From contig NC_010581.1 in assembly GCF_000019845.1 (NCBI RefSeq), positions 558,001 to 622,000 of the forward strand: a DNA stretch of 64,000 nt, written 5' to 3'. Both the position numbers and the translations under genes were made by a program. The stretch comes from Beijerinckia indica subsp. indica ATCC 9039 (GTDB taxonomy: Bacteria > Pseudomonadota > Alphaproteobacteria > Rhizobiales > Beijerinckiaceae). Positions 1 to 64,000 of this stretch are shown piece by piece (position 1 is the first letter of the stretch; every line of letters begins with the position of its first letter). The notes beneath the pieces are model-generated. The model was given only the letters and a program-made list of their open reading frames with translations, was not told the origin of the DNA and ran no database searches.

Positions 1-75
1 GGCGGGGAGATTTTCCATCACCACGCCGACGCCCAATTTGGTCAGGTTTCGCGATATTGCCAAGCTGGAGTCCAG
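1..75. other. Left window edge, no assignable gene
   Basis: On the minus strand the frame just after the DUF3891 stop codon stays open to the window edge. It contains a possible start (ATG near position 16), so a downstream gene may begin here and run off the left side. Too little is visible to name it. Confidence 0.3.
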
Positions 76-876
76 CTATTTGGTCTCGCCAGCGCGCAAA
101 ATTGTTTCCACGGCCTGATCCTGCGCTTTGAGCAAAGCGTCGTCGAGTTGGGCCTGCGAAGCAAAACGGCTGTGCAGCAGTTTGCCGAGGACGCGGACTT
201 TAATGACATCTTGCCGGAAGGGCCAAGGAGTCAGGACGAGTTCGGCGGGGTCATGATCGACCGGCCGCAGGCGCAGGTCCGTCGTCTCACGTCTCGTCAT
301 CGGCACGTTCCGATAAAATTTTTCGCTTTTTACTCCGAAACAAATGTCGAGAGAGAGGCGATCGAGCACGCCGATCAAAAGGCGGCAATGCTCCAGGGCT
401 TGATTGGTGACGACATTGGAAAATTGCGGATTGGCGCGGAGCTGGCGCAGCCATTCCTCCCGTTGCGCCGCCAAGGCATCAAGAAAGGCATGAACTTTTG
501 CCGCATGGGCCGGTTCAGCCGTTTTGGGGTCAAAGGCAAACCCGTAGATCGTGACGGCATGGAGCGAAACGAGGACAGCGACAAAACGGCCGTAGATTTG
601 CGCCGTGCCAATGCCCTCGCGCCAGAGTTTCATGTGAACGTCGCCCGGCACCTCGAAAAACTGCTGGGGCAGGCCGGTCTTTTCATTGAGGGCAGGCGCT
701 GCCTCCCATTCTTGCCAGCCAAGATCATGCTGCTCGGTGGCGAGACAGACATCTTCAAAGGGCTCGGGGGGAGCGAAATGCGCGTTGCCCCATTGCCGCG
801 CGAGCTGGCCCGATAACCAGGCATGGCTTGGCTGGGAAAAGGCGATGGTTTCCAAGCCTTCGGAACGCAGCAACAT
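76..876 (-). CDS. DUF3891 family protein
   Basis: A 266-residue soluble protein with the look of the DUF3891 family: an N-terminal block with QPSHAWLSGQLARQWG (about residues 15-30), then QHDLGWQEWE and a histidine-containing VSLHAVTIYGF segment near residue 105. The conserved His and Asp residues suggest a metal- or substrate-binding helical bundle of the HD type, but no function is established that I know of. There is no signal peptide or membrane segment. It is transcribed away from the hydrogenase operon on its right, so no functional link is implied. The antisense frame is also long and open (148-816 on the plus strand), but the protein-like conservation lies on the minus strand. Confidence 0.8.
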   Translation of the reverse strand: MLLRSEGLETIAFSQPSHAWLSGQLARQWGNAHFAPPEPFEDVCLATEQHDLGWQEWEAAPALNEKTGLPQQFFEVPGDVHMKLWREGIGTAQIYGRFVAVLVSLHAVTIYGFAFDPKTAEPAHAAKVHAFLDALAAQREEWLRQLRANPQFSNVVTNQALEHCRLLIGVLDRLSLDICFGVKSEKFYRNVPMTRRETTDLRLRPVDHDPAELVLTPWPFRQDVIKVRVLGKLLHSRFASQAQLDDALLKAQDQAVETILRAGETK

Positions 877-1100
877 GGAGACCTCGTCAATTTGCCATTC
901 TGGAACGTTGAAGGGCTCGGGGATGTTCAGGCTGTTTACAAGCGGACCTCGTGCTCGGTTCCAAAAGAAGGAAACCGCTGCCTCCTAAAGGAAGATGATC
1001 GTGGGTTGAGATTGATGTAATCCGCACCACCTGAATCCCAATCGAAACACGTTATCTTGATGATACTTTACTTAAAGTCGGTTGCGGTGGAGCTGAAAGA

Positions 1101-2261
1101 ATGGAGCGTCCCCTCACCAACGGAACAAGAATGGTGATCACCTGCGCTGAGTTGCAGACGCTCATCGATGCGCTCGCAGCCCGAAACTACCATGTCGTTG
1201 GACCGAGGGTGCGAGACGGCGCGATCGTCTATGACGGGATCACCCGGCTTTCCGATCTCCCCAGCGGCTGGACTGATCATCAGGAGCCGGGCCGTTATCA
1301 TCTGGAACGCCGCCAAGATGAGGCTTTGTTCGGCTTTACTGTCGGTCCCCAGGCGTGGAAACGGTTTCTGCATCCGCCTGTAGAGACGCTTTTGACCATG
1401 AACAAAGGCGCAGAGGGGATCACAATCAGTCCCGGAGAGAGAGCCGCGCCCAGATTTGCTTTTCTCGGTGTGCGTGCCTGCGAGATCCACGCCATAGCCA
1501 TTCAGGATCGGGTTTTCTGTGACGGGCCATACCCCGATGCAACCTATGTGATGCGCCGGCGCGATGCCTTCATCGTGGCCGTCAATTGCGGGGTTGCCGG
1601 AGGCACATGCTTTTGTGTGTCCATGCAGACGGGGCCGAAAGCACATTCGGGTTTTGACTTGGCGTTGACGGAACTCATAGATGGCCGTGCTCACGAGTTC
1701 CTTGTTGAGATCGGCAGTGAAGCCGGCGCCGATGTGCTCGAACAGGTCACACATCGCCCGGCCTCTGACCAACAGATAGCGGCTGCGGAAGCAATCATGG
1801 CCCATACGGCTAGCCAGATGGGACGTAAGCTGGAGACTGATGGAATCAAGGACCTTCTCCAGGGCAATCCCAATCATCCGCGCTGGGATGCTGTCGCCGC
1901 GCGTTGTCTGACGTGCGGCAATTGCACCATGGTCTGCCCGACCTGTTTTTGCACCACGGTCGAGGATCACAGCGATCTCATGGGAACATCCGCCGAGCGA
2001 GTGCGCAAGTGGGACTCCTGTTTCACTATGGATTTCTCCTATATCCATGGTGGCAGTGTGCGGAAGACGGGTGTTTCACGTTACCGGCAGTGGATGACGC
2101 ACAAGCTCGCGAGCTGGATCGATCAATTCGGCACGTCGGGCTGTGTCGGCTGTGGCCGTTGCATTACCTGGTGCCCGGTGGGCATCGACATTACGGAAGA
2201 GACGGCCGCCATCAGGGCCGCTCCGCACCCCGCCCGAGGGCAACAGCATGGAGAATCTTGA
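1101..2261 (+). CDS. hydB: Group 3b [NiFe] hydrogenase, beta (iron-sulfur) subunit
   Basis: A 386-residue electron-transfer subunit of a cytoplasmic NAD(P)-linked hydrogenase (sulfhydrogenase type). The C-terminal third carries two [4Fe-4S] motifs, [16 protein letters not shown] (about residues 271-286) and [14 protein letters not shown] (about 348-361). The N-terminal 250 residues match the domain shared with anaerobic sulfite reductase subunit A, including the [10 protein letters not shown] segment. It passes electrons between the small subunit and the FAD/NAD(P)-binding gamma subunit. It is the first gene of a tightly packed operon in the order beta-[cNMP]-gamma-delta-alpha-protease, the order known for the Pyrococcus enzyme apart from the inserted gene. 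An in-frame ATG ten codons downstream is an alternative start. Confidence 0.9.
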
Positions 2262-2706
2262 GCCTGTTCTGAGGCAGCATCCATTCTTCGCCGGTTTCGC
2301 TCCGAAGCATTTTGAGCTCGTGACAGGCTGTGCCCGCAATCATCGTTTCGAGGCAGGGCACTATCTGTTTCGTGAAGGCGAGCCTGCAAATGAGTTCTTC
2401 CTGATCCGTCACGGCAAAGTCGCTCTCGAAATCGTCGCGCCAGGACAAAATCCGATCGTCTTTGCGACGCTTGGCGATGGAGAGATCGTCGGTGTGTCCT
2501 GGCTCATCCCGCCTTACCAGTGGACATTCGACGCACGCGCTGTGGAACTCACCCAGGCCATTGGCGTCGATGCCGCATGTCTGCGCGGGAAATGCGAAGC
2601 GGATCACCATTTCGGCTATGAGATGATGAAACTTTTCCTGCCGCTCCTGGTGCAGCGGCTCCAGGCGACCAGACTGCAGATCCTCGACATCTATGGAAAG
2701 CATTGA
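2248..2706 (+). CDS. Stand-alone cyclic-nucleotide-binding domain protein
   Basis: A 152-residue protein consisting almost entirely of one Crp/cNMP-binding beta-roll: [19 protein letters not shown] at the N-terminus, then [20 protein letters not shown] and [11 protein letters not shown]. It lacks the C-terminal helix-turn-helix of Crp/Fnr regulators, so direct DNA binding is unlikely. The start chosen (ATG at 2248) overlaps the end of hydB by 14 nt. A longer frame starting at 2143 would lie wholly inside hydB and is not needed. Its end overlaps the start of the gamma gene, so it is translationally embedded in the hydrogenase operon. A sensing or tuning subunit of the hydrogenase is a reasonable inference but is not shown. 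Confidence 0.85.
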
Positions 2707-3577
2707 CATGGGTGTGATGGACATGAGTGCCACCGATATGGGCTTGATGCCATGCCCCGATCCATTCCTCCCGCAGCTCTATCGTGTCAGTCGGGTTCTC
2801 CGCGAGCTTTCCGACACCGTGACACTCGCACTCACCTCTCTCTCAGGCTCGCGGCCCGCTTTTGAGCCGGGGCAGTTCAACATGCTCTCTGTCTTCGGTG
2901 TCGGTGAGGTGCCCATCAGCATAAGCGGAGGCAGCGCGGATGATGTCGTTTTCGTGCATACTATCCGCGATCTCGGCGCAGTGAGCGGAGCCATCGCAAA
3001 GCTCCAGCCTGGCACGACAATCGGCCTGCGTGGCCCATTCGGAATGGGCTGGCCCGTCACTGACGTTGAAGGCGCGGATATTGTCATCGTGGCCGGAGGT
3101 CTCGGCCTCGCGCCGCTGCGCCCGGCCATCTACCAAATCCTCGCCAATCGCAACCGTTACGGTCGCGTTGCCATTTTGTACGGCGCCCGCACCCCGAATG
3201 ACATCCTCTACCGTCGCGAATTGGAGCAATGGCGTCAGCGGTCGGACATGGATATCGAAGTGACTGTCGATCATGCGAGCCCCGACTGGCATGGCAATGT
3301 GGGCGTTGTACCGGCGCTGGTCTCGCGCATGGCTTTTGATCCCCATGAAACAATCGCTTTGCTCTGCGGACCGGAAGTGATGATGCGCTTCACCGTGAGT
3401 GTTTTGCGTGCGGTAGGCCTGCCTTCGGATCACATCTATCTTGCGATGGAACGCAACATGAAATGCGCCATTGGCCTCTGTGGTCATTGCCAGTTCGGGC
3501 CGCTCTTTGTCTGCAAGGATGGGCCAGTCATGCGGTTCGATCGAATCGCCGATTTCTTCTCCATCCGGGAGATCTGA
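2693..3577 (+). CDS. hydG: Group 3b [NiFe] hydrogenase, gamma subunit (FAD/NAD(P)-binding)
   Basis: A 294-residue ferredoxin-NADP reductase-like subunit. It has an FAD-binding barrel ([20 protein letters not shown], roughly residues 62-81), a nucleotide-binding domain ([15 protein letters not shown] about 125-140, and [12 protein letters not shown]), and a C-terminal [2Fe-2S] motif of the CX4CX2C...C type ([13 protein letters not shown], with the last Cys in LFVCKDG). It exchanges electrons with NAD(P)H. The first ATG (2693) lies inside the cNMP gene. ATG 2708, just after that gene's stop, is an equally good start. It is followed after one base by the delta subunit gene. The symbol follows the archaeal sulfhydrogenase usage and is not the [FeFe] maturase of the same name. 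Confidence 0.9.
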
Positions 3578-3578
3578 G

Positions 3579-4400
3579 ATGAGTGAGCGGCGGCATCCCC
3601 GGCTGGCGGTTTGGAAATTTGCTTCATGCGACGGCTGCCAGCTCTCGCTGCTCGATTGCGAGGACGAGCTTCTGACTCTCGCCAGTGTGATCGAAATCGC
3701 CAATTTCCCTGAGGCCTCGAGAGCCGTCGCGCCGGGCCCTTATGACCTCTCCCTGGTCGAGGGATCGATCACGACGGAGCATGATGCGGAGCGTATCCGC
3801 ATGGTCCGGGCCCAATCGAGGCATCTCGTCACAATTGGCGCCTGCGCGACCGCCGGTGGCATCCAGACCCTTAAAAATTTTGCCGATGTGAATGCGTTCA
3901 TCGCCGCGGTCTATGCCTCGCCGCAATATATTGCGACGCTTTCCACTTCGACCCCGATCTCTGCGCATGTTCCAGTCGATTACGAATTGCAAGGCTGCCC
4001 CGTCAATAAGGTGCAACTCATCGAAGTGATCTCGGCTTTCTTGGCCGGACGCAAACCATCGATCGCGGCCCATAGCGTTTGCGTCGAATGTAAGCAGCAT
4101 GGCACCGTCTGCGTCATGGTTCAGGGGATGCCTTGTCTCGGGCCGGTGACTCATGCGGGGTGCGGCGCTATCTGCCCTTCGTTCCGGCGCGGTTGCTATG
4201 GTTGCTATGGCCCGATGGAAACGCCCAACACGACGGCGCTCGCACGAGAATGGCAGGCTCTCGGCGCGGCACCGCGCGATATAAGCCGAGCTTTCCGCAC
4301 CTTCTACGCCGCCGCCGAGCCCTTTCGGAAAGAGAGCGTCGTCCATGCCGACATCACCCACGACGACATCACTAATGGCGACCAGGACGATCCTGGTTGA
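3579..4400 (+). CDS. hydD: Group 3b [NiFe] hydrogenase, delta (small) subunit
   Basis: A 273-residue hydrogenase small subunit of the NADH:ubiquinone oxidoreductase 20 kDa family. The proximal cluster cysteines are in [13 protein letters not shown] (Cys17 and Cys20), with further ligands in [10 protein letters not shown] and ELQGCPVN. Two extra clusters are supported by the C-terminal cysteines ([39 protein letters not shown]). There is no Tat signal, as expected for a cytoplasmic group 3 enzyme. ATG 3579 was chosen because it follows the gamma stop directly; the longer frame from 3471 lies within gamma. The end overlaps the start of hydA by 26 nt. Confidence 0.92.
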
Positions 4401-5664
4401 CTATCTGGCTCGCGTCGAGGGCGAAGGAGCGCTCGATATCGAGGTCCATGATGGCCGCGTCACCTCGGCGCGGCTCAGGATCTTTGAACCGCCGCGTTTC
4501 TTCGAGGCGTTCTTGCGCGGCCGGGGCTATGCGGAGACGCCAGACCTCGTGGCGCGTATCTGCGGCATCTGCCCGATCGCCTATCAGATGAGCGCCGTCC
4601 ATGCGATTGAAAACGCGTTCGGTGTCACGGTCAGTGGCCAACTCCGCGCGCTCAGGCGGCTCATCTATTGCGGCGAATGGATCGAAAGCCATGCTCTCCA
4701 TATCGTCATGCTGCATGCACCTGACTTTCTTGGCTTTCCCGATGGGATTCGGATGGCGAGTGAACAGGGTGATGCCGTTCGCAATGGCTTGGCGCTCAAG
4801 AAGACCGGCAACGCGCTGATGCGCCTGATGGGTGGGCGCGAGATTCATCCTGTTAATGTCAAGACCGGCGGTTTTTATCGCGTGCCCAGCCGGGCAGAAC
4901 TCGAACCCATTGGGGAGAGCCTTGAACGGGCCCGCGCTCTGGCCGTCGGCCTTGTCCGCTGGGTCTCCTCCTTTCCCTTTCCCGATTATGAGCGGGACTA
5001 TGAATTCGTCGCGCTGCGCCATCCAGACGAATATCCGTTCAATGAGGGGCGACTCGTCTCCAATCGCGGTATCGATATCGATATCGCCGATTATGAGACT
5101 GAGTTTGAAGAACGTCAGGTGGCCCATTCGACTGCTCTGCATGCCCTGACACGGCGGCGTGGCGCTTATCTTGTTGGCCCGCTCGCCCGCTATGCGCTGA
5201 ATTTCGACCGGCTACCCGCTTCTGTTCAGGCACTTGCCCGAGGGGCAGGGCTTCCCCCAGTCTGCAAGAATCCTTTTCAGAGCATTATCGTGCGGGCACT
5301 CGAAATCGTTTATGCCTGCGAGGAAGCGCTGAAGTTGATCGCGGCCTACGAACCGCCAGAATGCGCGGCGGTGACGGTTATGCCTCGCGCCGGGACGGGC
5401 TTTGGCTGCACGGAGGCACCGCGCGGCCTATTGTGGCACCGCTATGAGTTCGCGCCCGATGGCACGATTGAGCGGGCGCGCATTGTGCCGCCGACATCGC
5501 AGAATCAGCCGAGTATCGAAGCTGATCTTGCCGCTGTTGCCAGTATGATCCTTGACCAACCTGACGATGTCATCCGTGCTCGTTGCGAGCAGGCGATCCG
5601 CAACTATGATCCCTGCATTTCGTGCTCTGCTCATTTCCTCAAGCTCTCGGTGCGGCGGACATGA
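4375..5664 (+). CDS. hydA: Group 3b [NiFe] hydrogenase, alpha (large, catalytic) subunit
   Basis: A 429-residue catalytic subunit holding the Ni-Fe(CN)2CO site. The four nickel ligands are visible: Cys63 and Cys66 in [10 protein letters not shown] near the N-terminus, and Cys414 and Cys417 in [10 protein letters not shown] at the C-terminus. The tail after His420 (nine residues) should be removed by the maturation protease encoded next. The [11 protein letters not shown] form is typical of group 3b. Together with beta, gamma and delta it would form a heterotetrameric bidirectional NADP(H)-linked hydrogenase, which may also reduce polysulfide. ATG 4375 was preferred to the upstream ATG 4345, whose ten extra residues do not look conserved. 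The hyp metal-centre assembly genes are not in the window and must lie elsewhere. Confidence 0.93.
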
Positions 5665-6203
5665 CCGGGGCTGGAGAAAAGGAGAGGGGGCTGTACAAGA
5701 TTCTCGTCGTCGGTCTCGGCAATCCAGACAGGGGCGACGATGGCATTGGCGCGGCCGTCATCCAAAGTCTCACAGGCCGGCTGCCGCCTGATGTCGCGCT
5801 TCTAATGAAGCGCGGCGATATCCTCTCTCTTATCGAAGAATGGTCTGGAATCAATGCCTTGATCTGTGTGGATGCCTCCGCGCCGATGGGAACCCCCGGC
5901 CGTATTCATCGGATCGACGCCGCGGCTGGCATATCGCCAAGTGATGTTTCCTTCACGTCGAGTCATGCATTTGGTCTCGCTGAGGTGATCGCGCTTGGCC
6001 AAACGCTTCAGCTGCTCCCAGAGGTCGCCATTGTATATGCCATCGAAGGGGCTACCTTCGACAATGGCGCACCGATGACACCCATTGTCGCTGCGGCTGC
6101 CAGGGACGTTGCGAACCGCATCGTCGTCGAGGTTGAGCGGCTGCGGCAAAATCCTATCAGCATCGTGTCGGGTGATCCTAATATAAAGGGAAGTCGAAAA
6201 TAG
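5661..6203 (+). CDS. Hydrogenase maturation endopeptidase (HycI/HyaD family)
   Basis: A 180-residue nickel-dependent protease that trims the C-terminus of the large subunit after metal insertion. The family hallmark [15 protein letters not shown] is near residues 13-27, with the metal-ligand Asp in RGDDGIG, Asp in CVDAS (about 73) and His in SSHAFG (about 104). The start overlaps the hydA stop in an ATGA arrangement, so the two genes are translationally coupled. The C-terminus is slightly long and runs over the end of the antisense alcohol dehydrogenase remnant, which may mean the original 3' end was altered by that rearrangement. Confidence 0.9.
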
Positions 6204-6420
6204 TCGATCCGCCCTCATATTCCACCACTGCACGGATCGACTTGCCATGCATCAAGTCGAACCCTTTACAATCGAACGTGTAGTCGGCGCCGCCTTTGGT
6301 CAGTTCGACGAGGTTTTTGGCGGGATTGACATCGACTCCGACGATCTGTTCGGCGCTGATCAGCCGCAGGCCCTGGATGACATTGAGGCCGATGCCGCCG
6401 AGGCCGAACACGACGGCGCG
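6178..6420 (-). pseudogene. Remnant of class III alcohol (S-hydroxymethylglutathione) dehydrogenase
   Basis: The minus-strand translation contains the Rossmann segment AVVFGLGGIGLNVIQGLR, then VGVDVNPAK, then GGADYTFDC. It jumps straight to FDLMHGKSIRAVVEY, which is the extreme C-terminus of class III alcohol dehydrogenases. Well over 100 residues of the nucleotide-binding and C-terminal domain are missing between these segments, and the whole catalytic N-terminal domain upstream of AVVF is absent. The frame is open to a stop at 6178 and overlaps the end of the hydrogenase protease gene. This is a gene relic left by deletions. A functional copy is probably elsewhere in the genome. Confidence 0.8.
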
Positions 6421-6494
6421 GTTGATGCGACAGTTCGAGCTAAGATTTTAGAACCCCTTGCCGTATGAGGAAAGGTGATCTCCAGCCCTCGTCC

Positions 6495-7073
6495 TCATTC
6501 GATCTTTTCATCAGGATAGACCCCCCAGAGGAGGGCTTGCTGAAGATAGCCGTCGAAACCGTCGCCGGTGAGGCGACACCATGTTCCATCGCAGCGGCGC
6601 ACGCCAGCGATGACATTGGCCTGAAGCTTGGCCCGGAGGGCTGAATGGTCGCTGGGCTTTTCATAGAGAGGAAATTCCTCGCCCTTTTTCCACGGCGCGA
6701 TCAAAGCGGTGCGGCGGCCGGATAAGAGGGAATGCAAGACCCAGCCTTCCGACCCCTCGGAATCACGGATCTTGCGCCAGGTCTCGAATTCGGCGGTAAT
6801 CTCGACGGGCAGGCCGGCGCGCTGGAACACCCAGGTGGTGCGATGGTCCTTAGAGGGGCCTTCACGGAGGTTCACCCGGTCGGATTTGAGACTCACATAG
6901 CGCGGCAGCGGCAAGCCGCTGGCGGTGCCAACTTGCTGGGCAGGCGAAGGGCTGGGGACGAGGCAAAGAGCGAGAAAGAAGAGGGACGAGAGGGAAAAGA
7001 GGCGGGGCCCCAACGGGCGCGAAGGCAGACGAGATCGGCGAGGCGGGGAAAATGGCCGAAACGCATCCAACAT
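6495..7073 (-). CDS. Secreted SH3-domain protein
   Basis: A 192-residue exported protein. The N-terminus has basic residues followed by a hydrophobic stretch (LFSLSSLFFLALCLVPS) and a likely signal peptidase site near SPAQQ. The mature part has two bacterial SH3 repeats: one around VNLREGPSKDHRTTWVFQ with WRKIRDSEGSEGWVL, and one around FPLYEKPSDHSALRA with GTWCRLTGDGFDGYL. Such proteins act in the periplasm, probably on cell wall or as adaptors. ATG 7073 was chosen because it places the signal sequence at the start; the longer frame from 7142 adds an unlikely leader. It stands alone, and its upstream region holds a short direct repeat. Confidence 0.8.
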   Translation of the reverse strand: MLDAFRPFSPPRRSRLPSRPLGPRLFSLSSLFFLALCLVPSPSPAQQVGTASGLPLPRYVSLKSDRVNLREGPSKDHRTTWVFQRAGLPVEITAEFETWRKIRDSEGSEGWVLHSLLSGRRTALIAPWKKGEEFPLYEKPSDHSALRAKLQANVIAGVRRCDGTWCRLTGDGFDGYLQQALLWGVYPDEKIE

Positions 7074-7094
7074 CGCTATGCTTTTCCTTTCGAA

Positions 7095-7122
7095 AATGAG
7101 ATTTTGCAAGAATGAGATTTTG
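7095..7122. repeat. 12-bp direct repeat with 16-bp period
   Basis: AATGAGATTTTG occurs twice, at 7095-7106 and 7111-7122, about 20-50 bp upstream of the SH3 protein start. It could be a regulator binding site or slippage product. No known motif is recognised. Confidence 0.5.
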
Positions 7123-7359
7123 AACGAAACTGAAGAATGCACGTCCAGGGCCTGTTCGAGCCGGGCCCGGGTTCTGCTTCATTCTTGTCTTTGATCCGTC
7201 ATCTGCTACAGAGGCCGGAGATGGCGTCAAGGTGGGAACCTTTGGGTGTATCTTCTATGCGACGTCGATGGTTAAAGTGGTGTGAAAGCCTGCGGCGGAA
7301 CGGGACCGGCGCGGGTCGTTCCTGATCAAACCCGGAAAGATCGCGGCGCGGGAAAAACA

Positions 7360-8355
7360 ATGGTGAGAAAGAAGCCTCTCGTCGTCTTGACCCGGAAATT
7401 GCCGGACGTCATCGAGACACGGATGTGTGAGCTGTTCAACACGCAGCTCAACCTCGACGATACGCCGATGGATAAGGAGGCCTTGGCCAAGGCGCTCGCG
7501 ACAGCGGACGTCCTGGTGCCGACCGTGACTGACCGGATCGATGCGGAATTACTCGCTGTGGCCGGGCCGCAATTGCAATTGATCGCCAATTTCGGCAATG
7601 GCGTCGATAATATCGATGTGAATGCCGCGCTCGAACGCGGTCTGACTGTGACCAATACGCCGGGCGTGTTGACCGAAGACACGGCCGATATGACGATGGC
7701 ATTGATCCTCGCGGTGGCGCGCCGGCTTGTCGAGGGCTCGCGGATCATTCCCGAAAGTGAATGGGATGGCTGGTCGCCAACCTGGATGCTGGGGCGGCGC
7801 ATTACCGGCAAGAGACTAGGCATTATCGGCATGGGGCGTATCGGCCAGGCCCTTGCTCGCCGCGCCAAGGCTTTCGGTTTGCAGATTCATTACCACAATC
7901 GTCGCAAGGTCGCGGCGCAGGTGGAAGAGACGCTTGAGGCGACTTATTGGGACTCGCTGGACCAGATGCTGGCGCGCATGGATATCGTTTCGATCAATTG
8001 CCCCCATACACCGGCGACTTACCATCTTCTCTCGGCGCGGCGTCTCAGCCATTTGCAGCCGCATTCGATCCTCGTCAATACGGCACGCGGCGAGCTGATC
8101 GACGAAGCCGCGCTGACTCGTATGCTGGAGGCAGGTCAGATCGCTGGAGCGGGGCTCGATGTCTTCGAGCACGAGCCGGCCGTCTCGACCAAATTGATCC
8201 GGCTTGCCAAGGCGGGCAAGGTCACGCTCCTGCCGCATATGGGTTCGGCGACGACCGAGGGGCGCATCGACATGGGCGAGAAAGTGTTGATCAATATCAA
8301 GACCTTCATGGACGGTCACCGGCCGCCGGACAGGGTTTTGCCGGGGATGCTTTAA
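7360..8355 (+). CDS. D-isomer-specific 2-hydroxyacid dehydrogenase (glyoxylate/hydroxypyruvate reductase type)
   Basis: A 331-residue NAD(P)-dependent oxidoreductase. The substrate domain is discontinuous, and the Rossmann fold is marked by LGIIGMGRIGQALARR (about residues 149-164). The catalytic residues of the family are visible as Arg in VNTARGELID (about 240), Glu in VFEHEPA (about 269) and His in LLPHMGSAT (about 290). The family reduces glyoxylate, hydroxypyruvate or related 2-oxoacids, and I cannot fix the substrate. The start at ATG 7360 removes 26 poorly coding residues of the longer frame. It is a single gene followed by the small heat-shock gene. Confidence 0.88.
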   Translation: MVRKKPLVVLTRKLPDVIETRMCELFNTQLNLDDTPMDKEALAKALATADVLVPTVTDRIDAELLAVAGPQLQLIANFGNGVDNIDVNAALERGLTVTNTPGVLTEDTADMTMALILAVARRLVEGSRIIPESEWDGWSPTWMLGRRITGKRLGIIGMGRIGQALARRAKAFGLQIHYHNRRKVAAQVEETLEATYWDSLDQMLARMDIVSINCPHTPATYHLLSARRLSHLQPHSILVNTARGELIDEAALTRMLEAGQIAGAGLDVFEHEPAVSTKLIRLAKAGKVTLLPHMGSATTEGRIDMGEKVLINIKTFMDGHRPPDRVLPGML

Positions 8356-8421
8356 TCCCTGTCGCGATTGAGGTTCGGACTGGCTCTTGAAGCACTGATT
8401 GCAAGCGCCATATATGCCCAA

Positions 8422-8465
8422 GGGCGATGCCGGAAGGGTCGCCCAACGAAGGCCAAAAGGCTTCG
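8422..8465 (+). promoter_or_regulatory. Two consecutive 5'-UTR hairpins before hsp20
   Basis: Hairpin 1 pairs GGGCGA (8422-8427) with TCGCCC (8439-8444). Hairpin 2 pairs CGAAGGCC (8447-8454) with GGCTTCG (8459-8465). Both lie directly upstream of the hsp20 start, where rhizobial small heat-shock genes often carry ROSE-type RNA thermometers. I do not see the full ROSE consensus, so this is a candidate only. Confidence 0.35.
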
Positions 8466-8485
8466 CGCGGGAAATATTCTTGCAG

Positions 8486-8914
8486 ATGTCACGTCTACCT
8501 ACCCTCAATTCCCCGTTCCTGCTCGGCTTTGACGAGATCGAACGGGCTCTCGATCGAGCGACGCGCATGGCGTCCGACGGCTATCCGCCCTATAATATTG
8601 AGCGGATTGCCCGTGATGGGACGCAGACCGAAATGCTGCGCATCACCCTGGCTGTTGCCGGGTTCACGCGTGAGCAATTGGAAATCACCATCGAGGATGG
8701 CCAATTGCTGATCCGCGGACGCCAGCAGGACGATAAAGCGCGTCACTATCTGCATCGCGGCATTGCCGCGCGGCAATTCCAGCGCGTTTTCCTGCTCGCC
8801 GATGGCATGCAGGTCTCGGGCGCCGATCTGACCAATGGATTATTGTCCATCGATCTCATTCGGCCGGATCCCAGTCGCGTGGTTCAGAAAATCGAGATCG
8901 CCGTTCGAGATTGA
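8486..8914 (+). CDS. Small heat-shock protein, Hsp20/IbpA family
   Basis: A 142-residue ATP-independent holdase chaperone that binds unfolding proteins. The alpha-crystallin domain spans about residues 30-130, with YPPYNIERI at its start, ITLAVAGFTREQLEI, and the GLLSIDLIRP strand near the end. ATG 8486 gives the usual N-terminus (SPFLLGFDEIERALDR); upstream ATGs add residues that do not resemble the family. The neighbouring DUF1150 gene is a standard partner of hsp20 in alphaproteobacteria, so the pair is probably co-transcribed and heat-controlled. Confidence 0.92.
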   Translation: MSRLPTLNSPFLLGFDEIERALDRATRMASDGYPPYNIERIARDGTQTEMLRITLAVAGFTREQLEITIEDGQLLIRGRQQDDKARHYLHRGIAARQFQRVFLLADGMQVSGADLTNGLLSIDLIRPDPSRVVQKIEIAVRD

Positions 8915-9021
8915 ACCAAACCGCGCGGGATTGGTTGAAACCTGGAAAAGAGGGTTCGCAGGCTGGACGATTTTAGGCCCTTCGGTATTGCAAGATGCAA
9001 ATTTGCAAGAAAGGTGCTGTC

Positions 9022-9288
9022 ATGTTGGACGAAACGAAGACCCATCCTAACCCTTTGCTCACCGATGAGCAGCTCGCAAGCCTCGGCGGCGGCCGGGTCG
9101 CTTATCTGAAATCCGTGCGCTCGGAAGATGTCAATCAGCTCTTCCCCGACGCGCCGGAACTCATGCCGGGCTTGAAGCTCTTCGCTTTGCTCGCGGCCGA
9201 TGGCAAGCCGATTGTGCTGACCGATTCCCGTGACGCGGCGCTGGCTAATGCCATGGAAAACCAGCTGCAAATGGTCAGCCTGCACTAA
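9022..9288 (+). CDS. DUF1150 family protein
   Basis: An 88-residue small protein typical of alphaproteobacteria, with the family features LTDEQLASLGGGRVAYLKSV near the N-terminus, then FALLAADGKPIVLTD and a helical end. Function is unknown; conserved linkage to hsp20 suggests a stress-related helper. ATG 9022 is the likely start (the frame extends to 8995 with nine extra residues). A factor-independent terminator follows 40 bp downstream. Confidence 0.85.
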   Translation: MLDETKTHPNPLLTDEQLASLGGGRVAYLKSVRSEDVNQLFPDAPELMPGLKLFALLAADGKPIVLTDSRDAALANAMENQLQMVSLH

Positions 9289-9327
9289 TGGTTTGGCCGA
9301 AGTTCCTCCTCGAAGAACGAGAATTTT

Positions 9328-9360
9328 AAAACGGCGTTGCGCGATGCGCGGCGCCGTTTT
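9328..9360 (+). terminator. Rho-independent terminator of hsp20-DUF1150
   Basis: The arms AAAACGGCG (9328-9336) and CGCCGTTTT (9352-9360) form a strong stem, with a GC-rich loop and T-rich end, just after the DUF1150 stop. Confidence 0.8.
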
Positions 9361-9398
9361 GGTTTGTGCCCCTTCTTGGCCTTTCGAATAGACGCCGG

Positions 9399-9851
9399 TC
9401 AGCGCCCATGGGCTTTCACGGGGATGGGAAGCGATTGCCCGCCCTCATTGACGATATCGAAATGATAACGGCCGGTTCCATCGCGCTCGACGACATAGCT
9501 CAATGTCTCGACAATATGATTGCCCTTGTCGAAGGTGAGGATCTTCGGCTGGAAATCGGCGATACGCTCCGCTTCGATATAATGAGAGCTGCAAATGATG
9601 ATCTCATCGCCGACCTGGCAGGTTCTGGCCGCGGCGCCGTTCAAAATGCAGCACCGTGAGTAACGCTCGCCGAAAATGACATAGGTCGAGATTCGCGCTC
9701 CGGAATTTTTATTCCAGATGTCGACGAATTCGAGCGGCAAAAGCCCCGCTTTTTCGCAATGATCCGGATCGAGCGTAATCGATCCATGGTAATCGAGATC
9801 GGCCGCGGTGACATGGATCCCATGCAGCTTCGCCGCCATGACTTTTCGCAT
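9399..9851 (-). CDS. panD: Aspartate 1-decarboxylase
   Basis: A 150-residue pyruvoyl enzyme that makes beta-alanine from aspartate for pantothenate and CoA synthesis. The self-cleavage site is the Gly-Ser pair in DYHGSITLD (about residues 20-28), where Ser becomes the pyruvoyl group. IDIW-type (VDIWNKNSGARISTY) and LNGAAARTCQVGDEIIICS segments match the core. The protein has about 40 residues beyond the usual end, ending in KAHGR, as seen in some alphaproteobacterial PanD. ATG 9851 gives the canonical N-terminus MRKVMAAKLHG; the longer frame to 9974 runs through the inverted repeat and is not likely translated. Confidence 0.9.
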   Translation of the reverse strand: MRKVMAAKLHGIHVTAADLDYHGSITLDPDHCEKAGLLPLEFVDIWNKNSGARISTYVIFGERYSRCCILNGAAARTCQVGDEIIICSSHYIEAERIADFQPKILTFDKGNHIVETLSYVVERDGTGRYHFDIVNEGGQSLPIPVKAHGR

Positions 9852-9927
9852 AGAGAGACCTTTTCCATATTCGAGAACGTTTCGTGTCCGATCAACGGTC
9901 GACGAAATAATCCGGCAGAGCACGTTC

Positions 9928-9962
9928 GAATTTTCGCTCTCTTTCCGAAAAGGCGAAAATTC
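9928..9962. repeat. 35-bp inverted repeat upstream of panD
   Basis: Perfect 10-bp arms GAATTTTCGC (9928-9937) and GCGAAAATTC (9953-9962), with the inner spacer also partly self-complementary. It lies about 80 bp upstream of the panD start. A palindrome with nearly the same arms occurs at 33401-33435 before terC. It may be an operator or an interspersed repeat. Confidence 0.6.
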
Positions 9963-10206
9963 ACTACCATTCATATAAGTTACGATAGCAAATTTGGCAT
10001 CTTTAAACCGGCGCCGTAGCTATAGGGGGGATTAATCATGGGGTGACGGTCCAAAAAAGGTCGACTTTATTCTGAAAAAAACCTCTCGCTGCTTTCGCGC
10101 TCGTCCTGATGATGAATGTTTAAAGATTCAACTGCTTAATTCAGGGCAGATGCGATTGCTTGAACAGCATTCATTATGGCGGTGCCATAAAATTTGAAAG
10201 TGTGGA

Positions 10207-11364
10207 ATGCGGATCAATACACGCTATGGCCTTATGGATTTCCCTGAGGCTGATCATGATCTCATTGCGCAATTCCTGGTGCGATATGGCGAATGGGCAT
10301 GGGATGAGGTGTGCTTCATTGCAGAGGTTTTGCCGATGGATGGAGCGCGTGTTCTAGATGTCGGCGCATTTGTGGGTACTTTCGGCTTGGGCCTTGCTCA
10401 ACGGCGCCAATTACAATTTCTTGGATTTGTTGAAGCCAATCCTACTGCTGCAGCGATGCTGAAAGAAAATGTGAAGCGCAATTGCGCAATAGCCCATAGT
10501 GTTGTTGAAGCAATTGTGGGTACGCCCGGAGAGAATTATGAGATGGGCGCGAGTGAAAGCGATAATTTAGGCTCGACTGGCTTCAAACATACCCTCAATA
10601 TATCCGATAAGATTGCGTCCTCAAAGGCCGATATCTTAACACTCACCGAGTTACGCGAGAAATTGGGGCCATTTAATCTCATAAAGCTCGATGTCGAGGG
10701 CATGGAGCTGGAAATTTTGAAAGCAGATGCGGAATATCTCTCCAAAGGAGATTGTACGATCTGGACCGAATGCAATGAGACAGCAGGATCGTTGGAGCTT
10801 GTTCGGGAATTGCTCTCATGGGACCTTCCCTTATATTATTTTGCGTTTCCTGCGCATAATATAGAAAATTTTTTTGGTGATAGAGAGCCGATATTCCCTT
10901 TTGCTTATGAAGCCGGATTGCTTCTTGCCCCCAAAACTCCTCCTTCTCTCTCGCCAATACTCATTGAACATCATTGTATATTGCGACCAATTCGGAGTGA
11001 GCTCGATCTTAAGGATGCCCTTTGGAAAACCCCACGCTGGGGATTGAAAGAGTGGAACGGCTTGGAACGAGAGGAGATCGTGGCCTTGGCGGGCCATGCG
11101 CTCCTCGGTCAGAATTTTCCGGAATATTTACGTCCCGATTCGACAGCATCTGCAGCGTCGAATTGGCTAACGCTCGATCAACGTTTGAAGTCTGAACGCG
11201 GCCGCCGCGTTTTTGAGACAATGCGCGCAGAAAGAGCCGAAGCTGCACTGGCGGAAAAATCCGCGCGTCTCCTTCAATTGACTAGCGAGCATGGGCATGA
11301 CACAAGCGAAACCTCTAATAAACGGGCAAAACTGACTGATGGTGAGCAAAAGATGGAAAGGTAA
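10207..11364 (+). CDS. FkbM family SAM-dependent methyltransferase
   Basis: A 385-residue protein with a SAM-binding motif VLDVGAFVGTFGLGLA (about residues 49-64) and the FkbM-typical NLIKLDVEGMELEIL block (about 158-172). FkbM enzymes methylate sugars or polyketide hydroxyls. Here the glycosyltransferases downstream point to glycan O-methylation. The last 60 residues are charged and helical, possibly a coiled coil. Base composition is clearly more AT-rich than in the flanking housekeeping genes. The start is ATG 10207, behind a weak GTGGA. Confidence 0.85.
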   Translation: MRINTRYGLMDFPEADHDLIAQFLVRYGEWAWDEVCFIAEVLPMDGARVLDVGAFVGTFGLGLAQRRQLQFLGFVEANPTAAAMLKENVKRNCAIAHSVVEAIVGTPGENYEMGASESDNLGSTGFKHTLNISDKIASSKADILTLTELREKLGPFNLIKLDVEGMELEILKADAEYLSKGDCTIWTECNETAGSLELVRELLSWDLPLYYFAFPAHNIENFFGDREPIFPFAYEAGLLLAPKTPPSLSPILIEHHCILRPIRSELDLKDALWKTPRWGLKEWNGLEREEIVALAGHALLGQNFPEYLRPDSTASAASNWLTLDQRLKSERGRRVFETMRAERAEAALAEKSARLLQLTSEHGHDTSETSNKRAKLTDGEQKMER

Positions 11365-11477
11365 GATGTTAACAGAAGGGTAAGACGTTAAGGCGGAAAA
11401 TTTTATTCGAGATGATTTATAGAAACCGCAGCACATAATCGAAGTTTGTGTGACTAATTCATGACAGCGAAAAATTC

Positions 11478-13271
11478 GTGAGTAATTTAAAAATGGCGGC
11501 TTCAAGTAAGGCTTCGTGGCTCTCTCGGTGGTTTCGCCTGAAACACTATTCGGCTGCCATTGATGCTACTTCGATCGAAGGGGCTTCTATCGAGGATGTT
11601 CTTGCCGTTTCGGAAGAGGGCGTGCTAGCCGCTGTGACGACCGAAAAGGTTCCACCTGAGGACCTTCTGGTTGATCATCATCACCTGGAAATTGCCGCGC
11701 CCTATTTCGACAAAAGCTATTATCTTGCCAAGAATACGGATGTTAGAGACGCTAATATTGATCCGCTGAAGCATTTTTTAATCTGGGGATGGCGTGAGCG
11801 TCGGAATCCAAGCCTTTCTTTCGACGTGAATTTCTATCTGCAAACATATCCTGACGTCGCCGCCGCTGACGTGAATCCTTTGATTCATTTCATTATGGCT
11901 GGGCAGGCGGAGGGACGGGAGGCGCGGGATCCACTGGGGATATGGCGGCGGCGTTTAGAAGCTGCGCGAGCGCCCTCCAAAGGAGGGACTGCGGCTTCTT
12001 TGAACAATCAGGCTGTGGACCAGATCGATGGCGATGAGTTGATTGATCGTTTAAACATCAGTCAAATGGGTAGCGGGCTCATCATTTCATTCAGCCATGA
12101 TGACTATACTCGTAGTTGCGGTGGCGTGCAGAATGTCATTGTTGACGAGCAAAAGGCTTTTAACCGCGCTCAGTGGAACTACCTTCACGTCTCTCCCATG
12201 AGGCCGCTGCAAAGTCTGGCTGATATTCTTACGATTCCGGCGGATTTCATCGTCGCGATACGCATTGATGGAACATTTCTGGGGCATATAGCTTTTGATG
12301 AGTTCATCGCTGCACTTGTTAAGACAGAGGCGCGAGAAAGAGGCATTAAATGTATAATACACCATTTGATGGGGTTCTCTCCCGAGTTAATTTTAAAGTT
12401 ATTTGATATTACTCAAATAAAAAGCCCCGTTGTTTGGGTTCATGACCTATTTACAGTATGTGAAAACTATACATTGCTTCGCAATGATATTACGTTCTGT
12501 GGTGGTCCACCTCCGGATTCCATGGCTTGCGATATATGCTGTTACGGTGAAGGGCGATCCGAACACTACGGGAGAATTCAGAATTTCTTTCAAACAACAC
12601 ATCCTATCGTACTCGCCCCTTCGGAATTTGCTCTCGAGAAATGGCGGCATTTCGAATTGCCGCATCAACAAGGTGTCGTCGTACCTCCGGCTCGGTTGGT
12701 GTTTGCCGAAGAACGATTTTCGATACATACGGCTCCACAACAGACATTACGCGTTGCCTATGTCGGACAACGAGTCTTCCATAAGGGATGGTCTGTTTTT
12801 GAGGAACTCGCTCTCCGTTTTAGACAAGATCAACGATATGAATTCATTCAACTAGGCATGCCTTCCCACGAGGTCGTGCTGCCTGATTGTATTGGATATT
12901 GCCATGTCCAAGTTGGGCCAGATGATCATGATGCGATGATCCATGCGTTGGCGGCCGCGCATATTGACATTGTTGTCCTTTGGCCTATGTGGCCAGAAAC
13001 ATTCTGCTATGTAGCGCATGAAGCCCTGGCAGCCGGCGTATTCATTGTAACCCATAAGGGTGCAGGAAATGTTGATCCCGTTGTCACTGTGCAAGCCCCG
13101 GAGCAGGGAATTGTGCTGCCGGATCAGTCAAGCTTATTTGCTTTATTTGAAACGGGTGACATTATCCAACTTGCTACGAAAGCCGTGCGCCGTCGCGGCG
13201 CTCTGATAGCGGGAGGCGGCACCGCAGATTGGTTGTTACGGGATAATCCTGCTCTCCTGGCATTTGGATAA
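11478..13271 (+). CDS. Glycosyltransferase with N-terminal YYL..DV repeats (GT4-like)
   Basis: A 597-residue protein. Residues about 75-145 hold two copies of a short repeat: FDKSYYLAKNTDVRDANIDP, with HFLIWGWRERRNPS, followed by FDVNFYLQTYPDVAAADVNP, with HFIMAGQAEGREA. This module is often found at the front of bacterial glycosyltransferases. The C-terminal half has GT-B features: VAYVGQRVFHKGW, GVFIVTHKGAGNVDPV and an acidic/His-rich activation loop. The start is GTG 11478 or ATG 11493. It is AT-rich like its neighbours and probably co-transcribed with the FkbM gene and the next gene. The sugar donor and acceptor cannot be told. Confidence 0.75.
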   Translation: MSNLKMAASSKASWLSRWFRLKHYSAAIDATSIEGASIEDVLAVSEEGVLAAVTTEKVPPEDLLVDHHHLEIAAPYFDKSYYLAKNTDVRDANIDPLKHFLIWGWRERRNPSLSFDVNFYLQTYPDVAAADVNPLIHFIMAGQAEGREARDPLGIWRRRLEAARAPSKGGTAASLNNQAVDQIDGDELIDRLNISQMGSGLIISFSHDDYTRSCGGVQNVIVDEQKAFNRAQWNYLHVSPMRPLQSLADILTIPADFIVAIRIDGTFLGHIAFDEFIAALVKTEARERGIKCIIHHLMGFSPELILKLFDITQIKSPVVWVHDLFTVCENYTLLRNDITFCGGPPPDSMACDICCYGEGRSEHYGRIQNFFQTTHPIVLAPSEFALEKWRHFELPHQQGVVVPPARLVFAEERFSIHTAPQQTLRVAYVGQRVFHKGWSVFEELALRFRQDQRYEFIQLGMPSHEVVLPDCIGYCHVQVGPDDHDAMIHALAAAHIDIVVLWPMWPETFCYVAHEALAAGVFIVTHKGAGNVDPVVTVQAPEQGIVLPDQSSLFALFETGDIIQLATKAVRRRGALIAGGGTADWLLRDNPALLAFG

Positions 13272-13298
13272 AGAAGTTTAGAGGACGGTCGACGGCAT

Positions 13299-14318
13299 AT
13301 GAGTGAAATTCACTGCTTTACAAGCGCCTCCTTCTCCTATCTGGATCGGGTGCGGGTTCTCGGACAAACACTCAGAAAGCATCAACCTAATTGGAAGTTT
13401 TGGTTATGTTTACCCGATCGGGAACCTCCAGGGTTTGAATTTGACCTTGCAAACGAGCCGATTGACGGTGTTGTCCGCATAGAAGAACTTGGCATTGCGA
13501 ATACGGATAGCTGGGTATTTACTCATGATGTCGTGGAACTCTGCACAGCAGTCAAGGGACCCATGTTGTGGAAACTGCTGAATGATGGTGCGTCTAAAGT
13601 TATCTATCTCGATCCGGATATTGCCGTTTTCTCGGACCTCTCTGAAATCGAGCGGTTACTCGATAGTCATGATGTTGTCTTAACGCCCCACCAGATTGAG
13701 CCAGATCACTCTCTTCAAGCTATCACCGACAATGAAATAGGGTCGTTGAAGCATGGTATTTATAATCTAGGATTTGTCGCGGTTGCCAATCGTGAAGAGG
13801 GCAGAGCATTTGCTCAATGGTGGCGAGATCGATTGCTTCACTTCTGTTATGACGATATCCCAAATGGATTATTCGTGGATCAGCGCTGGTGTGATCATGC
13901 GCCTGTTTTCTTTCCTTCCACGCATATATTGCGCGATCCGGGATACAATGTCGCTAGTTGGAACCAAAGCCGCCGTCCGATTACTATTCATGAAGATGGT
14001 TCTATTAGAGCAAATGGAAGCATACTGCGTTTTTTCCATTTCACGAAAATAACGTGGGTGGGGCAATTAATGCTTGAGCGTTATGCCAATGGACGCCCGG
14101 AAATTTTCGAATTGATGAAATGGTATTGTACGCGGCTTGCAAATAATAAAGTCTCGGGTCTACCAGACGGTTGGTGGGCGTTTAATCATTACTCGAATGG
14201 AGAGCCAATTAAACGAGCTCATAGGATAGCGCTCCGCCATAATGAATATTTGCGAGATCGTTTCAAGAATCCTTTTATTGCTTCCCCGGAATTGATGAGC
14301 TATTTGGAACCGGCTTAA
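13299..14318 (+). CDS. Glycosyltransferase, GT8-like (GT-A fold)
   Basis: A 339-residue soluble enzyme with a GT-A nucleotide-sugar domain. The N-terminus IHCFTSASFSYLDRVRVLGQTL and the metal-binding DXD motif in KVIYLDPDIAVF (about residues 103-114) are clear, followed by YNLGFVAV and a C-terminal helical part. ATG 13299 is preceded by AGAGGACGG, a good ribosome binding site. It is 27 bp after the previous glycosyltransferase and surely in the same transcript. A convergent terminator follows. Confidence 0.78.
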   Translation: MSEIHCFTSASFSYLDRVRVLGQTLRKHQPNWKFWLCLPDREPPGFEFDLANEPIDGVVRIEELGIANTDSWVFTHDVVELCTAVKGPMLWKLLNDGASKVIYLDPDIAVFSDLSEIERLLDSHDVVLTPHQIEPDHSLQAITDNEIGSLKHGIYNLGFVAVANREEGRAFAQWWRDRLLHFCYDDIPNGLFVDQRWCDHAPVFFPSTHILRDPGYNVASWNQSRRPITIHEDGSIRANGSILRFFHFTKITWVGQLMLERYANGRPEIFELMKWYCTRLANNKVSGLPDGWWAFNHYSNGEPIKRAHRIALRHNEYLRDRFKNPFIASPELMSYLEPA

Positions 14319-14369
14319 AAAGCGCTGCGCGAGGTCATCAACCTCACGTCTTGTCTTCGAACCCACTAT

Positions 14370-14398
14370 AAGCCGCTCAAGGCGGCTTTGATTTTTTC
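14370..14398. terminator. Terminator between convergent glycosyltransferase sets
   Basis: The stem AAGCCGC (14370-14376) with GCGGCTT (14382-14388) is followed by a T-rich run. It ends the plus-strand set and can act for the minus-strand gene that stops at 14403. Confidence 0.7.
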
Positions 14399-14402
14399 TT
14401 TC

Positions 14403-15428
14403 TTATCTCGCCGCCTGGAGGCCGTATTCAAACAGATCTCGTTGTTTCTCTTGGTCGACGGGTTTTGTTGTTTCCTTTGCAGTATCCGCAATGCCTTTCG
14501 CCCGTGATAGAAAAAACGCATCTCTGTAGGCCAGATCCAGTGTCTTCTGTAAGAGATCATGGAGGGGAAAGGATGCCCGAGCCCTTGCCAAGGTCAGTTT
14601 TTCTAGTTTCCGTGTCCAGCGAAGAAGGCCAGCATAGTCAACCCAGTGCGTATGCCATGCAGCAAGAGCTGCATCAATCTCGCAATAAGCACGGATAGTA
14701 TTATCGTCGTGCAACATTGAAAAGGCATGTTGCGATCGGCCTTGACGATAAGATCGTTGGCAGAATTGATCGAAATTGATGGCGCGGATCATGGTCGAAT
14801 AAGCGCGTGGTTCATAGATGACCCGCAACCCATGTTTAGCGAGCCGCCAGCCCAGTTCTATATCCTCGCATCCAAATTTAAAGTCAGGATGAAACACGCC
14901 GTGTCGGACAAGCAAGCCTCGCTTGCATGAACTACGGCCACCCCAAAACTCCTTGTAACCAAGCACCTGTCGGGGCTGCATCCAATGATAGGAAAACAAT
15001 TGACAGCCGACTTCGGTTACGTGCCGCATGAGAGGGAGATCGGCAATCTCGGGCGCGAGAATCGTTCGGCCGAGGACGGCTACAGCTTGGTCAGGCTGTT
15101 CGAGATGAATGGCTAAATGACTGGCGAGAAGATCAGGGCTGGCGACATCGTCATCATCTAGAAAAACAACGATAGGGGCGCGGCTTACGAATATTCCGAG
15201 ATTTTTCGCCGCGGCGAGTCCTGATGCGCGCTGCGGAAAAATACGGAGTGGAAGTTCATTCTGCCAATGTTTGAGAACAGCCTGTGTATCATCGGTCGAG
15301 CCGTCATCGATGGCCACGATCTCAAACCGGGATGGTGCAAGTGTCTGCTGTTTGAGACCTTGAAGAACACGAGGAAGCAAATGCGCACGATTATGCGTCG
15401 TCAAGATAGCCGAAATTTCGGGTATCAT
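14403..15428 (-). CDS. Glycosyltransferase family 2
   Basis: A 341-residue GT-A enzyme. The N-terminus ISAILTTHNRAHLLPRVLQG, the AIDDGSTDDT nucleotide-binding block (about residues 39-48) and the DXD-like VVFLDDDDVASPD (about 87-99) are classic GT2 features. Its start overlaps the stop of the upstream gene by ATGA, so the two are translationally coupled. It is the last gene of a three-gene minus-strand operon. Confidence 0.88.
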   Translation of the reverse strand: MIPEISAILTTHNRAHLLPRVLQGLKQQTLAPSRFEIVAIDDGSTDDTQAVLKHWQNELPLRIFPQRASGLAAAKNLGIFVSRAPIVVFLDDDDVASPDLLASHLAIHLEQPDQAVAVLGRTILAPEIADLPLMRHVTEVGCQLFSYHWMQPRQVLGYKEFWGGRSSCKRGLLVRHGVFHPDFKFGCEDIELGWRLAKHGLRVIYEPRAYSTMIRAINFDQFCQRSYRQGRSQHAFSMLHDDNTIRAYCEIDAALAAWHTHWVDYAGLLRWTRKLEKLTLARARASFPLHDLLQKTLDLAYRDAFFLSRAKGIADTAKETTKPVDQEKQRDLFEYGLQAAR

Positions 15429-16126
15429 AGATAGGCCTCGATGACAGTGAAAGCTTGTTCCAGTGTCAGATGGGGGTGCTCAGCCAGCAAACGATCCATT
15501 TCTCGGCGCGCTGATTCATAATTATATCCTGTTACCGGCGGACGGATTCGATGGGCGACCGGTACGGCGTCGATGATCCCCATTTTCAGTTTCGCATCCT
15601 CGATGATTTGAGGCCATACAAAATCGAGTCCCCATCCCATCCCACACGCGTTTCCAAAGGGCAGAAGGAGTTTGGCGGCGTCTCGGCGCATACAAACGAA
15701 GGGGCCAATTTCGACAAAACGAGTGCGCCGGGCTTTCAATCCCGGCAGCACCTGGACCAACGGATGATCGGTAAAACTGTCGGTCGTGCGCGCGGGTTGA
15801 CACAAAGCAAAGTCATAGGCTGTAGCGTAATCGATGAGCTTGTCGATCGCGTCGAAATCCAGTTCGATATCGTCGTCGCAGAGGAGAATCCAATCATAAT
15901 CCTGCGCATCGATGAGGAGACGATCCAGAAGCTGGAATTTCGGCGTGCGTTCGGTCACGACCGCGAGCGTCATCGGATGGTCGCAAGCGCCCTTGCCATT
16001 TGGTGACAGGGCGATCCAGCGTTGTTCGACCCTGTGCTTTTTGGAAAGAGCCAGACACAGGCTGACATGAGCAACCGTATTCGGTTTCTCCGCCATATAG
16101 ACACCTGCCGCCAGGATCCTAGCCAT
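15425..16126 (-). CDS. DUF707-like putative glycosyltransferase
   Basis: A 233-residue protein with an acidic DXD-type motif WILLCDDDIELD and a C-terminal MGWGLDFVWPQ and GIIDAVPVAHR block, the layout of DUF707/GT-A-like proteins. There is no signal peptide. ATG 16126 was chosen because the gene then overlaps the end of the upstream glycosyltransferase by only 8 nt; the longer frame to 16255 would overlap it by 137 nt. Role inferred: a sugar transferase acting in the same glycan pathway as its neighbours. Confidence 0.65.
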   Translation of the reverse strand: MARILAAGVYMAEKPNTVAHVSLCLALSKKHRVEQRWIALSPNGKGACDHPMTLAVVTERTPKFQLLDRLLIDAQDYDWILLCDDDIELDFDAIDKLIDYATAYDFALCQPARTTDSFTDHPLVQVLPGLKARRTRFVEIGPFVCMRRDAAKLLLPFGNACGMGWGLDFVWPQIIEDAKLKMGIIDAVPVAHRIRPPVTGYNYESARREMDRLLAEHPHLTLEQAFTVIEAYL

Positions 16127-17618
16127 GAAAGATGTCTCCAACTTGTGTCCGAACGACATCAAGAGAGAGTGTCTTTTCGATGTGGGTCCGCCCGTGCTCG
16201 GAGAGATGGCACCATAAAGAATCGTCTCGCAAGACTTGGACGATATGATCGGCAAAGGCGCTTTCTTCGTCAGCTACCAGAATGTGGGTGCCGTCGACAA
16301 GACTCATTCCCTCCGCACCGATAGTGGTCGCGACGACGGGAAGGCCATGAGCGAGACTCTGTCCGACTTTTCCTTTCATCCCCGCACCATAACGTAGGGG
16401 CGCGATGAAGACCCGATTGCTGTCGAATAAGGGTTGTAGATATGGAACATAGCCGAGCACTTCTATGCCTGGCACGGCGCTTAGGGCCAGAATGTCCTCA
16501 TTCATATTGCTTCCAGCGATCCGCAAAATGGCATTGGGTTCCTTGGCGCGGACGAATGGCCAGATTTTTTCGACGAACCATTTTATGCCGTCGCTATTTG
16601 GCGCGTGCCAAAAGCCGCCGAGAAAAAAAACACCATTGCGTTCAGTTGGCCCTGGAGGTGTGTATTGAGGCAGCTCAAACACATTAGGCAATACTTTCAC
16701 GACTGCCAGCGGCGCTAGGGAGAGAAGGTTCTCCTTTTCTTCGGCCGTGATGGCGAGAGTGACATCCGCCGCAAGCGCCAGTCCGATTTCCTCTTCACGC
16801 TGGTGGCGTGCCTGCGCGAGTTTCTCGCTATCGCCAAGCAATTCGGCTTCTCGTTCCAGGCGAAGACTATGAAAATCCACCATATCAAAGGCAATGAGTG
16901 CATTGGGAAACCGCGCTCGGACCAAAGGCATGACGGCGCTGGCGATGTGTGGAAAAGAAACAAAGGCCCAATTAAGACGAGTTTCCTTTTTCCTGAGGTA
17001 GGTGTTTATCTCGTCCATTCCATAGAGAATGCATTGCACGCCATGTTTATAGAGTGCGCCTTCATAGCGTGCGCGCCCTTCATTCGATGTCAATGCCAAC
17101 GGCAATTTCGAGCGCTCTATGTAAGATCCGAAGGTAATTCTCCATCCCGCTTCATTCATGAGCTGAAGCAAAGTCATCATCCGCAGCGCGCCGCTCTGCT
17201 GATCGAAAAGCGGGGGCATGTCGGAAACGACAAAAAAGTCTCCACCGCTCCACCGTTGTGCGCGAAGTATAGAGGAAACAGAACTCTCGTCGTCCAGCTT
17301 TGCATTGTTCGGGTTTTGGGCAAACAGGTTGCGCACAAATGTGGACAAAATGGAGAAAGGGGAGGTGGTGATTTTCCGAGAATGAGCCGTATCGCCGGAT
17401 GGCTGAGATGGGACCGATTGGTCGGATGCCTTTTGCAGGGCTGTATTGGCCTCGGCAAGCGCAGTATTTTTAACCCGAAGTTCGTCACATTCGCGCGTGA
17501 GCCGGGCTATTTCGTACTGCAAGACTGCAGTCAACTCGGCTGTGTTGAGCGGTTTTTCCTCAAATTGATCCTCTGATCCCTGCCACGATGGATGATCCGG
17601 AAGCTTCAAGGAAGTCAA
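16119..17618 (-). CDS. Glycosyltransferase family 4 (group 1) with N-terminal coiled coil
   Basis: A 499-residue protein. Residues about 25-70 form a heptad-rich helix (AVLQYEIARLTRECDELRVK). The rest is a GT-B enzyme with GVFFLGGFWHAPNSDGIKWF, the donor-site FIAPLRYGAGMKGKVGQSLA, and GLPVVATTIGAEGM. Translation probably starts at TTG 17618, since no ATG lies upstream of the conserved part and AAGGTG sits seven bases before this TTG. It is the first gene of the minus-strand glycan operon. Confidence 0.78.
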   Translation of the reverse strand: MTSLKLPDHPSWQGSEDQFEEKPLNTAELTAVLQYEIARLTRECDELRVKNTALAEANTALQKASDQSVPSQPSGDTAHSRKITTSPFSILSTFVRNLFAQNPNNAKLDDESSVSSILRAQRWSGGDFFVVSDMPPLFDQQSGALRMMTLLQLMNEAGWRITFGSYIERSKLPLALTSNEGRARYEGALYKHGVQCILYGMDEINTYLRKKETRLNWAFVSFPHIASAVMPLVRARFPNALIAFDMVDFHSLRLEREAELLGDSEKLAQARHQREEEIGLALAADVTLAITAEEKENLLSLAPLAVVKVLPNVFELPQYTPPGPTERNGVFFLGGFWHAPNSDGIKWFVEKIWPFVRAKEPNAILRIAGSNMNEDILALSAVPGIEVLGYVPYLQPLFDSNRVFIAPLRYGAGMKGKVGQSLAHGLPVVATTIGAEGMSLVDGTHILVADEESAFADHIVQVLRDDSLWCHLSEHGRTHIEKTLSLDVVRTQVGDIFHG

Positions 17619-18053
17619 AGTTTCACCTTACCAGAGTACGGAATAGGATATTGTCGCTGCGGCGTTCTATACTATGCATTCTGTCGTGTTGTCCTCAGGA
17701 ATAGAAGCGAGGACTTTCGAAAGGTCAAATATTGGTTCGATCAACTCATGCTTCGGCGATTATGCGTGCAAGCATAAAAAGCTTCCTGCCAGATTTAAGC
17801 GATATTTGCAATGAGAAGAGAATCGGCTGTGGGAAATCGCAAACCAAGCTTCGATGCGCTTTGCAAGTCGACGCGATCTGGGGCGGTCCGGCTCAGGAGC
17901 CAGCTCGAAAAAAAACGGGATTGAGGTTTCCCGCCCGGATAGGGGGATGCAGTGTTGCCACGGAGGTACAGATTAAAACCGGTCCATCCATCCTGGGACT
18001 AAATATCCAGGACCTGTAAATGTGTAATCACTCAAGCGACGATTCATGTGATC
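17619..18053. other. Intergenic region, no gene seen
   Basis: A 435-bp spacer between the glycosyltransferase operon start and the deformylase-like gene end. It should contain the minus-strand glycan operon promoter. A small hairpin TTATGC/GCATAA lies at 17760-17777. The short open frames here show no protein character. Confidence 0.5.
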
Positions 18054-18551
18054 TTATCGGTCAGACGCTAATTTTTCATAGCGTTTGATGACACGTTCGC
18101 GTTTGAGGCGCGAGAGTCTTTGTATCCAGAAAAGACCATCGAGCTGGTCGATTTCATGCTGATGACAGATCGCGAGGAAACCATCAGCCTTCTCGATATG
18201 GACAGACCCGTCGAGATCTTGATAGCGCACATGGATTTCAGCGCAGCGTTCCACGATTTCGGTCACGCCGGGCATGGAGACGCTGCCTTCCTGGTGCCGG
18301 ATCTTTGTATCCGAGGACCAAATGATTTCCGGATTTACGTAAAGACGTGTTTGGTTGGGCGTGAGTTCGAGGGCAACGAGGCGCGCCGGAACACCGATAT
18401 GGGGCGCGGTAATGCCGATGCCGTGGGCGGCGTGCAGGCTCTCGACCAGATCATCCGCGAGGGTTCGGAGTGTCTCATCGAAATGTTCGACCTTTTGAGC
18501 CGCCATGCTGAGGCGTGGGTCGGGAAATCGTATGACTGGGCGCACCGCCAT
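18054..18551 (-). CDS. Peptide-deformylase-like protein lacking metal ligands
   Basis: A 165-residue homologue of peptide deformylase, the enzyme that removes N-formyl groups from new proteins. The fold motifs are in order: GIGITAPHIG (44-53, normally GxGxAAxQ), then EGSVS (88-92) where true enzymes have EGCxS, then HEIDQLDG (132-139) where true enzymes have HEIDHLxG. The metal-binding Cys is therefore Ser90 and the second metal-binding His is Gln136; the base calls for both codons are clear. Classical activity is doubtful. ATG 18551 has AAGG nine bases upstream. It follows the hydroxyacid dehydrogenase by 73 bp. Confidence 0.85.
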   Translation of the reverse strand: MAVRPVIRFPDPRLSMAAQKVEHFDETLRTLADDLVESLHAAHGIGITAPHIGVPARLVALELTPNQTRLYVNPEIIWSSDTKIRHQEGSVSMPGVTEIVERCAEIHVRYQDLDGSVHIEKADGFLAICHQHEIDQLDGLFWIQRLSRLKRERVIKRYEKLASDR

Positions 18552-18624
18552 GGCTCTCATCCTTGCCGTAATGACCGTGCCCGGGTCATAGAAGCAAGGA
18601 TGAACGATTTCCAGTCCGCAAAAT

Positions 18625-19656
18625 TCAATAGCCGCGCACGCTATCGACAGGGTCACGCAAGGGCTCGCCGCGGCGATAGCGGGCAATATTATCGGCGAAT
18701 TTCGCGATCAGCTCCGTGTCGGCTTGATCGGTCATCATCGAAATATGGGGGGTCAGCCGGATGCGGGGATGGGTGTAGAAGGGATGGCCTTCGGGCAGGG
18801 GTTCGGGGTCGGTTACATCAAGGCTTGCGAGGCCTATTCTGCCGTCATCAAGGGCTTCGAGTAGGGCTTTGTCGTCGATCAGGGAACCGCGCGCGACATT
18901 GATCAGATGCAAGCCTTGTTTGGCCTTGGCCAAAGCCGCATGATTGATGAGATGGTCGGTCTGCGGCGTTGCCGGGGCGACCAGAACCGCGAAATCGGCC
19001 CGCGCGAAAACCTCTCCCGCATCAGCGGCACGTTCGACACCTTCAATATCGAAGGGCTTATCGGTGCGGCGCGTGGCGACGACATGAAAACCGAGTGCCA
19101 AGGCTAGTTCTGCAATCCTTTGGCCGATCGCGCCGAAGCCCACGAGACCCAGGGTCGTACCCGCAAGACGGCGACCGACGATATTGGTAGGGATGCTGCC
19201 CTTGGGCAGGCCGGCAATGTCGCGCGTCGTTTTCTTCTTATCCTTCCATTCTTGCGGGTTCGTGACCCACAGTTCGGGAAGATGGCGCGCAGAGGCAAAA
19301 ATTGTCGCCAGCACGAATTCCGCGATCGGTTGCGCCGAGGGACCGCGCGCGCAGGTGACGGTTGGGCCGTTGAAAATCCAGCGTGGATAGCCATCGATGC
19401 CGGCTGAAATTAATTGAATCCAGCGAATGGAGCCTGGCCAGCTCTTGGGGACGACAGTCCAGGACCGGGCCACCGAGCCATGGGTCGGGGCGGCGAAGAC
19501 GACCTCCGCATCGGTCGCGCGTTCATCGAGTGGTCCAGGCGGCACGTCGATGAAGGTCAGGCCTTCAACCTCTCGGGCGATCCGGGCATTGAGCTCAGCC
19601 CCTAATTGACTGGCGACCAGAAGCGGCCGCACCTTGCTGTTCACGATCTGGTTCAT
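18625..19656 (-). CDS. D-2-hydroxyacid dehydrogenase, phosphoglycerate-dehydrogenase-like
   Basis: A 343-residue NAD-binding oxidoreductase. The Rossmann motif LGLVGFGAIGQRIAEL is near residues 173-188, the catalytic Arg in INVARGSLID near 255-264, Glu in VTDPEPLPEGHP, and His in LTPHISM. A non-standard insertion with WKDKKKTTRDIAG precedes the Rossmann domain. Substrate unknown. It sits 36 bp after the acyl-CoA-dehydrogenase-like gene and is probably in the same transcript as the upstream sulfonate binding protein, so a role in handling a carbon skeleton left after desulfonation is possible but not shown. Confidence 0.85.
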   Translation of the reverse strand: MNQIVNSKVRPLLVASQLGAELNARIAREVEGLTFIDVPPGPLDERATDAEVVFAAPTHGSVARSWTVVPKSWPGSIRWIQLISAGIDGYPRWIFNGPTVTCARGPSAQPIAEFVLATIFASARHLPELWVTNPQEWKDKKKTTRDIAGLPKGSIPTNIVGRRLAGTTLGLVGFGAIGQRIAELALALGFHVVATRRTDKPFDIEGVERAADAGEVFARADFAVLVAPATPQTDHLINHAALAKAKQGLHLINVARGSLIDDKALLEALDDGRIGLASLDVTDPEPLPEGHPFYTHPRIRLTPHISMMTDQADTELIAKFADNIARYRRGEPLRDPVDSVRGY

Positions 19657-19692
19657 GCTTCACCCTTTCGATCGGTGTCCCGGCTGCTCGCG

Positions 19693-20916
19693 TCAGGCGA
19701 CCTCTCGCAAAGCCCGGCTGGCAAAGGCATCACGGCCGGCGCTGGTTAGAATGACATCGTTTTGTGGCGTGTGAATGCGGCTGCACAGGACATCACGATA
19801 ATGACGCTCGAGTGGATTCGAACGGGTCAGGCCAGGGTTGCCGGACAGTTCCAGCGCATGTTCCACGGCCTCGATGGCGTTTTTCGTGACGATATATTTG
19901 GTGAAATTGCAGTCCCTGACGGAAGGGTAATCGCCCCGGTCGGTAGCTTCGGCGATCTTTTGCAGGATGATCGCATTGCTGAATAAAAGCGCGTCGATGA
20001 CGCCGGCGGCCTCCTGGAAGCGTGACAGGCTTGCGAGCGGCGCTCCGAGATTGGCGGGCACGCGTTCATTGGCGAACTCAGCAAACCAGTCGCGGGCGCC
20101 TTGCGCGACGCCATCATAAAGGGAGGCGACGAGGACCGTCATCCAGGCCATTTGATCGGGATCAAAACCGCGCGCCCAAGCTGCCGGCGGGCGCAGATCG
20201 ACGGCATGGTCGAGGGGAATGAGAACATCCTCGAAAATGACTTCGTGGCTGCCGCTCGCGCGCATGCCGAGATGATCCCAGCTTTCGATGATTTTGACGC
20301 CGGGCGTGTCGCGATGGACGAGGAACGGGCCGACACTCGGATTGTCGTCATCGGTGCGGCCCCAGACGGAAAGCCAGGTCAAGGCAGGAATGCCGGTCGA
20401 ATAGAGCTTATGGCCTGAAAGGCGCCAGCCTTCCGGCGTCCGGCGGGCGATCGTATTGGGCAGGCCGCCGCGAGCCGGGGTGCCGAGCTCGGGCTCGACG
20501 CGCAGGGAATTGATAAGAGCGCCATTCTCCACCGCATCGCGCTGGACGCGCTCGCGCAAAGAAGCGGGCCAGCGATCATCGCGGGCAAGATGAATATGAT
20601 GGACATATTGCATGACGAGGACAAGCGCGGTCGAAGGGTCGCCTTGGCCGATCGCTCGGATGATCCTGGCCGCCAGAGATAAAGTGACCTCGCCACCGCC
20701 GAAGGCCGAGGGGACGCCGCCGCCGAAAATTTTGGGGACAGTCAGGCCGAGAAGACCCAGCTCACGCAGGCGAGCAATATTTTCAAAGGCGAAAGAGGCC
20801 TGACGGTCGTGTTCCGCCGCGCGCCCGGAAAATTCCGCCGTCAGGGAAGCGAGGATGGGATCGAGATCGGAGATCGCGGAAAGAGGAGACGCAAGGTCGG
20901 GGGAAGAGTGCGTCAT
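19693..20916 (-). CDS. Acyl-CoA dehydrogenase-like flavoprotein (SfnB/DszC type, organosulfur acquisition)
   Basis: A 407-residue protein of the acyl-CoA dehydrogenase fold: a helical N-terminal domain with LRELGLLGLTVPKIFGGG, a middle beta domain with GWRLSGHKLYSTGIPALTWL and GMRASGSHEVIFEDV, and a C-terminal helical bundle. Members in sulfonate/sulfone clusters use reduced flavin as oxygenases (DszC, SfnB) rather than acting on CoA esters. Its start is five bases after the stop of the periplasmic binding protein gene, which supports an organosulfur role. ATG 20916 gives the expected N-terminus. No flavin reductase gene is seen in the window. Confidence 0.82.
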   Translation of the reverse strand: MTHSSPDLASPLSAISDLDPILASLTAEFSGRAAEHDRQASFAFENIARLRELGLLGLTVPKIFGGGVPSAFGGGEVTLSLAARIIRAIGQGDPSTALVLVMQYVHHIHLARDDRWPASLRERVQRDAVENGALINSLRVEPELGTPARGGLPNTIARRTPEGWRLSGHKLYSTGIPALTWLSVWGRTDDDNPSVGPFLVHRDTPGVKIIESWDHLGMRASGSHEVIFEDVLIPLDHAVDLRPPAAWARGFDPDQMAWMTVLVASLYDGVAQGARDWFAEFANERVPANLGAPLASLSRFQEAAGVIDALLFSNAIILQKIAEATDRGDYPSVRDCNFTKYIVTKNAIEAVEHALELSGNPGLTRSNPLERHYRDVLCSRIHTPQNDVILTSAGRDAFASRALREVA

Positions 20917-20921
20917 GCAGT

Positions 20922-21947
20922 TTATTTCTCCGTTATGTGGGTCTCGACGAGGACCGGATTGAAACTGCGGTCCCATAATGCGGCCACTTGGACAGGCTTG
21001 GGAATGAGCCCTGCGGCGTAAAACACGTCGGCGACATCCTGCTGTGAACGAATGGCTGCGTCATCGACCGGGCCGATCTGCCAGGGCGCGCTTTGATTGC
21101 GCAATTCTTCCAGGATGAAGTCCTGGGGTAAGCCCAAAGCTTTAGCCTCGATCGGCGCCCAGACTTCGTGGTGTGTATTGAGCCAGCCGAAGGAGCGCTT
21201 CCATTGGACCAGGAATTCGGCGATTTCGGCATGCCGGACGGGATCGGCGATGGCGTCGACATGAGCGGCGATCGTGTAATTGCCTGATAGATAGCCGAGC
21301 GCGGTTTTCAAAATACGCGCGCCTTCATTATGGACCGCCAGCGAGACCGAATAGCCGTAGATCGCCCAGGCATCCAGCGCGCCGCGCGTGAAGGCCGCCT
21401 GCCCATCGGCGGGAGAGAGGTTGACGAGCGTGATATCATTGAAGCTCAAGCCGGCTTCGGCTAGCATTTTGAGCAGGAAATAATGGCATGTCGTGGAGCG
21501 GACATAACCGACGCGCTTGCCTTTCAAATCGGCTATCGAAGCAATCTTCGACTCGCGCGGGACCAGCACGACCTGTTGATTGACATCACCCTTTATGACC
21601 GCGATGAGCCGGAATTTCGGATCGGCATTGGCGATGAAGATCGGCGGAATCTCACTCATCGCGCCTATATCGAGCGCATTGGCGTTCAAGGCTTCGGCGG
21701 CCAATTTGCCACTGCCAAATTCCGAATAGGCGATGGGATGGGACGGCGGGGTCACACCGGAGGAAGCAAAGAGAAGTTCAGGATCAAAACGGCCCTTGGA
21801 GCGGGCAACCCGCAAAGGCTTTTCCCCGCTTGCCAAGGCGAGGCCAGGACCGAGCGCGGAGGCTCCCAATGCGGTTGTCGCGGCGGCTCCTTGCAGCAGA
21901 AGGCGTCGGCTGAGACCAGTGCTTATCACGGGCAAGATTTTCGACAT
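20922..21947 (-). CDS. Aliphatic-sulfonate-type ABC substrate-binding protein (orphan)
   Basis: A 341-residue periplasmic binding protein of the SsuA/TauA class. The N-terminus has a twin-arginine-like signal (SRRLLLQGAAATTALG). The mature part shows SEIPPIFIANADPKFRLIAV, a LKGKRVGYVRSTTCHYFLLK lobe and SPADGQAAFTRGALDAWAIY, typical of sulfonate and nitrate binding proteins. No permease or ATPase is adjacent. It leads the operon with the SfnB/DszC-like gene and is divergent from a LysR gene that probably controls it. RBS AGGAG precedes the ATG. Confidence 0.85.
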   Translation of the reverse strand: MSKILPVISTGLSRRLLLQGAAATTALGASALGPGLALASGEKPLRVARSKGRFDPELLFASSGVTPPSHPIAYSEFGSGKLAAEALNANALDIGAMSEIPPIFIANADPKFRLIAVIKGDVNQQVVLVPRESKIASIADLKGKRVGYVRSTTCHYFLLKMLAEAGLSFNDITLVNLSPADGQAAFTRGALDAWAIYGYSVSLAVHNEGARILKTALGYLSGNYTIAAHVDAIADPVRHAEIAEFLVQWKRSFGWLNTHHEVWAPIEAKALGLPQDFILEELRNQSAPWQIGPVDDAAIRSQQDVADVFYAAGLIPKPVQVAALWDRSFNPVLVETHITEK

Positions 21948-22047
21948 CGGCGGCTCCTGAAGGTACGGCGATGGTGTGAACCGCCGCTTGGCAGTCGAGC
22001 TCGCGCGCCTTGGTCTAGGTAGGGCGCGAATATATCTATATACATTA

Positions 22048-22063
22048 TAGATTTTATAATCTA
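22048..22063. promoter_or_regulatory. Inverted repeat in the ssuA-like/lysR divergent promoter
   Basis: TAGATT (22048-22053) and AATCTA (22058-22063) with a 4-bp spacer lie in a very AT-rich stretch between the divergent binding-protein and LysR genes. The position suits a LysR-type operator. Confidence 0.5.
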
Positions 22064-22128
22064 GTATCGGGAAGCAAACCGAGAGAATATTTCGTAATTT
22101 TCAAGCCGATGGTTGGAAAAGCTCAAGC

Positions 22129-23079
22129 ATGCGCCTGACAAATCTCGACATGGATCTGTTGCGGACCCTATCCGTGGCCAGCGAACTCGGAGGACTGGGG
22201 CGCGCCGCCGAACGTCTCGGGCGCTCGCCTTCTGCCATCAGCCTGCAGATGCACAAGCTGGAGGAACAGGTCGGCAAGACCTTGTTCCGTAAACAAGGTC
22301 GCGGCATTTCTTTGACCGATGCCGGTGATCTCCTGCTCGGCTATGCGCGACGAATCCTGGCCCTGAACGACGAGGCCTTGGCCGCCACGCGGGGTGTCGG
22401 CGTCGAGGGGATCGTGCGGCTTGGCGTGCCTTTCGACCTCACTTCGGAATGGCTGCCGAAAGTGCTGGCGCGTTTCAGCGAAGCTTATCCGAGGGTCCAT
22501 ATCGAATTGCGGACCGATCGCAGCGTGGAGCTTTTGCAGCTTTATAATCAGGATCTTCTGGATCTGACTTTAGCCTTTGGGCCGGTCGAGCGGCCCGGCG
22601 CCTCCTTCGTGGCCGAAGTGCCGGTGCGCTGGATCGGCAGCACCGGATTTCGCCTCGACAAAAACCAGGACGTGCCCTTGATTCTGCTCGATCCGCCATG
22701 CTGGTTCCGGCAAACTGGTATTGACGCGCTCGATCGCCACCAGACCGCCTGGCGTCTCGCCTTCACGAGCCCGAGCCTTGCAGGCCTGTGGGCGGCGACA
22801 GAGGCCGGGCTTGGCATTACCGTGCGCACGCCGCTGGGCATGCCGCGCTCCTTGAGCGCGCTTGATCCTGATCATGGTCTGCCCGATCTGCCCCGCGTCT
22901 CTATCGTCCTTTACAATAGTGCCAGGCGCTATCCGCATCTGACATCGTTTCTGGAAACGATCCTTGTCGAAACCCTGGAATCGGCTTTGCCGAGCGGCAG
23001 TCTGCAGACCGTCGCCTCGCGCTCGATGTGTATCCCCCCGGCACGGGGTAAAACCTCGCTGGCTCTGTCTTCGAATTGA
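22129..23079 (+). CDS. LysR family transcriptional regulator
   Basis: A 316-residue regulator. The N-terminal winged helix-turn-helix is seen in LLRTLSVASELGGLGRAAER and SPSAISLQMHKLEEQVGKTL, and the periplasmic-binding-protein-like effector domain follows from about residue 90 (GIVRLGVPFDL). It is divergent from the sulfonate-type binding protein gene, so it most likely regulates that operon in response to sulfur supply or the substrate. Confidence 0.9.
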   Translation: MRLTNLDMDLLRTLSVASELGGLGRAAERLGRSPSAISLQMHKLEEQVGKTLFRKQGRGISLTDAGDLLLGYARRILALNDEALAATRGVGVEGIVRLGVPFDLTSEWLPKVLARFSEAYPRVHIELRTDRSVELLQLYNQDLLDLTLAFGPVERPGASFVAEVPVRWIGSTGFRLDKNQDVPLILLDPPCWFRQTGIDALDRHQTAWRLAFTSPSLAGLWAATEAGLGITVRTPLGMPRSLSALDPDHGLPDLPRVSIVLYNSARRYPHLTSFLETILVETLESALPSGSLQTVASRSMCIPPARGKTSLALSSN

Positions 23080-23202
23080 TACGTTGTATTCAACCGCGCA
23101 TACGATGTTGAAAACGGAAGTGTGTCCTCGTGATCCCTTGATTAGTGGGCTCGATCCCGCTTTCTCCGGATTGGGGCTCTCGGCTTTCAGGGTGATGGTA
23201 GA

Positions 23203-24177
23203 TCATCGCGTGTCATCTGAAGCGATAGACGCGTTGAAACGGGTATCGAATGACAGGGCCGCATCGAGCCGTTTGGGAATGATGCCGGCACCGAAATAGA
23301 CGTCGGCGGTTTTCTGTTGTTCATTGGTGATCGCGCCGTCGATCAGCTCCGGGGTTGCATTCATCCGCTTGAGGGCAAGGAGGGCGACTTCGACCGGAAA
23401 GCCGGTTTCCTTCGACCAGACCTCGGCGTAATCTTGTAAATGCGTCTTTGCCCAGCGGTGAGCACGCGATAGGCGATGAATGAAATCCGCGAGCTGCGTG
23501 GCATTGCTCGCGATGGCCTTGTCGGACGCGACGAGATAGCCGAGCCCGCTCAAAAAGCCTTTGCCGCCGTCGATGATGATGTGGGACCCGTCCTGGATTT
23601 CCGTCAGAGCCGTATAAGGCTCCCAGGTTGCCCAGGCCTCGACAGAGCCCGATTTCAGGGCGGCGCGGGAATCGGCGGGGCTGAGAAAGACCGGTTTCAC
23701 GTCTTGCGGCGAAAGGGTCGCGGCGTCGAGTGTCTTGACCAGGATGTAATGGCCGATCGAACCGCGTCCGGTCGCTATGCTTTTCCCCTTGAGATCGGCG
23801 GGCGCGTGAATGGCGGAATTGGCGCTGGCGACAATCGCTGTATTGCTGCCATCCGAACGATAGGCATAGACGGCCTTGATGGGGGCGGCGGCGGCCGCGG
23901 CGAAAACGAAGGGACCATCGCCGACACCGCCGGCATCGATGGCACCCGTCCGCAAAGCCTCGAGCAATGGCGCCGCCGCTGGAAAAACCAGCCATTCGAT
24001 CCGATAGGGCAAGTCGCCGAGAACATTGGCGGCCGCCATGAGGGCGTGCAGACCGCCTTTCTGATCGCCGATCCGCAAAACGCTATCGGCATTCGTTGCC
24101 TGATCGGCGGCCAAGGGTGTGACCGTGAACAGGAACACGCTCAAAAATGAAAGGATCAGAGGGAGACGACGAGCCAT
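23203..24177 (-). CDS. Sulfonate/nitrate-type ABC substrate-binding protein (second orphan)
   Basis: A 324-residue exported binding protein: a Sec signal (LPLILSFLSVFLFTVTPLAA) followed by VLRIGDQKGGLHALMAAAN, GAIDAGGVGDGPFVFA and SVEAWATWEPYTALTE, all typical of the SsuA class. It shares the general layout of the 20922-21947 protein but has clearly diverged. It is separated from exbD by a terminator, so it has its own promoter. No membrane components are adjacent. ATG 24177 was chosen to place the signal sequence at the N-terminus. Confidence 0.85.
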   Translation of the reverse strand: MARRLPLILSFLSVFLFTVTPLAADQATNADSVLRIGDQKGGLHALMAAANVLGDLPYRIEWLVFPAAAPLLEALRTGAIDAGGVGDGPFVFAAAAAAPIKAVYAYRSDGSNTAIVASANSAIHAPADLKGKSIATGRGSIGHYILVKTLDAATLSPQDVKPVFLSPADSRAALKSGSVEAWATWEPYTALTEIQDGSHIIIDGGKGFLSGLGYLVASDKAIASNATQLADFIHRLSRAHRWAKTHLQDYAEVWSKETGFPVEVALLALKRMNATPELIDGAITNEQQKTADVYFGAGIIPKRLDAALSFDTRFNASIASDDTR

Positions 24178-24263
24178 GCGGGATGCAATCGTGTGATGAC
24201 CGGGACTATGTGTCTGCGATGGGAAAAGCGCCCGCTGGAAAAGCAGGCGCCAAGAGACAAGCG

Positions 24264-24299
24264 AAAAAAACCGGCGCTCGTGTGGGGCCGAGCGCCGGT
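24264..24299 (-). terminator. Rho-independent terminator of tonB-exbB-exbD
   Basis: Read on the minus strand, an 11-bp stem ACCGGCGCTCG/CGAGCGCCGGT (24289-24299 with 24270-24280) is followed by seven T residues, eight bases after the exbD stop. This is a textbook structure. Confidence 0.9.
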
Positions 24300-24307
24300 G
24301 CGAGAGA

Positions 24308-24775
24308 TCAGGGAGCAGGTGCTGGAGCCGGCGTCGACGCGGCCGGGCTTGGCGTTGCGGCACCCGGAGCCTCGGAGACAAGCGCGACCTTGGTGTATCC
24401 TGCCGAATTGATGAGGCCCATGACCTCGATCACTTTGCCATAGGCGATGGCCTTGTCACCGCGCACATGAATGCGCCGGTCCTTGCTCTCGGCATTCTGT
24501 CCGAGCACATAGATGAGTTCCTCGGGCGCGACTTCCGCTTGATCAACGAAGAACTTGCCTGCCGCGTCGATGCTGACGGCGATGGGTGGCTTTTGTTCGT
24601 TCAGCGGCTTGGTCTGCGCCTTTGGCAGATCGACGGGCACACCGGTCGCCATCAAGGGCGCTGCGACCATGAACACAATGAGGAGCACGAGCATCACGTC
24701 GACCAACGGCGTGACATTCATATCGCTCATGGGGGCGGCTTCGCCCCCATCGGCTTTAGGCGACGCGAAGGCCAC
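24308..24775 (-). CDS. exbD: TonB system transport protein ExbD
   Basis: A 155-residue inner-membrane protein with one transmembrane helix ([20 protein letters not shown], residues about 25-44) containing the essential Asp, followed by a periplasmic domain ([31 protein letters not shown]). The C-terminus is an Ala/Pro-rich tail. With ExbB it uses the proton gradient to drive TonB. It starts at GTG 24775, inside the last codons of exbB (20-nt overlap), after a GGAGAG. Confidence 0.9.
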
Positions 24776-25496
24776 TGCGCTCTCCTTTCTTGGACAATTG
24801 TCGGGACAATTCGATCTCGAACACGTTGATGAAGGCGGACAGCTTCTTGCTGTATTTGCTGATGTCCGTGCCGATGCGGTTGTAGAAGACGACCGCCGGG
24901 ATGGCAGCGACGAGGCCGAGAGCGGTGGCGAAGAGCGCCTCGGCGATACCGGGGGCCACGACCGACAGGCTGGTATTGTTGGAAGCAGCGATGCCCTGGA
25001 AGGAATTCATGATGCCCCAGACCGTGCCAAACAGTCCGACGAAGGGCGCGACGGCGCCAATCGTGGCAAGGCCAGGCAATTGGCTCTGCAATTGATCGAT
25101 GGCGTGGGAACTCGCGAGATGCGCGACACGATGTATGCGCTCCTGCAAGCTATCGCGCTGGCCATCGGTGTAGATGAGATCGGCGGAACGCGCATGTTCC
25201 TCGATCATGGCCTTGTAGACACTCACGAAAGGATCATTGGCGGGAGCCTTGTCGAAGCTCTCGGCGAGCGTTGCGACCGGCAGGCCTTCCTGCACGCTTT
25301 TCAGCAATTTGGCGGCGCGTTTCTGCAACACGCTCAAACGGATCAATTTGTTGAAAATGACCACCCAGCCCCAGGCGGATGCGAGGACCAGCAGGATCAT
25401 CACTGTTTTGACGACGCTGTCGGCCTGTAAAAACAATTCAACCGGTGACAGGACATGAGCGGCGGCGGGCGCCGCTCCGGAAACTGGATCACTCAT
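24756..25496 (-). CDS. exbB: TonB system proton channel ExbB (MotA/TolQ/ExbB family)
   Basis: A 246-residue membrane protein with three transmembrane segments: [20 protein letters not shown] near the N-terminus, and two C-terminal segments around [20 protein letters not shown] and [17 protein letters not shown]. The [10 protein letters not shown] motif is the family signature. It forms the proton channel with ExbD and energises TonB-dependent outer-membrane receptors such as the one at 48875-51373. It is in the tonB-exbB-exbD operon. Confidence 0.92.
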
Positions 25497-25636
25497 CGAT
25501 CAACCTCTTCGAAGTGGGAGAAACAGGACTATTCACGGAGCCAACAGGGTTTGGTCGGATCTGCGAGAGAAGAAAGCGCCGTTTCGACGGGCCTGTGGGG
25601 ACTCTTCTCCGCTCGACCAAGCGGGTCTGACCGGCT

Positions 25637-26464
25637 TCAATGGAGGCGATAGGCAATAGCGCCGGAGAGAGAGACGGGCCGGTTGACACCGGGCGGCGGC
25701 GGGAAAGGCGCAGCGCGGGCAAGGGCATCCGAAGCGGCGGCGTCGAAGGCCGGATTGCCGGACGATGTAATGCTTTTTGAAATGAGCTGGCCCGTGGGGC
25801 TGATGACGATGCGATAGGGAACACGGCCACTGGCGCCAGCCGCCAAGGCGGCGCGGGGATAATTATTGCCGGCCGATCTGGCGATACGCGCCTGGACGAG
25901 ATTGGCATAGCCGGAGGGAATGGCGCCCGCTGGGATGGGGCCGCCGGCGCCGGCCCCACCGGCTGGTACACCGGGATGACCGCCAGCGGTGGCGGCCTTT
26001 GGCGCGGCGGCTTTCGGTGGCGGCGGCTTTTTCTCGACCTTCTTGACGGGAGGCTTCGGCTGTACGGGCTTGGGTGGCTCGACGGGGGCGACGGGTTCCG
26101 GCTCGACGGCGGGCGGCGGCGCCAGATCCTGTGTCGGCGGTGTCGGTTCCTCGACGGGCGGCGGCTCTTCGACTGGGGGCTGTTCAGGCTGCTGCTCGGC
26201 CGCGGGGGCTTGTTCCCCGGCGGGTGCGGCAGGTTCGATCACCAATTCCAACGGCTCTTCGGGAGGCACTTCCACCGGCTTGGCGGTATAGGTCACGACC
26301 GCGGCCAGAGCCAGGGCATAGACCAGAAGGACGAGGCCGGTGGTGCGATAGGACGGCTTTTGCGGCTCAGGGAGCAAAAGCCCTTGCGCGCCGCCTTCAG
26401 GCTGAAACAGACCATTCGCCTGATCAGAATAGGTGGGAAAATTTGGAGCGAGAGCAGCCGTCAT
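25637..26464 (-). CDS. tonB: TonB energy-transducing protein
   Basis: A 275-residue protein with one N-terminal membrane helix (TTGLVLLVYALALAAVVTYT, about residues 41-60), a long Pro/Glu/Lys-rich periplasm-spanning linker (EQQPEQPPVEEPPPVEEPTP and PKPVQPKPPVKK), and a C-terminal TonB domain (YPRAALAAGASGRVPYRIVI, ending in RLH). It couples the ExbBD motor to outer-membrane receptors. Its placement next to two sulfonate-type binding proteins suggests a dedicated set for organosulfur uptake rather than only iron. It is the first gene of the operon. Confidence 0.92.
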   Translation of the reverse strand: MTAALAPNFPTYSDQANGLFQPEGGAQGLLLPEPQKPSYRTTGLVLLVYALALAAVVTYTAKPVEVPPEEPLELVIEPAAPAGEQAPAAEQQPEQPPVEEPPPVEEPTPPTQDLAPPPAVEPEPVAPVEPPKPVQPKPPVKKVEKKPPPPKAAAPKAATAGGHPGVPAGGAGAGGPIPAGAIPSGYANLVQARIARSAGNNYPRAALAAGASGRVPYRIVISPTGQLISKSITSSGNPAFDAAASDALARAAPFPPPPGVNRPVSLSGAIAYRLH

Positions 26465-26534
26465 GGTGGTTCAAACCCACGAAAAGTTCCATTATTAATA
26501 CACTATATTACTAGAAATATAAAACAAGTGGATT

Positions 26535-26549
26535 TATTGCAATGCAATA
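26535..26549. promoter_or_regulatory. 15-bp palindrome upstream of tonB
   Basis: TATTGCA-A-TGCAATA is a perfect palindrome 71-85 bp upstream of the tonB start in an AT-rich stretch. It is a candidate operator; I cannot match it with confidence to Fur, Irr, RirA or CysB sites. Confidence 0.5.
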
Positions 26550-26680
26550 GTCCAGAATCCTCATCAATTCATCAACCATGCGAATGGGATGGCCTATTAA
26601 GCTTTGTTTTTCAATGGAGTAGAGAGTCATTATGGCATGGCGCCGCGTGATCGTGGTGAAATTGGGCGTTTAGGGACCGG

Positions 26681-26902
26681 GCCGGTCTCGCCGAGTTCGA
26701 GCGCGAGCTGATCATCGAACGCACCCGCACCGGCCTCGGCTTGCGCGCGGACGGCATGGCGGACGACCGTTCAAGATGACGCCCGCCAAGCTCAACCTTG
26801 CGCAAGCGGTGGGGTAAGCCCAAGGTCGCCGAGCTTTGCGCCAAGCGCGGCATCCCCCAACAGACGCTTTACCGGCACGTCACGCCGGACGGGCAACTCT
26901 GA
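26681..26902 (+). pseudogene. Broken serine recombinase (Tn3-type resolvase) C-terminal part
   Basis: Reading three successive frames recovers the C-terminal half of a resolvase: AGLAEFERELIIERTRTGL, then after a shift GRPFKMTPAKLNLAQA, then after another shift [20 protein letters not shown] ending VTPDGQL. The catalytic N-terminal domain is missing and at least two frameshifts are present. It marks a former mobile element at this site. Its end overlaps the antisense 3' end of the EVE-domain gene. Confidence 0.85.
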
Positions 26903-27375
26903 CCGATGGCGAGAAGCTGTTCTCGCGTCTGAGCCTCCGATTCTCCGCAATCCGGCATCATCGCCGTTGCGATCAGTTCGGCATCCTCGATGGTAATCTC
27001 GAACAATCCGAACCGGAAGCGGTAGCCCCAATTCCTGTCCCCGTGTGTGAACGCCAGCCGGTCGAGCAGCGGCCTGATCGGTGCGTCACGCGACGAAGAC
27101 CATCGAACCTCACGTCGCCATGGCTTGAACCCGGTTGTCATTTCGACCTGATAGGGCATTCCCTCGCAGACAGTGCCGATAGCGGTGAAAGCCTGGAGGC
27201 GGTCCTTGCACCCGAAGCGTATCATCGGTGAATAGTAAATGATCCGATCGCCAGGAGCGACCCGTCGGAGGGACGCGGCCTTCCCGTGGCAGACCTGCAT
27301 GATGCCGAGCGTTCGACCGAGCGCGACATGCTCGGCCGAGGCGACGGCAATCCAATGGCGCGCCGGGGCGCTCAC
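26869..27375 (-). CDS. EVE domain-containing protein (UPF0310)
   Basis: A 168-residue protein with the EVE/PUA-like fold: [20 protein letters not shown] at the N-terminus, [20 protein letters not shown], then [19 protein letters not shown] and [16 protein letters not shown] domains bind modified bases in DNA or RNA. Translation likely begins at GTG 27375, which overlaps the stop of the VOC gene as GTGA. The longer frame to 27495 is N-terminal noise inside that gene. The extreme 3' end runs into the resolvase relic, so the last 10 or so residues may not be native. Confidence 0.85.
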
Positions 27376-27746
27376 ATCTTCTCCGCGGCAGCATAGACGC
27401 GCAGGCGGTGTCCATCGGGATCGAGCGCGACGAAGCTGCGTCCAAAATCGAGATCGGTCGGCGGGAAGGCGATTGTCGCGCCCTTGGCCAGCCAATTGGC
27501 ATGGGTGTTGTCGATTTCCTCCGCACCTTTCACTTTAAAGCCGATTTCGCTGCCGCCACCCCCCGCGACCGGGGCTGGTTGCACATCCGCCTTGCCCCAC
27601 AGCCCCAGTGCCAGTCCCGATGGCAGGATGAAGAGCGCGAAGGTTTGACTCGCCTCGACTGGCTCTATGCCGAACAGTTCGGCATAGAAGCGCGCACTTG
27701 CCGGTGCGTCCGCGACATAGAGGAGAAGAATATTGGTGTCGTTCAT
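27372..27746 (-). CDS. VOC family protein (glyoxalase/bleomycin-resistance fold)
   Basis: A 124-residue two-module beta-alpha-beta protein with [20 protein letters not shown] at the N-terminus and [15 protein letters not shown] at the C-terminus (DPDGH being typical). It resembles PhnB/DUF-type VOC proteins of unknown substrate. It is coupled to the EVE gene by a 4-nt overlap. Confidence 0.85.
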
Positions 27747-27822
27747 ATGATGCTCCGATCCAGGAGTGGATAGAGCGGATGCTACACAGGCATGCTGTCA
27801 GTTTTCGGCAGCAGGATACGGA

Positions 27823-28518
27823 TCAGTCCAATCCTTTCGTTATTCCCTCCGTCTCACGCCATTCCTTCAACAGAGCTTGCCGCCGCTTAGGATAACGTGC
27901 CTCGACCGGTGTAACGGAGACGATCCGGTCGGTTCGAAAATGGCGGAAGCCTCGACGTAATTCGCACCACCCGAGCAGTACGCGTACAGAATCAAAGAAG
28001 GCGAGCGCGAACGGCCACACGATGCGCTCCGACGCCGCGCCGGTGCCGTCGCGATAGGCGAGCACCAACTTGCGTTCGGTGCGAATCGCCTTGCGTAGCA
28101 ATGCCAGATTGACGTTATCGGTAGGGATACATGCGCCGGGGCCGACCAGCAGCGCCGATGCATCGAGGTCATCGCGAAGGTCGGCTGGCAACACCTCGGC
28201 GATCCGCGTTAGCGCGCTTCGCGCGGCCTCGCGCAGCCGGTCATCTGCTCGATCGGCCACCCAACGTGAACCGAGTACCAGCGCCTCGATCTCCTCCGAC
28301 GTGAACATCAGTGGCGGCAGCAGGAAGCCCGGCTTCAGGATATAGCCGATGCCAGGCTCGCCCTCGATCCCGGCCCCCAGTGCCTGCAGGCTGGCGATAT
28401 CCCGATAGAGCGTGCGGATGCTGACGCCGATCTCATCGGCCAGCACCTTCCCGCTGACAGGTCGGCGATACCCGCGCAAGGCGTGCAGAAGATCGAAAAG
28501 CCGTTCAGAGCGTGACAT
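27823..28518 (-). CDS. YafY-type transcriptional regulator (HTH + WYL domain)
   Basis: A 231-residue DNA-binding protein. The N-terminal winged HTH has RSERLFDLLHALRGYRRPVS and IGVSIRTLYRDIASL. The WYL ligand-sensing part follows (LVLAYRDGTGAASERIVWPF, with the core residues present as RVLLGWCELRRGFRHFR). It is upstream of and on the same strand as the VOC and EVE genes, so it may regulate that pair. Confidence 0.88.
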   Translation of the reverse strand: MSRSERLFDLLHALRGYRRPVSGKVLADEIGVSIRTLYRDIASLQALGAGIEGEPGIGYILKPGFLLPPLMFTSEEIEALVLGSRWVADRADDRLREAARSALTRIAEVLPADLRDDLDASALLVGPGACIPTDNVNLALLRKAIRTERKLVLAYRDGTGAASERIVWPFALAFFDSVRVLLGWCELRRGFRHFRTDRIVSVTPVEARYPKRRQALLKEWRETEGITKGLD

Positions 28519-28704
28519 GTGGCATTCGTATAGACAGGCCTTGCTGCCAGATAGTGGCAGTGGCAGCTACCACACCCTGCACGATGCGTCACGCAGCCCC
28601 TTAAACCAAATAAGAAACATGCGGACTTGAGGGATGCTATAGGAAGGGCACGAATGGTGCCGTTTTTTCGACACTCCATGCAGATGCAGACACAGGTGAC
28701 GGGA

Positions 28705-29631
28705 ATGACCTTGGACGCCAATCCAAATGCCGCGCAGATCGAATTTTGGAATGGGTTGGCGGGAGAGAAATGGAGCCTTTATCAGGCCCTGCTTGATGCG
28801 GCCTTTGCGCCTTTGACACAGGCTTTGATCGAAGCTGCTCATCTTTCGGGCGATGAAACAATTTATGAAATTGGCTGCGGTTGCGGTGATCTTTCTTTGG
28901 CGCTCGCCGCCAAACTGCGGGCCCAGGGCAAAGTCATCGCGCTCGATATTTCAAAGCCCATGCTCGCTCGCGCCGTTGAGCGGACCCAGGAGGCGGGCGC
29001 CACGGAAGCCCAAAAGCTCCAATTCATTGCCGCCGATGCCATGACTTATCGGTTTGAGCCCCTTGCCGATCTCGTGACGTCACGCTTTGGCGTGATGTTT
29101 TTCGCCGATCCGCTGGCCGCGTTTAAAAACATTCGGCTTGGCCTTAAGCCGCAAGGACGGCTGGCTATACTCTGCTGGTGCCCTCTTGAGGAAAACCCCT
29201 GGGTCAAACAGCTTTACGATTCCGTTATTGATCTCGCACCCCCTTTGCCCGCAGATCTTGCGGCGAAATGCGCGATGCCCTCTCCGGATGTTCCGGGTCC
29301 TTACGCCTTCTCTGATCCCAAGCTTGTCTGCGACCTGCTGACCAAGGCTGGTTTCACCCATGTCAGAGCAACCCGCGTTGCGGAATTGCTGCCGCTTGGA
29401 GAAGCTCCAGCGCAAGCGGAGGATCCAATTCAAGCAGCCGTTGAAGCGGCCTTGCCTCTCGTTGTGAATACCGGACCTGTCGCAGCCTTGATGCGGGAGG
29501 CCGATGCCCAGCTTCGAGCCGAGATTAAAGCTCGGTTGCGCTCAACCCTTGCAACTTGTGTGAGTGCGGGAAAGATCGAGCTCGGCGGTGCCTGCTGGCT
29601 CTATGAGGCCGATAATGCGAAGCAGGCATAA
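28705..29631 (+). CDS. Class I SAM-dependent methyltransferase
   Basis: A 308-residue enzyme with the SAM motif IYEIGCGCGDLSLALAAKL (about residues 53-71), acidic ALDIS, and FIAADAMTY, followed by a C-terminal lid region. Similar proteins are annotated as UbiE/Methyltransf_25 type of unknown substrate. ATG 28705 has GGTGACGGG upstream; two other in-frame ATGs lie up to 26 codons before it. It is a single gene with a large hairpin immediately after the stop. Confidence 0.8.
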   Translation: MTLDANPNAAQIEFWNGLAGEKWSLYQALLDAAFAPLTQALIEAAHLSGDETIYEIGCGCGDLSLALAAKLRAQGKVIALDISKPMLARAVERTQEAGATEAQKLQFIAADAMTYRFEPLADLVTSRFGVMFFADPLAAFKNIRLGLKPQGRLAILCWCPLEENPWVKQLYDSVIDLAPPLPADLAAKCAMPSPDVPGPYAFSDPKLVCDLLTKAGFTHVRATRVAELLPLGEAPAQAEDPIQAAVEAALPLVVNTGPVAALMREADAQLRAEIKARLRSTLATCVSAGKIELGGACWLYEADNAKQA

Positions 29632-29637
29632 GAGCCT

Positions 29638-29716
29638 CCGCCCTAAATCCTGGCGCAGGCTCGATGGCCAAAGCCCTCTGCCAGAGCCTGTCGCCAGGAT
29701 ATTCCTTCAAGGGCGG
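29638..29716. repeat. Long multi-segment inverted repeat (hairpin)
   Basis: Three nested arm pairs: CCGCCCT (29638-29644) with AGGGCGG (29710-29716), ATCCTGGCG (29647-29655) with CGCCAGGAT (29692-29700), CAGGCTC (29656-29662) with GAGCCTG (29684-29690). It lies seven bases after the methyltransferase stop and has no T-tract. It could be an RNA element, a processing hairpin or a small palindromic insertion. Confidence 0.6.
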
Positions 29717-29896
29717 TCTTAAACATCGCCGTTTGAAGCAAAGCCCCGTCAGCAAAATGCAATCATAACTCTTATTTTTTCTGGCAATTCGGGTGGGCAC
29801 ATATGGCACGCCAAAAAATAAACTATAATAAAATCAATACTATAATTTGTATTCTGTTTGCCAGCGGGCATACATGCGGGGCTTTTCTTGATGTCA

Positions 29897-30427
29897 TTAC
29901 TTAACCGGCAGCATCAAATGTTCATAAGGGGTACCGGGCCACATCACATAAGGCTTATTCGGATCGGCTTTGGGATCACGCGGATAGGCCTGCATCATGT
30001 CCTTTGCTGCCGCCCCGACGATCATGACGTGGGGACCGGTCGTGATCCAATAATTATCGGCTGTCTTGCCTGTGGCGAAGGGGTCGGTATTGCTGGCGCC
30101 TTCATCGCCATGAAGCATGTAGATGAAACCGATTTTTTGGGGCGCTGGCCCTTTGGCCATCAGGGCCTTTAACCATTCCATGCCGGCTTCATCGGCACAG
30201 GTCGGCGCCTTCATGACCTCCAAGCAGGTCCACCCGTTGGTCCCTTCCCGGACGGGTTTCATGTCTCCATCCAAGATCGTCGCATTCTTGACGACCGCCG
30301 GAGGGGCGCCGGTATTCAATCTTTGTATGAGCTCCGCATTGTTCGTCTTGGCGTGTTCCGCATAGGTCGCGGAATTGATCGCCAGAAGAGTTGAACCGGC
30401 GGCTAGACAGGCAAGCATGATTTTCAT
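29897..30427 (-). CDS. Secreted protein of unknown function
   Basis: A 176-residue exported protein: signal MKIMLACLAAGSTLLAINSA with cleavage near TYAEH, then AELIQRLNTGAPPAVVKNAT, GTNGWTCLEVMKAPTCADEA, KIGFIYMLHGDEGASNTDPF and PHVMIVGAAAKDM, ending PYVMWPGTPYEHLMLPV. Proteins of this pattern occur in many soil proteobacteria without known function. The conserved Cys pair and the ASNTDP and YVMWPGTPY segments look like functional sites. The start ATG 30427 has an excellent GGGAGGAAC ribosome site. The spacer at 29717-29896 is AT-rich and gene-free. Confidence 0.8.
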   Translation of the reverse strand: MKIMLACLAAGSTLLAINSATYAEHAKTNNAELIQRLNTGAPPAVVKNATILDGDMKPVREGTNGWTCLEVMKAPTCADEAGMEWLKALMAKGPAPQKIGFIYMLHGDEGASNTDPFATGKTADNYWITTGPHVMIVGAAAKDMMQAYPRDPKADPNKPYVMWPGTPYEHLMLPVK

Positions 30428-30663
30428 TCTGTTCCTCCCTCGAATAGCTCGAATATTATCATTCGACCCGTATCGGTTTGGCGGGCAAACCGTGGCACCA
30501 ATAGAAGTCGTGTCATGGAACGGCGGGGGAACAGTGAAAAGCGCGATCGGTTCCTGTAAAAGCGATGAACAGTTCAATTGTGAATGAATGCATCGGACGT
30601 TCGATTTGAATCGTGCCCGATGCTGAAGAATGTTGAAAGGGTGATCCGCTCTTGAGTCCGGGC

Positions 30664-31626
30664 TTACCGAGGCGCCAGGGCTTCCATCAAGGCTTCGTCC
30701 GCATCGAGACTGGCATTGGGTGTCGTGAGCAGAACATTGCCGGAGAAAATCGAATTGGCGCCGGCGACCATGCACAGAATCTGCGCCTCGCGGCTCAGCG
30801 AAGAACGTCCGGCCGATAGCCTGATCCGGGAGTCTGGCATGACCAGCCGCGCCGTGGCGATCATGCGCACGATTTCAAGCGGATCGAGTTTTTGCCGGTC
30901 GCCGAGGGGTGTCCCGGCCACGGGAACCAGGGCATTGATCGGTACGCTTTCCGGATGGGGATCGAAACCGGCGAGAATGGCAAGAAGCGCGACGCGGTCC
31001 TCGACCGTCTCGCCCATGCCGATAATGCCTCCGCAACAGAGGGCAATGCCTTCGCCCCGGACCGCCTCGAGCGTGGCAAGCCGCTCGTCATAAGTATGGG
31101 TGGTGACGATCTGGGGATAGAATTCAGGGCTGGTGTCCAGATTGTGGTTATAAGCGGTGAGGCCAGCCTGTTTCAGCCGTTGCGCTTGGGACTGGTTCAG
31201 CATCCCCAAGGTCACGCAAGCTTCCATGCCGAGCGCGCGGACGCCCTCGACCATTTCCAAGACCGCGTCGAACGCCGCGCCATCACGCACCTGCCGCCAG
31301 GCCGCGCCCATGCAGAAACGATCGGCGCCATTGTCGCGCGCTTGCGCTGCGACAGCGAGCACGTCGCTGGGCGACATCATCTCGACCCGATCGAGATGCA
31401 CTTCATCGCGCCGGGCGGACTGGGAACAATAGCCACAATCCTCAGAACAGCCGCCGGTCTTGATGCTGAGCAGGCTCGCTTTCTGCAGATCGTTGGGATC
31501 ATGATAGAGCGCATGGATCTGGCTCGCCCGGGCGATCAATTCGAGCAAGGGAAGATCATAAAGGGCCTTGATCTCGTGCCGGCTCCAATCATGCCGGACC
31601 GGACTGACGACAAAGGGTGCGTTCAT
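30664..31626 (-). CDS. bioB: Biotin synthase
   Basis: A 320-residue radical-SAM enzyme that inserts sulfur into dethiobiotin. The radical-SAM cluster motif [11 protein letters not shown] is near residues 55-65; further [2Fe-2S] ligands are in [16 protein letters not shown], and [11 protein letters not shown]; and Arg in [10 protein letters not shown] is near the C-terminus. ATG 31626 was taken; a TTG five codons upstream is possible. No other bio genes are nearby. Confidence 0.95.
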
Positions 31627-31746
31627 AAAAGCCTCGGGCAATGCGACGGGGGCAAAGGAGAATGGTCTAAGACAAATCGGAGCCCCAATCCGTCAAGATG
31701 GGGTGGGGTCATCCGCAGGGATAGAGCAGGCAACGGGGCGCCGCAA

Positions 31747-33117
31747 TTAGCCGCGAGGTTGAGGTAGGGCCGCCGTGGACGGACGCGGTTTCGGGTCGGA
31801 TTTCAATAATTTCTTTATCGCGCTCGACGTGATGATCTCGCCGGTCTTGACGAAAGCCTCGTGGTTTTTCTCGATATCGTCGAGATCGTAAAGGTAATTG
31901 ACCATCAGCCCCGCGCCCTCGCTCAGGCTTCTCGGGGAACGGTCGCCGAGCCAGCGAATTTGCTCGAGCCTTGCCCCGTTGCCAAGATGAAAACGGGCGA
32001 CCGGATCGCGTGGACGGCCATCAGGGCGCTTGATCTTGAGAAAATAATAGGCCGCCAGGGGTTCAATGACCTTTTGGAGCTGTTCGGCTTCTTCCGGCTT
32101 CTCCGTCCAATTCGGTTCCTTGAGGCTCGGCAGAATGGCGCGCTGTTCCTCTGTGAGGGGCAGGTTTTCGGCCGTTTGCAGCCATTGCATGAAGCCGGGA
32201 ACAGGCGAGAGCGTCACGAATGTGGTGAGATTCGGCAATTCCCGGCGAAGCTCCTCGACCACCTGCTTGATGAGAAAATTGCCGAAACTAATGCCAGCAA
32301 GACCCCTTTGGCAGGTCGAAATGGAATAAAAGACGGCGGTGCGCGCCTTTTCGAGCGGAACCACAGTCCGATCCTCCGCCAGCAACGGGCCGATGGCGGC
32401 GGGCATTTTCTCCGTCAAGGCGACTTCGACGAAAATCAAGGGCTCGTCGATCAAAGCTGGATGGAAAAAGCCATAGCAGCGCCGGTCCAGTGAATCGATG
32501 CGGCGGCGCAAATCCGCCCAATCATGGATCGCATGGACGGCCTCGTAGCGGATGATTTTCTCGAGCACGATAGCGGGGGTCGACCAGTCGATCCGGTGCA
32601 ACACCAAAAAGCCGCGATTGAACCAAACGGCGAGCAGATGCGCGAGATCGCGATCGACGGGCGTGAGATGTTTGTTCTGGGGCAGGAGAGTGATGAGATC
32701 CGCCCGCATGCCGACCAGGGCATGCGTGCCGCCAGGGGCGCGATTGAGGCGCCGGAACAGCTCCTGCCGCACGGATTCTGAATAATAATGCAGGTCTCCG
32801 GCATCGGCGTGCTGCGGATCCGCGAGCCATGCCTTGGCGGCTTTGGTCAACCGTTCTCGGTTGGGGCCGAATTTCTCAGCGAAAGCAGTGAATAAGGCGA
32901 TTCGTTCCGCCTCGTCGAGGCTGAGATAGCGTTCAAGGATTTCGGCGGCCTGGGCAAGACCGGAGGCCTCGCCCCGTTCAGACAGCAAGGCTTCACAGAG
33001 TTCGATCAGGCTTTTGGCATTGTGTTCGGGGTCGATCGCAGTCAGGCGACGGGCAAGAAGATCGCGGCCCCGCTCCGTGATGGACGCGACCAGATCGAAA
33101 AACGAAGTGCTGTTCAT
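31747..33117 (-). CDS. Malonyl-CoA decarboxylase
   Basis: A 456-residue enzyme converting malonyl-CoA to acetyl-CoA and CO2. The N-terminal helical domain (to about residue 150) is followed by the catalytic GNAT-like domain with VFYSISTCQRGLAGISFGNF and FVTLSPVPGFMQWL, and a C-terminal block with FHLGNGARLEQIRWLGD. Length and motifs match the MatA/MLYCD family. No matB or matC is adjacent. Confidence 0.92.
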   Translation of the reverse strand: MNSTSFFDLVASITERGRDLLARRLTAIDPEHNAKSLIELCEALLSERGEASGLAQAAEILERYLSLDEAERIALFTAFAEKFGPNRERLTKAAKAWLADPQHADAGDLHYYSESVRQELFRRLNRAPGGTHALVGMRADLITLLPQNKHLTPVDRDLAHLLAVWFNRGFLVLHRIDWSTPAIVLEKIIRYEAVHAIHDWADLRRRIDSLDRRCYGFFHPALIDEPLIFVEVALTEKMPAAIGPLLAEDRTVVPLEKARTAVFYSISTCQRGLAGISFGNFLIKQVVEELRRELPNLTTFVTLSPVPGFMQWLQTAENLPLTEEQRAILPSLKEPNWTEKPEEAEQLQKVIEPLAAYYFLKIKRPDGRPRDPVARFHLGNGARLEQIRWLGDRSPRSLSEGAGLMVNYLYDLDDIEKNHEAFVKTGEIITSSAIKKLLKSDPKPRPSTAALPQPRG

Positions 33118-33364
33118 CCTTGCGCCTTTATATCACGTTTGACTTTGCCGTGGTTTCTCCGTCCAGGCAAGTCTCCCCTCCGCTTGCGAGAAGCTTGCGT
33201 CCCCTCAGGGGGATGATTCGTGCTCAATCGCTTACTGAAACAAAAGGAGAATTCGAATGCGGCGTCAATCTGACACTAAAATCAGTGGAAGCATTGTTGT
33301 CCGGTCTCTATAAGCTTCTTCATTGGCCTTGTTCAGGTTTGGCTGGGATCATTCGCCCGTTATA

Positions 33365-33390
33365 CCAAAGGTCGTAAAGAACGACCTTGG
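33365..33390 (+). terminator. Terminator-like hairpin without an upstream gene
   Basis: CCAAAGGTCGT (33365-33375) pairs with ACGACCTTGG (33381-33390), followed by TTCCTTTCTT. No plus-strand gene ends here, so it may end an unannotated small RNA or a leader transcript of terC. Confidence 0.45.
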
Positions 33391-33400
33391 TTCCTTTCTT

Positions 33401-33435
33401 GAATTTTCGCTTTTTCAAAGCGATAGCGAAAACTC
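33401..33435. repeat. Palindrome related to the one before panD
   Basis: GAATTTTCGCT (33401-33411) and AGCGAAAACTC (33425-33435) form an 11-bp stem with one mismatch. The left arm matches that at 9928-9937. Confidence 0.55.
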
Positions 33436-33443
33436 AAGAGCGG

Positions 33444-33472
33444 TCCAACGGTCATTTATTATGACCGTTGGA
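33444..33472. repeat. Palindrome of the AACGGTCAT family, copy 1
   Basis: TCCAACGGTCAT (33444-33455) and ATGACCGTTGGA (33461-33472) form perfect 12-bp arms with a 5-base loop. The same core recurs at 41491-41523. Confidence 0.75.
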
Positions 33473-33530
33473 TTACATGGGGCTTTAACGCCCGCTCGTC
33501 GTTCCGTCCCCTGCGAGACGTTCACCCTCC

Positions 33531-34310
33531 ATGCTCCCGCTCACTCTATCCTCTTTCGATCTTACGAGTTTCATAGAGACCCTCGATGGTCTCCGCGGCC
33601 TGGCGCTTGACCCTGCAAGCTGGATCGCCGTCATCACCTTGATCGCCATGGAAATCGTCCTGGGGATCGATAATCTGGTTTTTGTTGCTTTATTATCCGG
33701 CCGCTTGCCGCCGCCCCAAAGCGGGCGGGCGCGGCGCATCGGCATCGCGCTTTCGCTCGTCATGCGCATTTTGCTGCTGAGCATGGCAGCGTTTATCGTC
33801 CATCTCGTCGATCCGGTCCTTACTCTTGCCGGCAAAACCTTTTCCTGGCGGGATCTGATCCTGCTCGCCGGAGGGCTCTTCCTCGTCTACAAGGCGACGA
33901 AGGAGATCCGTGATACGGTCGATCCCGAGGACGCGCCGGCAGAGCTTATGCGCAAGCAAAGTTTCGGCATGGTGGTCTTGCAGATCATTCTGCTCGACAT
34001 CGTCTTCTCGATTGACAGTATCATTACCGCTGTCGGCATGACCGAACATGTGCCGATCATGATCATCGCCGTCATCATCGCCGTGCTGGCCATGTTGCTG
34101 GCCGCCGATCCGCTCGCCAATTTCATTCATCGCAATCCTTCGATCGTCATTCTGGCGCTGGGTTTTCTTCTGCTGATCGGCACAACCCTGATCGCCGATG
34201 GGTTTGGTTTTCATTTCCCCAGGGGCTATGTTTATGCGGCCATGGGTTTTGCGGCTCTGATCGAGGGCTTGAACATGATTGCGCGCCGGCGCAGAAAGCC
34301 GCAGGCATGA
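33531..34310 (+). CDS. TerC family integral membrane protein
   Basis: A 259-residue protein with about seven transmembrane helices. The family motif [20 protein letters not shown] (about residues 40-59) and its counterpart [20 protein letters not shown] (about 158-177), with membrane Asp residues, are characteristic. TerC proteins export manganese or aid metalation of secreted proteins, and some are linked to tellurium resistance. It is preceded by a palindrome-rich leader and followed by priA. Confidence 0.9.
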
Positions 34311-34379
34311 TGTGTTTTGCACGGCCATGCGGGCCGCAGGTGGATAGCGTCGCTCGGCAATGACAGGGCCTTCGAACGC

Positions 34380-36590
34380 ATGAATCGTCTGATCGCTGAT
34401 GTGTTGATTCCGGTCGCGGTCGATATTGCTTATTCCTATGCGGTCCCCGAGCATCTCGGCGTCGCGCCGGGCGATTTCGTCGTCGTGCCGCTCGGCAGGC
34501 GCCAGGCCGAGGGGATCGTCTGGGACTTGCGCCGGGGCGCCGCCGACAACCTCAAATTGATTCAGGCACGCCTTGATCTGCCGCCTCTGGCAGAGGATCT
34601 GCGCCGCTTCATCGACTGGGTGGCGCGCTGGACCTTGAGCCCACGCGGCATGGTGTTGCGCATGGCGATCCGCACGCCCTTGCAGGCGCCGCCGGAGCCG
34701 CCGCGCCTCGGAGTCATGCGGGCGGGCGTTTTGCCGGCCCGTATGACACCGGCCCGTCACCGTGTTCTCGAGGCTCTTGGGGATGGACTCGTTCTCGCCC
34801 GAAAGGAACTGGCTAAGAAGGCGGCCTGTTCCCCCAATGTCATCGATGGTCTGATCGATGAGGGGACCCTGGCGACGACGGTTTTGGTGGACGAACCGGA
34901 TAGCGTCCGCGAGGGGATTTCCCATGGTCCCACTCTGGAACCGGACCAGGCGGCCGCAGCGGTGGAACTCACCAATCAGGTGCGGCGGCAGACTTTCACT
35001 GTCACCCTGCTTGAAGGCGTGACCGGTTCCGGCAAGACGGAAGTTTATTTCGAGGCCGTCGCCTCGGCCCTCGAAACCGGCGGGCACGCTTTGATCCTCC
35101 TGCCCGAAATCGCGCTCACAGCGCAATTTCTCGATCGTTTTACAACGCGCTTCGGCGAGCGCCCTGGAGAGTGGCATTCCGCCGTTGGTCCGCGTCGCCG
35201 GGCCCGAACCTGGCGGGCCGTGGCCGAGGGGCGGATCAAGGTCGTGGTGGGTGCCCGTTCAGCCTTGTTTCTCCCCTTCAGGGATTTGCGTCTGATTGTC
35301 GTGGATGAGGAACATGATAGCGCCTATAAACAGGAAGATGGCGTCCCCTATCATGCCCGCGATATGGCCGTGGTGCGGGGCCAGCTTTCCAAGTCCGCGG
35401 TGATCCTGGCCTCGGCGACGCCTTCGATCGAGACGCGGGTCAATGCGGAGCAGGGCCGCTATGGGCATCTGCGGCTGCATGCACGCCATGGTGGCCGTGT
35501 TCTGCCTGCTCTTTCCGCCATCGATCTGCGCAAAGCCGGTCCGTCGCCGGGCAAATGGATTTCCCCGCGCCTTGCGCAGGCGATGACTGAAACCCTTGCG
35601 CGAGGCGAGCAGAGTCTGCTTTTTCTCAATCGGCGTGGCTATGCGCCGCTGACGCTTTGCCGGCTCTGCGGCCATCGTTTCCAATGTCCCCATTGCACGG
35701 CATGGCTCGTCGAACATCGGTTCCGCAAGGCGCTCGTTTGTCATCATTGTGGCCATATTGAACCCGTGCCGGAGGCTTGTCCGGCCTGCGGCGGTCTGCA
35801 TCATTTGACCGCCTGCGGTCCCGGAATTGAAAGAGTGGCCGAGGAAGCCGCCGAGCTTTTTCCCAATGCCCGAACCCTTGTTCTCTCCTCGGATCTGCCC
35901 GGCGGCACGGCGCGTATGCGGGACGAACTCGAAGCTGTCGCGCAAGGTGCTTGCGATATTGTCATTGGCACGCAATTGGTGGCCAAGGGACATAATTTTC
36001 CGCTTCTGTCGCTCGTCGGTGTCGTGGATGCGGATATCAGTCTTGCCAATGGCGATCCGCGCGCTTCCGAGCGGACGTTTCAGATCTTGCGCCAGGTCAC
36101 CGGGCGCGCCGGCCGTTTCGAGACGCAGGGCCAAGCCCTGATCCAGACCTGGCAGCCGGAGCATCCGGTCATCGCGGCTCTGCTCTCAGGCGATGCCGAG
36201 CGGTTCTATGCCGAGGAAACAGAGCAACGCCGGCGTGGCGGCTTGCCGCCCTTTCGTCGGCTGGCCGCTTTGATCATCTCGGCCAAGGAGGCCGCCGTCG
36301 CCGAACGTCACGCCCGCGCTTTGGTCCAGGCGGCTCATGCGATGCCACCCAACCCCGCCTATCTGTTGGCACGAGGGGCGCCGGGACCGGACGCCGACGG
36401 CATCGTCCTATTGGGACCGGCGCCGGCGCCGATCACGGTCATTCGTGCCCGTCATCGCTTCCGCCTGTTGATCAAGGCGCCGCGTGGCGCCGATCTGCAG
36501 GGGTTTATCCGCGCGGTCCTCGCCGCCGCTCCGCCGCCGCGCGGTGATCTCCGTGTCAGTGTCGATATCGATCCGCAAAGCTTTCTCTGA
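34380..36590 (+). CDS. priA: Primosomal protein N' (replication restart helicase)
   Basis: A 736-residue 3'-5' DNA helicase that reloads the replisome at stalled forks. The N-terminal DNA-binding domain (LIPVAVDIAYSYAVPEHLGV) is followed by the helicase core with Walker A LLEGVTGSGKTEVYFEA, Walker B IVVDEEHDSAYKQEDG, and ATPSIETR. The Zn-binding cysteines are in CRLCGHRFQCPHC, CHHCGHIEPVPEACPACGG. Motif VI-like QVTGRAGR is seen. ATG 34380 gives the usual N-terminus MNRLIADVLIPV; the longer frame from 34317 is not conserved. Confidence 0.95.
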   Translation: MNRLIADVLIPVAVDIAYSYAVPEHLGVAPGDFVVVPLGRRQAEGIVWDLRRGAADNLKLIQARLDLPPLAEDLRRFIDWVARWTLSPRGMVLRMAIRTPLQAPPEPPRLGVMRAGVLPARMTPARHRVLEALGDGLVLARKELAKKAACSPNVIDGLIDEGTLATTVLVDEPDSVREGISHGPTLEPDQAAAAVELTNQVRRQTFTVTLLEGVTGSGKTEVYFEAVASALETGGHALILLPEIALTAQFLDRFTTRFGERPGEWHSAVGPRRRARTWRAVAEGRIKVVVGARSALFLPFRDLRLIVVDEEHDSAYKQEDGVPYHARDMAVVRGQLSKSAVILASATPSIETRVNAEQGRYGHLRLHARHGGRVLPALSAIDLRKAGPSPGKWISPRLAQAMTETLARGEQSLLFLNRRGYAPLTLCRLCGHRFQCPHCTAWLVEHRFRKALVCHHCGHIEPVPEACPACGGLHHLTACGPGIERVAEEAAELFPNARTLVLSSDLPGGTARMRDELEAVAQGACDIVIGTQLVAKGHNFPLLSLVGVVDADISLANGDPRASERTFQILRQVTGRAGRFETQGQALIQTWQPEHPVIAALLSGDAERFYAEETEQRRRGGLPPFRRLAALIISAKEAAVAERHARALVQAAHAMPPNPAYLLARGAPGPDADGIVLLGPAPAPITVIRARHRFRLLIKAPRGADLQGFIRAVLAAAPPPRGDLRVSVDIDPQSFL

Positions 36591-36648
36591 CTTTGTTGGA
36601 TCGGCCAGTTCCTTGCATCCGCAAGCCTGAACCTAGTGAGGCGGCGGC

Positions 36649-36969
36649 ATGACCAAAATGACTTTCATTACCTTCGATGGCACCTCCATACCGGTCGAGG
36701 CCGAGAATGGTGAAATCCTCATGCGCGTCGGCCAGCGCTGTGAAATCCCCGGCATTTTGGGCGAATGCGGCGGCACCTGCAGTTGCGGTTCCTGTCATGT
36801 CTATATCGATGAGAGCTGGCGCGATCGTGTGCCGCCGGTCAAGGAGCTGGAGCAGATGATGATCGACAGCCTGATGACCAAACAGGATAATAGCCGTTTG
36901 ACCTGCATGATCCTCGTGGCGCCCGAGCTTGATGGGTTGATCCTCCATTTGCCGAATCCCAATCTGTGA
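36649..36969 (+). CDS. [2Fe-2S] ferredoxin, adrenodoxin/putidaredoxin type
   Basis: A 106-residue soluble electron carrier. The cluster ligands are the CX5CX2C motif in GECGGTCSCGSCHVYI (about residues 39-54) and a distant Cys in SRLTCMILV near residue 85. An extra Cys sits inside the first motif. The fold pattern TFITFDGTSIPVEAENGE is typical. Such ferredoxins serve cytochrome P450 or Rieske oxygenases, and no obvious partner is adjacent. Confidence 0.88.
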   Translation: MTKMTFITFDGTSIPVEAENGEILMRVGQRCEIPGILGECGGTCSCGSCHVYIDESWRDRVPPVKELEQMMIDSLMTKQDNSRLTCMILVAPELDGLILHLPNPNL

Positions 36970-37120
36970 ATTTGATAGTCCAGATGATCGCGTGGTTGCT
37001 TGGCGAATGTATGCGTGAGTGACCAGCCCACGGAATGTCCGTGCTGATAAGGTTGCCAGCCATTCCGCGGCGGTCGAAGCCTTGTCTCCACAAAGGAAGG
37101 CGCTGAGTGCGCGGCGCTCG

Positions 37121-38215
37121 TCAGGCGCGATCAAAGCGCCAGTCAGGCCGCATGCTCTTGATGATCATCATCTCGGTGAGATTCTGGCGCGTGAGAAGAC
37201 CGACGAGGACCCCGTCGGGATTGGTGACGACCAGATCTGCAGCTTGCGGTACGAGGAGCCGGTCGAGCACGGCCTCGAGCGGGGTGGTGCTCTGCACAGT
37301 CTCGACTGGGACGCGCATGAATGTGTTGATGGCCGCCTCGCGACTGTGGTCGTTCAGGGCCAAAAGTATGTCCTCCCGCACGAGGAGGCCAACTGGCCTC
37401 CCGAAAGCGTCGATGACCGGGAATTCGTGCTGCGCAGTCGCGAGCAGCATTTCGATCGCCGCTGCTAAGTTCGCGTTGATCGGGATTGCATTGAAGCGCG
37501 TCTCCATTGCGTCGGCCACGGAAAGCCCGTGCGTCGCTTCGTGGAACGCCGTCATCTGCGCTTCTCCCTCAGCCGCCATATAAACAAAGATCGCTATGAA
37601 GATCAGGAGCGGATTACCGAAGAGGCCAAGAAAGCCAAGCGCGAAGGCGAATGCCTTCCCGATGGAAGCAGCAAGCTGTGTCGCTCTCGCTTTGCCGAGT
37701 TTCATGGTGAGGAGTGCACGCAGGATGCGACCACCATCCATCGGGAAAGCGGGGATCAAGTTGAAGACGACAAGGAAAATATTGACGGCGGCGAGCCGCG
37801 CAAGAAGCGAGATGTGTGGATTGTCGATCTGCGCCAAATGCTCGGGATGAATCGAGCCAAGAAGGAGATAAAGGAGGAAGGCGATGACGATGTTGACTGT
37901 AGGTCCTGCGATCGCGACCGCGAATTCCTGCGCAGGCTTTTCCGGCATGCGCGGCATCAACGACACTCCCCCAATGGGCAGCAGGATCACGTCGGGTGTC
38001 TCGATCCCGAAGCGACGCGCCATGAGGATGTGGCCGAATTCGTGGAGAACGACGCAGCCGAAGAGAAGCGCGACGAAGAGCACGCTGTCGCGGGCGGCGG
38101 GAGCCCCTCCCTTTAGCCAGGCGCTGACGCCGATCCAGGCAACCAGGAGAAAAAAGGTTAGATGCACCCGCAGAGTTGTTGCGCCGAAGCGGCCGATCGT
38201 CAGGGACCAGGACAT
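37121..38215 (-). CDS. Site-2 protease family (M50) with two CBS domains
   Basis: A 364-residue intramembrane metalloprotease. Zinc ligands are in VVLHEFGHILMARRFG (HEXXH, about residues 57-72) and in the third ligand motif NLIPAFPMDGGRILRAL (about 157-173). There are four to six transmembrane helices. The C-terminal 140 residues hold two CBS domains (ADAMETRFNAIPINANLAAA to VREDILLALN, and TFMRVPVETVQSTTPLEAVL to LTRQNLTEM), which sense adenosine nucleotides. It may be a regulated membrane-protein processing enzyme. It is a single gene. Confidence 0.9.
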   Translation of the reverse strand: MSWSLTIGRFGATTLRVHLTFFLLVAWIGVSAWLKGGAPAARDSVLFVALLFGCVVLHEFGHILMARRFGIETPDVILLPIGGVSLMPRMPEKPAQEFAVAIAGPTVNIVIAFLLYLLLGSIHPEHLAQIDNPHISLLARLAAVNIFLVVFNLIPAFPMDGGRILRALLTMKLGKARATQLAASIGKAFAFALGFLGLFGNPLLIFIAIFVYMAAEGEAQMTAFHEATHGLSVADAMETRFNAIPINANLAAAIEMLLATAQHEFPVIDAFGRPVGLLVREDILLALNDHSREAAINTFMRVPVETVQSTTPLEAVLDRLLVPQAADLVVTNPDGVLVGLLTRQNLTEMMIIKSMRPDWRFDRA

Positions 38216-38523
38216 GGGACTTCCTCCGGCGCAATTCCAAGTTGGAAATCATGCTTCGCGGCCCACAGCGCCCATTCGGAGGTAAAATCCTGGACGACCG
38301 GCCAGCGGCGGTGCAGGTCCTCCTGTTGGCCTATGACGTCGCGGCTTGGGTGACGTTCATGCCGCGATCTTATGACCGGCGAAACCATTGCCACCAGCGA
38401 TCAGGATCTTATGATGAGTGTCGGTAACTACACCGGCCGCCATCCTGTTTCGATTGCCGGAAGAAAAAGATAGCTTAATGAGCCCGAAATTACGTCTCGC
38501 GCCGCGAGCATGATCGGATGTTT
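38216..38523. other. Intergenic region, no gene seen
   Basis: A 308-bp spacer between the M50 protease start and the M32 carboxypeptidase end. It must contain the protease promoter. No coding frame or strong palindrome is convincing. Confidence 0.5.
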
Positions 38524-40029
38524 CTAAGCTTGATGCCGATCCTCAAGGTAGCGGGTTCGAAGATGTTTCTGGAACGCTTCCGCTCCTAAGGGCCGACCCG
38601 TTGCGGCGATCAGCAGCTCATCCATTTCCAGCAAACTGCCCTTCCTATGGACATGGGCTGACAACCAGGACCGCAGCGGTCCAAAGTCGCCACGGCCAAT
38701 CCCTGGCAGCACATCAGGCTCCGCGCGGCTGGCGGCATCGAAGAGCTGCGCAGCCGCCATGGCCCCAAGCGTATAGGTCGGAAAATAGCCCCAGCTTCCG
38801 CCCGGCCAGTGGATATCCTGGAGACACCCCAAACCATCATTCGGCACTGTTAGTCCAAGGAGCGTCTTCATGCCCTCATTGAAAGCCCCTGGCAGGTCCT
38901 CGAGGCGCAGATCCCCATTGATCATGGCCTTTTCCAGATCGTATCGCAAAAGGACATGCGCTGGATAGGTGACCTCATCCGCATCGACCCGGATGAACCC
39001 AGGTTTGACGGTTGTCAGATCGCGGTAGAGATTGTCCGCACTCCATGCCGCACCGTCACCCTGGAAGGTTTCACGCAAGAGGGGCGCCAGATAATGCACA
39101 AAGGCGCGTGAACGGCAGGCTTGCATTTCGATCAAAAGCGACTGGCTTTCGTGGAGAGCCATGCCCCGGGCAGCCCCCACCGGCTGATGCCGCCAAGCCT
39201 CCGGCCGCCCTTGCTCATAAAGAGCATGGCCTGTCTCGTGCAACACGCCCATGAGGCCGCTGATGAACCGCTCCTCATCGTAGCGGCTTGTGATCCGTAC
39301 ATCATCCGTCGCGCCGCCGCAGAACGGATGCAGGCTGATATCGAGGCGACCGCGCTCAAAATCAAATCCAACCGCTGCCATGAGCTTCTTGCCAAGGCCT
39401 CGTTGGAGGTCGATGGGGAAGGGACCAGTCAGAGCTTCGGTGGGAGGCAAGCTCGCCTGGCGAGCCTGCGCCTCTTGGATCAGGCTGGGGAGCTCAGCCC
39501 TCAGATTGGTAAAGAGCAGGTCGATTTTCGCCTGACGCATCCCTGGCTCGTAGGTATCGAGGAGGGCATCGTAAGGTGAGAGCCCGAGCGCTTCGCCTTT
39601 GATCTGACCGATCCTGCGTTGCAGGTCGAGCACCTCCTTCAGATAGGGCAGGAGGGCGGCGAAATCGCTGTTCTTGCGCGCTTGCCTCCAGGCCATGAGC
39701 GATCGGGAAACGGCCTTGGAGTTTGCCTCGACAAGCTCTTCCGGAATGGCGGCTGCATGGAAATAGAGGCGCCGCATCTCGCGAAGATTGGCGCTTTGCC
39801 AATCATCGAGTCCGTCCGCTGCCGCCTCGGCTTTATCCAGAAGCTCTCCGGTCTCGGCGGAGACAAGAAGCCTGTGCGCCATTCCTTCCAACGTGGACAA
39901 TTGCTCCGAACGACCCTCGGCCGCTCCATCAGGCATGATCGTTTCGGTATCCCAGTTGAGGAGCCCGATCACGTCTTTGATCTTGTCTATGCGAGCAAAT
40001 TGCTGCTCAAGCGCGTGGTAGGAAGTCAT
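38524..40029 (-). CDS. Carboxypeptidase M32 (Taq-type metallocarboxypeptidase)
   Basis: A 501-residue cytosolic zinc peptidase that removes C-terminal residues. The active-site HEXXH is in LMGVLHETGHALYEQG (about residues 261-276), the second zinc-site Glu in ALHESQSLLIEMQACRS, and the family block FPIDLQRGLGKKLM and HPFCGGATDDVRIT lie before it. Length matches the family. It stands alone. Confidence 0.93.
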   Translation of the reverse strand: MTSYHALEQQFARIDKIKDVIGLLNWDTETIMPDGAAEGRSEQLSTLEGMAHRLLVSAETGELLDKAEAAADGLDDWQSANLREMRRLYFHAAAIPEELVEANSKAVSRSLMAWRQARKNSDFAALLPYLKEVLDLQRRIGQIKGEALGLSPYDALLDTYEPGMRQAKIDLLFTNLRAELPSLIQEAQARQASLPPTEALTGPFPIDLQRGLGKKLMAAVGFDFERGRLDISLHPFCGGATDDVRITSRYDEERFISGLMGVLHETGHALYEQGRPEAWRHQPVGAARGMALHESQSLLIEMQACRSRAFVHYLAPLLRETFQGDGAAWSADNLYRDLTTVKPGFIRVDADEVTYPAHVLLRYDLEKAMINGDLRLEDLPGAFNEGMKTLLGLTVPNDGLGCLQDIHWPGGSWGYFPTYTLGAMAAAQLFDAASRAEPDVLPGIGRGDFGPLRSWLSAHVHRKGSLLEMDELLIAATGRPLGAEAFQKHLRTRYLEDRHQA

Positions 40030-40221
40030 GGGTCGTTTCGCGGGCTCAAATGCTGACGGTCAAGGCCTATGAGACCCGGAGCTGATGGGGTCCGCATTAG
40101 CATTTTTTACAGTTTCGCGCCAATCCGGTATCAGTGGCGAGGCCGATGGCGACCAAGTCTAAAAACTATAAGCCTATTGTGCCGAGAAGCGGCGAAATTC
40201 TGTCCAAGAGCCGGGGGCCGA

Positions 40222-41445
40222 ATGGATTTTAAGTCATGGGTAAGGGTTTGGCGTGCGGTATCCATCCTTGTCGCCTTTTTCGCCTGCCAGCAAGGGGCTG
40301 TGGCGGGCGGCTATTCCAAAGGCGAAACACCGATCCCAGGGGCGACGCTTGCCTTGATGAGGGCAAGGGATACCACAGCGGAGGCACCGATCCTCATTCG
40401 GACCTACAAGAAGGAAGCGGAACTCGAAATCTGGAAACAGGCCAGGAATGGACGCTTCGTCCTGCTCAAGACATTCCCCATTTGCCGTTGGTCGGGCCAG
40501 CTCGGCCCCAAATCGCAGCAAGGCGATCGGCAGGCTCCGGAAGGGTTTTATTGGGTCGGCCCCAAACAGATGAACCCGAATTCCGCTTATTACCTCTCCT
40601 TCGACGTCGGATATCCAAATGCCTACGACAAAGCTCACGGAGGCTCTGGATCCTATGTGATGGTGCATGGCACGTGTTCATCGGCCGGATGTTTCGCCAT
40701 GACCGATAAAGGTGTCGGTGAGATCTATGCCATCGCTCGCGAGGCTTTGAGGGGTGGTCAGCAGGCCTTTCAATTTCAGGCCTATCCGTTTCGCATGACG
40801 GCGCAAAACATGGCCAAATACCGTCTTGATGCGAATATCGCATTCTGGCGTCAACTCAAGGAAGGGTCGGATCGCTTCGAGGCCACCGGAGAAGAACCTT
40901 TGGTCAGTGTTGCCTCCGGACGCTATGTCTTCAGCCCCTCAAAGGATCCAGACAAGGAGACCCTGGCGCAGACGCACCATTTGGAAGAGCAGGCCCGCAT
41001 CGCCACTCTCGTTGCCGAAGGAAGCGCCGCCATACAGACCACTTATGCGGACGGAGGCCAACACCCCGCTTTCCGTGCGCTCGCCCGCCAAGGAACGCTT
41101 CTCGGGGAGGTGAGCCGTCCTGAGGCGCTTGCTGATGCTGGACGGGAGGTCATTATCGTGCCAGCTCATCCAAAGCGGCTGGCAAAAGGTGGCGCGGCCG
41201 CGCGTTTAATTCAAACCGCCGCCGCAAAGGGAACGAATCCAACAGAAGCGAAGCCGGTGCCATCAATGGTATCTGCCTCTTTGGTGCCTTCTGCGTCTTC
41301 TGTATTTGGTCCTGTCGTGCAATCCAAGACCGAGCCGTCGGTGTTTGCGCCGGCACCCATGAGCTACAGATTGGGACGGTTGGCGCCCGCCCAATCTATG
41401 ATGACGGGGGCCATGCCGATCCTGCCTGCCGTTTTGGTCGATTGA
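40222..41445 (+). CDS. L,D-transpeptidase family protein (YafK-like), secreted
   Basis: A 407-residue exported protein: signal around VWRAVSILVAFFACQQGAVA, then a YkuD-type catalytic domain with PILIRTYKKEAELEIW, PEGFYWVGPKQMNP and the active-site Cys in MVHGTCSSAGCFAMTD. It should cross-link peptidoglycan, or attach proteins to it, or cleave such links. The last 150 residues are low-complexity Ala/Pro/Ser-rich, probably a flexible tail. ATG 40222 was chosen since it starts the signal peptide. It converges with the EF-G-like gene, with a palindrome between. Confidence 0.87.
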   Translation: MDFKSWVRVWRAVSILVAFFACQQGAVAGGYSKGETPIPGATLALMRARDTTAEAPILIRTYKKEAELEIWKQARNGRFVLLKTFPICRWSGQLGPKSQQGDRQAPEGFYWVGPKQMNPNSAYYLSFDVGYPNAYDKAHGGSGSYVMVHGTCSSAGCFAMTDKGVGEIYAIAREALRGGQQAFQFQAYPFRMTAQNMAKYRLDANIAFWRQLKEGSDRFEATGEEPLVSVASGRYVFSPSKDPDKETLAQTHHLEEQARIATLVAEGSAAIQTTYADGGQHPAFRALARQGTLLGEVSRPEALADAGREVIIVPAHPKRLAKGGAAARLIQTAAAKGTNPTEAKPVPSMVSASLVPSASSVFGPVVQSKTEPSVFAPAPMSYRLGRLAPAQSMMTGAMPILPAVLVD

Positions 41446-41490
41446 CGTTTGAACAGTCGACCCGCCGTAAGCTCCGGGACATTCGGGAAG

Positions 41491-41523
41491 GCCCTAACGG
41501 TCACTTTTATGACCGTTAGGGGC
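41491..41523. repeat. Palindrome of the AACGGTCAT family, copy 2
   Basis: GCCCTAACGGTCA (41491-41503) pairs with TGACCGTTAGGGGC (41510-41523). It lies between two convergent genes and may act as a bidirectional terminator. The core matches the palindrome at 33444-33472. Confidence 0.75.
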
Positions 41524-41534
41524 TACACTCGTCC

Positions 41535-43517
41535 TTATCGCTGCATGGTCGCAGCCTCGGCAAGATGATCGAATGCATGGCGATAGCTGCCAAGCCCTTG
41601 CGTGTCCGAGCGCAGAGCGACAACGAAATCCTGTAATTCCGCCGCAGGCACCATGGCCTCGATCTCATCCCAACCCGGCCAGCCTTCCCTTTCTCCATAG
41701 CCCAGAATCTGACCGCGCCGCCCGCTCAAAAGCCGCTGGGCATCGGGTGTATTCTGGCGTGGTACGGCAACTGTCACATGGTCGATCGGCTCCAGAAGCT
41801 TCGGTTTTGCCTTGGCCAGTGCCGCGGTGATCGCCATGCGCGTTGCGGTTTTGAAGGCCTGCTCCGAACTATCCACGGTATGATACGAGCCATCGAGGAG
41901 GGTTACGCTGACATCGACGACCCTATAGCCAAGCGGGCCTTTGCTCATGGCCTCTTCCGCCGCATCGCGGATCGCCGGTATGAAGGGCTTTGGGATGGCG
42001 CCGCCAACGATGCGATCGATGAACACAAATCCCTCGCCGCGCCTGCGTGGCGCGATCTCTAGGGTCACATCGGCGAATTGACCATGACCGCCGGTCTGGC
42101 GTTTCAGCCTCGCATGCTCGATTGTCGTCTCGCCGATCGTCTCCCGGCAGGCAACGGGTGGTTTGCCGCTTTGAACGGCCAAATGCGCCTGCATGGTGAG
42201 GCGTTCAAGCGCGCTCTGCACATGGATTTCACCTTGCCCTTGCAAAAGCATGACGCCGCCTTCTAAATCCTGCTCCAGCGACAGAGAGGGATCTTCCTCG
42301 ACCAGCTTGTGCAAAGCCTGGGCAAGCTTCGCATCATCCAGGCGATCCTTGGCCTTGATCGCCAGCGCAAAACTGGGCGGTGGCGGAGCGGAGGACGCGA
42401 GCTGTTCTTCGCCCTTGCGCAGGCCCAGAATCTGGCCCGTATTGATCAATTCGAGGCGTGCCAAAGCAATGACATCGCCGGCCTCGGCCTCCTTGACGCG
42501 AACTGCCTCGCCACTGACGAAATGATAAAGCGCGCCAATGCGCACGCCATCCATTGTGGCTCCATCCTTCACAATGCCCCGCCACACGCGGCCAAAGGAT
42601 AATTTGCCCGCGTGAGCGGCAGTCGCATGGTGGCTCGTCTTGAAAATATGAATCAAGGGTTCGCTGCCCGCACCAATGCCGTGCCGTTCCGCCGTGGCCG
42701 TGGCACTTGGAGCATCGTGCCGCAAGGCTTTCCATAAACGGGTTATCCCATAGCCGTGCAGCGCGGAGCCGAGCAGGACCTCAGCGATTGTGCCAGCAGC
42801 TTGATCTTGGCTCAATTGCTCGAAAATTTCCGTGCCTGTGGGCATTTCCTCTTCGAGCAAGCGTTCCAGAAAGCGATCATCCTGATCGGCCAGTTTCTCA
42901 GCCAAGGCGGAGAAAGCCATTTCCTCCGGTTCGCGCAGGTTTTGAGGAATCTCGATCCGCTCCGAGCCTGGCTCCGTGCCTTGGCCGGCTTTGTAACGAT
43001 AGGCGCGGTGTGACGCTATATCGATGAAACCGCTGATCGTCTCGCCCTCGCGGATGGGTAATTGCCGCAAAGCCAGGGGGCGTTTCATCGTGTCTTGGAG
43101 TAAATCTGTTATTTCGTTGAGATTGCCGATGAACATCTCGATCTTATTGAGAAAGACGAGAAACGGCAGGCCGCGCTCCTCGATCATGTGCAGCAGCAAA
43201 GGCAGGCTGGCAAGACGCTGTGGTACAGGTTCGCAGACGATCAGCGCCAAATCAGCGGCATCGAGAGCACAAGCTGTCTCATAGGCGAATTCGATCGAGC
43301 CGGGACAATCGAGTAGGGTCCAGGGATCACCCAGAAACTGGCAATGGCCAATCCGCAGTTCCGTGCTCATGGCCCGCGCCTCGGTCACGCGCTTCATCGG
43401 GGCGCCAGCCCGCGCCATCAAGGCGTCGAAGAGAGTTGATTTTCCGCTTCCATAAGGGCCGACCAGAGCCACTGTGCGCGGTAGGACCGCTTCGGTCCGT
43501 GGTAGAGATCCGATCAT
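41535..43517 (-). CDS. EF-G-like translational GTPase (EF-G paralogue)
   Basis: A 660-residue GTPase with the EF-G domain order. The G domain shows P-loop ALVGPYGSGKSTLF (about residues 17-30), DCPGS, and NKIE where canonical EF-G has NKxD. Domain II has FGRVWRGIVKDGATMDGVRI. Domains III-V follow, with RQTGGHGQFADVTL and SDTQGLGSYRHAFDH. It is shorter than true EF-G (about 700) and belongs to the divergent alphaproteobacterial EF-G-like group of unclear role. ATG 43517 starts the P-loop domain correctly; the frame to 43841 is non-conserved. Confidence 0.88.
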   Translation of the reverse strand: MIGSLPRTEAVLPRTVALVGPYGSGKSTLFDALMARAGAPMKRVTEARAMSTELRIGHCQFLGDPWTLLDCPGSIEFAYETACALDAADLALIVCEPVPQRLASLPLLLHMIEERGLPFLVFLNKIEMFIGNLNEITDLLQDTMKRPLALRQLPIREGETISGFIDIASHRAYRYKAGQGTEPGSERIEIPQNLREPEEMAFSALAEKLADQDDRFLERLLEEEMPTGTEIFEQLSQDQAAGTIAEVLLGSALHGYGITRLWKALRHDAPSATATAERHGIGAGSEPLIHIFKTSHHATAAHAGKLSFGRVWRGIVKDGATMDGVRIGALYHFVSGEAVRVKEAEAGDVIALARLELINTGQILGLRKGEEQLASSAPPPPSFALAIKAKDRLDDAKLAQALHKLVEEDPSLSLEQDLEGGVMLLQGQGEIHVQSALERLTMQAHLAVQSGKPPVACRETIGETTIEHARLKRQTGGHGQFADVTLEIAPRRRGEGFVFIDRIVGGAIPKPFIPAIRDAAEEAMSKGPLGYRVVDVSVTLLDGSYHTVDSSEQAFKTATRMAITAALAKAKPKLLEPIDHVTVAVPRQNTPDAQRLLSGRRGQILGYGEREGWPGWDEIEAMVPAAELQDFVVALRSDTQGLGSYRHAFDHLAEAATMQR

Positions 43518-43760
43518 AATGCCGTCTCCTCCCTCCCGGCTCCTGACACGCGGCCGGGTCAAAAGGGACAACGGCCCAAGGCCATGCAACGATCCCGCTT
43601 GCCTCATATTTTTCGACGAATGAGGCATTCCGACATGTTTCGGATAATACGCATAAGGAGGCCGGCCCGGGTCCGCAGGGTGAAGGTGGCGGTGCGGCGG
43701 GAAGAATCGCACCTCAAAGTTCGGGACCAAACAACGAAGCCTCCACGGAGGATCTGAATC

Positions 43761-44882
43761 ATGACCAAATGGCGTATAAGGATCGTGGGTGGATCCCTTG
43801 GCGGGCTTTTTGCGGCGGCATTGCTGCGTCGCGACGGGCATGATGTCAGGATTTATGAACGCTCAGCTGGCGGTTTGGCCGGACGCGGAGCGGGTTTGGT
43901 CAGCCAGCCAGATATTTCCTCGATCCTCCGCGCCGTCGGTTGTGAGCATGTCGCTCAGATCGGCGTCGTGGCGAAGGAACGAATCTATTTTGACAGAGAT
44001 GGCGGGATCGCCGAGCGTTATCCGACGCCGCAGATGCAAATCTCGTGGGATTATCTCTACAACACCTTCCGTGCGTTTTCGGATGGGGAGGCCTATAGTC
44101 TTGGCCGTTCCGTGCGGTCGGTCGCGCAGGACGAGACTGGCGCCCTCCTTCGTTTCGAGGACGGTGCCGAAGACCATGCGGGCCTCGTGATCGGTGCGGA
44201 TGGCGTCGGATCTGTCGTGCGTGAAGCGGTCATCGGGCAGCCCTCGCCAAGTCTCTATGCGGGCTATGTCGCTTGGCGGGGTCTCTTTCCGGAGCAGGCT
44301 CTCCCGAAAGACGCGGCGGAGATCCTGCTCGATCGCTTCGCGTTCTACACTATGCCGCGATCGCATATTCTCGGCTATGTCGTGGCGGGGCCGAATGGAG
44401 AGATGGCCCCGGGAAAACGTCGCTACAACTGGGTTTGGTATCGGCCTGCCCCGGGGAGACAGGGCCTCGATGAAGCCCTGACGGATGCAAAGGGACAGAT
44501 CCATCGCTACTCACTGGCACCGGGTGCCTTGTCCCAAGAGCGGCGAGAGGGCTTGCTCTCAGAGGCTGCGATGCTCCTTCCGCCGCCGTTCGCCGCGGCG
44601 GTCGGTGCGGAACCGCAGCCGTTCATCCAAGCGATTTTCGACTTCGAGGCGCCGAAAATGGCAAAGGATTGCGTCGCTCTATTGGGCGATGCTGCTTTTG
44701 TCGTTCGCCCGCATACAGCCATGGGCGTTGCCAAAGCTGCGGGTGACGCGCTTGCGCTTCGAATACGCCTTGCGGAAAGTGCCGACATTGAATCCGCACT
44801 CGTTGCTTACGATCGAGACCGGAGGCCGGTGGGCGTGTCGATCGCGGCCCGCGGCCGGCAATTAGGGAAAGCGCTCGAGTAG
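43761..44882 (+). CDS. FAD-dependent monooxygenase (DHPH-like)
   Basis: A 373-residue single-component flavin hydroxylase. The FAD-binding GXGXXG-like motif is RIVGGSLGGLFAAALLRRDG (residues about 7-26), followed by the DG-type LVIGADGVGSVVREAV and the second FAD motif VALLGDAAFVVRPHTAMGVA near residue 308. It resembles 2,6-dihydroxypyridine 3-hydroxylase and related aromatic hydroxylases. Substrate unknown. It is divergent from the EF-G-like gene and convergent with the HPF gene. Confidence 0.85.
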   Translation: MTKWRIRIVGGSLGGLFAAALLRRDGHDVRIYERSAGGLAGRGAGLVSQPDISSILRAVGCEHVAQIGVVAKERIYFDRDGGIAERYPTPQMQISWDYLYNTFRAFSDGEAYSLGRSVRSVAQDETGALLRFEDGAEDHAGLVIGADGVGSVVREAVIGQPSPSLYAGYVAWRGLFPEQALPKDAAEILLDRFAFYTMPRSHILGYVVAGPNGEMAPGKRRYNWVWYRPAPGRQGLDEALTDAKGQIHRYSLAPGALSQERREGLLSEAAMLLPPPFAAAVGAEPQPFIQAIFDFEAPKMAKDCVALLGDAAFVVRPHTAMGVAKAAGDALALRIRLAESADIESALVAYDRDRRPVGVSIAARGRQLGKALE

Positions 44883-44893
44883 AGTCTTCACAG

Positions 44894-45457
44894 CTATCGC
44901 AGTCCGTGCTTGCCAAGAAGCTTGACTGTGCTGGCCTGTGGTCCCTTCTCGCCCATTTCTTCTACGAATGTCACCCGCACGCCAGGCTCGAGGTGGGCAA
45001 AAGCCTCATCGAGGACACTGTTCCTGTGAAAGTAAATCTCGCGTCCCTCCGTTTCAAGAAAGCCGTAGTCCTCCTCCGGTCGCACCCGTATCACCGTTCC
45101 AATCGGTTGCGTTTCATGAACCTTGACCTGGCCGCGGATATGCCTGACTTCATCCTGGAGACGCCGCCGGGCTCGGCTGAAGGCATCATTGATCGCAAAC
45201 ATCGGATCTGAGAACCGTTCATCCTCGGGAGGAGTGCGTTCCACGACAACCTCTCGGCCCTCCGGAAGTACAAGGTGGATATTGACCTCATATTGCCCGC
45301 CGGTTCGATGATGATGACTGGGGGCTTTCATCACGACGCGGCAAGCCGTGATCCGGTCATAGAATTCTTCCAGGCCAGCAATCTTCTGTTCGATCAAAGC
45401 CCGTTGTTGCTCCGTAGGATGGAAGCCCTGGAAATCGATTTGAGCCTGTACCTCCAT
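44894..45457 (-). CDS. Ribosome hibernation-factor-like protein fused to a cold-shock domain
   Basis: A 187-residue two-domain protein. Residues 1-100 have the HPF/RaiA fold (DFQGFHPTEQQRALIEQKIA, CRVVMKAPSHHH, and EVNIHLVLPEGREVVV). Residues about 120-187 form a cold-shock domain with an RNA-binding surface, GTVIRVRPEEDYGFLETEG and EIYFHRNSVL. The combination suggests ribosome binding plus RNA binding under stress or stationary phase. AGGAGTGATC before ATG 45457 is a good ribosome site. The longer frame upstream is not needed. Confidence 0.88.
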   Translation of the reverse strand: MEVQAQIDFQGFHPTEQQRALIEQKIAGLEEFYDRITACRVVMKAPSHHHRTGGQYEVNIHLVLPEGREVVVERTPPEDERFSDPMFAINDAFSRARRRLQDEVRHIRGQVKVHETQPIGTVIRVRPEEDYGFLETEGREIYFHRNSVLDEAFAHLEPGVRVTFVEEMGEKGPQASTVKLLGKHGLR

Positions 45458-45904
45458 AATGATCACTCCTGCTTCGCCAGTCCGGCGACCTACAGTATCG
45501 CTTGTGGAACAAAGGCATGAGCGACGCTGTAAATTCTTATGAAAATCAAAAGATCCTAAAAGTGGCCTGCGCCTTGTTGTGTTGAGAAGGGGCAAGAACC
45601 AAGCTGCTGCCAGTACCGGGCGATATGGTTACCATGCCTTGGTTACACAATATGCGAGATATCTTTGTCGGCGCTGCGACTTCCCCCGGAATACTGACGC
45701 TGCCGCATGAAGTTACAGATTGAGTCTTGGCTTGAGCATCACGCTTTTTGTGTGCGCCGGACATCGCGCGCCAGCGACCCATCCTTATCGAGCGGTGGCT
45801 CGATCCCAAGCCTCAGCCGGCCCGGAACGCGGCTCCTATGCCTCTTGGTCATTGCCTCTCTTCCCGCATCGTTTTAGACGGGAGTTCATAGAGGAAAGGG
45901 CAAG
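45458..45904. other. Divergent promoter region, no gene seen
   Basis: A 447-bp spacer between the HPF-CSD gene and the LysR gene. Both promoters must lie here. Short open frames have no protein character. Confidence 0.5.
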
Positions 45905-46819
45905 ATGGATAATCGTGCGGGCGAGATGCTGGTTTTCGTGCGCGTGGTGGAGGCGGGAAGCTTTTCGGAAGCGGCTCGTCAGATGCTGATGACACCCTCC
46001 ACGATCAGCAAACTGATCGCCCGGCTTGAGGAACGCCTGGGGCTGAGGTTGCTTGAGCGTTCGACGCGCCGGCTTTCGCTGACGGATGAAGGGAGGATCT
46101 ATTACGAGCGTAGCGCGGCCTTGCTTGCCGAGCTTGACGATATCGAAGGCGCGCTTGCAAAAGGGGCTCGAAATGCCGGAGGAATTGTCCGGGTCAACGC
46201 CTCCGTGGCTTTCGGTGTCTTGGGAATCGAACCGCTTCTCCCTGCCTTCTGGGAGGCCTATCCGCACATTGTCGTTGATCTCTCCCTTTCTGATGAAATC
46301 GTCGATCTCTATCTCGACCGCACCGATATTGCCTTTCGGGTCGGCGCTCTGTCCGATTCAGGCCTGATCGCGGTGCGGATCGGCGTCTGCCGGCGCCGGA
46401 TCGTGGCCTCCCCGGAATATCTCGAGCGCCATGGTACGCCTCAGACGATGGAGGATCTCGAGGGGCATAATTGCCTTGGATTCAATTTCCGAAGGGCGGC
46501 CCCTGTCTGGCCTTTCAGGGAAGGGGGCCGGATCGTCGATCGGATCCTCGCTGGCACGCTCTTGGCCAATAATGGGGAGACTGTCCATCGCATGGCTAAA
46601 GCGGGGGTCGGGCTTGCGCGGCTCGCGGATTTTCATACGCGCGCCGACATCGCTTCCGGTTGCCTGGTCGAGGTTTTGGATGGCATCGGCTATGATGACG
46701 AGGAGGAAATCCACGCGCTTTACCTTGGTGGCCAGCGCATGCCGCAGCGTATCCGCCTGTTCCTCGATTTCATGGTGCCCAGACTGCAGCAGTTTCTGCG
46801 CGGCGGGGTCAAAGAGTAA
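45905..46819 (+). CDS. LysR family transcriptional regulator
   Basis: A 304-residue regulator of the AaeR/CrgA branch: N-terminal HTH (MLVFVRVVEAGSFSEAARQM, TPSTISKLIARLEERLGLRL) and an effector domain from about residue 92 with GIVRVNASVAFGVLGIEPLL. It converges on the end of the minus-strand organosulfur operon, which makes it a plausible but not adjacent-promoter regulator of that operon. RBS GAGGAAAGG precedes the ATG. Confidence 0.9.
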   Translation: MDNRAGEMLVFVRVVEAGSFSEAARQMLMTPSTISKLIARLEERLGLRLLERSTRRLSLTDEGRIYYERSAALLAELDDIEGALAKGARNAGGIVRVNASVAFGVLGIEPLLPAFWEAYPHIVVDLSLSDEIVDLYLDRTDIAFRVGALSDSGLIAVRIGVCRRRIVASPEYLERHGTPQTMEDLEGHNCLGFNFRRAAPVWPFREGGRIVDRILAGTLLANNGETVHRMAKAGVGLARLADFHTRADIASGCLVEVLDGIGYDDEEEIHALYLGGQRMPQRIRLFLDFMVPRLQQFLRGGVKE

Positions 46820-46866
46820 TCAGCCCCTTATCATGTTGCCGCCGACGCTCCGTGCTATGCGATATT

Positions 46867-47190
46867 TCAAGGCTTCAACAATTCGAAGGACTGGTCGGAG
46901 GCTCGCAGTGCGTTTGTCTCCTTGGTCCAACCAATGGCGCGTCGATAAGAGCCGAAATCGATATTGTTGTGTGACGCATGTATATCGTCAATTTGTAGCT
47001 CATCTGTAAAAGGCGCTACATAGAGGGCGTCGGCAGGACAGTAGAGCTCACACATGAAGCAGGTCTGACAGTCGCTTTGCCGTGCGATGACGGGGATGCT
47101 GTTCTTGACGGAACCGAACACATTTGTCGGGCAGACCTTAACGCAAATATTGCAGGATGTGCAGCGAGTGGGATCAATGATTTCGATCAT
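46867..47190 (-). CDS. AprB-like ferredoxin with two [4Fe-4S] clusters
   Basis: A 107-residue electron carrier. It has two cluster motifs of the CX2CX2CX3CP type: CTSCNICVKVCPTNVF (residues 9-24) and CQTCFMCELYCPADAL (about 41-56), spaced as in 2[4Fe-4S] ferredoxins and the ferredoxin part of AprB. A 45-residue tail rich in charged residues follows (ELQIDDIHASHNNIDFG), where AprB also has a partner-binding tail. Its start is 13 bp after the stop of the AprA-like gene, so it is surely that protein's redox partner. AGAAAGG precedes ATG 47190. Confidence 0.85.
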   Translation of the reverse strand: MIEIIDPTRCTSCNICVKVCPTNVFGSVKNSIPVIARQSDCQTCFMCELYCPADALYVAPFTDELQIDDIHASHNNIDFGSYRRAIGWTKETNALRASDQSFELLKP

Positions 47191-47203
47191 GGCCTTTCTC
47201 TCA

Positions 47204-48814
47204 TCATGCGTCTTGCAATGCGTGAGCGAGAACCGGACGCGTACCAGTCCAGACATCATCCAGGCCACCGGTCGTAATATAGTGGTGCTGTTTATGATCC
47301 TGATGAGGAAATTCCTCGCGGCGATGCATGCCGCGCGATTCCTGTCTCGCAAGCGCGCTCCTGTACATCCAGCGCGCTGTGGCAATCATCGCCGCACATT
47401 CTCTCGCGCGCAGAACCTGATCTCGGTCGGCGGCATCGGCATGGTTGATTGTCTGCCACAGTTTATTCAGACGGTCGAGCGATGGAACGAGTTGGTCCGC
47501 CGTTCGGAAATAGTTGCGTTTAAAGGGAAAAACTTCATCTTGGACCGCCTTGGTCGTTTCATTCGGGTTGAATGAGGCTTTGGTGCGAGATCGGAGCGCG
47601 ACGCCGCCCGCGCGAAACACTTGTCTCTTGGTCGTCGTTCCGAGCTGCTTTGCGTGGTCGGCTGCAGCGGCTCCCGCCCAATAGCCAGATGACATGGCCC
47701 AGGCTGCATTATGGCTGCCGCCGCCAGTGAAGCCACCACAGATCAGTTCGCGCGTCGCGGCGTCGCCGGCCGCGAAGAGACCGGCGACGCTTGTGGCGCA
47801 GGTCTCGTCTGTTATGCGCAATCCACCCGTCCCACGCACGGTCCCCTCGAGGAGTAAGGTAATGGGAAAACGCTGTGTAAACGGATTAATGCCGACACGA
47901 TCGAACGGAAGAAAGAAATTTGGCTGGGCAAGACGCAATGTCGCTTGCATTCCAGGCTCGACCTGATCGAGTTGGGCATAGACGGGTCCGACCATAAGGG
48001 CGCGGGCTATGGCTGAACGTCCGCCTTGCGATCCCGCCCCTGGAATGATCTCGCCATTTTCATAGGTGAAACTGGCCCATTTATAAAACAACGTTTTGGT
48101 AACGGAAGAAAAGCTGGCCGAGATGGCATAAGCATTGGAAAATTCCATGCCCGAAAGGTCGGCTCCCGCTTCCGCAGCCATGAGATAACCGTCGCCGGTC
48201 AAGAGATTGCAGCCGAGCGCCTTGCTCAAGAAGGCGCAGCCGCCTGTCGCCATGATGACCGATTTGGCGCGAACGACCCAGTTATCACCGCGTTGGCGTC
48301 GGAGTCCCGTCGCACCCGCTACGGCGCCGGTGTCATCGACCAAAAGTTCCAGCGCCGGACTATGGTCGAGGATCAGAACCGAGGCTTCCTGGGTTTGTCG
48401 CCGCATCAGGCGCATATATTCAGGGCCTTGCAAAGAATTCCGGCGGGAATGTCCGTTTGCGTCAATCGGAAATGGATAGCCGCGTGCCGCCAAGAGATTG
48501 ATGCTGTCGAAGGTCCGATCGAGGACGCGATGCATCCAGAGACGATCCTGCAGATAGCCGCCAAGCACTTCCCGACTGGCCATGGCCGCTTCGCGTTTTT
48601 CCGCATCCGCCTCGATATACCAGACGCCGGTTCCAGAGGGTGCGGTGGCGCCAGATGATCCGCAAAAGCCCTTATCGGCCAGGATCACGCGAGCGCCGCG
48701 CTCGGCAGCCGTACAGGCTGCCCAGGTTCCCGCCGGGCCGCCACCGAGGACGAGAACATCGGCATCGAACTCGACTGAGCCCGAGCCCTCACTTATGACC
48801 TCGCCACTTAACAT
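47204..48814 (-). CDS. AprA-like/fumarate-reductase-type flavoprotein
   Basis: A 536-residue FAD enzyme of the succinate dehydrogenase/fumarate reductase/APS-reductase-alpha superfamily. The dinucleotide motif VLVLGGGPAGTWAACTAAER is at about residues 20-39, followed by the flavin-stacking GFCGSSGATAPSG, SVIMATGG, and a C-terminal GLFAAGDAATRELICGGFTG. The closest look is to AprA-like oxidoreductases. ATG 48814 with GGAG upstream was chosen; TTG 48829 is an alternative. It is paired with the ferredoxin and lies at the end of the sulfatase-dioxygenase-ABC-receptor operon. A role in sulfur metabolism of the imported compound is inferred; the reaction is unknown. Confidence 0.8.
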   Translation of the reverse strand: MLSGEVISEGSGSVEFDADVLVLGGGPAGTWAACTAAERGARVILADKGFCGSSGATAPSGTGVWYIEADAEKREAAMASREVLGGYLQDRLWMHRVLDRTFDSINLLAARGYPFPIDANGHSRRNSLQGPEYMRLMRRQTQEASVLILDHSPALELLVDDTGAVAGATGLRRQRGDNWVVRAKSVIMATGGCAFLSKALGCNLLTGDGYLMAAEAGADLSGMEFSNAYAISASFSSVTKTLFYKWASFTYENGEIIPGAGSQGGRSAIARALMVGPVYAQLDQVEPGMQATLRLAQPNFFLPFDRVGINPFTQRFPITLLLEGTVRGTGGLRITDETCATSVAGLFAAGDAATRELICGGFTGGGSHNAAWAMSSGYWAGAAAADHAKQLGTTTKRQVFRAGGVALRSRTKASFNPNETTKAVQDEVFPFKRNYFRTADQLVPSLDRLNKLWQTINHADAADRDQVLRARECAAMIATARWMYRSALARQESRGMHRREEFPHQDHKQHHYITTGGLDDVWTGTRPVLAHALQDA

Positions 48815-48874
48815 CCTGATAATCTCCAACTAATGGTGAGTGATGGTGGAGAGACGGGCCGTCCGTCGGATGAT

Positions 48875-51373
48875 TTACATCTGCCATCTGAGAGTAAAGC
48901 CGACGGTCATGGGCAAACCGACATTGCCCGCAGCGATGCCGGTACCGAGATTGGTTTCCGAGAGGGTAATGAAATAATGCTTATTCAAGACGTTCTGCCC
49001 CCAAACGGAGAGGTCCCAGCTTGAATCCTCGAACTTCACACCACCATGCACATTGAGCAGGCCGTAAGCTCCGATCACCGAATAGATGGAATTCGTCGTG
49101 TTCGAGAAGACAGAACTTTGCCAGTTAAAGTCGGCACCGACATATCCGATCAACGGCTTTGTAAATGGCTCCACAAGACCCAGGTGGTGACTGTATTCAC
49201 CACCGAATGCCACCGCCCAGCGCGGCACCAGTGATAGAGGTTGACCCGTGAAATTGCAGGACGTCTGATTGGACCTTTCAAAGGGGCACGGGCCGTTGTC
49301 AAAGGAGGCATAATAGGCATTATCATAAATCATCGAAGCGTAGGTATTGAGGCCTTCGAACGGCTGCGCTCTGACGTCAAGCTCGACACCGCGGGAGACC
49401 GCCCGTTGCGCGTTGGCGAGATAGGTGGAGAAGCTGGAGCCGACCAGAGAGGTGACGTTAGTGATATAATTATGATTGTTCATGTAGAAAGCAGCGACAT
49501 TGACCAGCAGGCGTTGGTCGAAAAACTGGCTTTTTAGGCCGACTTCGTAATTCTCAACTTCTTCCTCTTTGACCGTTGTGGGTGCGCCGACCGGCAGATT
49601 GGCGGGATTGGGACCACCGGGACGACCGCTGCGAGCGAAAGTCACATAACCCATCACATCGGGAGCGAATTTGTAAGATGCCGAAGCGAGCGCCGAAATC
49701 AGCCCCTGATGCGTCGAAGCCGTAAATTGTCGCGGGCTTCCGAGTAAGGTATTGCGCGCGGCCTGGGATGCCGCCTGGTCGGCAGGGCTCAAATAAGAGG
49801 TATCCCAAGCGTTTTGCCACTGTCTATAAAGGGTGGTCTTGTAGACATAGGAATAACGCAGACCAGCAGTCAGATCGAATTCAGGGTCGACATGCCATGT
49901 CGCCTGCGCATAAGGCGCAATATAGTGTGTCGTCGGATTATCATAGCTTTCGCGAGCGGTATAGTTGAGCGTATTGTTGACGGCCGCTGAGTCCGTCGGT
50001 TTGCCGTACCAGAGACCTGCCTGCGAACCATATGCGCTGAGACCCCAATTATAGAGCTGTTCATAGAGATAGAAGAGACCGGCGGTTCCTTCGACGGGCT
50101 GTCCTTTTGGGGTGGAAATCTTGAATTCCTGCTGCACCGATCGCTCTGTGACGTGACTGTTGTTGCGAGTCGTCAGATCAGTCGGAAGGCCAACGTAAAT
50201 GGCATCGCCAAAATTGTGCGGATGAAAATCCCAACCCCGAAAAGAAGTAACAGAATTAAAATGGTAACCATCTGGCAGATTGTAGTCGACGATTGCCGCC
50301 GCGCCATAACTTTCCTGAGACGTGTTTTGATAACCGAAATTATCGGTCATATAGGATGAAAGAGCGTTTGCCGGAGGCGGCGTCAACCCTATCCGTGCCG
50401 CCCGATTATAAAAATTATTGGGAATTGGTTGACCGTTTACATAATAGGCGATACCGCCATTATAAATCTGGCCGCAACAGGCTTGACTGATCTGCGCATA
50501 ATCAACGATGAAGCGCGCCGTCAAATCTTCCGTTGGTTGCCACAAGATCTGGCCACGCATGCCTTTGTCGTGGAAGTCGTTCAGCTTTTGCCCGCCGTTG
50601 TAATTTGAAACGTAACCGTCACGGTCGGAACCGAACGCAGCCAGTCGAAACGCGGTCGTGGTGCTATCACCTACCGCACCGGTGAGGCTGCCCTTGAATT
50701 GTGCCCAATTATATCGGCCATAGGACACTTCAGCCGATGCATGTGTGGCGAAACTCGGTAGAGTCGTCGTGAGGTTAACAACGCCACCAGTATTGTCCAT
50801 GCCGCCGGATGTCGCTTGTGGTCCCTTCAGGACCTCGATTCCGTCGAGATCCGGTACATCGAAAAGCGCTTGACCGACACGTGGTTGCAGGATGCCATCG
50901 ATATAGACGGGAACACCGTTGAAGATGCCGTCGGTCGCGCTGGAGGAAGATGCGCCGAAGCCGCGTATATTGATAGATAGGTTACGAACATTGGTAAAAC
51001 GGATGCGTAAACCGGGCTGTAGCCTTTGAGCGTCCAACACATTGCGGACCTGAGCGGCGTCGAGCTGCTGCTTGGTGATGATCGTTGATGAGGATGGTAC
51101 GAATTGACGCTGTGTCGCTTGTTGCTTCGAGAACGCCTGTTTATCGGTATCCGGTGTCGCGATACCCGTCACGACGACATCCTGTAATGTCGCTTCATTT
51201 GCGGAGCTCTCTTGCGTCTTTGCCGCACTCATTGTCGCGATATACAAGCAGAATGTTAAGCAGCTGAAATGGACCGGATGGCCTCCGCGGAACATGCCAA
51301 CGGAAATCGCTTTTGAATTTTCCGTGTGAAAAAGAAAACGGAAAGGCTCAGTCGTGGGGGCTTTCGAAGTCAT
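48875..51373 (-). CDS. TonB-dependent outer-membrane receptor
   Basis: An 832-residue receptor. After a signal region (CLTFCLYIATMSAAKT) comes a plug domain with the TonB-box-like TLQDVVVTG, SSTIITKQQLDAAQVRNVLD, and LSINIRGFG, GVPVYIDGIL, DLDGIEVLKGPQAT. It continues into a long beta-barrel rich in aromatic strands, ending VGLPMTVGFTLRWQM. It should import a scarce substrate across the outer membrane using TonB. The neighbours suggest an organosulfur compound instead of a siderophore. An in-frame ATG at 51295 lies just before the hydrophobic segment. The 3' end is 60 bp before the AprA-like gene. Confidence 0.92.
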   Translation of the reverse strand: MTSKAPTTEPFRFLFHTENSKAISVGMFRGGHPVHFSCLTFCLYIATMSAAKTQESSANEATLQDVVVTGIATPDTDKQAFSKQQATQRQFVPSSSTIITKQQLDAAQVRNVLDAQRLQPGLRIRFTNVRNLSINIRGFGASSSSATDGIFNGVPVYIDGILQPRVGQALFDVPDLDGIEVLKGPQATSGGMDNTGGVVNLTTTLPSFATHASAEVSYGRYNWAQFKGSLTGAVGDSTTTAFRLAAFGSDRDGYVSNYNGGQKLNDFHDKGMRGQILWQPTEDLTARFIVDYAQISQACCGQIYNGGIAYYVNGQPIPNNFYNRAARIGLTPPPANALSSYMTDNFGYQNTSQESYGAAAIVDYNLPDGYHFNSVTSFRGWDFHPHNFGDAIYVGLPTDLTTRNNSHVTERSVQQEFKISTPKGQPVEGTAGLFYLYEQLYNWGLSAYGSQAGLWYGKPTDSAAVNNTLNYTARESYDNPTTHYIAPYAQATWHVDPEFDLTAGLRYSYVYKTTLYRQWQNAWDTSYLSPADQAASQAARNTLLGSPRQFTASTHQGLISALASASYKFAPDVMGYVTFARSGRPGGPNPANLPVGAPTTVKEEEVENYEVGLKSQFFDQRLLVNVAAFYMNNHNYITNVTSLVGSSFSTYLANAQRAVSRGVELDVRAQPFEGLNTYASMIYDNAYYASFDNGPCPFERSNQTSCNFTGQPLSLVPRWAVAFGGEYSHHLGLVEPFTKPLIGYVGADFNWQSSVFSNTTNSIYSVIGAYGLLNVHGGVKFEDSSWDLSVWGQNVLNKHYFITLSETNLGTGIAAGNVGLPMTVGFTLRWQM

Positions 51374-51505
51374 GTCAAAATAGGCTCTTGGTCTATCGGA
51401 AAGGTGGCCAAAACAGGCTGCAGCTTTTGCACGTGCCGCCGATTGAGAGTCGATCGGACTGTCGTGGCCACCAATTATTTCATTTAGTCTATATAAAAAC
51501 TTATT

Positions 51506-51519
51506 TTGATAAATATCAA
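51506..51519. promoter_or_regulatory. 14-bp palindrome upstream of the receptor
   Basis: TTGATA-AA-TATCAA lies about 135 bp upstream of the receptor ATG in AT-rich DNA. It is a candidate operator for a sulfur or substrate-responsive regulator. Confidence 0.45.
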
Positions 51520-51704
51520 TTGCTTATGAAGAAAATATAATGGTTTTATTTTCTCTTTATTGCTCCTTTTGGGCAAACCTATACTCTTGCAGAAGATAAA
51601 TTCATGAGATCTACCTGCTGGAGAAAATTTGATACAGTAGGCCGTCATAAAAATTTTCAAAGACAATCAAGAAGTCATAAGAATCGAAAATGAGGGATGC
51701 ATAT

Positions 51705-51726
51705 CATCACATTGAGCAATGTGATG
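51705..51726. promoter_or_regulatory. 22-bp palindrome between ABC ATPase and receptor genes
   Basis: CATCACATTG (51705-51714) and CAATGTGATG (51717-51726) are perfect 10-bp arms with a 2-bp spacer, 31 bp after the ATPase stop. The short spacer suits a dimeric DNA-binding protein better than an RNA hairpin. Confidence 0.6.
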
Positions 51727-51756
51727 TCTGCAATCACTGCCGCTAATCGTTTTGAT

Positions 51757-52587
51757 TTATCCCGCATGCATCATTGTGGGCAGATTGGTTCCAGCTCCGG
51801 CTGATCGCGATGGGTTTTTGATGTGTTCTCCAAGCTTGATCAGGATGGTCTCGCGCAGATGCACAAAGCTTGGATGCGTTCTGTTGCGTTCTGCATCCAT
51901 CAGCGTGATGGGGACGATATCTGCGATTCGGCCTGGATGGGGATGCATGACCACGATGCGATCTCCGAGAAAAATGGCTTCCTCGACATCATGCGTAACG
52001 AGGACTGTGGTGATCTTTTCCTCTTGCACGATACGCTGAAGTTCATTTTGCATATGTGCTTTCGTCAAGGCATCAAGCGCGCCGAAAGGCTCGTCGAGTA
52101 ACAGAATGCGTGGACGCGTCACGAGGGCGCGTGCGATCGCGACGCGCTGCGCCATGCCACCGGAAAGTTGAGCAGGCAGGGCATTCGCAAAATCCTTGAG
52201 GCCGACCAGTTCGATGTGTTTCGCGATGGTCTTTTGTTTTTCCTGGGTGGATAGACGCGATTTGATCAGGCTCAGGGCAATATTCTGCTCGGCGGTCAGC
52301 CAGGGAAACAAACGTGCTTCTTGAAAGACAATCGCGCGATCAAGGCTGGGCGTCGTCAATTTGTGACCATCCAGAAAAATATCGCCGCGCGTGGGTTGAT
52401 CAAGACCAACGATCAGTTTCAGCAAGGTTGATTTGCCGCAGCCCGATGCACCGACGATGGAAACGAATTCATTGGGCGCGATCGACAAGGATATATTTCG
52501 TAAGGCCGTGAATGTGCCGCCAGGAAGGTTGAAATCCTTATCGATAGCGTGAATGACGAGGCCATGAGCATCGAGGTCGTGGGTCAT
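51757..52587 (-). CDS. ABC transporter ATP-binding protein (SsuB/TauB type)
   Basis: A 276-residue ATPase. Walker A VGASGCGKSTLLKLIVG (about residues 42-58), signature LSGGMAQRVAIARAL (about 141-155), and Walker B ILLLDEPFGALDAL (about 161-174) are all intact. It energises the two permeases upstream in the operon for import of a sulfonate or sulfate ester. Its start overlaps the permease stop as ATGA. The C-terminus is extended by about 20 residues of low complexity. Confidence 0.93.
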   Translation of the reverse strand: MTHDLDAHGLVIHAIDKDFNLPGGTFTALRNISLSIAPNEFVSIVGASGCGKSTLLKLIVGLDQPTRGDIFLDGHKLTTPSLDRAIVFQEARLFPWLTAEQNIALSLIKSRLSTQEKQKTIAKHIELVGLKDFANALPAQLSGGMAQRVAIARALVTRPRILLLDEPFGALDALTKAHMQNELQRIVQEEKITTVLVTHDVEEAIFLGDRIVVMHPHPGRIADIVPITLMDAERNRTHPSFVHLRETILIKLGEHIKNPSRSAGAGTNLPTMMHAG

Positions 52588-53384
52588 TGTGCAGAGGTCT
52601 TTCGCCAGGAAAGAACATAAGTTTCGACATGAAGCGCGGCATTGTTCAGGAGGACGCCAATGCTGGCCAGGAGTATGACACCGAGAAGAACCAGGTCCAT
52701 TTCGAATTGTTCACGTCCCGCGATCATCATTCCGCCAATGCCGGGACCCGCCGTCATGAAATATTCGGCACCGATCGTGGCGAGCCAGGAATGGATGAGC
52801 CCAAGATGCAGGCCCGTGAAAATTGAGGGTAACGCAGCGGGGATGGCAAGGCGCGTCAGAAAGGACCATGGACTGAAATCGAGCACCTTGGCGACTTCGA
52901 TATAGGGGCGAGGAATCCCGGCCATGCCGGTCAGCGTATTGACCAGGCACGGTGTAAAAGCCGCAATCGCGATGAAGGCTATTTTGGCCGCCTCGCCAAT
53001 GCCGAACCAGACAGAGACCAGCGGGATCCAGGCAAAGATCGCAATCTGTTTGAGGGCATCGAAAGTCGGTTTGATGAGGTGACGCAGGAGCGATGACAGG
53101 CCCAGAAGGATTCCAAGCGATGTGCCGAGCATGGCACCAAGAGCAAATCCGAGCAGATCGCGCGTGAGGCTCGCGGCAATGTCGCGTGGCAGCCGGCCCT
53201 GAGCGAATTCCTCTCCGCCGCGTTTGACGAGTGTTTCGAGAGGCGGCAGCAGTTTGGGGCTGACGAGTTCGAGATGGCTTGCGGTCTCCCAGACAAGAAG
53301 CACCAGAAGTGGCAAAACGAGCCGGCGCGCGAGAAGAATGGAAGCCCTGGTCGGTAAGGTCGGTGCGGCGAAATGCACGCTCAT
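52584..53384 (-). CDS. ABC transporter permease (SsuC type), second of pair
   Basis: A 266-residue inner-membrane protein with about six transmembrane helices and the BPD-transporter EAA loop (PYIEVAKVLDFSPWSFLTRL, then IPAALPSIFTGLHLGL). ATG 53384 overlaps the stop of the upstream permease as ATGA, the best-supported start; an ATG 18 bases upstream is also possible. It likely forms a heterodimeric channel with its neighbour. Confidence 0.9.
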   Translation of the reverse strand: MSVHFAAPTLPTRASILLARRLVLPLLVLLVWETASHLELVSPKLLPPLETLVKRGGEEFAQGRLPRDIAASLTRDLLGFALGAMLGTSLGILLGLSSLLRHLIKPTFDALKQIAIFAWIPLVSVWFGIGEAAKIAFIAIAAFTPCLVNTLTGMAGIPRPYIEVAKVLDFSPWSFLTRLAIPAALPSIFTGLHLGLIHSWLATIGAEYFMTAGPGIGGMMIAGREQFEMDLVLLGVILLASIGVLLNNAALHVETYVLSWRKTSAQ

Positions 53385-54241
53385 CGGGAAAGGGTCCGCC
53401 ATGACAGAAGATGGCTTTCGATCAATTGCAATCCGCGATCGAGCAGAAAGCCGATGGTCCCGATCACGATCATGGCCATGATGACGACATCGAGCTGAAA
53501 GAGCTGGCGTCCCCAGACCGTGAGATAGCCGAGCCCTTCCGCTGAAGCGATCAGTTCGACTGCGACCAGCGCCAGCCATGCATTGGTCAACCCATAGCGT
53601 ATGCCGGAAAAAATATCGGGCACTGCGGCGGGCAGGATAATGTGCCGCAACATGGGTTTAAGGTCGAAGGTCAAAACCCTGCCGACTTCGAGATAGCTCT
53701 TTGGAACATTATGCAGGCCACGCTGGGTATTGACCGCCACAGGGACAAGGGCGGCCTTGGCGATGACCAGAATTTTCAAGGTCTCGCCTATGCCGGCGAC
53801 AAGCATGAGAAGCGGGACCCAGCCGATGGCCGGCACTTGGGCAAAAGCCAGAAAGAAAGGCGAGACAATATCTTCGACCACGGGGGAAAGACCCATGGCA
53901 ATGCCGAGAATGAGACCCAGGCTCGCGCCGACGCTGAAGCCCGCCGCGATCCGCCACAGGCTGTAAGAGCAATGTTGCCATAATTCCCCCGACGCCCAAT
54001 AGTCTTGGAAGGTTTCGATGACCAGGGAAGGGGCCGGCAGGATTTGCTCTGGCAAGGTTCCAAGACGCGCCAGAATGGCCCAGAGGGCGAGCAGAGCGCC
54101 TGGCAGGAGAAGACCGAGAAGGATTTTTCCGTTTAGACGCCTACCGATGCCGTTTACCACCGATCGGAACGGAACCGTTTCTTTCGTCCGCGTCCTGACA
54201 CTCTGACGCCCGACCGGGTGTGCGATCTGGAGATCTGTCAT
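53381..54241 (-). CDS. ABC transporter permease (SsuC type), first of pair
   Basis: A 286-residue permease with about six transmembrane helices: LLGLLLPGALLALWAILARL at the N-terminus and the EAA loop SYLEVGRVLTFDLKPMLRHI, then LPAAVPDIFSGIRYGLTNAW. GGAG lies six bases before ATG 54241. It is related to but distinct from the next permease; known SsuC and TauC systems use one permease gene, so a two-gene heterodimer with a single ATPase is notable and recalls the double-domain permease of sulfate-ester transporters. Confidence 0.9.
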   Translation of the reverse strand: MTDLQIAHPVGRQSVRTRTKETVPFRSVVNGIGRRLNGKILLGLLLPGALLALWAILARLGTLPEQILPAPSLVIETFQDYWASGELWQHCSYSLWRIAAGFSVGASLGLILGIAMGLSPVVEDIVSPFFLAFAQVPAIGWVPLLMLVAGIGETLKILVIAKAALVPVAVNTQRGLHNVPKSYLEVGRVLTFDLKPMLRHIILPAAVPDIFSGIRYGLTNAWLALVAVELIASAEGLGYLTVWGRQLFQLDVVIMAMIVIGTIGFLLDRGLQLIESHLLSWRTLSR

Positions 54242-54354
54242 ATCAAGCTCCAGCAAAATTGGGGATGTGGATGCATCGTGAAACCATGGATCGTTGGGCT
54301 GAAGGATGCCGCAACGCTTCGCATTCCAGCGCCTGATCGCATGTCTTGGTCGCC

Positions 54355-55464
54355 CTATTGCGTGACGATGGGTTGGCCTGCCGCATCATTGGGCGTCCAA
54401 TAATGGTCGAGCCCGAGGTCTTGAAGAGCTTGTTTGAGATATTTCGGCTCGAACCAACCGTCGACCGTGGTCGTATTCCGCAAAAGCCGATAGGCTTTTG
54501 CCTCGTTGATCTTTGTTGCATAGGCTGCAACCAGAAAGTCGTCGATCAGGGGGGATAGCCGCGATTTCAGAGGGACGTCCTGGAAATCGGCGCGAAAGAT
54601 CTCAAGGGGATAGCCGGAGCGCCCCCATATTTCATAGAGTGCGTCGCGGTGGTTTTCATCCGAGGCCCAGGCCGCTGCCTTGACCCAACTTTTGATAATG
54701 CGCGCGGTAATCTCTGGATGCGCCTGCTCGAAATCTTCCGTAACGAGCACATGAGAATGGCGTGTAAAGCCGAGATCATCGCCCTTGGTGGAATAAATGA
54801 TTTTGGCGATGCCTTTTTGTTCATAATCGATGAAATCCGCTTGGCCGAAAGCGGCATCTATGTCGCCACTGGCGAGTGCCGCTGCTGTCGTGCCAACGTC
54901 CATATTGATGAACTTGATGTCGGTTTCCTTTAGGCCATGCGCCGCCAGAATTTTATCGACGGGGATTTGCATGTTCGTGCCGCGAAATTGCGCGACCTTG
55001 CGGCCCTTCAGATCTTCGATTGTCGTTACGCCGGATTTCGAGGCGACCGCCAGATAGATATTGGCGCGCACGTCATTGGCGGCGAGAAGCTTGGTTTTGA
55101 GACCATTGGCACGCCCGATAATCGCCGGCAGATCGCCTTGCATCGCGAAATCGAGCTGCTTGTTGACGAGTGCCTCGTTGACTGCGGGGCCAGCGCCCTT
55201 GAAGAAAAACCATTCGATCTTGATGTCGGGATCGTTTTTGAATTCTTCTTCCAGATAATGTTCGGAATGAAGAACGGCGATCGTGCCGGAGCCGACAAAT
55301 TGGCGGTTGCCGACGCCAGTCGCGGCCACCCCGATGCGTATGGTTAGCGCTTCGGCGGCGTTCATTGAGGCAAAAAAGAGCGCCAGGAGAATTATGCTTG
55401 GAAGAAGGGTCGAAAAGACGCCTCCTCGCTTATGCCCGAAGCCTCGTCGATTGTGGATAGGCAT
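54355..55464 (-). CDS. Sulfonate/sulfate-ester-type ABC substrate-binding protein
   Basis: A 369-residue exported protein: signal LLPSIILLALFFASMNAAEA, then LTIRIGVAATGVGNRQFVG, KNDPDIKIEWFFFKGAGPAV, NKQLDFAMQGDLPAIIGRAN, LKGRKVAQFRGTNMQIPVDK and ALASGDIDAAFGQADFIDYE. This is the SsuA/AtsR pattern. It is the binding component for the two permeases and ATPase that follow, with a spacer of about 110 bp before the first permease. Confidence 0.9.
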   Translation of the reverse strand: MPIHNRRGFGHKRGGVFSTLLPSIILLALFFASMNAAEALTIRIGVAATGVGNRQFVGSGTIAVLHSEHYLEEEFKNDPDIKIEWFFFKGAGPAVNEALVNKQLDFAMQGDLPAIIGRANGLKTKLLAANDVRANIYLAVASKSGVTTIEDLKGRKVAQFRGTNMQIPVDKILAAHGLKETDIKFINMDVGTTAAALASGDIDAAFGQADFIDYEQKGIAKIIYSTKGDDLGFTRHSHVLVTEDFEQAHPEITARIIKSWVKAAAWASDENHRDALYEIWGRSGYPLEIFRADFQDVPLKSRLSPLIDDFLVAAYATKINEAKAYRLLRNTTTVDGWFEPKYLKQALQDLGLDHYWTPNDAAGQPIVTQ

Positions 55465-55603
55465 GCGGCGGCTTTCCACTTTCTCTAAGATTAATGGCTG
55501 CGGGCGGCACCCGAAAGTGGCATACACTTTCGGGCCGGTTCCGTTGCCTTCTCAAAAGAGCCGGGCATCCGATATGATTGCAAACGTTTGATGCCCGAAT
55601 GAT

Positions 55604-56542
55604 TCAAGCCGCTATGCTTGGGCTTCCTTGCACGCGTTCGCGGCTGCGTTGGCCATCAACAGAGACCGGGACCTCGCCAGCAATTGTCGTTCGGCGCACG
55701 ATGCGCGGCTGATCATCATAATCATCGACGGCGCGATGCAAGGTAGCGCGATTGTCCCAGATCGCTACATCGCCGACCGACCAGCGCCAGCGCACGGTAT
55801 TTTCCGGGCGCGTTGCATGATCATGCAGAATGCTGATGATCCGCTGTGAGTCGGCCGTTCCAAAACCGGTGATACGTTTCACGAAATGACCGATGATGAG
55901 CGAGCGCTTGCCGGTTTCCGAATGCACATGCACGAGCGGATGTTCGGCCTCGTAAACGGTCGAAGTGAAGATCTGTTTATACCGCTTTATGGCGCTTTCC
56001 GGTATATTGCCGCCGCGATCACCGACATAATCATATTCGTTGCTATGCACGGCCCAAAGCTTGTCGATGAAATCGCGAAAGACTTCCGGCAATTCTTCAT
56101 AGGCGGTTTCGGTGTTGGACCATGTCGTATCGCCACCGCGCTCAGGCACCACATGACCACGCAGAATGGAGATTTTGGGATAAGCAGCGCGGAATGTCAC
56201 ATCTGTATGCCAGGAGCTAGCGCGTTCGCCGCGCGCGCCATCCAGTTCGAGAATGGCCTGTGTGCCCTCGAGGGATGGCACCGTCGGATGCGGGACGAGA
56301 TCACCGAGAAGACGGCCAAAGCTTTCTTGTTCCACATCTGTCAGATGAGTCTGGTTGCGGAAGAAAATCACTTTATGCCGCAACAGAGCCTGACGGATAG
56401 CGGCGATAATGCTGGGCTGCAAAGTTGATGAAAGCGTGACGTTGGAAATTTCAGCGCCGATACGGCCGCCAACATGATGAATGTCGAGGTCGGGGATGGG
56501 CGCGTTTTCATGCTTCGGGAGAACCACTGTTGCCAGAGTCAT
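55604..56542 (-). CDS. Fe(II)/2-oxoglutarate dioxygenase, AtsK/TauD family
   Basis: A 312-residue non-haem iron oxygenase that would cleave the C-O or C-S side of an alkyl sulfate or sulfonate, releasing sulfate or sulfite and an aldehyde. The facial triad is visible: His112 and Asp114 in SSWHTDVTFRA, and His269 in DNRATLHRAVDDYDDQPRIV, with Arg in RRTTIAG for 2-oxoglutarate. The segment WAVHSNEYDYVGDRGG resembles alkylsulfatase AtsK more than TauD. Neighbouring sulfatase and binding protein support a sulfate-ester substrate. Confidence 0.88.
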   Translation of the reverse strand: MTLATVVLPKHENAPIPDLDIHHVGGRIGAEISNVTLSSTLQPSIIAAIRQALLRHKVIFFRNQTHLTDVEQESFGRLLGDLVPHPTVPSLEGTQAILELDGARGERASSWHTDVTFRAAYPKISILRGHVVPERGGDTTWSNTETAYEELPEVFRDFIDKLWAVHSNEYDYVGDRGGNIPESAIKRYKQIFTSTVYEAEHPLVHVHSETGKRSLIIGHFVKRITGFGTADSQRIISILHDHATRPENTVRWRWSVGDVAIWDNRATLHRAVDDYDDQPRIVRRTTIAGEVPVSVDGQRSRERVQGSPSIAA

Positions 56543-56746
56543 TTCAAAACTTCTCCGATGTTAGCCATCTGTGTCGCGCTATGCCAGTAAATGATATTTA
56601 GAATATGGACTTTGTCAAATACTGGATAGTTTAGAAATGATCATCAAAACACAGATGACGTAGCATCGAAGAAAAACGAATTTTCTGTAATAGGCCTCGC
56701 ACACAGACAATTATTTCTCATTTGCGATGAGGAAAACAAAATCGTC

Positions 56747-58207
56747 TTAATCATCGCGGCGCATCGCCCGAAGAGGCGCGGGATTGTCAGGTTCTGTGGT
56801 TGGTGCGGTCACGCCATAGTGATCGGCAAGTTCGTGACCCGTGAAGCCGTGCGTAAAGCTCTCAGTGATTTCGGGTAGCATAGTGCTGTTCCACTCGAGC
56901 CATTCGGCGAGAAGGCGATTGTAAATATCTTTGTGGCGCTCTTTCAGATTGACGCGTTCCAGCGGATCATCGACCACGTTGAAGAGAAAATCATTGTCCC
57001 GGATTTTGAGATATTTGTAATCGCCATCGCGCACTGCGCGCTGGGCATTGGCTTTGTAGCGCCAGAACAATTTGCGAGGGATAGCGGCTTTGCTTTCGCT
57101 CAGGAAAGGCAGCAGATTAATCCCGTCGGAGGGAAAATTTGGATCGGGTTCGCTCCCAGCGGCCGCTAAGAGAGTCGGCAGCCAATCCATGCTGATGCTG
57201 ACCTGATCGATGGTTTGATCTGCTTTGATCCGCGCCGGCCAAGAGACGAGGGCAGGGATGCGCAATCCGCCTTCGAGTAGTTCCGTCTTACGGCCGGTAA
57301 ACGGCCATGTATCGGCAAAACGCTCACCGCCATTATCGCTTGTGAAGATGACAATCGTATTCTCGCTGATCCCATTGGCTTGCAGAGCCTGCACAATGCG
57401 CCCGATTTGGAGATCCATCGCTGCGATCATGCCGCGATAGGTCGCTTGTGATCCGCCATCGAAGTCGAACAGGCGCGTCCCTGCCACACGCGCGGATTCC
57501 GCTTCATCCCCGGGCGCTTCCCAGGGCCAATGGGGCGCATTGAAATGCAGGCTGATGAAGAAAGGCTGGCCGGTTTTGGCTGAAGCGTTGATGGTTTCGA
57601 TGGCGCGGTCGCCGAGCAATTCCGTCAAATAACCGGTTTGGTGAACCTTTGTATCTTGATCCCACAGATCGTCCTGATCATCGGTGCCTTTGTGTGAATA
57701 ATAATCGACGGCACCGCCGCGAAAGCCGTAGAAATGATCATAGCCGCTTTGCAGTGGGCCGAAGTCCGGCAATGTGCCGAGATGCCATTTACCGATGAGA
57801 GTCGTGGTGTAACCTGCTTTTTTCAAAAGCGAGGGCAAGGTCGGGCGCTGCGGTGGCAGGCCGACATGGATATTGCCGGCGATCGGCTCCTCAAGGCCCA
57901 CCCGCTCGCGATATTGATAGCGGCCGGTGAGCAAAGCCGTCCGTGTCGCCGAGCAGACAGCGGAATTTGCGTAAGCCTGAAGCAAACGTGCTCCCTTGAG
58001 CCCGATGCCGTCGATATTAGGTGTGGAGAGATCGGGCCGTCCATAAATGGAAACATCCGCATAGCCGAGATCATCGGCAAGGATGAAGATAATATTCGGC
58101 GCTCTATCACCCGTTGCAGGCCGTGCGATCTGGGGCAAAGAAGTAACAGTCGCTGCCGCCGTTCCGATGAGCAGATTGCGGCGGTTGAAAGAAAAGAGAC
58201 CGGGCAT
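56747..58207 (-). CDS. Periplasmic type I sulfatase (arylsulfatase family)
   Basis: A 486-residue sulfatase. N-terminal Tat-like signal FNRRNLLIGTAAATVTSLPQ. Calcium-site residues are in NIIFILADDLGYADVSIYGR. The formylglycine motif is CSATRTALLTGRY (about residues 81-93), with Cys oxidised by the aerobic formylglycine-generating enzyme; Ala instead of Pro at the third place is accepted by the family. GKWHLG, HFNAPHWPWE and FTSDNGGERF complete the site. It hydrolyses a sulfate ester to free sulfate in the periplasm. It is the first gene of the minus-strand run and divergent from the MFS gene. Confidence 0.93.
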   Translation of the reverse strand: MPGLFSFNRRNLLIGTAAATVTSLPQIARPATGDRAPNIIFILADDLGYADVSIYGRPDLSTPNIDGIGLKGARLLQAYANSAVCSATRTALLTGRYQYRERVGLEEPIAGNIHVGLPPQRPTLPSLLKKAGYTTTLIGKWHLGTLPDFGPLQSGYDHFYGFRGGAVDYYSHKGTDDQDDLWDQDTKVHQTGYLTELLGDRAIETINASAKTGQPFFISLHFNAPHWPWEAPGDEAESARVAGTRLFDFDGGSQATYRGMIAAMDLQIGRIVQALQANGISENTIVIFTSDNGGERFADTWPFTGRKTELLEGGLRIPALVSWPARIKADQTIDQVSISMDWLPTLLAAAGSEPDPNFPSDGINLLPFLSESKAAIPRKLFWRYKANAQRAVRDGDYKYLKIRDNDFLFNVVDDPLERVNLKERHKDIYNRLLAEWLEWNSTMLPEITESFTHGFTGHELADHYGVTAPTTEPDNPAPLRAMRRDD

Positions 58208-58466
58208 GAGGGCTCCGCGAGGGCAAACAAGAAAATTATTAATTTATAATATCCATATACTAAATAGAAAATTATCGAAATCTTTTTCGACGCTTCGCGC
58301 TATAATCGGGGTTGAGGAGAGGGCGGTTTCCTGTCAGCACATCGGGGATGTGGAGTGCAGGTTGGCGGATCGCGGGGCTCGTTGATTGCGCGATCATGCC
58401 GTAAAATTGGCCGGTTTCGGATTTCGGACTTCACCTCCATCTTGCCTCGGATGAGACCATTAACTC
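58208..58466. promoter_or_regulatory. Divergent AT-rich promoter region, sulfatase / MFS
   Basis: A 259-bp spacer between divergent starts. The part next to the sulfatase is very AT-rich (about 58235-58280), similar to the spacers before the TonB receptor, tonB and the first binding protein. No clear palindrome is seen. Confidence 0.5.
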
Positions 58467-59711
58467 ATGCGCGATCTGATCATTCTTTTTTGTACGCGGA
58501 GTCTTCGCCTTTTCGCGTTTGGCCTTGTTTCTGTCATCCTCGTCTTCTTTCTCGCAGAACGCGGGTTCACGACGAGTGAGGTGGGATGGCTCTTGAGTTT
58601 GACCCTCATCGGCGATGCCGTGATTTCTCTCTTCCTGACGACACGAGCGGATCGCTGGGGACGACGGCGGACACTCATGGTTAGTGGCCTTCTCATGGTC
58701 GTCGCAGGCCTCGCCGTCATCACTACGGGAAATTTCTGGCTCTTGGCTTTGGCGATGACGATCGGGGTGATTAGTCCAGCCGGCAATGAAGTCGGGCCAT
58801 TCCTCGCCGTGGAACAGGCCGCCTTGGCCCATATCGTCACGCCTCATCAGAGAACGCATTATGTCGCCTGGTATAACGTCGCTGGTTTCAGTGCGACGGC
58901 GCTGGGGGCTTTGGTGGGGGGAATTTTGTCCGGCTGGTGGCAAGGAAAGGGTGTGCCCGCTCTCTCGAGCTACACATATCTGTTTGGGGTTTACGCCGGC
59001 GTGGGGTTGCTCCTCGTCATTCTTTCCATGCGCTTGAGTGATGCTGTCGAGGTCGAACATAACCCGGTCAAGAACCGTGGCCTGATCGCCAATTGGACGG
59101 GATTACATGAATCGCGTTCGATCGTGCTTCGCCTGAGTGCTCTCTTCGCTCTCGATGCCTTTGCCGGCGGCTTTATCGTGCAAAGCATTCTAGCCTATTG
59201 GTTTTACTTGAAATTTGGTGCGACGAACACCGAGCTGGGCGGCCTGTTTTTCGCGACCAATATTTTATCCGGTATTTCGGCCCTGGTGGCGGTGCCTTTG
59301 GCCAGGCGTCTGGGGCTCGTCAACACAATGGTGTTCACACACCTCCCATCGAACCTGCTTTTGATGGCCGTCCCCCTCATGCCGAATTTCCAGCTCGCCG
59401 TGGGGCTTCTCTTGCTGCGCCATCTGATCTCGCAGATGGATGTTCCTGCAAGGCAATCCTATGTGATGGCGGTGGTCGCGCCTTCCGAATATTCAGCGGC
59501 GAACGGCATTACCGCGACAGTCCGTTCCCTTGGCTCCGGGCTGGCGCCCTCCCTGGCCGGTGGTTTGCTGAGCGTTGCTCCCCTTGTCAACGCGCCTATT
59601 TTTTTAGCTGGCGGATTGAAGATTGTATACGATCTGGCGCTGTATCGTGGATTCAGCCATATCAAGCCGCCTGAAGAAATTGATGCCAAAACGGGCTCCC
59701 GGCCACGTTGA
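58467..59711 (+). CDS. MFS transporter
   Basis: A 414-residue protein with about 12 transmembrane helices. The MFS loop 2-3 signature is TTRADRWGRRRTLMVSGLL (about residues 52-70), with the symmetric LVAVPLARRLGLVNTM in the second half. Divergent from the sulfatase gene, it may export sulfate or a product of organosulfur breakdown, or import a related compound. Substrate not deducible. Confidence 0.9.
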   Translation: MRDLIILFCTRSLRLFAFGLVSVILVFFLAERGFTTSEVGWLLSLTLIGDAVISLFLTTRADRWGRRRTLMVSGLLMVVAGLAVITTGNFWLLALAMTIGVISPAGNEVGPFLAVEQAALAHIVTPHQRTHYVAWYNVAGFSATALGALVGGILSGWWQGKGVPALSSYTYLFGVYAGVGLLLVILSMRLSDAVEVEHNPVKNRGLIANWTGLHESRSIVLRLSALFALDAFAGGFIVQSILAYWFYLKFGATNTELGGLFFATNILSGISALVAVPLARRLGLVNTMVFTHLPSNLLLMAVPLMPNFQLAVGLLLLRHLISQMDVPARQSYVMAVVAPSEYSAANGITATVRSLGSGLAPSLAGGLLSVAPLVNAPIFLAGGLKIVYDLALYRGFSHIKPPEEIDAKTGSRPR

Positions 59712-59775
59712 TTTGTCATGGACGCGGCTGATCCCGTGTCCTGTATTGTCTCTGACCGATCGTGGTCATGACAGA

Positions 59776-60402
59776 TCACACGGAACGGAACCGCCAGACG
59801 CTGGTCTCCTTTTCAGAACTGTCCTCGATCGCGCGTGAAACGGGCACTCTGTAACGCGCCACACATTCCAGCTTTTCACGGGCGAGATAAGAGCGCCCCG
59901 GATCACCGATCAGGACGAGAGCGCCGCGTGTATGCAGCTTCTGGAGCCAGTCCGTGACGCGTGCCGCCATGTCGCGTTCGTAGGAAACATCCCCGGCAAG
60001 CACGACGTCCCAACCTTCATCGGTCCCGACGAGATCCTCTCCCCTTATCGTTAAGGCGACCGCATTCTCCGCCGCATTATGGTCGATGGCCGCAAGCGCG
60101 AAAGGATCGATTTCATTGGCTTCGACCCTTGCGGCTCCCGCCTTGGCGGCGGCAATGGCAATGAGGCCGGAGCCAGCGGCGAAGTCGAGCACCTTGCGGT
60201 TTCGGACCAGGCCGAAATTGTCGAGGATATAACGGGCGAGAGCCTGACCGCCGGCCCAGGCAAAAGCCCAAAAGGGTGGCGGCAATCGTATTCCATCACA
60301 AAATGCTTCCGCCTTTTCCCAAAGGTCGATCGCATCCTCGCTCATGCGCAAACGGATCTCCGGTACGAGTGGGACCGGAGACCATTCTGTATGTTGGATC
60401 AC
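59776..60402 (-). CDS. ETF beta-subunit lysine methyltransferase-like protein
   Basis: A 208-residue SAM enzyme with the pattern of bacterial ETFBKMT: PLVPEIRLRMSEDAIDLWEK, LPPPFWAFAWAGGQALARYI, SAM motif VLDFAAGSGLIAIAAAKAGA and VEANEIDPFALAAIDHNA, then VVLAGDVSYERDMAARVTDW. It trimethylates lysines of the electron transfer flavoprotein and related targets. The start shown is GTG 60402, but family similarity seems to extend about ten codons upstream, to possible CTG starts just after the lutC stop. It is on the same strand and 33 bp after lutC. Confidence 0.85.
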   Translation of the reverse strand: MIQHTEWSPVPLVPEIRLRMSEDAIDLWEKAEAFCDGIRLPPPFWAFAWAGGQALARYILDNFGLVRNRKVLDFAAGSGLIAIAAAKAGAARVEANEIDPFALAAIDHNAAENAVALTIRGEDLVGTDEGWDVVLAGDVSYERDMAARVTDWLQKLHTRGALVLIGDPGRSYLAREKLECVARYRVPVSRAIEDSSEKETSVWRFRSV

Positions 60403-60435
60403 GAAATTCGTGGCGTCGCGCAGGGGGAGCAGGGT

Positions 60436-61086
60436 TCAAGCGCCTCCGACAAGGATGACATGCAGAAAGCGCGGACCATGCGCGCCTTTCACGAGCTGGC
60501 CTTCGATATCGGTGGTACCGCTGGCGCCCGTGACGAAATTGACATTGCGCGGGATCGGCTGTCCAGTGGCCGCTTGCACATAATCTTCGAGATAGCCAAG
60601 GATGCGCGCGGCCTCGATGATGACAAGATGATGCAGCGGAAAGAAATCGAACAAAGTGGGTGAATGTGGGCCCGAATGAAAGATCAATGTCCCGGTTTCG
60701 GCCACACCCCAGAGCGCCTTGCCAACGGCGACCGGCGTATCCGACTTGACCTCCGCATGGAGTGTATATCCCGCCCAGTCGAGGCTTGTGAGAAAGGGAT
60801 CCGGCTGTAAAGCGATCTCTTTCGCAAGCCCCTGGGCTTTGAGATAACGATCGACGGCTTCAGGCACGTCGCCGGGCGTCGCGGCTTTATCGAGGCTTGC
60901 TCCGATCTTGGGAGACGTGAGCCTCTGCTCGAATAGGACGGGCAGGGCGCCTGCATCGAGAGCGGGCCGGCCGATGGCGGGATCGGCGACCAAGGTTTGG
61001 GCTTCCGCGAGGATCGTCGCGTCCTTTTCGGGCTTTGTGATAGTTGTTTGCCGGATACGGGCCAGAATGGCGTCGCGCGCGCTCAT
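60436..61086 (-). CDS. lutC: L-lactate utilization protein LutC (YkgG family)
   Basis: A 216-residue subunit of the LutABC L-lactate dehydrogenase. The LutC fold (LUD domain) is seen in ALWGVAETGTLIFHSGPHSP, LFDFFPLHHLVIIEAARI and PRNVNFVTGASGTTDIEGQL with GAHGPRFLHVILVG at the end. Its ATG overlaps the lutB stop as ATGA. The longer upstream frame is not conserved. Confidence 0.92.
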   Translation of the reverse strand: MSARDAILARIRQTTITKPEKDATILAEAQTLVADPAIGRPALDAGALPVLFEQRLTSPKIGASLDKAATPGDVPEAVDRYLKAQGLAKEIALQPDPFLTSLDWAGYTLHAEVKSDTPVAVGKALWGVAETGTLIFHSGPHSPTLFDFFPLHHLVIIEAARILGYLEDYVQAATGQPIPRNVNFVTGASGTTDIEGQLVKGAHGPRFLHVILVGGA

Positions 61087-62549
61087 GCCTGTGACCTCGC
61101 TTTCTTGTTTTGATGCTGTTTCCATTCTTCCATGAAGGTCCGCGGCGCGGGTTTCGGAAAATCGCGATAGCGCGTCCAGCCGGAGGCCAGCGGCATTGAA
61201 CTGATCCAACCCTGTTTGGCGAGGAGCCGCATGCCGCGCACGGCTATGGCGGTGCCGAGCCGATAGAGAAAGGGGTGGCGGGCGCCAAAGGACCAAAGAC
61301 CGAGGGATTGGCGCACGACTTGTGGCTCGAGCCCCTCGCGCCAGCTTTTTTCGCGCCAGCCACGGAGCAAGGTCGGCAAGGGAATATCGACCGGGCAGAC
61401 TGCCTGGCAATTGCCATTCAAAGTACAGGCTTCAGGAAGATCATGGGCCTTGTCGAGCCCGTCGAGCACCGGCGTGATCACAGAACCCATGGGGCCTGGA
61501 TAAGCGCCGCCATAGGCATGGCCGCCGATCTGGCGATAGACCACGCAATGATTCATGCAGGCTCCGCACCGCAGGCAGCGCAGCATCTCCTCAAGACCCT
61601 CGCCCAGCATTTTGGTGCGGCCATTATCGACGAGGACGATATGAAATTCCTCTGGTCCATCGCGATCGCCGGGCCGTTTGGGGCCACAATGGAAAGTTGT
61701 ATATTGAGTGAGATCCGCGCCGGTCGCCGAGCGCACAAGAAGACGCAGCAGCACCAAGGCATGCGGCATCGAGGGCACGAGCTTTTCAATGCCGGCGGTG
61801 ACAATATGGACGCGCGGAATTGTCGTGGTCAGCTCGGCATTGCCTTCATTGGTGACGGTGCAAATGGCGCCCGTATCCGCGATGAGGAAATTGGCGCCGG
61901 AAATGCCGACATCGGCGGCAAGGAAACGGCCGCGCAATTCCTCGCGCGCGCTCGCGACCATGGATTCGATATCGTCGCTGTTTTGCGGCCGATGATGATG
62001 AGTGCGAAACAGTTCGGCGACTTCCTCGCGGGTCCGATGCAAAGCCGGCCAGATGATATGCGAGGGCCGGTCATGGGCGAGCTGCACGATATGTTCGGCA
62101 AGATCGGTCTCGACGCGGGTAATGCCCGCCTCTTCGAGAGCATGCGGCAGGCCGATTTCCTCGCCGAGCATGGATTTGGAGCGGGTGACGCTTTTGGCGC
62201 CGGCCTTGCGGCAGAGATCGACGACAATGGCACAAGCCTCGTCGCTGCTTGAGGCCCAATGGACCTTGGCGCCGGACCGTATGGCATTGGCTTCGAACTC
62301 GACGAGATAATGGTCGAGATGGCTGATGACATGATCCTTGATGCGTTTACCAAGATCGCGCGCCTGTGCGAAGCCCGGCCAGGAAGCGACCGCCGCCGCG
62401 CGTTTCACGCGTGCTGTATTCGTCGTGCGATCGATGGCGATTTTCAGGCTTTTGTTGTCAAGCGCCTCCCGGACGCGTTCGTCGAAAGGAATGGCGAAAG
62501 GATTGTCCGCGCGGGATGAGGTCGCGGACTCTGGATGCGTGAGGCTCAT
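61083..62549 (-). CDS. lutB: L-lactate utilization iron-sulfur protein LutB
   Basis: A 488-residue protein with an N-terminal LUD domain (ISGANFLIADTGAICTVTNE) and a C-terminal ferredoxin-like domain with cluster ligands in LRCLRCGACMNHCVVYRQIG (about residues 333-352) and CTLNGNCQAVCPVDIPLPTL. It transfers electrons from lactate oxidation together with LutA and LutC. It begins five bases after the lutA stop. Confidence 0.95.
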   Translation of the reverse strand: MSLTHPESATSSRADNPFAIPFDERVREALDNKSLKIAIDRTTNTARVKRAAAVASWPGFAQARDLGKRIKDHVISHLDHYLVEFEANAIRSGAKVHWASSSDEACAIVVDLCRKAGAKSVTRSKSMLGEEIGLPHALEEAGITRVETDLAEHIVQLAHDRPSHIIWPALHRTREEVAELFRTHHHRPQNSDDIESMVASAREELRGRFLAADVGISGANFLIADTGAICTVTNEGNAELTTTIPRVHIVTAGIEKLVPSMPHALVLLRLLVRSATGADLTQYTTFHCGPKRPGDRDGPEEFHIVLVDNGRTKMLGEGLEEMLRCLRCGACMNHCVVYRQIGGHAYGGAYPGPMGSVITPVLDGLDKAHDLPEACTLNGNCQAVCPVDIPLPTLLRGWREKSWREGLEPQVVRQSLGLWSFGARHPFLYRLGTAIAVRGMRLLAKQGWISSMPLASGWTRYRDFPKPAPRTFMEEWKQHQNKKARSQA

Positions 62550-62554
62550 GGAAC

Positions 62555-63352
62555 TCAGCCCTCCTCGCCAATGGCCGGGCCGGAGCCCATGCCGGCCAGA
62601 ATTTCGGCGGTGTGAAAGGTGCGTGTCGCAGCGCCCCGCCGGTGCAGCTTGCCGGCCATGTTCAACAGACAACCGAGATCGCCGCCGAGCAGGAGGTCAG
62701 CTTTGGTGTCCTCGATATCGCGCGCTTTTTCATCGACAATGGCATTGGAAATGGCGGGATATTTGACGCAGAACGTGCCGCCGAAACCACAGCAAATGTC
62801 ATGACCGGGCAGCGGCGTGAGGCTCAGACCCTCGACGGAGGCCAGAAGCGCGCGTGGTTGCGCCTCGACGCCGAGCTGGCGCAGGCCGGAACAAGAATCG
62901 TGGTAGGTCGCGCTGGTGTGCAAAGTCACGCCCTTCGGCCTGAAACCGCGCACATCGACAAGAAAACTGAGCAATTCATAGGTGCGGGCGGCCAAGGCTT
63001 CCGCGCGTTGTTGCCAGGCGGGATCGCCCTGGAACAAGGGAGGATATTTCTTGATCATGCCGGCGCAGGAGCCGGATGGCACGACGACATAATCAAAGGA
63101 TTCAAACCCGGCAATGACATTGCGGGCCAGCGCGCGGGCATGATTGTCATCACCCGAATTATAGGCCGGCTGTCCGCAACAGGTCTGACTTTGCGGGACA
63201 TCGACCAGGCAGCCGGCCTGTTCCAGCAAGGATATGGCGGCAAAGCCGATGCGCGGCCGCACGAGATCGATGAGACAGGTAACGAACAGACCCACCTTTG
63301 GCGTGCCGGAGGCTTGGTCCTGATGCTGATTGTGCGGGGAGGCGGCTTGCAT
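62555..63352 (-). CDS. lutA: L-lactate utilization Fe-S oxidoreductase LutA
   Basis: A 265-residue protein with two CCG domains that bind iron-sulfur clusters: QTCCGQPAYNSGD (about residues 57-69) and DICCGFGGTFCVKYP (about 185-199). VGLFVTCLIDLVRPRIGFAA at the N-terminus is family-typical. It is the first lut gene; a hairpin separates it from the lactate permease gene. Confidence 0.94.
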   Translation of the reverse strand: MQAASPHNQHQDQASGTPKVGLFVTCLIDLVRPRIGFAAISLLEQAGCLVDVPQSQTCCGQPAYNSGDDNHARALARNVIAGFESFDYVVVPSGSCAGMIKKYPPLFQGDPAWQQRAEALAARTYELLSFLVDVRGFRPKGVTLHTSATYHDSCSGLRQLGVEAQPRALLASVEGLSLTPLPGHDICCGFGGTFCVKYPAISNAIVDEKARDIEDTKADLLLGGDLGCLLNMAGKLHRRGAATRTFHTAEILAGMGSGPAIGEEG

Positions 63353-63493
63353 GGCGGTCCATCTCGTTCAGAAGCGGATCGATAAGATCGCGGGCATTCA
63401 TCTACCCGGGGTCTATCGTCTTCATTGAAACGCAGGGAGGAAGTTAAACGCCCGATCACGCGTCAATTAAAGGCGTGTGTTTCAACTTTATCG

Positions 63494-63526
63494 TGATGGC
63501 GGCCCTACGGGGCGGAGCCGCCATCA
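63494..63526. terminator. Hairpin between lactate permease and lutA
   Basis: TGATGGCGGC (63494-63503) and GCCGCCATCA (63517-63526) form a perfect 10-bp stem. There is no strong T-tract, so it may be a processing or attenuation hairpin within an lldP-lutABC transcript rather than a full terminator. Confidence 0.6.
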
Positions 63527-63550
63527 GGTTTGGATACGGGCTTTACAGGT

Positions 63551-64000
63551 TTAATGAATGACCGTCAGCGTGAACGGATAGACATAGGCCTGCAGCATGA
63601 TGAAAATGCCGACGAGACAGGCGAGCACGATCGAGTGACGGAACACGAAGCGCAGGATCGTGCCTTCATGACCAAACCAATTGGTGGCGGTCGAGGCGAC
63701 GACGATCGATTGCGCATCGACCATCTTGCCCATGACGCCACCGGAGGAATTGGCGGCGGCCATGAGAATGGGAGACAGGCCGAGTTGCTGTGCCGTCACC
63801 GTCTGCAAACCGCCGAACAATACGTTCGAGGCTGTATCCGAGCCGGTCAAGGCGACGCCGAGCCAGCCGAGCAGAGCTGCGAAGAAGGGATAGACTACGC
63901 CGGTTCCTGCGAAGGCGAGGCCCAATGTCGCGTCGAGCCCCGCATAACGTGTGAGGGTGCCGAGCGCCAGCATGGCGGCGATGGTGAGCAGGGAATAGCG
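63551..64000 (-). CDS. lldP: L-lactate permease, C-terminal part (runs off right edge)
   Basis: The visible 149 residues are the C-terminal end of a lactate permease: [20 protein letters not shown] (the conserved GSDTSAN-like motif), [40 protein letters not shown] and the final helices ([20 protein letters not shown]). The frame is open to the window end, so the 5' part lies outside. It would import L-lactate for the LutABC enzyme encoded downstream. Confidence 0.92.

Follow-up and report, generated by a model that had tools for sequence, protein, structure and literature searches.

RESULTS

An AsfA-like flavoprotein and an AsfB-like ferredoxin are encoded next to each other

We analyzed a 64,000-nucleotide stretch of the Beijerinckia indica genome (from here on, the window). 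On its minus strand lies a gene for a 536-residue AsfA-like FAD flavoprotein (P0001; 47204..48814, with the ATG at 48814 and the last base of the stop codon at 47204), followed after 13 bp on the same strand by a gene for a 107-residue AsfB-like 2[4Fe-4S] ferredoxin (P0002; 46867..47190). The original prediction had the coordinates, lengths, and spacing right and left the strand unstated. P0001 carries FAD_binding_2 and Succ_DH_flav_C domains, and its predicted model (pLDDT 86.2) has a fumarate-reductase fold. Structure matches to FrdA, SdhA, PAPS reductase, and AprA span nearly all of the protein. Its earlier assignment to the AprA/fumarate-reductase superfamily is thus upheld by Pfam domains and fold matches alike. 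Both describe a single FAD-binding fold together with the fumarate-reductase capping and helical domains, and no second dinucleotide or NAD(P)H domain was seen in either; a Pyr_redox_2 match (41.9 bits) covers residues 19-196, overlapping that FAD region. From this domain content, a role of AsfA as an NAD(P)H:ferredoxin reductase was judged unlikely. P0002 matches 4Fe-4S ferredoxin families in Pfam and contains two CxxCxxCxxxC motifs and the tail motif FGSYRRAIGW.

Upstream of the pair, also on the minus strand, are genes for a TonB-dependent receptor (48875..51373, 60 bp upstream of asfA, start perhaps at 51232), an ABC transporter ATPase of the nitrate/sulfonate type (51757..52587), an SsuC/SaoP-type permease (52584..53402, open frame extending to 53579), an SsuC-type permease (53381..54241, open frame extending to 54256), an SsuA-family substrate-binding protein (54355..55365, open frame extending to 55527), a TauD/AtsK-family 2-oxoglutarate dioxygenase (55604..56542; PF02668, 201.6 bits), and a sulfatase (56747..58207; PF00884, 210.6 bits). 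These neighbors were as first described. The binding protein scored 145 bits against TIGR01728, under the cutoff of 163.5, and the dioxygenase scored 226 bits against the taurine dioxygenase model, under the cutoff of 313. With gaps of at most 250 bp, the run in the window consists of the TonB receptor, AsfA, and AsfB only; the ABC genes start beyond a gap of 384 to 524 bp. A LysR-type regulator gene on the plus strand (45905..46819) is convergent with asfB and is related to the pair by position alone. No SsuD or LLM gene lies beside AsfAB in the window. We also observed LutA/LutB/LutC-type lactate-utilization genes at 60436-63352 on the minus strand (CCG; LUD, Fer4_8, and LutB_C; and LUD, respectively).

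The pair differs from APS reductase and fumarate reductase at catalytic positions

Is the pair a form of the APS reductase AprBA? The two systems share the AprA fold and the combination of an FAD subunit with a 2[4Fe-4S] partner. However, P0001 is shorter (536 residues versus 622 to 670 in the AprA proteins used here) and scored 60 bits against the AprA model NF005331, which has a cutoff of 557. Across the B. indica genome, NF005331 matched nine stretches, none over the cutoff, and the AprA model TIGR02061 gave no match at 1e-60, as in all 14 control genomes. The AprA sequences used for comparison were drawn from matches to TIGR02061, which was over its cutoff in 36 of 299 genomes. ATP-sulfurylase (PF01747) had no match anywhere in the B. 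indica genome and matched in 5 of 14 control genomes.

The APS residues of AprA given in the accessible part of PMC2211403 include W234, R265, and H398. In our MAFFT alignment, the W234 and R265 columns were gaps in all 50 AsfA-family rows, and the H398 column held V in 42 rows, I in 7, and M in 1. AprA residues N74, Y95, E141, L70, and W144 were dropped because the AprA rows themselves had other residues in the columns assigned to them; H446, placed by motif four positions off simple numbering, was not used, and R317 and D361 were left out. In the ferredoxin, the residue after the first cysteine of the second motif was Gln in 108 of 109 AsfB-like proteins and Glu in the other (a redundant set), versus Trp in 5/5 AprB proteins found by the ferredoxin motif. 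These five come from 13 AprA loci, the other eight having no match to that motif. In our own reading, this column would correspond to Trp-B48, located between cluster I and the FAD. The AsfB-like ferredoxins also end in a motif of their own, of the GSYRxxxGW type, so the AprB-like tail of the original prediction did not hold up. Its judgment that ordinary APS reductase work is unlikely fared better, given the AprA models, the APS residues, and the missing ATP-sulfurylase. Judging from these sequences, the AsfA/AsfB pair is not a working APS reductase.

A similar comparison was made with FrdA, in which we take H45 to be the FAD-linking histidine, H233 and H356 to be substrate histidines, and R391 to be the substrate arginine. 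Among the 50 AsfA-family rows, the H45 and R391 columns were G throughout, the H233 column was Y in 49 and H in 1, and the H356 column was E in 46 and D in 4; R288 was kept as R in 32. AsfA thus has G, Y, E/D, and G at these positions, unlike fumarate reductase, succinate dehydrogenase, and L-aspartate oxidase, and identity as a fumarate reductase or succinate dehydrogenase was rejected. Three arginines, Arg306, Arg327, and Arg355, were invariant in 50/50 rows and may line the pocket in AsfA. The PAPS reductase of Methanothermococcus thermolithotrophicus (8a8o), compared by fold and identity only, resembles the pair in its fold (Foldseek E value of 4.4e-25) and its small Fe-S beta subunit but has only ∼20% identity to P0001.

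The AsfA family forms a group apart from AprA and is patchily distributed

By blastp, AprA, FrdA, SdhA, and NadB were all at about the same distance from P0001 (22 to 26% identity over 39 to 91% of the query). We built a midpoint-rooted tree of 58 rows, comprising 50 AsfA-family rows, 5 AprA rows, and FrdA, SdhA, and NadB sequences. The AsfA family separated from the rest with support of 100/98, AprA grouped with 100/100, and FrdA/SdhA/NadB grouped with 100/99, which puts P0001 outside AprA. Because of the midpoint root and the unsure long branches of NadB and SdhA, we leave the nearest relative of the AsfA family unnamed. P0001 fell in a set of 17 rows that includes the protein of Cupriavidus metallidurans CH34 discussed below (97/93). 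A second AsfA-like group of 19 rows had incomplete support (96/77); we use "main group" for the 31 rows outside it, which are not themselves a tested clade. The B. indica genome encodes a second AsfA-like copy (G000:C3:3522262-3523797; 44% identity) that belongs to the second group (L105, L122). This copy is divergent from a TauD gene, a binding-protein gene, and a TonB-type gene.

A scan of genome contigs with P0001 gave at least 595 stretches, at least 569 of them confirmed. The best 80 of these (62 to 71% identity) came from Alphaproteobacteria, Bradyrhizobium among them, from many cyanobacteria (chiefly Nostocales), and from one Moraxellaceae bin. In plasmid records (PLSDB), 59 of 72,556 matched at an E value of 1e-50, including those of Azospirillum, Cupriavidus, Paenibacillus, Nocardia, and Pseudonocardia. 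The family is nevertheless patchy: at 1e-70, it was found in 11 of 398 genomes sampled by phylum and 10 of 199 sampled by family, with the top three and top seven candidates per genome scored, respectively. Cyanobacteria and Paenibacillus are absent from the accessible parts of published asfA host lists. On a Paenibacillus plasmid, one operon (L174:5388-12944) combines two AsfAB pairs, whose AsfA copies fall one in each tree group, with a single ABC transporter.

The pair is probably related to AsfA/AsfB of aromatic-sulfonate desulfurization

In the accessible part of the CH34 genome paper, Rmet_4334/5 are named AsfA/AsfB and written asfRAB. The CH34 megaplasmid contains a single match to P0001 at an E value of 1e-50 (63.8% identity over 96%). 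An AsfB-like gene comes directly behind it, with genes for an amidohydrolase, a permease, an ATPase, and a binding protein convergent. Because the PLSDB record carries no annotation there, the gene was placed by landmarks in four stretches of 50 kb, chosen where landmarks were expected. TauD-like genes at 710,409 and 1,004,114 fit Rmet_4136 and Rmet_4409, and a gene at 722,723 fits Rmet_4148, being squalene-hopene-cyclase-like by motif and length only (669 residues, four QW-type motifs). Interpolation by hand put Rmet_4334/5 at ∼924 kb; the match lies at 928.3 to 929.8 kb. Between it and the second TauD-like gene, 72 genes were called, compared with 73 expected if AsfA is Rmet_4335. The CH34 match is thus identified by position as AsfA (Rmet_4334/5), a name given there by annotation. 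Despite the published asfRAB, the CH34 pair has no LysR gene next to it. A fatty-acid-desaturase-family gene (L172:6801-7832) is directly upstream of CH34 asfA; it was rejected as a partner oxygenase, having no relative in the other loci examined.

According to the accessible part of a review (Gahan and Schmalenberger), asfA insertion mutants of Pseudomonas putida S-313 lose the use of aromatic sulfonates and keep that of aliphatic ones, asf complements ssu, and the asf cluster encodes a binding protein, an ABC transporter, a reductase/ferredoxin, and a LysR regulator. Our comparison with S-313 runs through the CH34 protein rather than the S-313 AsfA/AsfR sequences. Like AsfA/AsfB (asfRABC) of S-313 and CH34, the window pair consists of a flavoprotein followed by a 2[4Fe-4S] ferredoxin, with a sulfonate-type ABC transporter nearby; unlike them, it is joined to a TonB receptor, a TauD-type gene, and a sulfatase, and the LysR gene nearby is convergent. 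On sequence grounds, the pair most likely belongs to the AsfA/AsfB family, which is known, and is not a new APS reductase. The original prediction that an organosulfur compound undergoes a redox step remains likely, but the function is not "undescribed," since the family has been described as AsfA/AsfB of aromatic-sulfonate desulfurization.

AsfA is linked to AsfB and to sulfonate-type transporter genes in relatives

In 84 of 97 cases among the fetched loci and the window, the gene immediately after that for the flavoprotein lay on the same strand and encoded an AsfB-like ferredoxin. The count was 98 of 117 when a second gene caller was used on an enlarged set of loci. Fifteen of the 19 misses were cyanobacterial, one of them (L043) cut by the locus end; in L124 and L154 the ferredoxin gene lay in front, and L012 and L015 had a ferredoxin in the first count. 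The pairing of flavoprotein and ferredoxin is not due to chance. Cyanobacterial AsfA-like copies without an adjacent ferredoxin occur in L032, L034, L038, L039, L043, L044, L046, and others; in L032, the one tested, an MFS transporter gene is next to the AsfA-like copy.

To describe the wider context, we reduced 119 AsfA-family proteins longer than 480 residues to 47 at 80% identity. This set leaves out the second B. indica copy, which was not called in L122, and L023, L032, and L124 contribute two proteins each. In the main group (31 proteins), the ferredoxin was in the run in 29 and a complete ABC set in 11; at least two ABC parts lay within eight genes in 25, and an LLM/TauD/SfnB-type gene in 18. 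The corresponding numbers for the second group (16 proteins) were 16, 12, 15, and 7. The linkage to sulfonate-type ABC genes that had been looked for in relatives is thus present in several lineages, these being raw counts without a random-gene control. In 17 of the 47 cases (7/31 main, 10/16 second), the run held a complete ABC set and no LLM/TauD/SfnB-type gene. Other context genes vary, including SfnB-like, NtaA/DmoA, MetQ, and amidohydrolase genes; odd ones may be mislabeled, because each cluster was annotated from one representative and genes took their labels from blastp matches to these clusters.

Several side observations concern these neighborhoods. A GroES/GroEL pair stands beside AsfAB in unrelated lineages (L063, L176, and L145; also L021, L038, L039, and L044): directly upstream on the same strand in Ancylobacter, close by in Paraburkholderia and G374, and also in Bradyrhizobium and Nostoc. 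GroEL lay within eight genes of AsfA in 3 of the 47 nonredundant cases; such a pair might be a dedicated chaperonin. A cluster of iron-uptake porins of the OprB family (its representative, L031, matches NF033921), present in 35 of 86 loci, is a frequent neighbor of AsfA in cyanobacterial loci among L027-L080, where it perhaps stands in for the TonB receptor. In L124, a double AsfAB/ABC cluster ends with a gene resembling the MetE catalytic domain (18220-19380; PF01717, 38.5 bits).

SsuD is frequent in AsfA-carrying genomes

Kahnert, in 2000, reportedly found that S-313 converts arylsulfonates to phenols by oxygenolytic cleavage, with both SsuD and SsuE needed. In B. indica, SsuD is encoded away from the window (G000:C3:2343160-2344197; 620 bits, cutoff 518.2), beside genes for an NtaA-type LLM protein, two SfnB-type proteins, and ABC components. 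SsuD was over the cutoff in 23 of 31 AsfA-carrying genomes, counted as 31 rather than 32 because G573 and G610 give one place and were taken as one genome. Sorted by hand, these were 14 of 17 main-group and 9 of 14 second-group genomes, with L026/G606 and G015 grouped by identity and a shorter second copy in G091 left out. The three main-group genomes under the cutoff scored 407 (G573/G610), 420 (G605), and 114 bits (G606). Two second-group genomes, G146 and G373, both draft assemblies estimated to be 100% complete, had no SsuD match at 1e-30. They keep seven and three other LLM proteins, respectively, and AsfAB may thus still depend on some other flavin monooxygenase there.

The SsuD background in the family sample was 58 of 198 genomes. 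SsuD was present in 6 of 10 AsfA-positive versus 52 of 188 other family genomes (one-sided Fisher test, P = 0.038, kinship ignored; the test takes the family samples of 199 and 198 genomes as one). These data favor cooperation of the main group with SsuD. That AsfAB is wholly SsuD independent in the main group was not borne out, with SsuD in 14/17 genomes.

DISCUSSION

Our own observations cover the genes and their linkage, the fold as predicted, membership in the family, the absence of APS and fumarate residues from the alignment, and the presence of SsuD; the need for asfA in using aromatic sulfonates comes from the literature on P. putida S-313. On these grounds, we think it fairly probable that the pair is AsfA/AsfB in a sulfur-scavenging cluster, in which AsfA turns over an aromatic sulfonate or its oxygenation intermediate together with AsfB and SsuD, releasing sulfite. 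The TonB receptor and SsuA-type ABC transporter would import sulfonated, possibly aromatic, compounds, and the sulfatase and TauD-type dioxygenase would handle other organosulfur substrates. The two [4Fe-4S] clusters of AsfB would carry electrons to AsfA's FAD, or away from it, much as AprB serves AprA. AsfA, where the residues that related enzymes use for dicarboxylates and APS are replaced and the three invariant arginines are specific to the family, may bind and turn over the aromatic sulfonate or an oxygenation intermediate; the SsuD-type monooxygenase encoded elsewhere would act with it, and the sulfite freed would enter assimilation. In this scheme, we infer the roles of the neighbors, the substrate of the window copy, the direction of electron flow, and a catalytic rather than merely electron-carrying AsfA. 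A bolder version, to which we give some credence but less than even, is that AsfAB is a catalytic desulfurizing flavoenzyme on the plan of AprBA, in which a sulfonate takes the place of APS, and that the second group is an organosulfur system apart, working without SsuD and served by its own ABC transporter.

The published view would have AsfAB only as an electron chain serving an SsuD-type or other oxygenase, with AsfA never binding the sulfonate; if it is SsuD that oxygenates, contact between AsfA and the substrate would be unnecessary. The wording "reductase/ferredoxin electron transport system" in the accessible part of the review (Gahan and Schmalenberger) expresses it, and the frequency of SsuD in the main group and its enrichment in AsfA-positive family genomes agree with it. 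However, AsfA is of the fumarate-reductase type, with one FAD fold and no second dinucleotide domain seen; more than a third of the pairs examined have a complete ABC set in their run but lack an LLM/TauD/SfnB-type gene in it; and G146 and G373 lack an SsuD match, though other LLM proteins are there. We therefore regard a pure electron chain as unlikely, while still a serious competitor. A different imported organosulfur compound, such as a sulfate ester, an aliphatic sulfonate, or a thioether, is an improbable substrate of the pair: the sulfatase and TauD-type enzyme beside the pair and the varied neighbors of its relatives would fit, but P0001 groups with CH34 AsfA, and the S-313 mutant phenotype reported in the review concerns aromatic sulfonates. 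A true AprBA, working as an APS reductase or, as has been discussed for SAR11, detoxifying sulfite to APS, has next to no likelihood and was rejected in both roles, given the separate tree position, the lost APS residues, the low AprA model score, and the missing ATP-sulfurylase.

In the accessible literature, sulfonates, whether aliphatic or aromatic, are described as the predominant form of organic sulfur in soils, and asfA serves as the marker gene for the aromatic ones. In the open-access literature searched, we found no enzymology or biochemistry of AsfA ("asf" has no occurrence in PMC13352529 or PMC7661421). The identity of the pair is ordinary, and the AsfAB family itself is known. The second group and the doubt that the fold casts on the accepted role of AsfA deserve attention. 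A fumarate-reductase/AprA fold in which no NAD(P)H domain is apparent offers a concrete, testable alternative to the "reductase" role.
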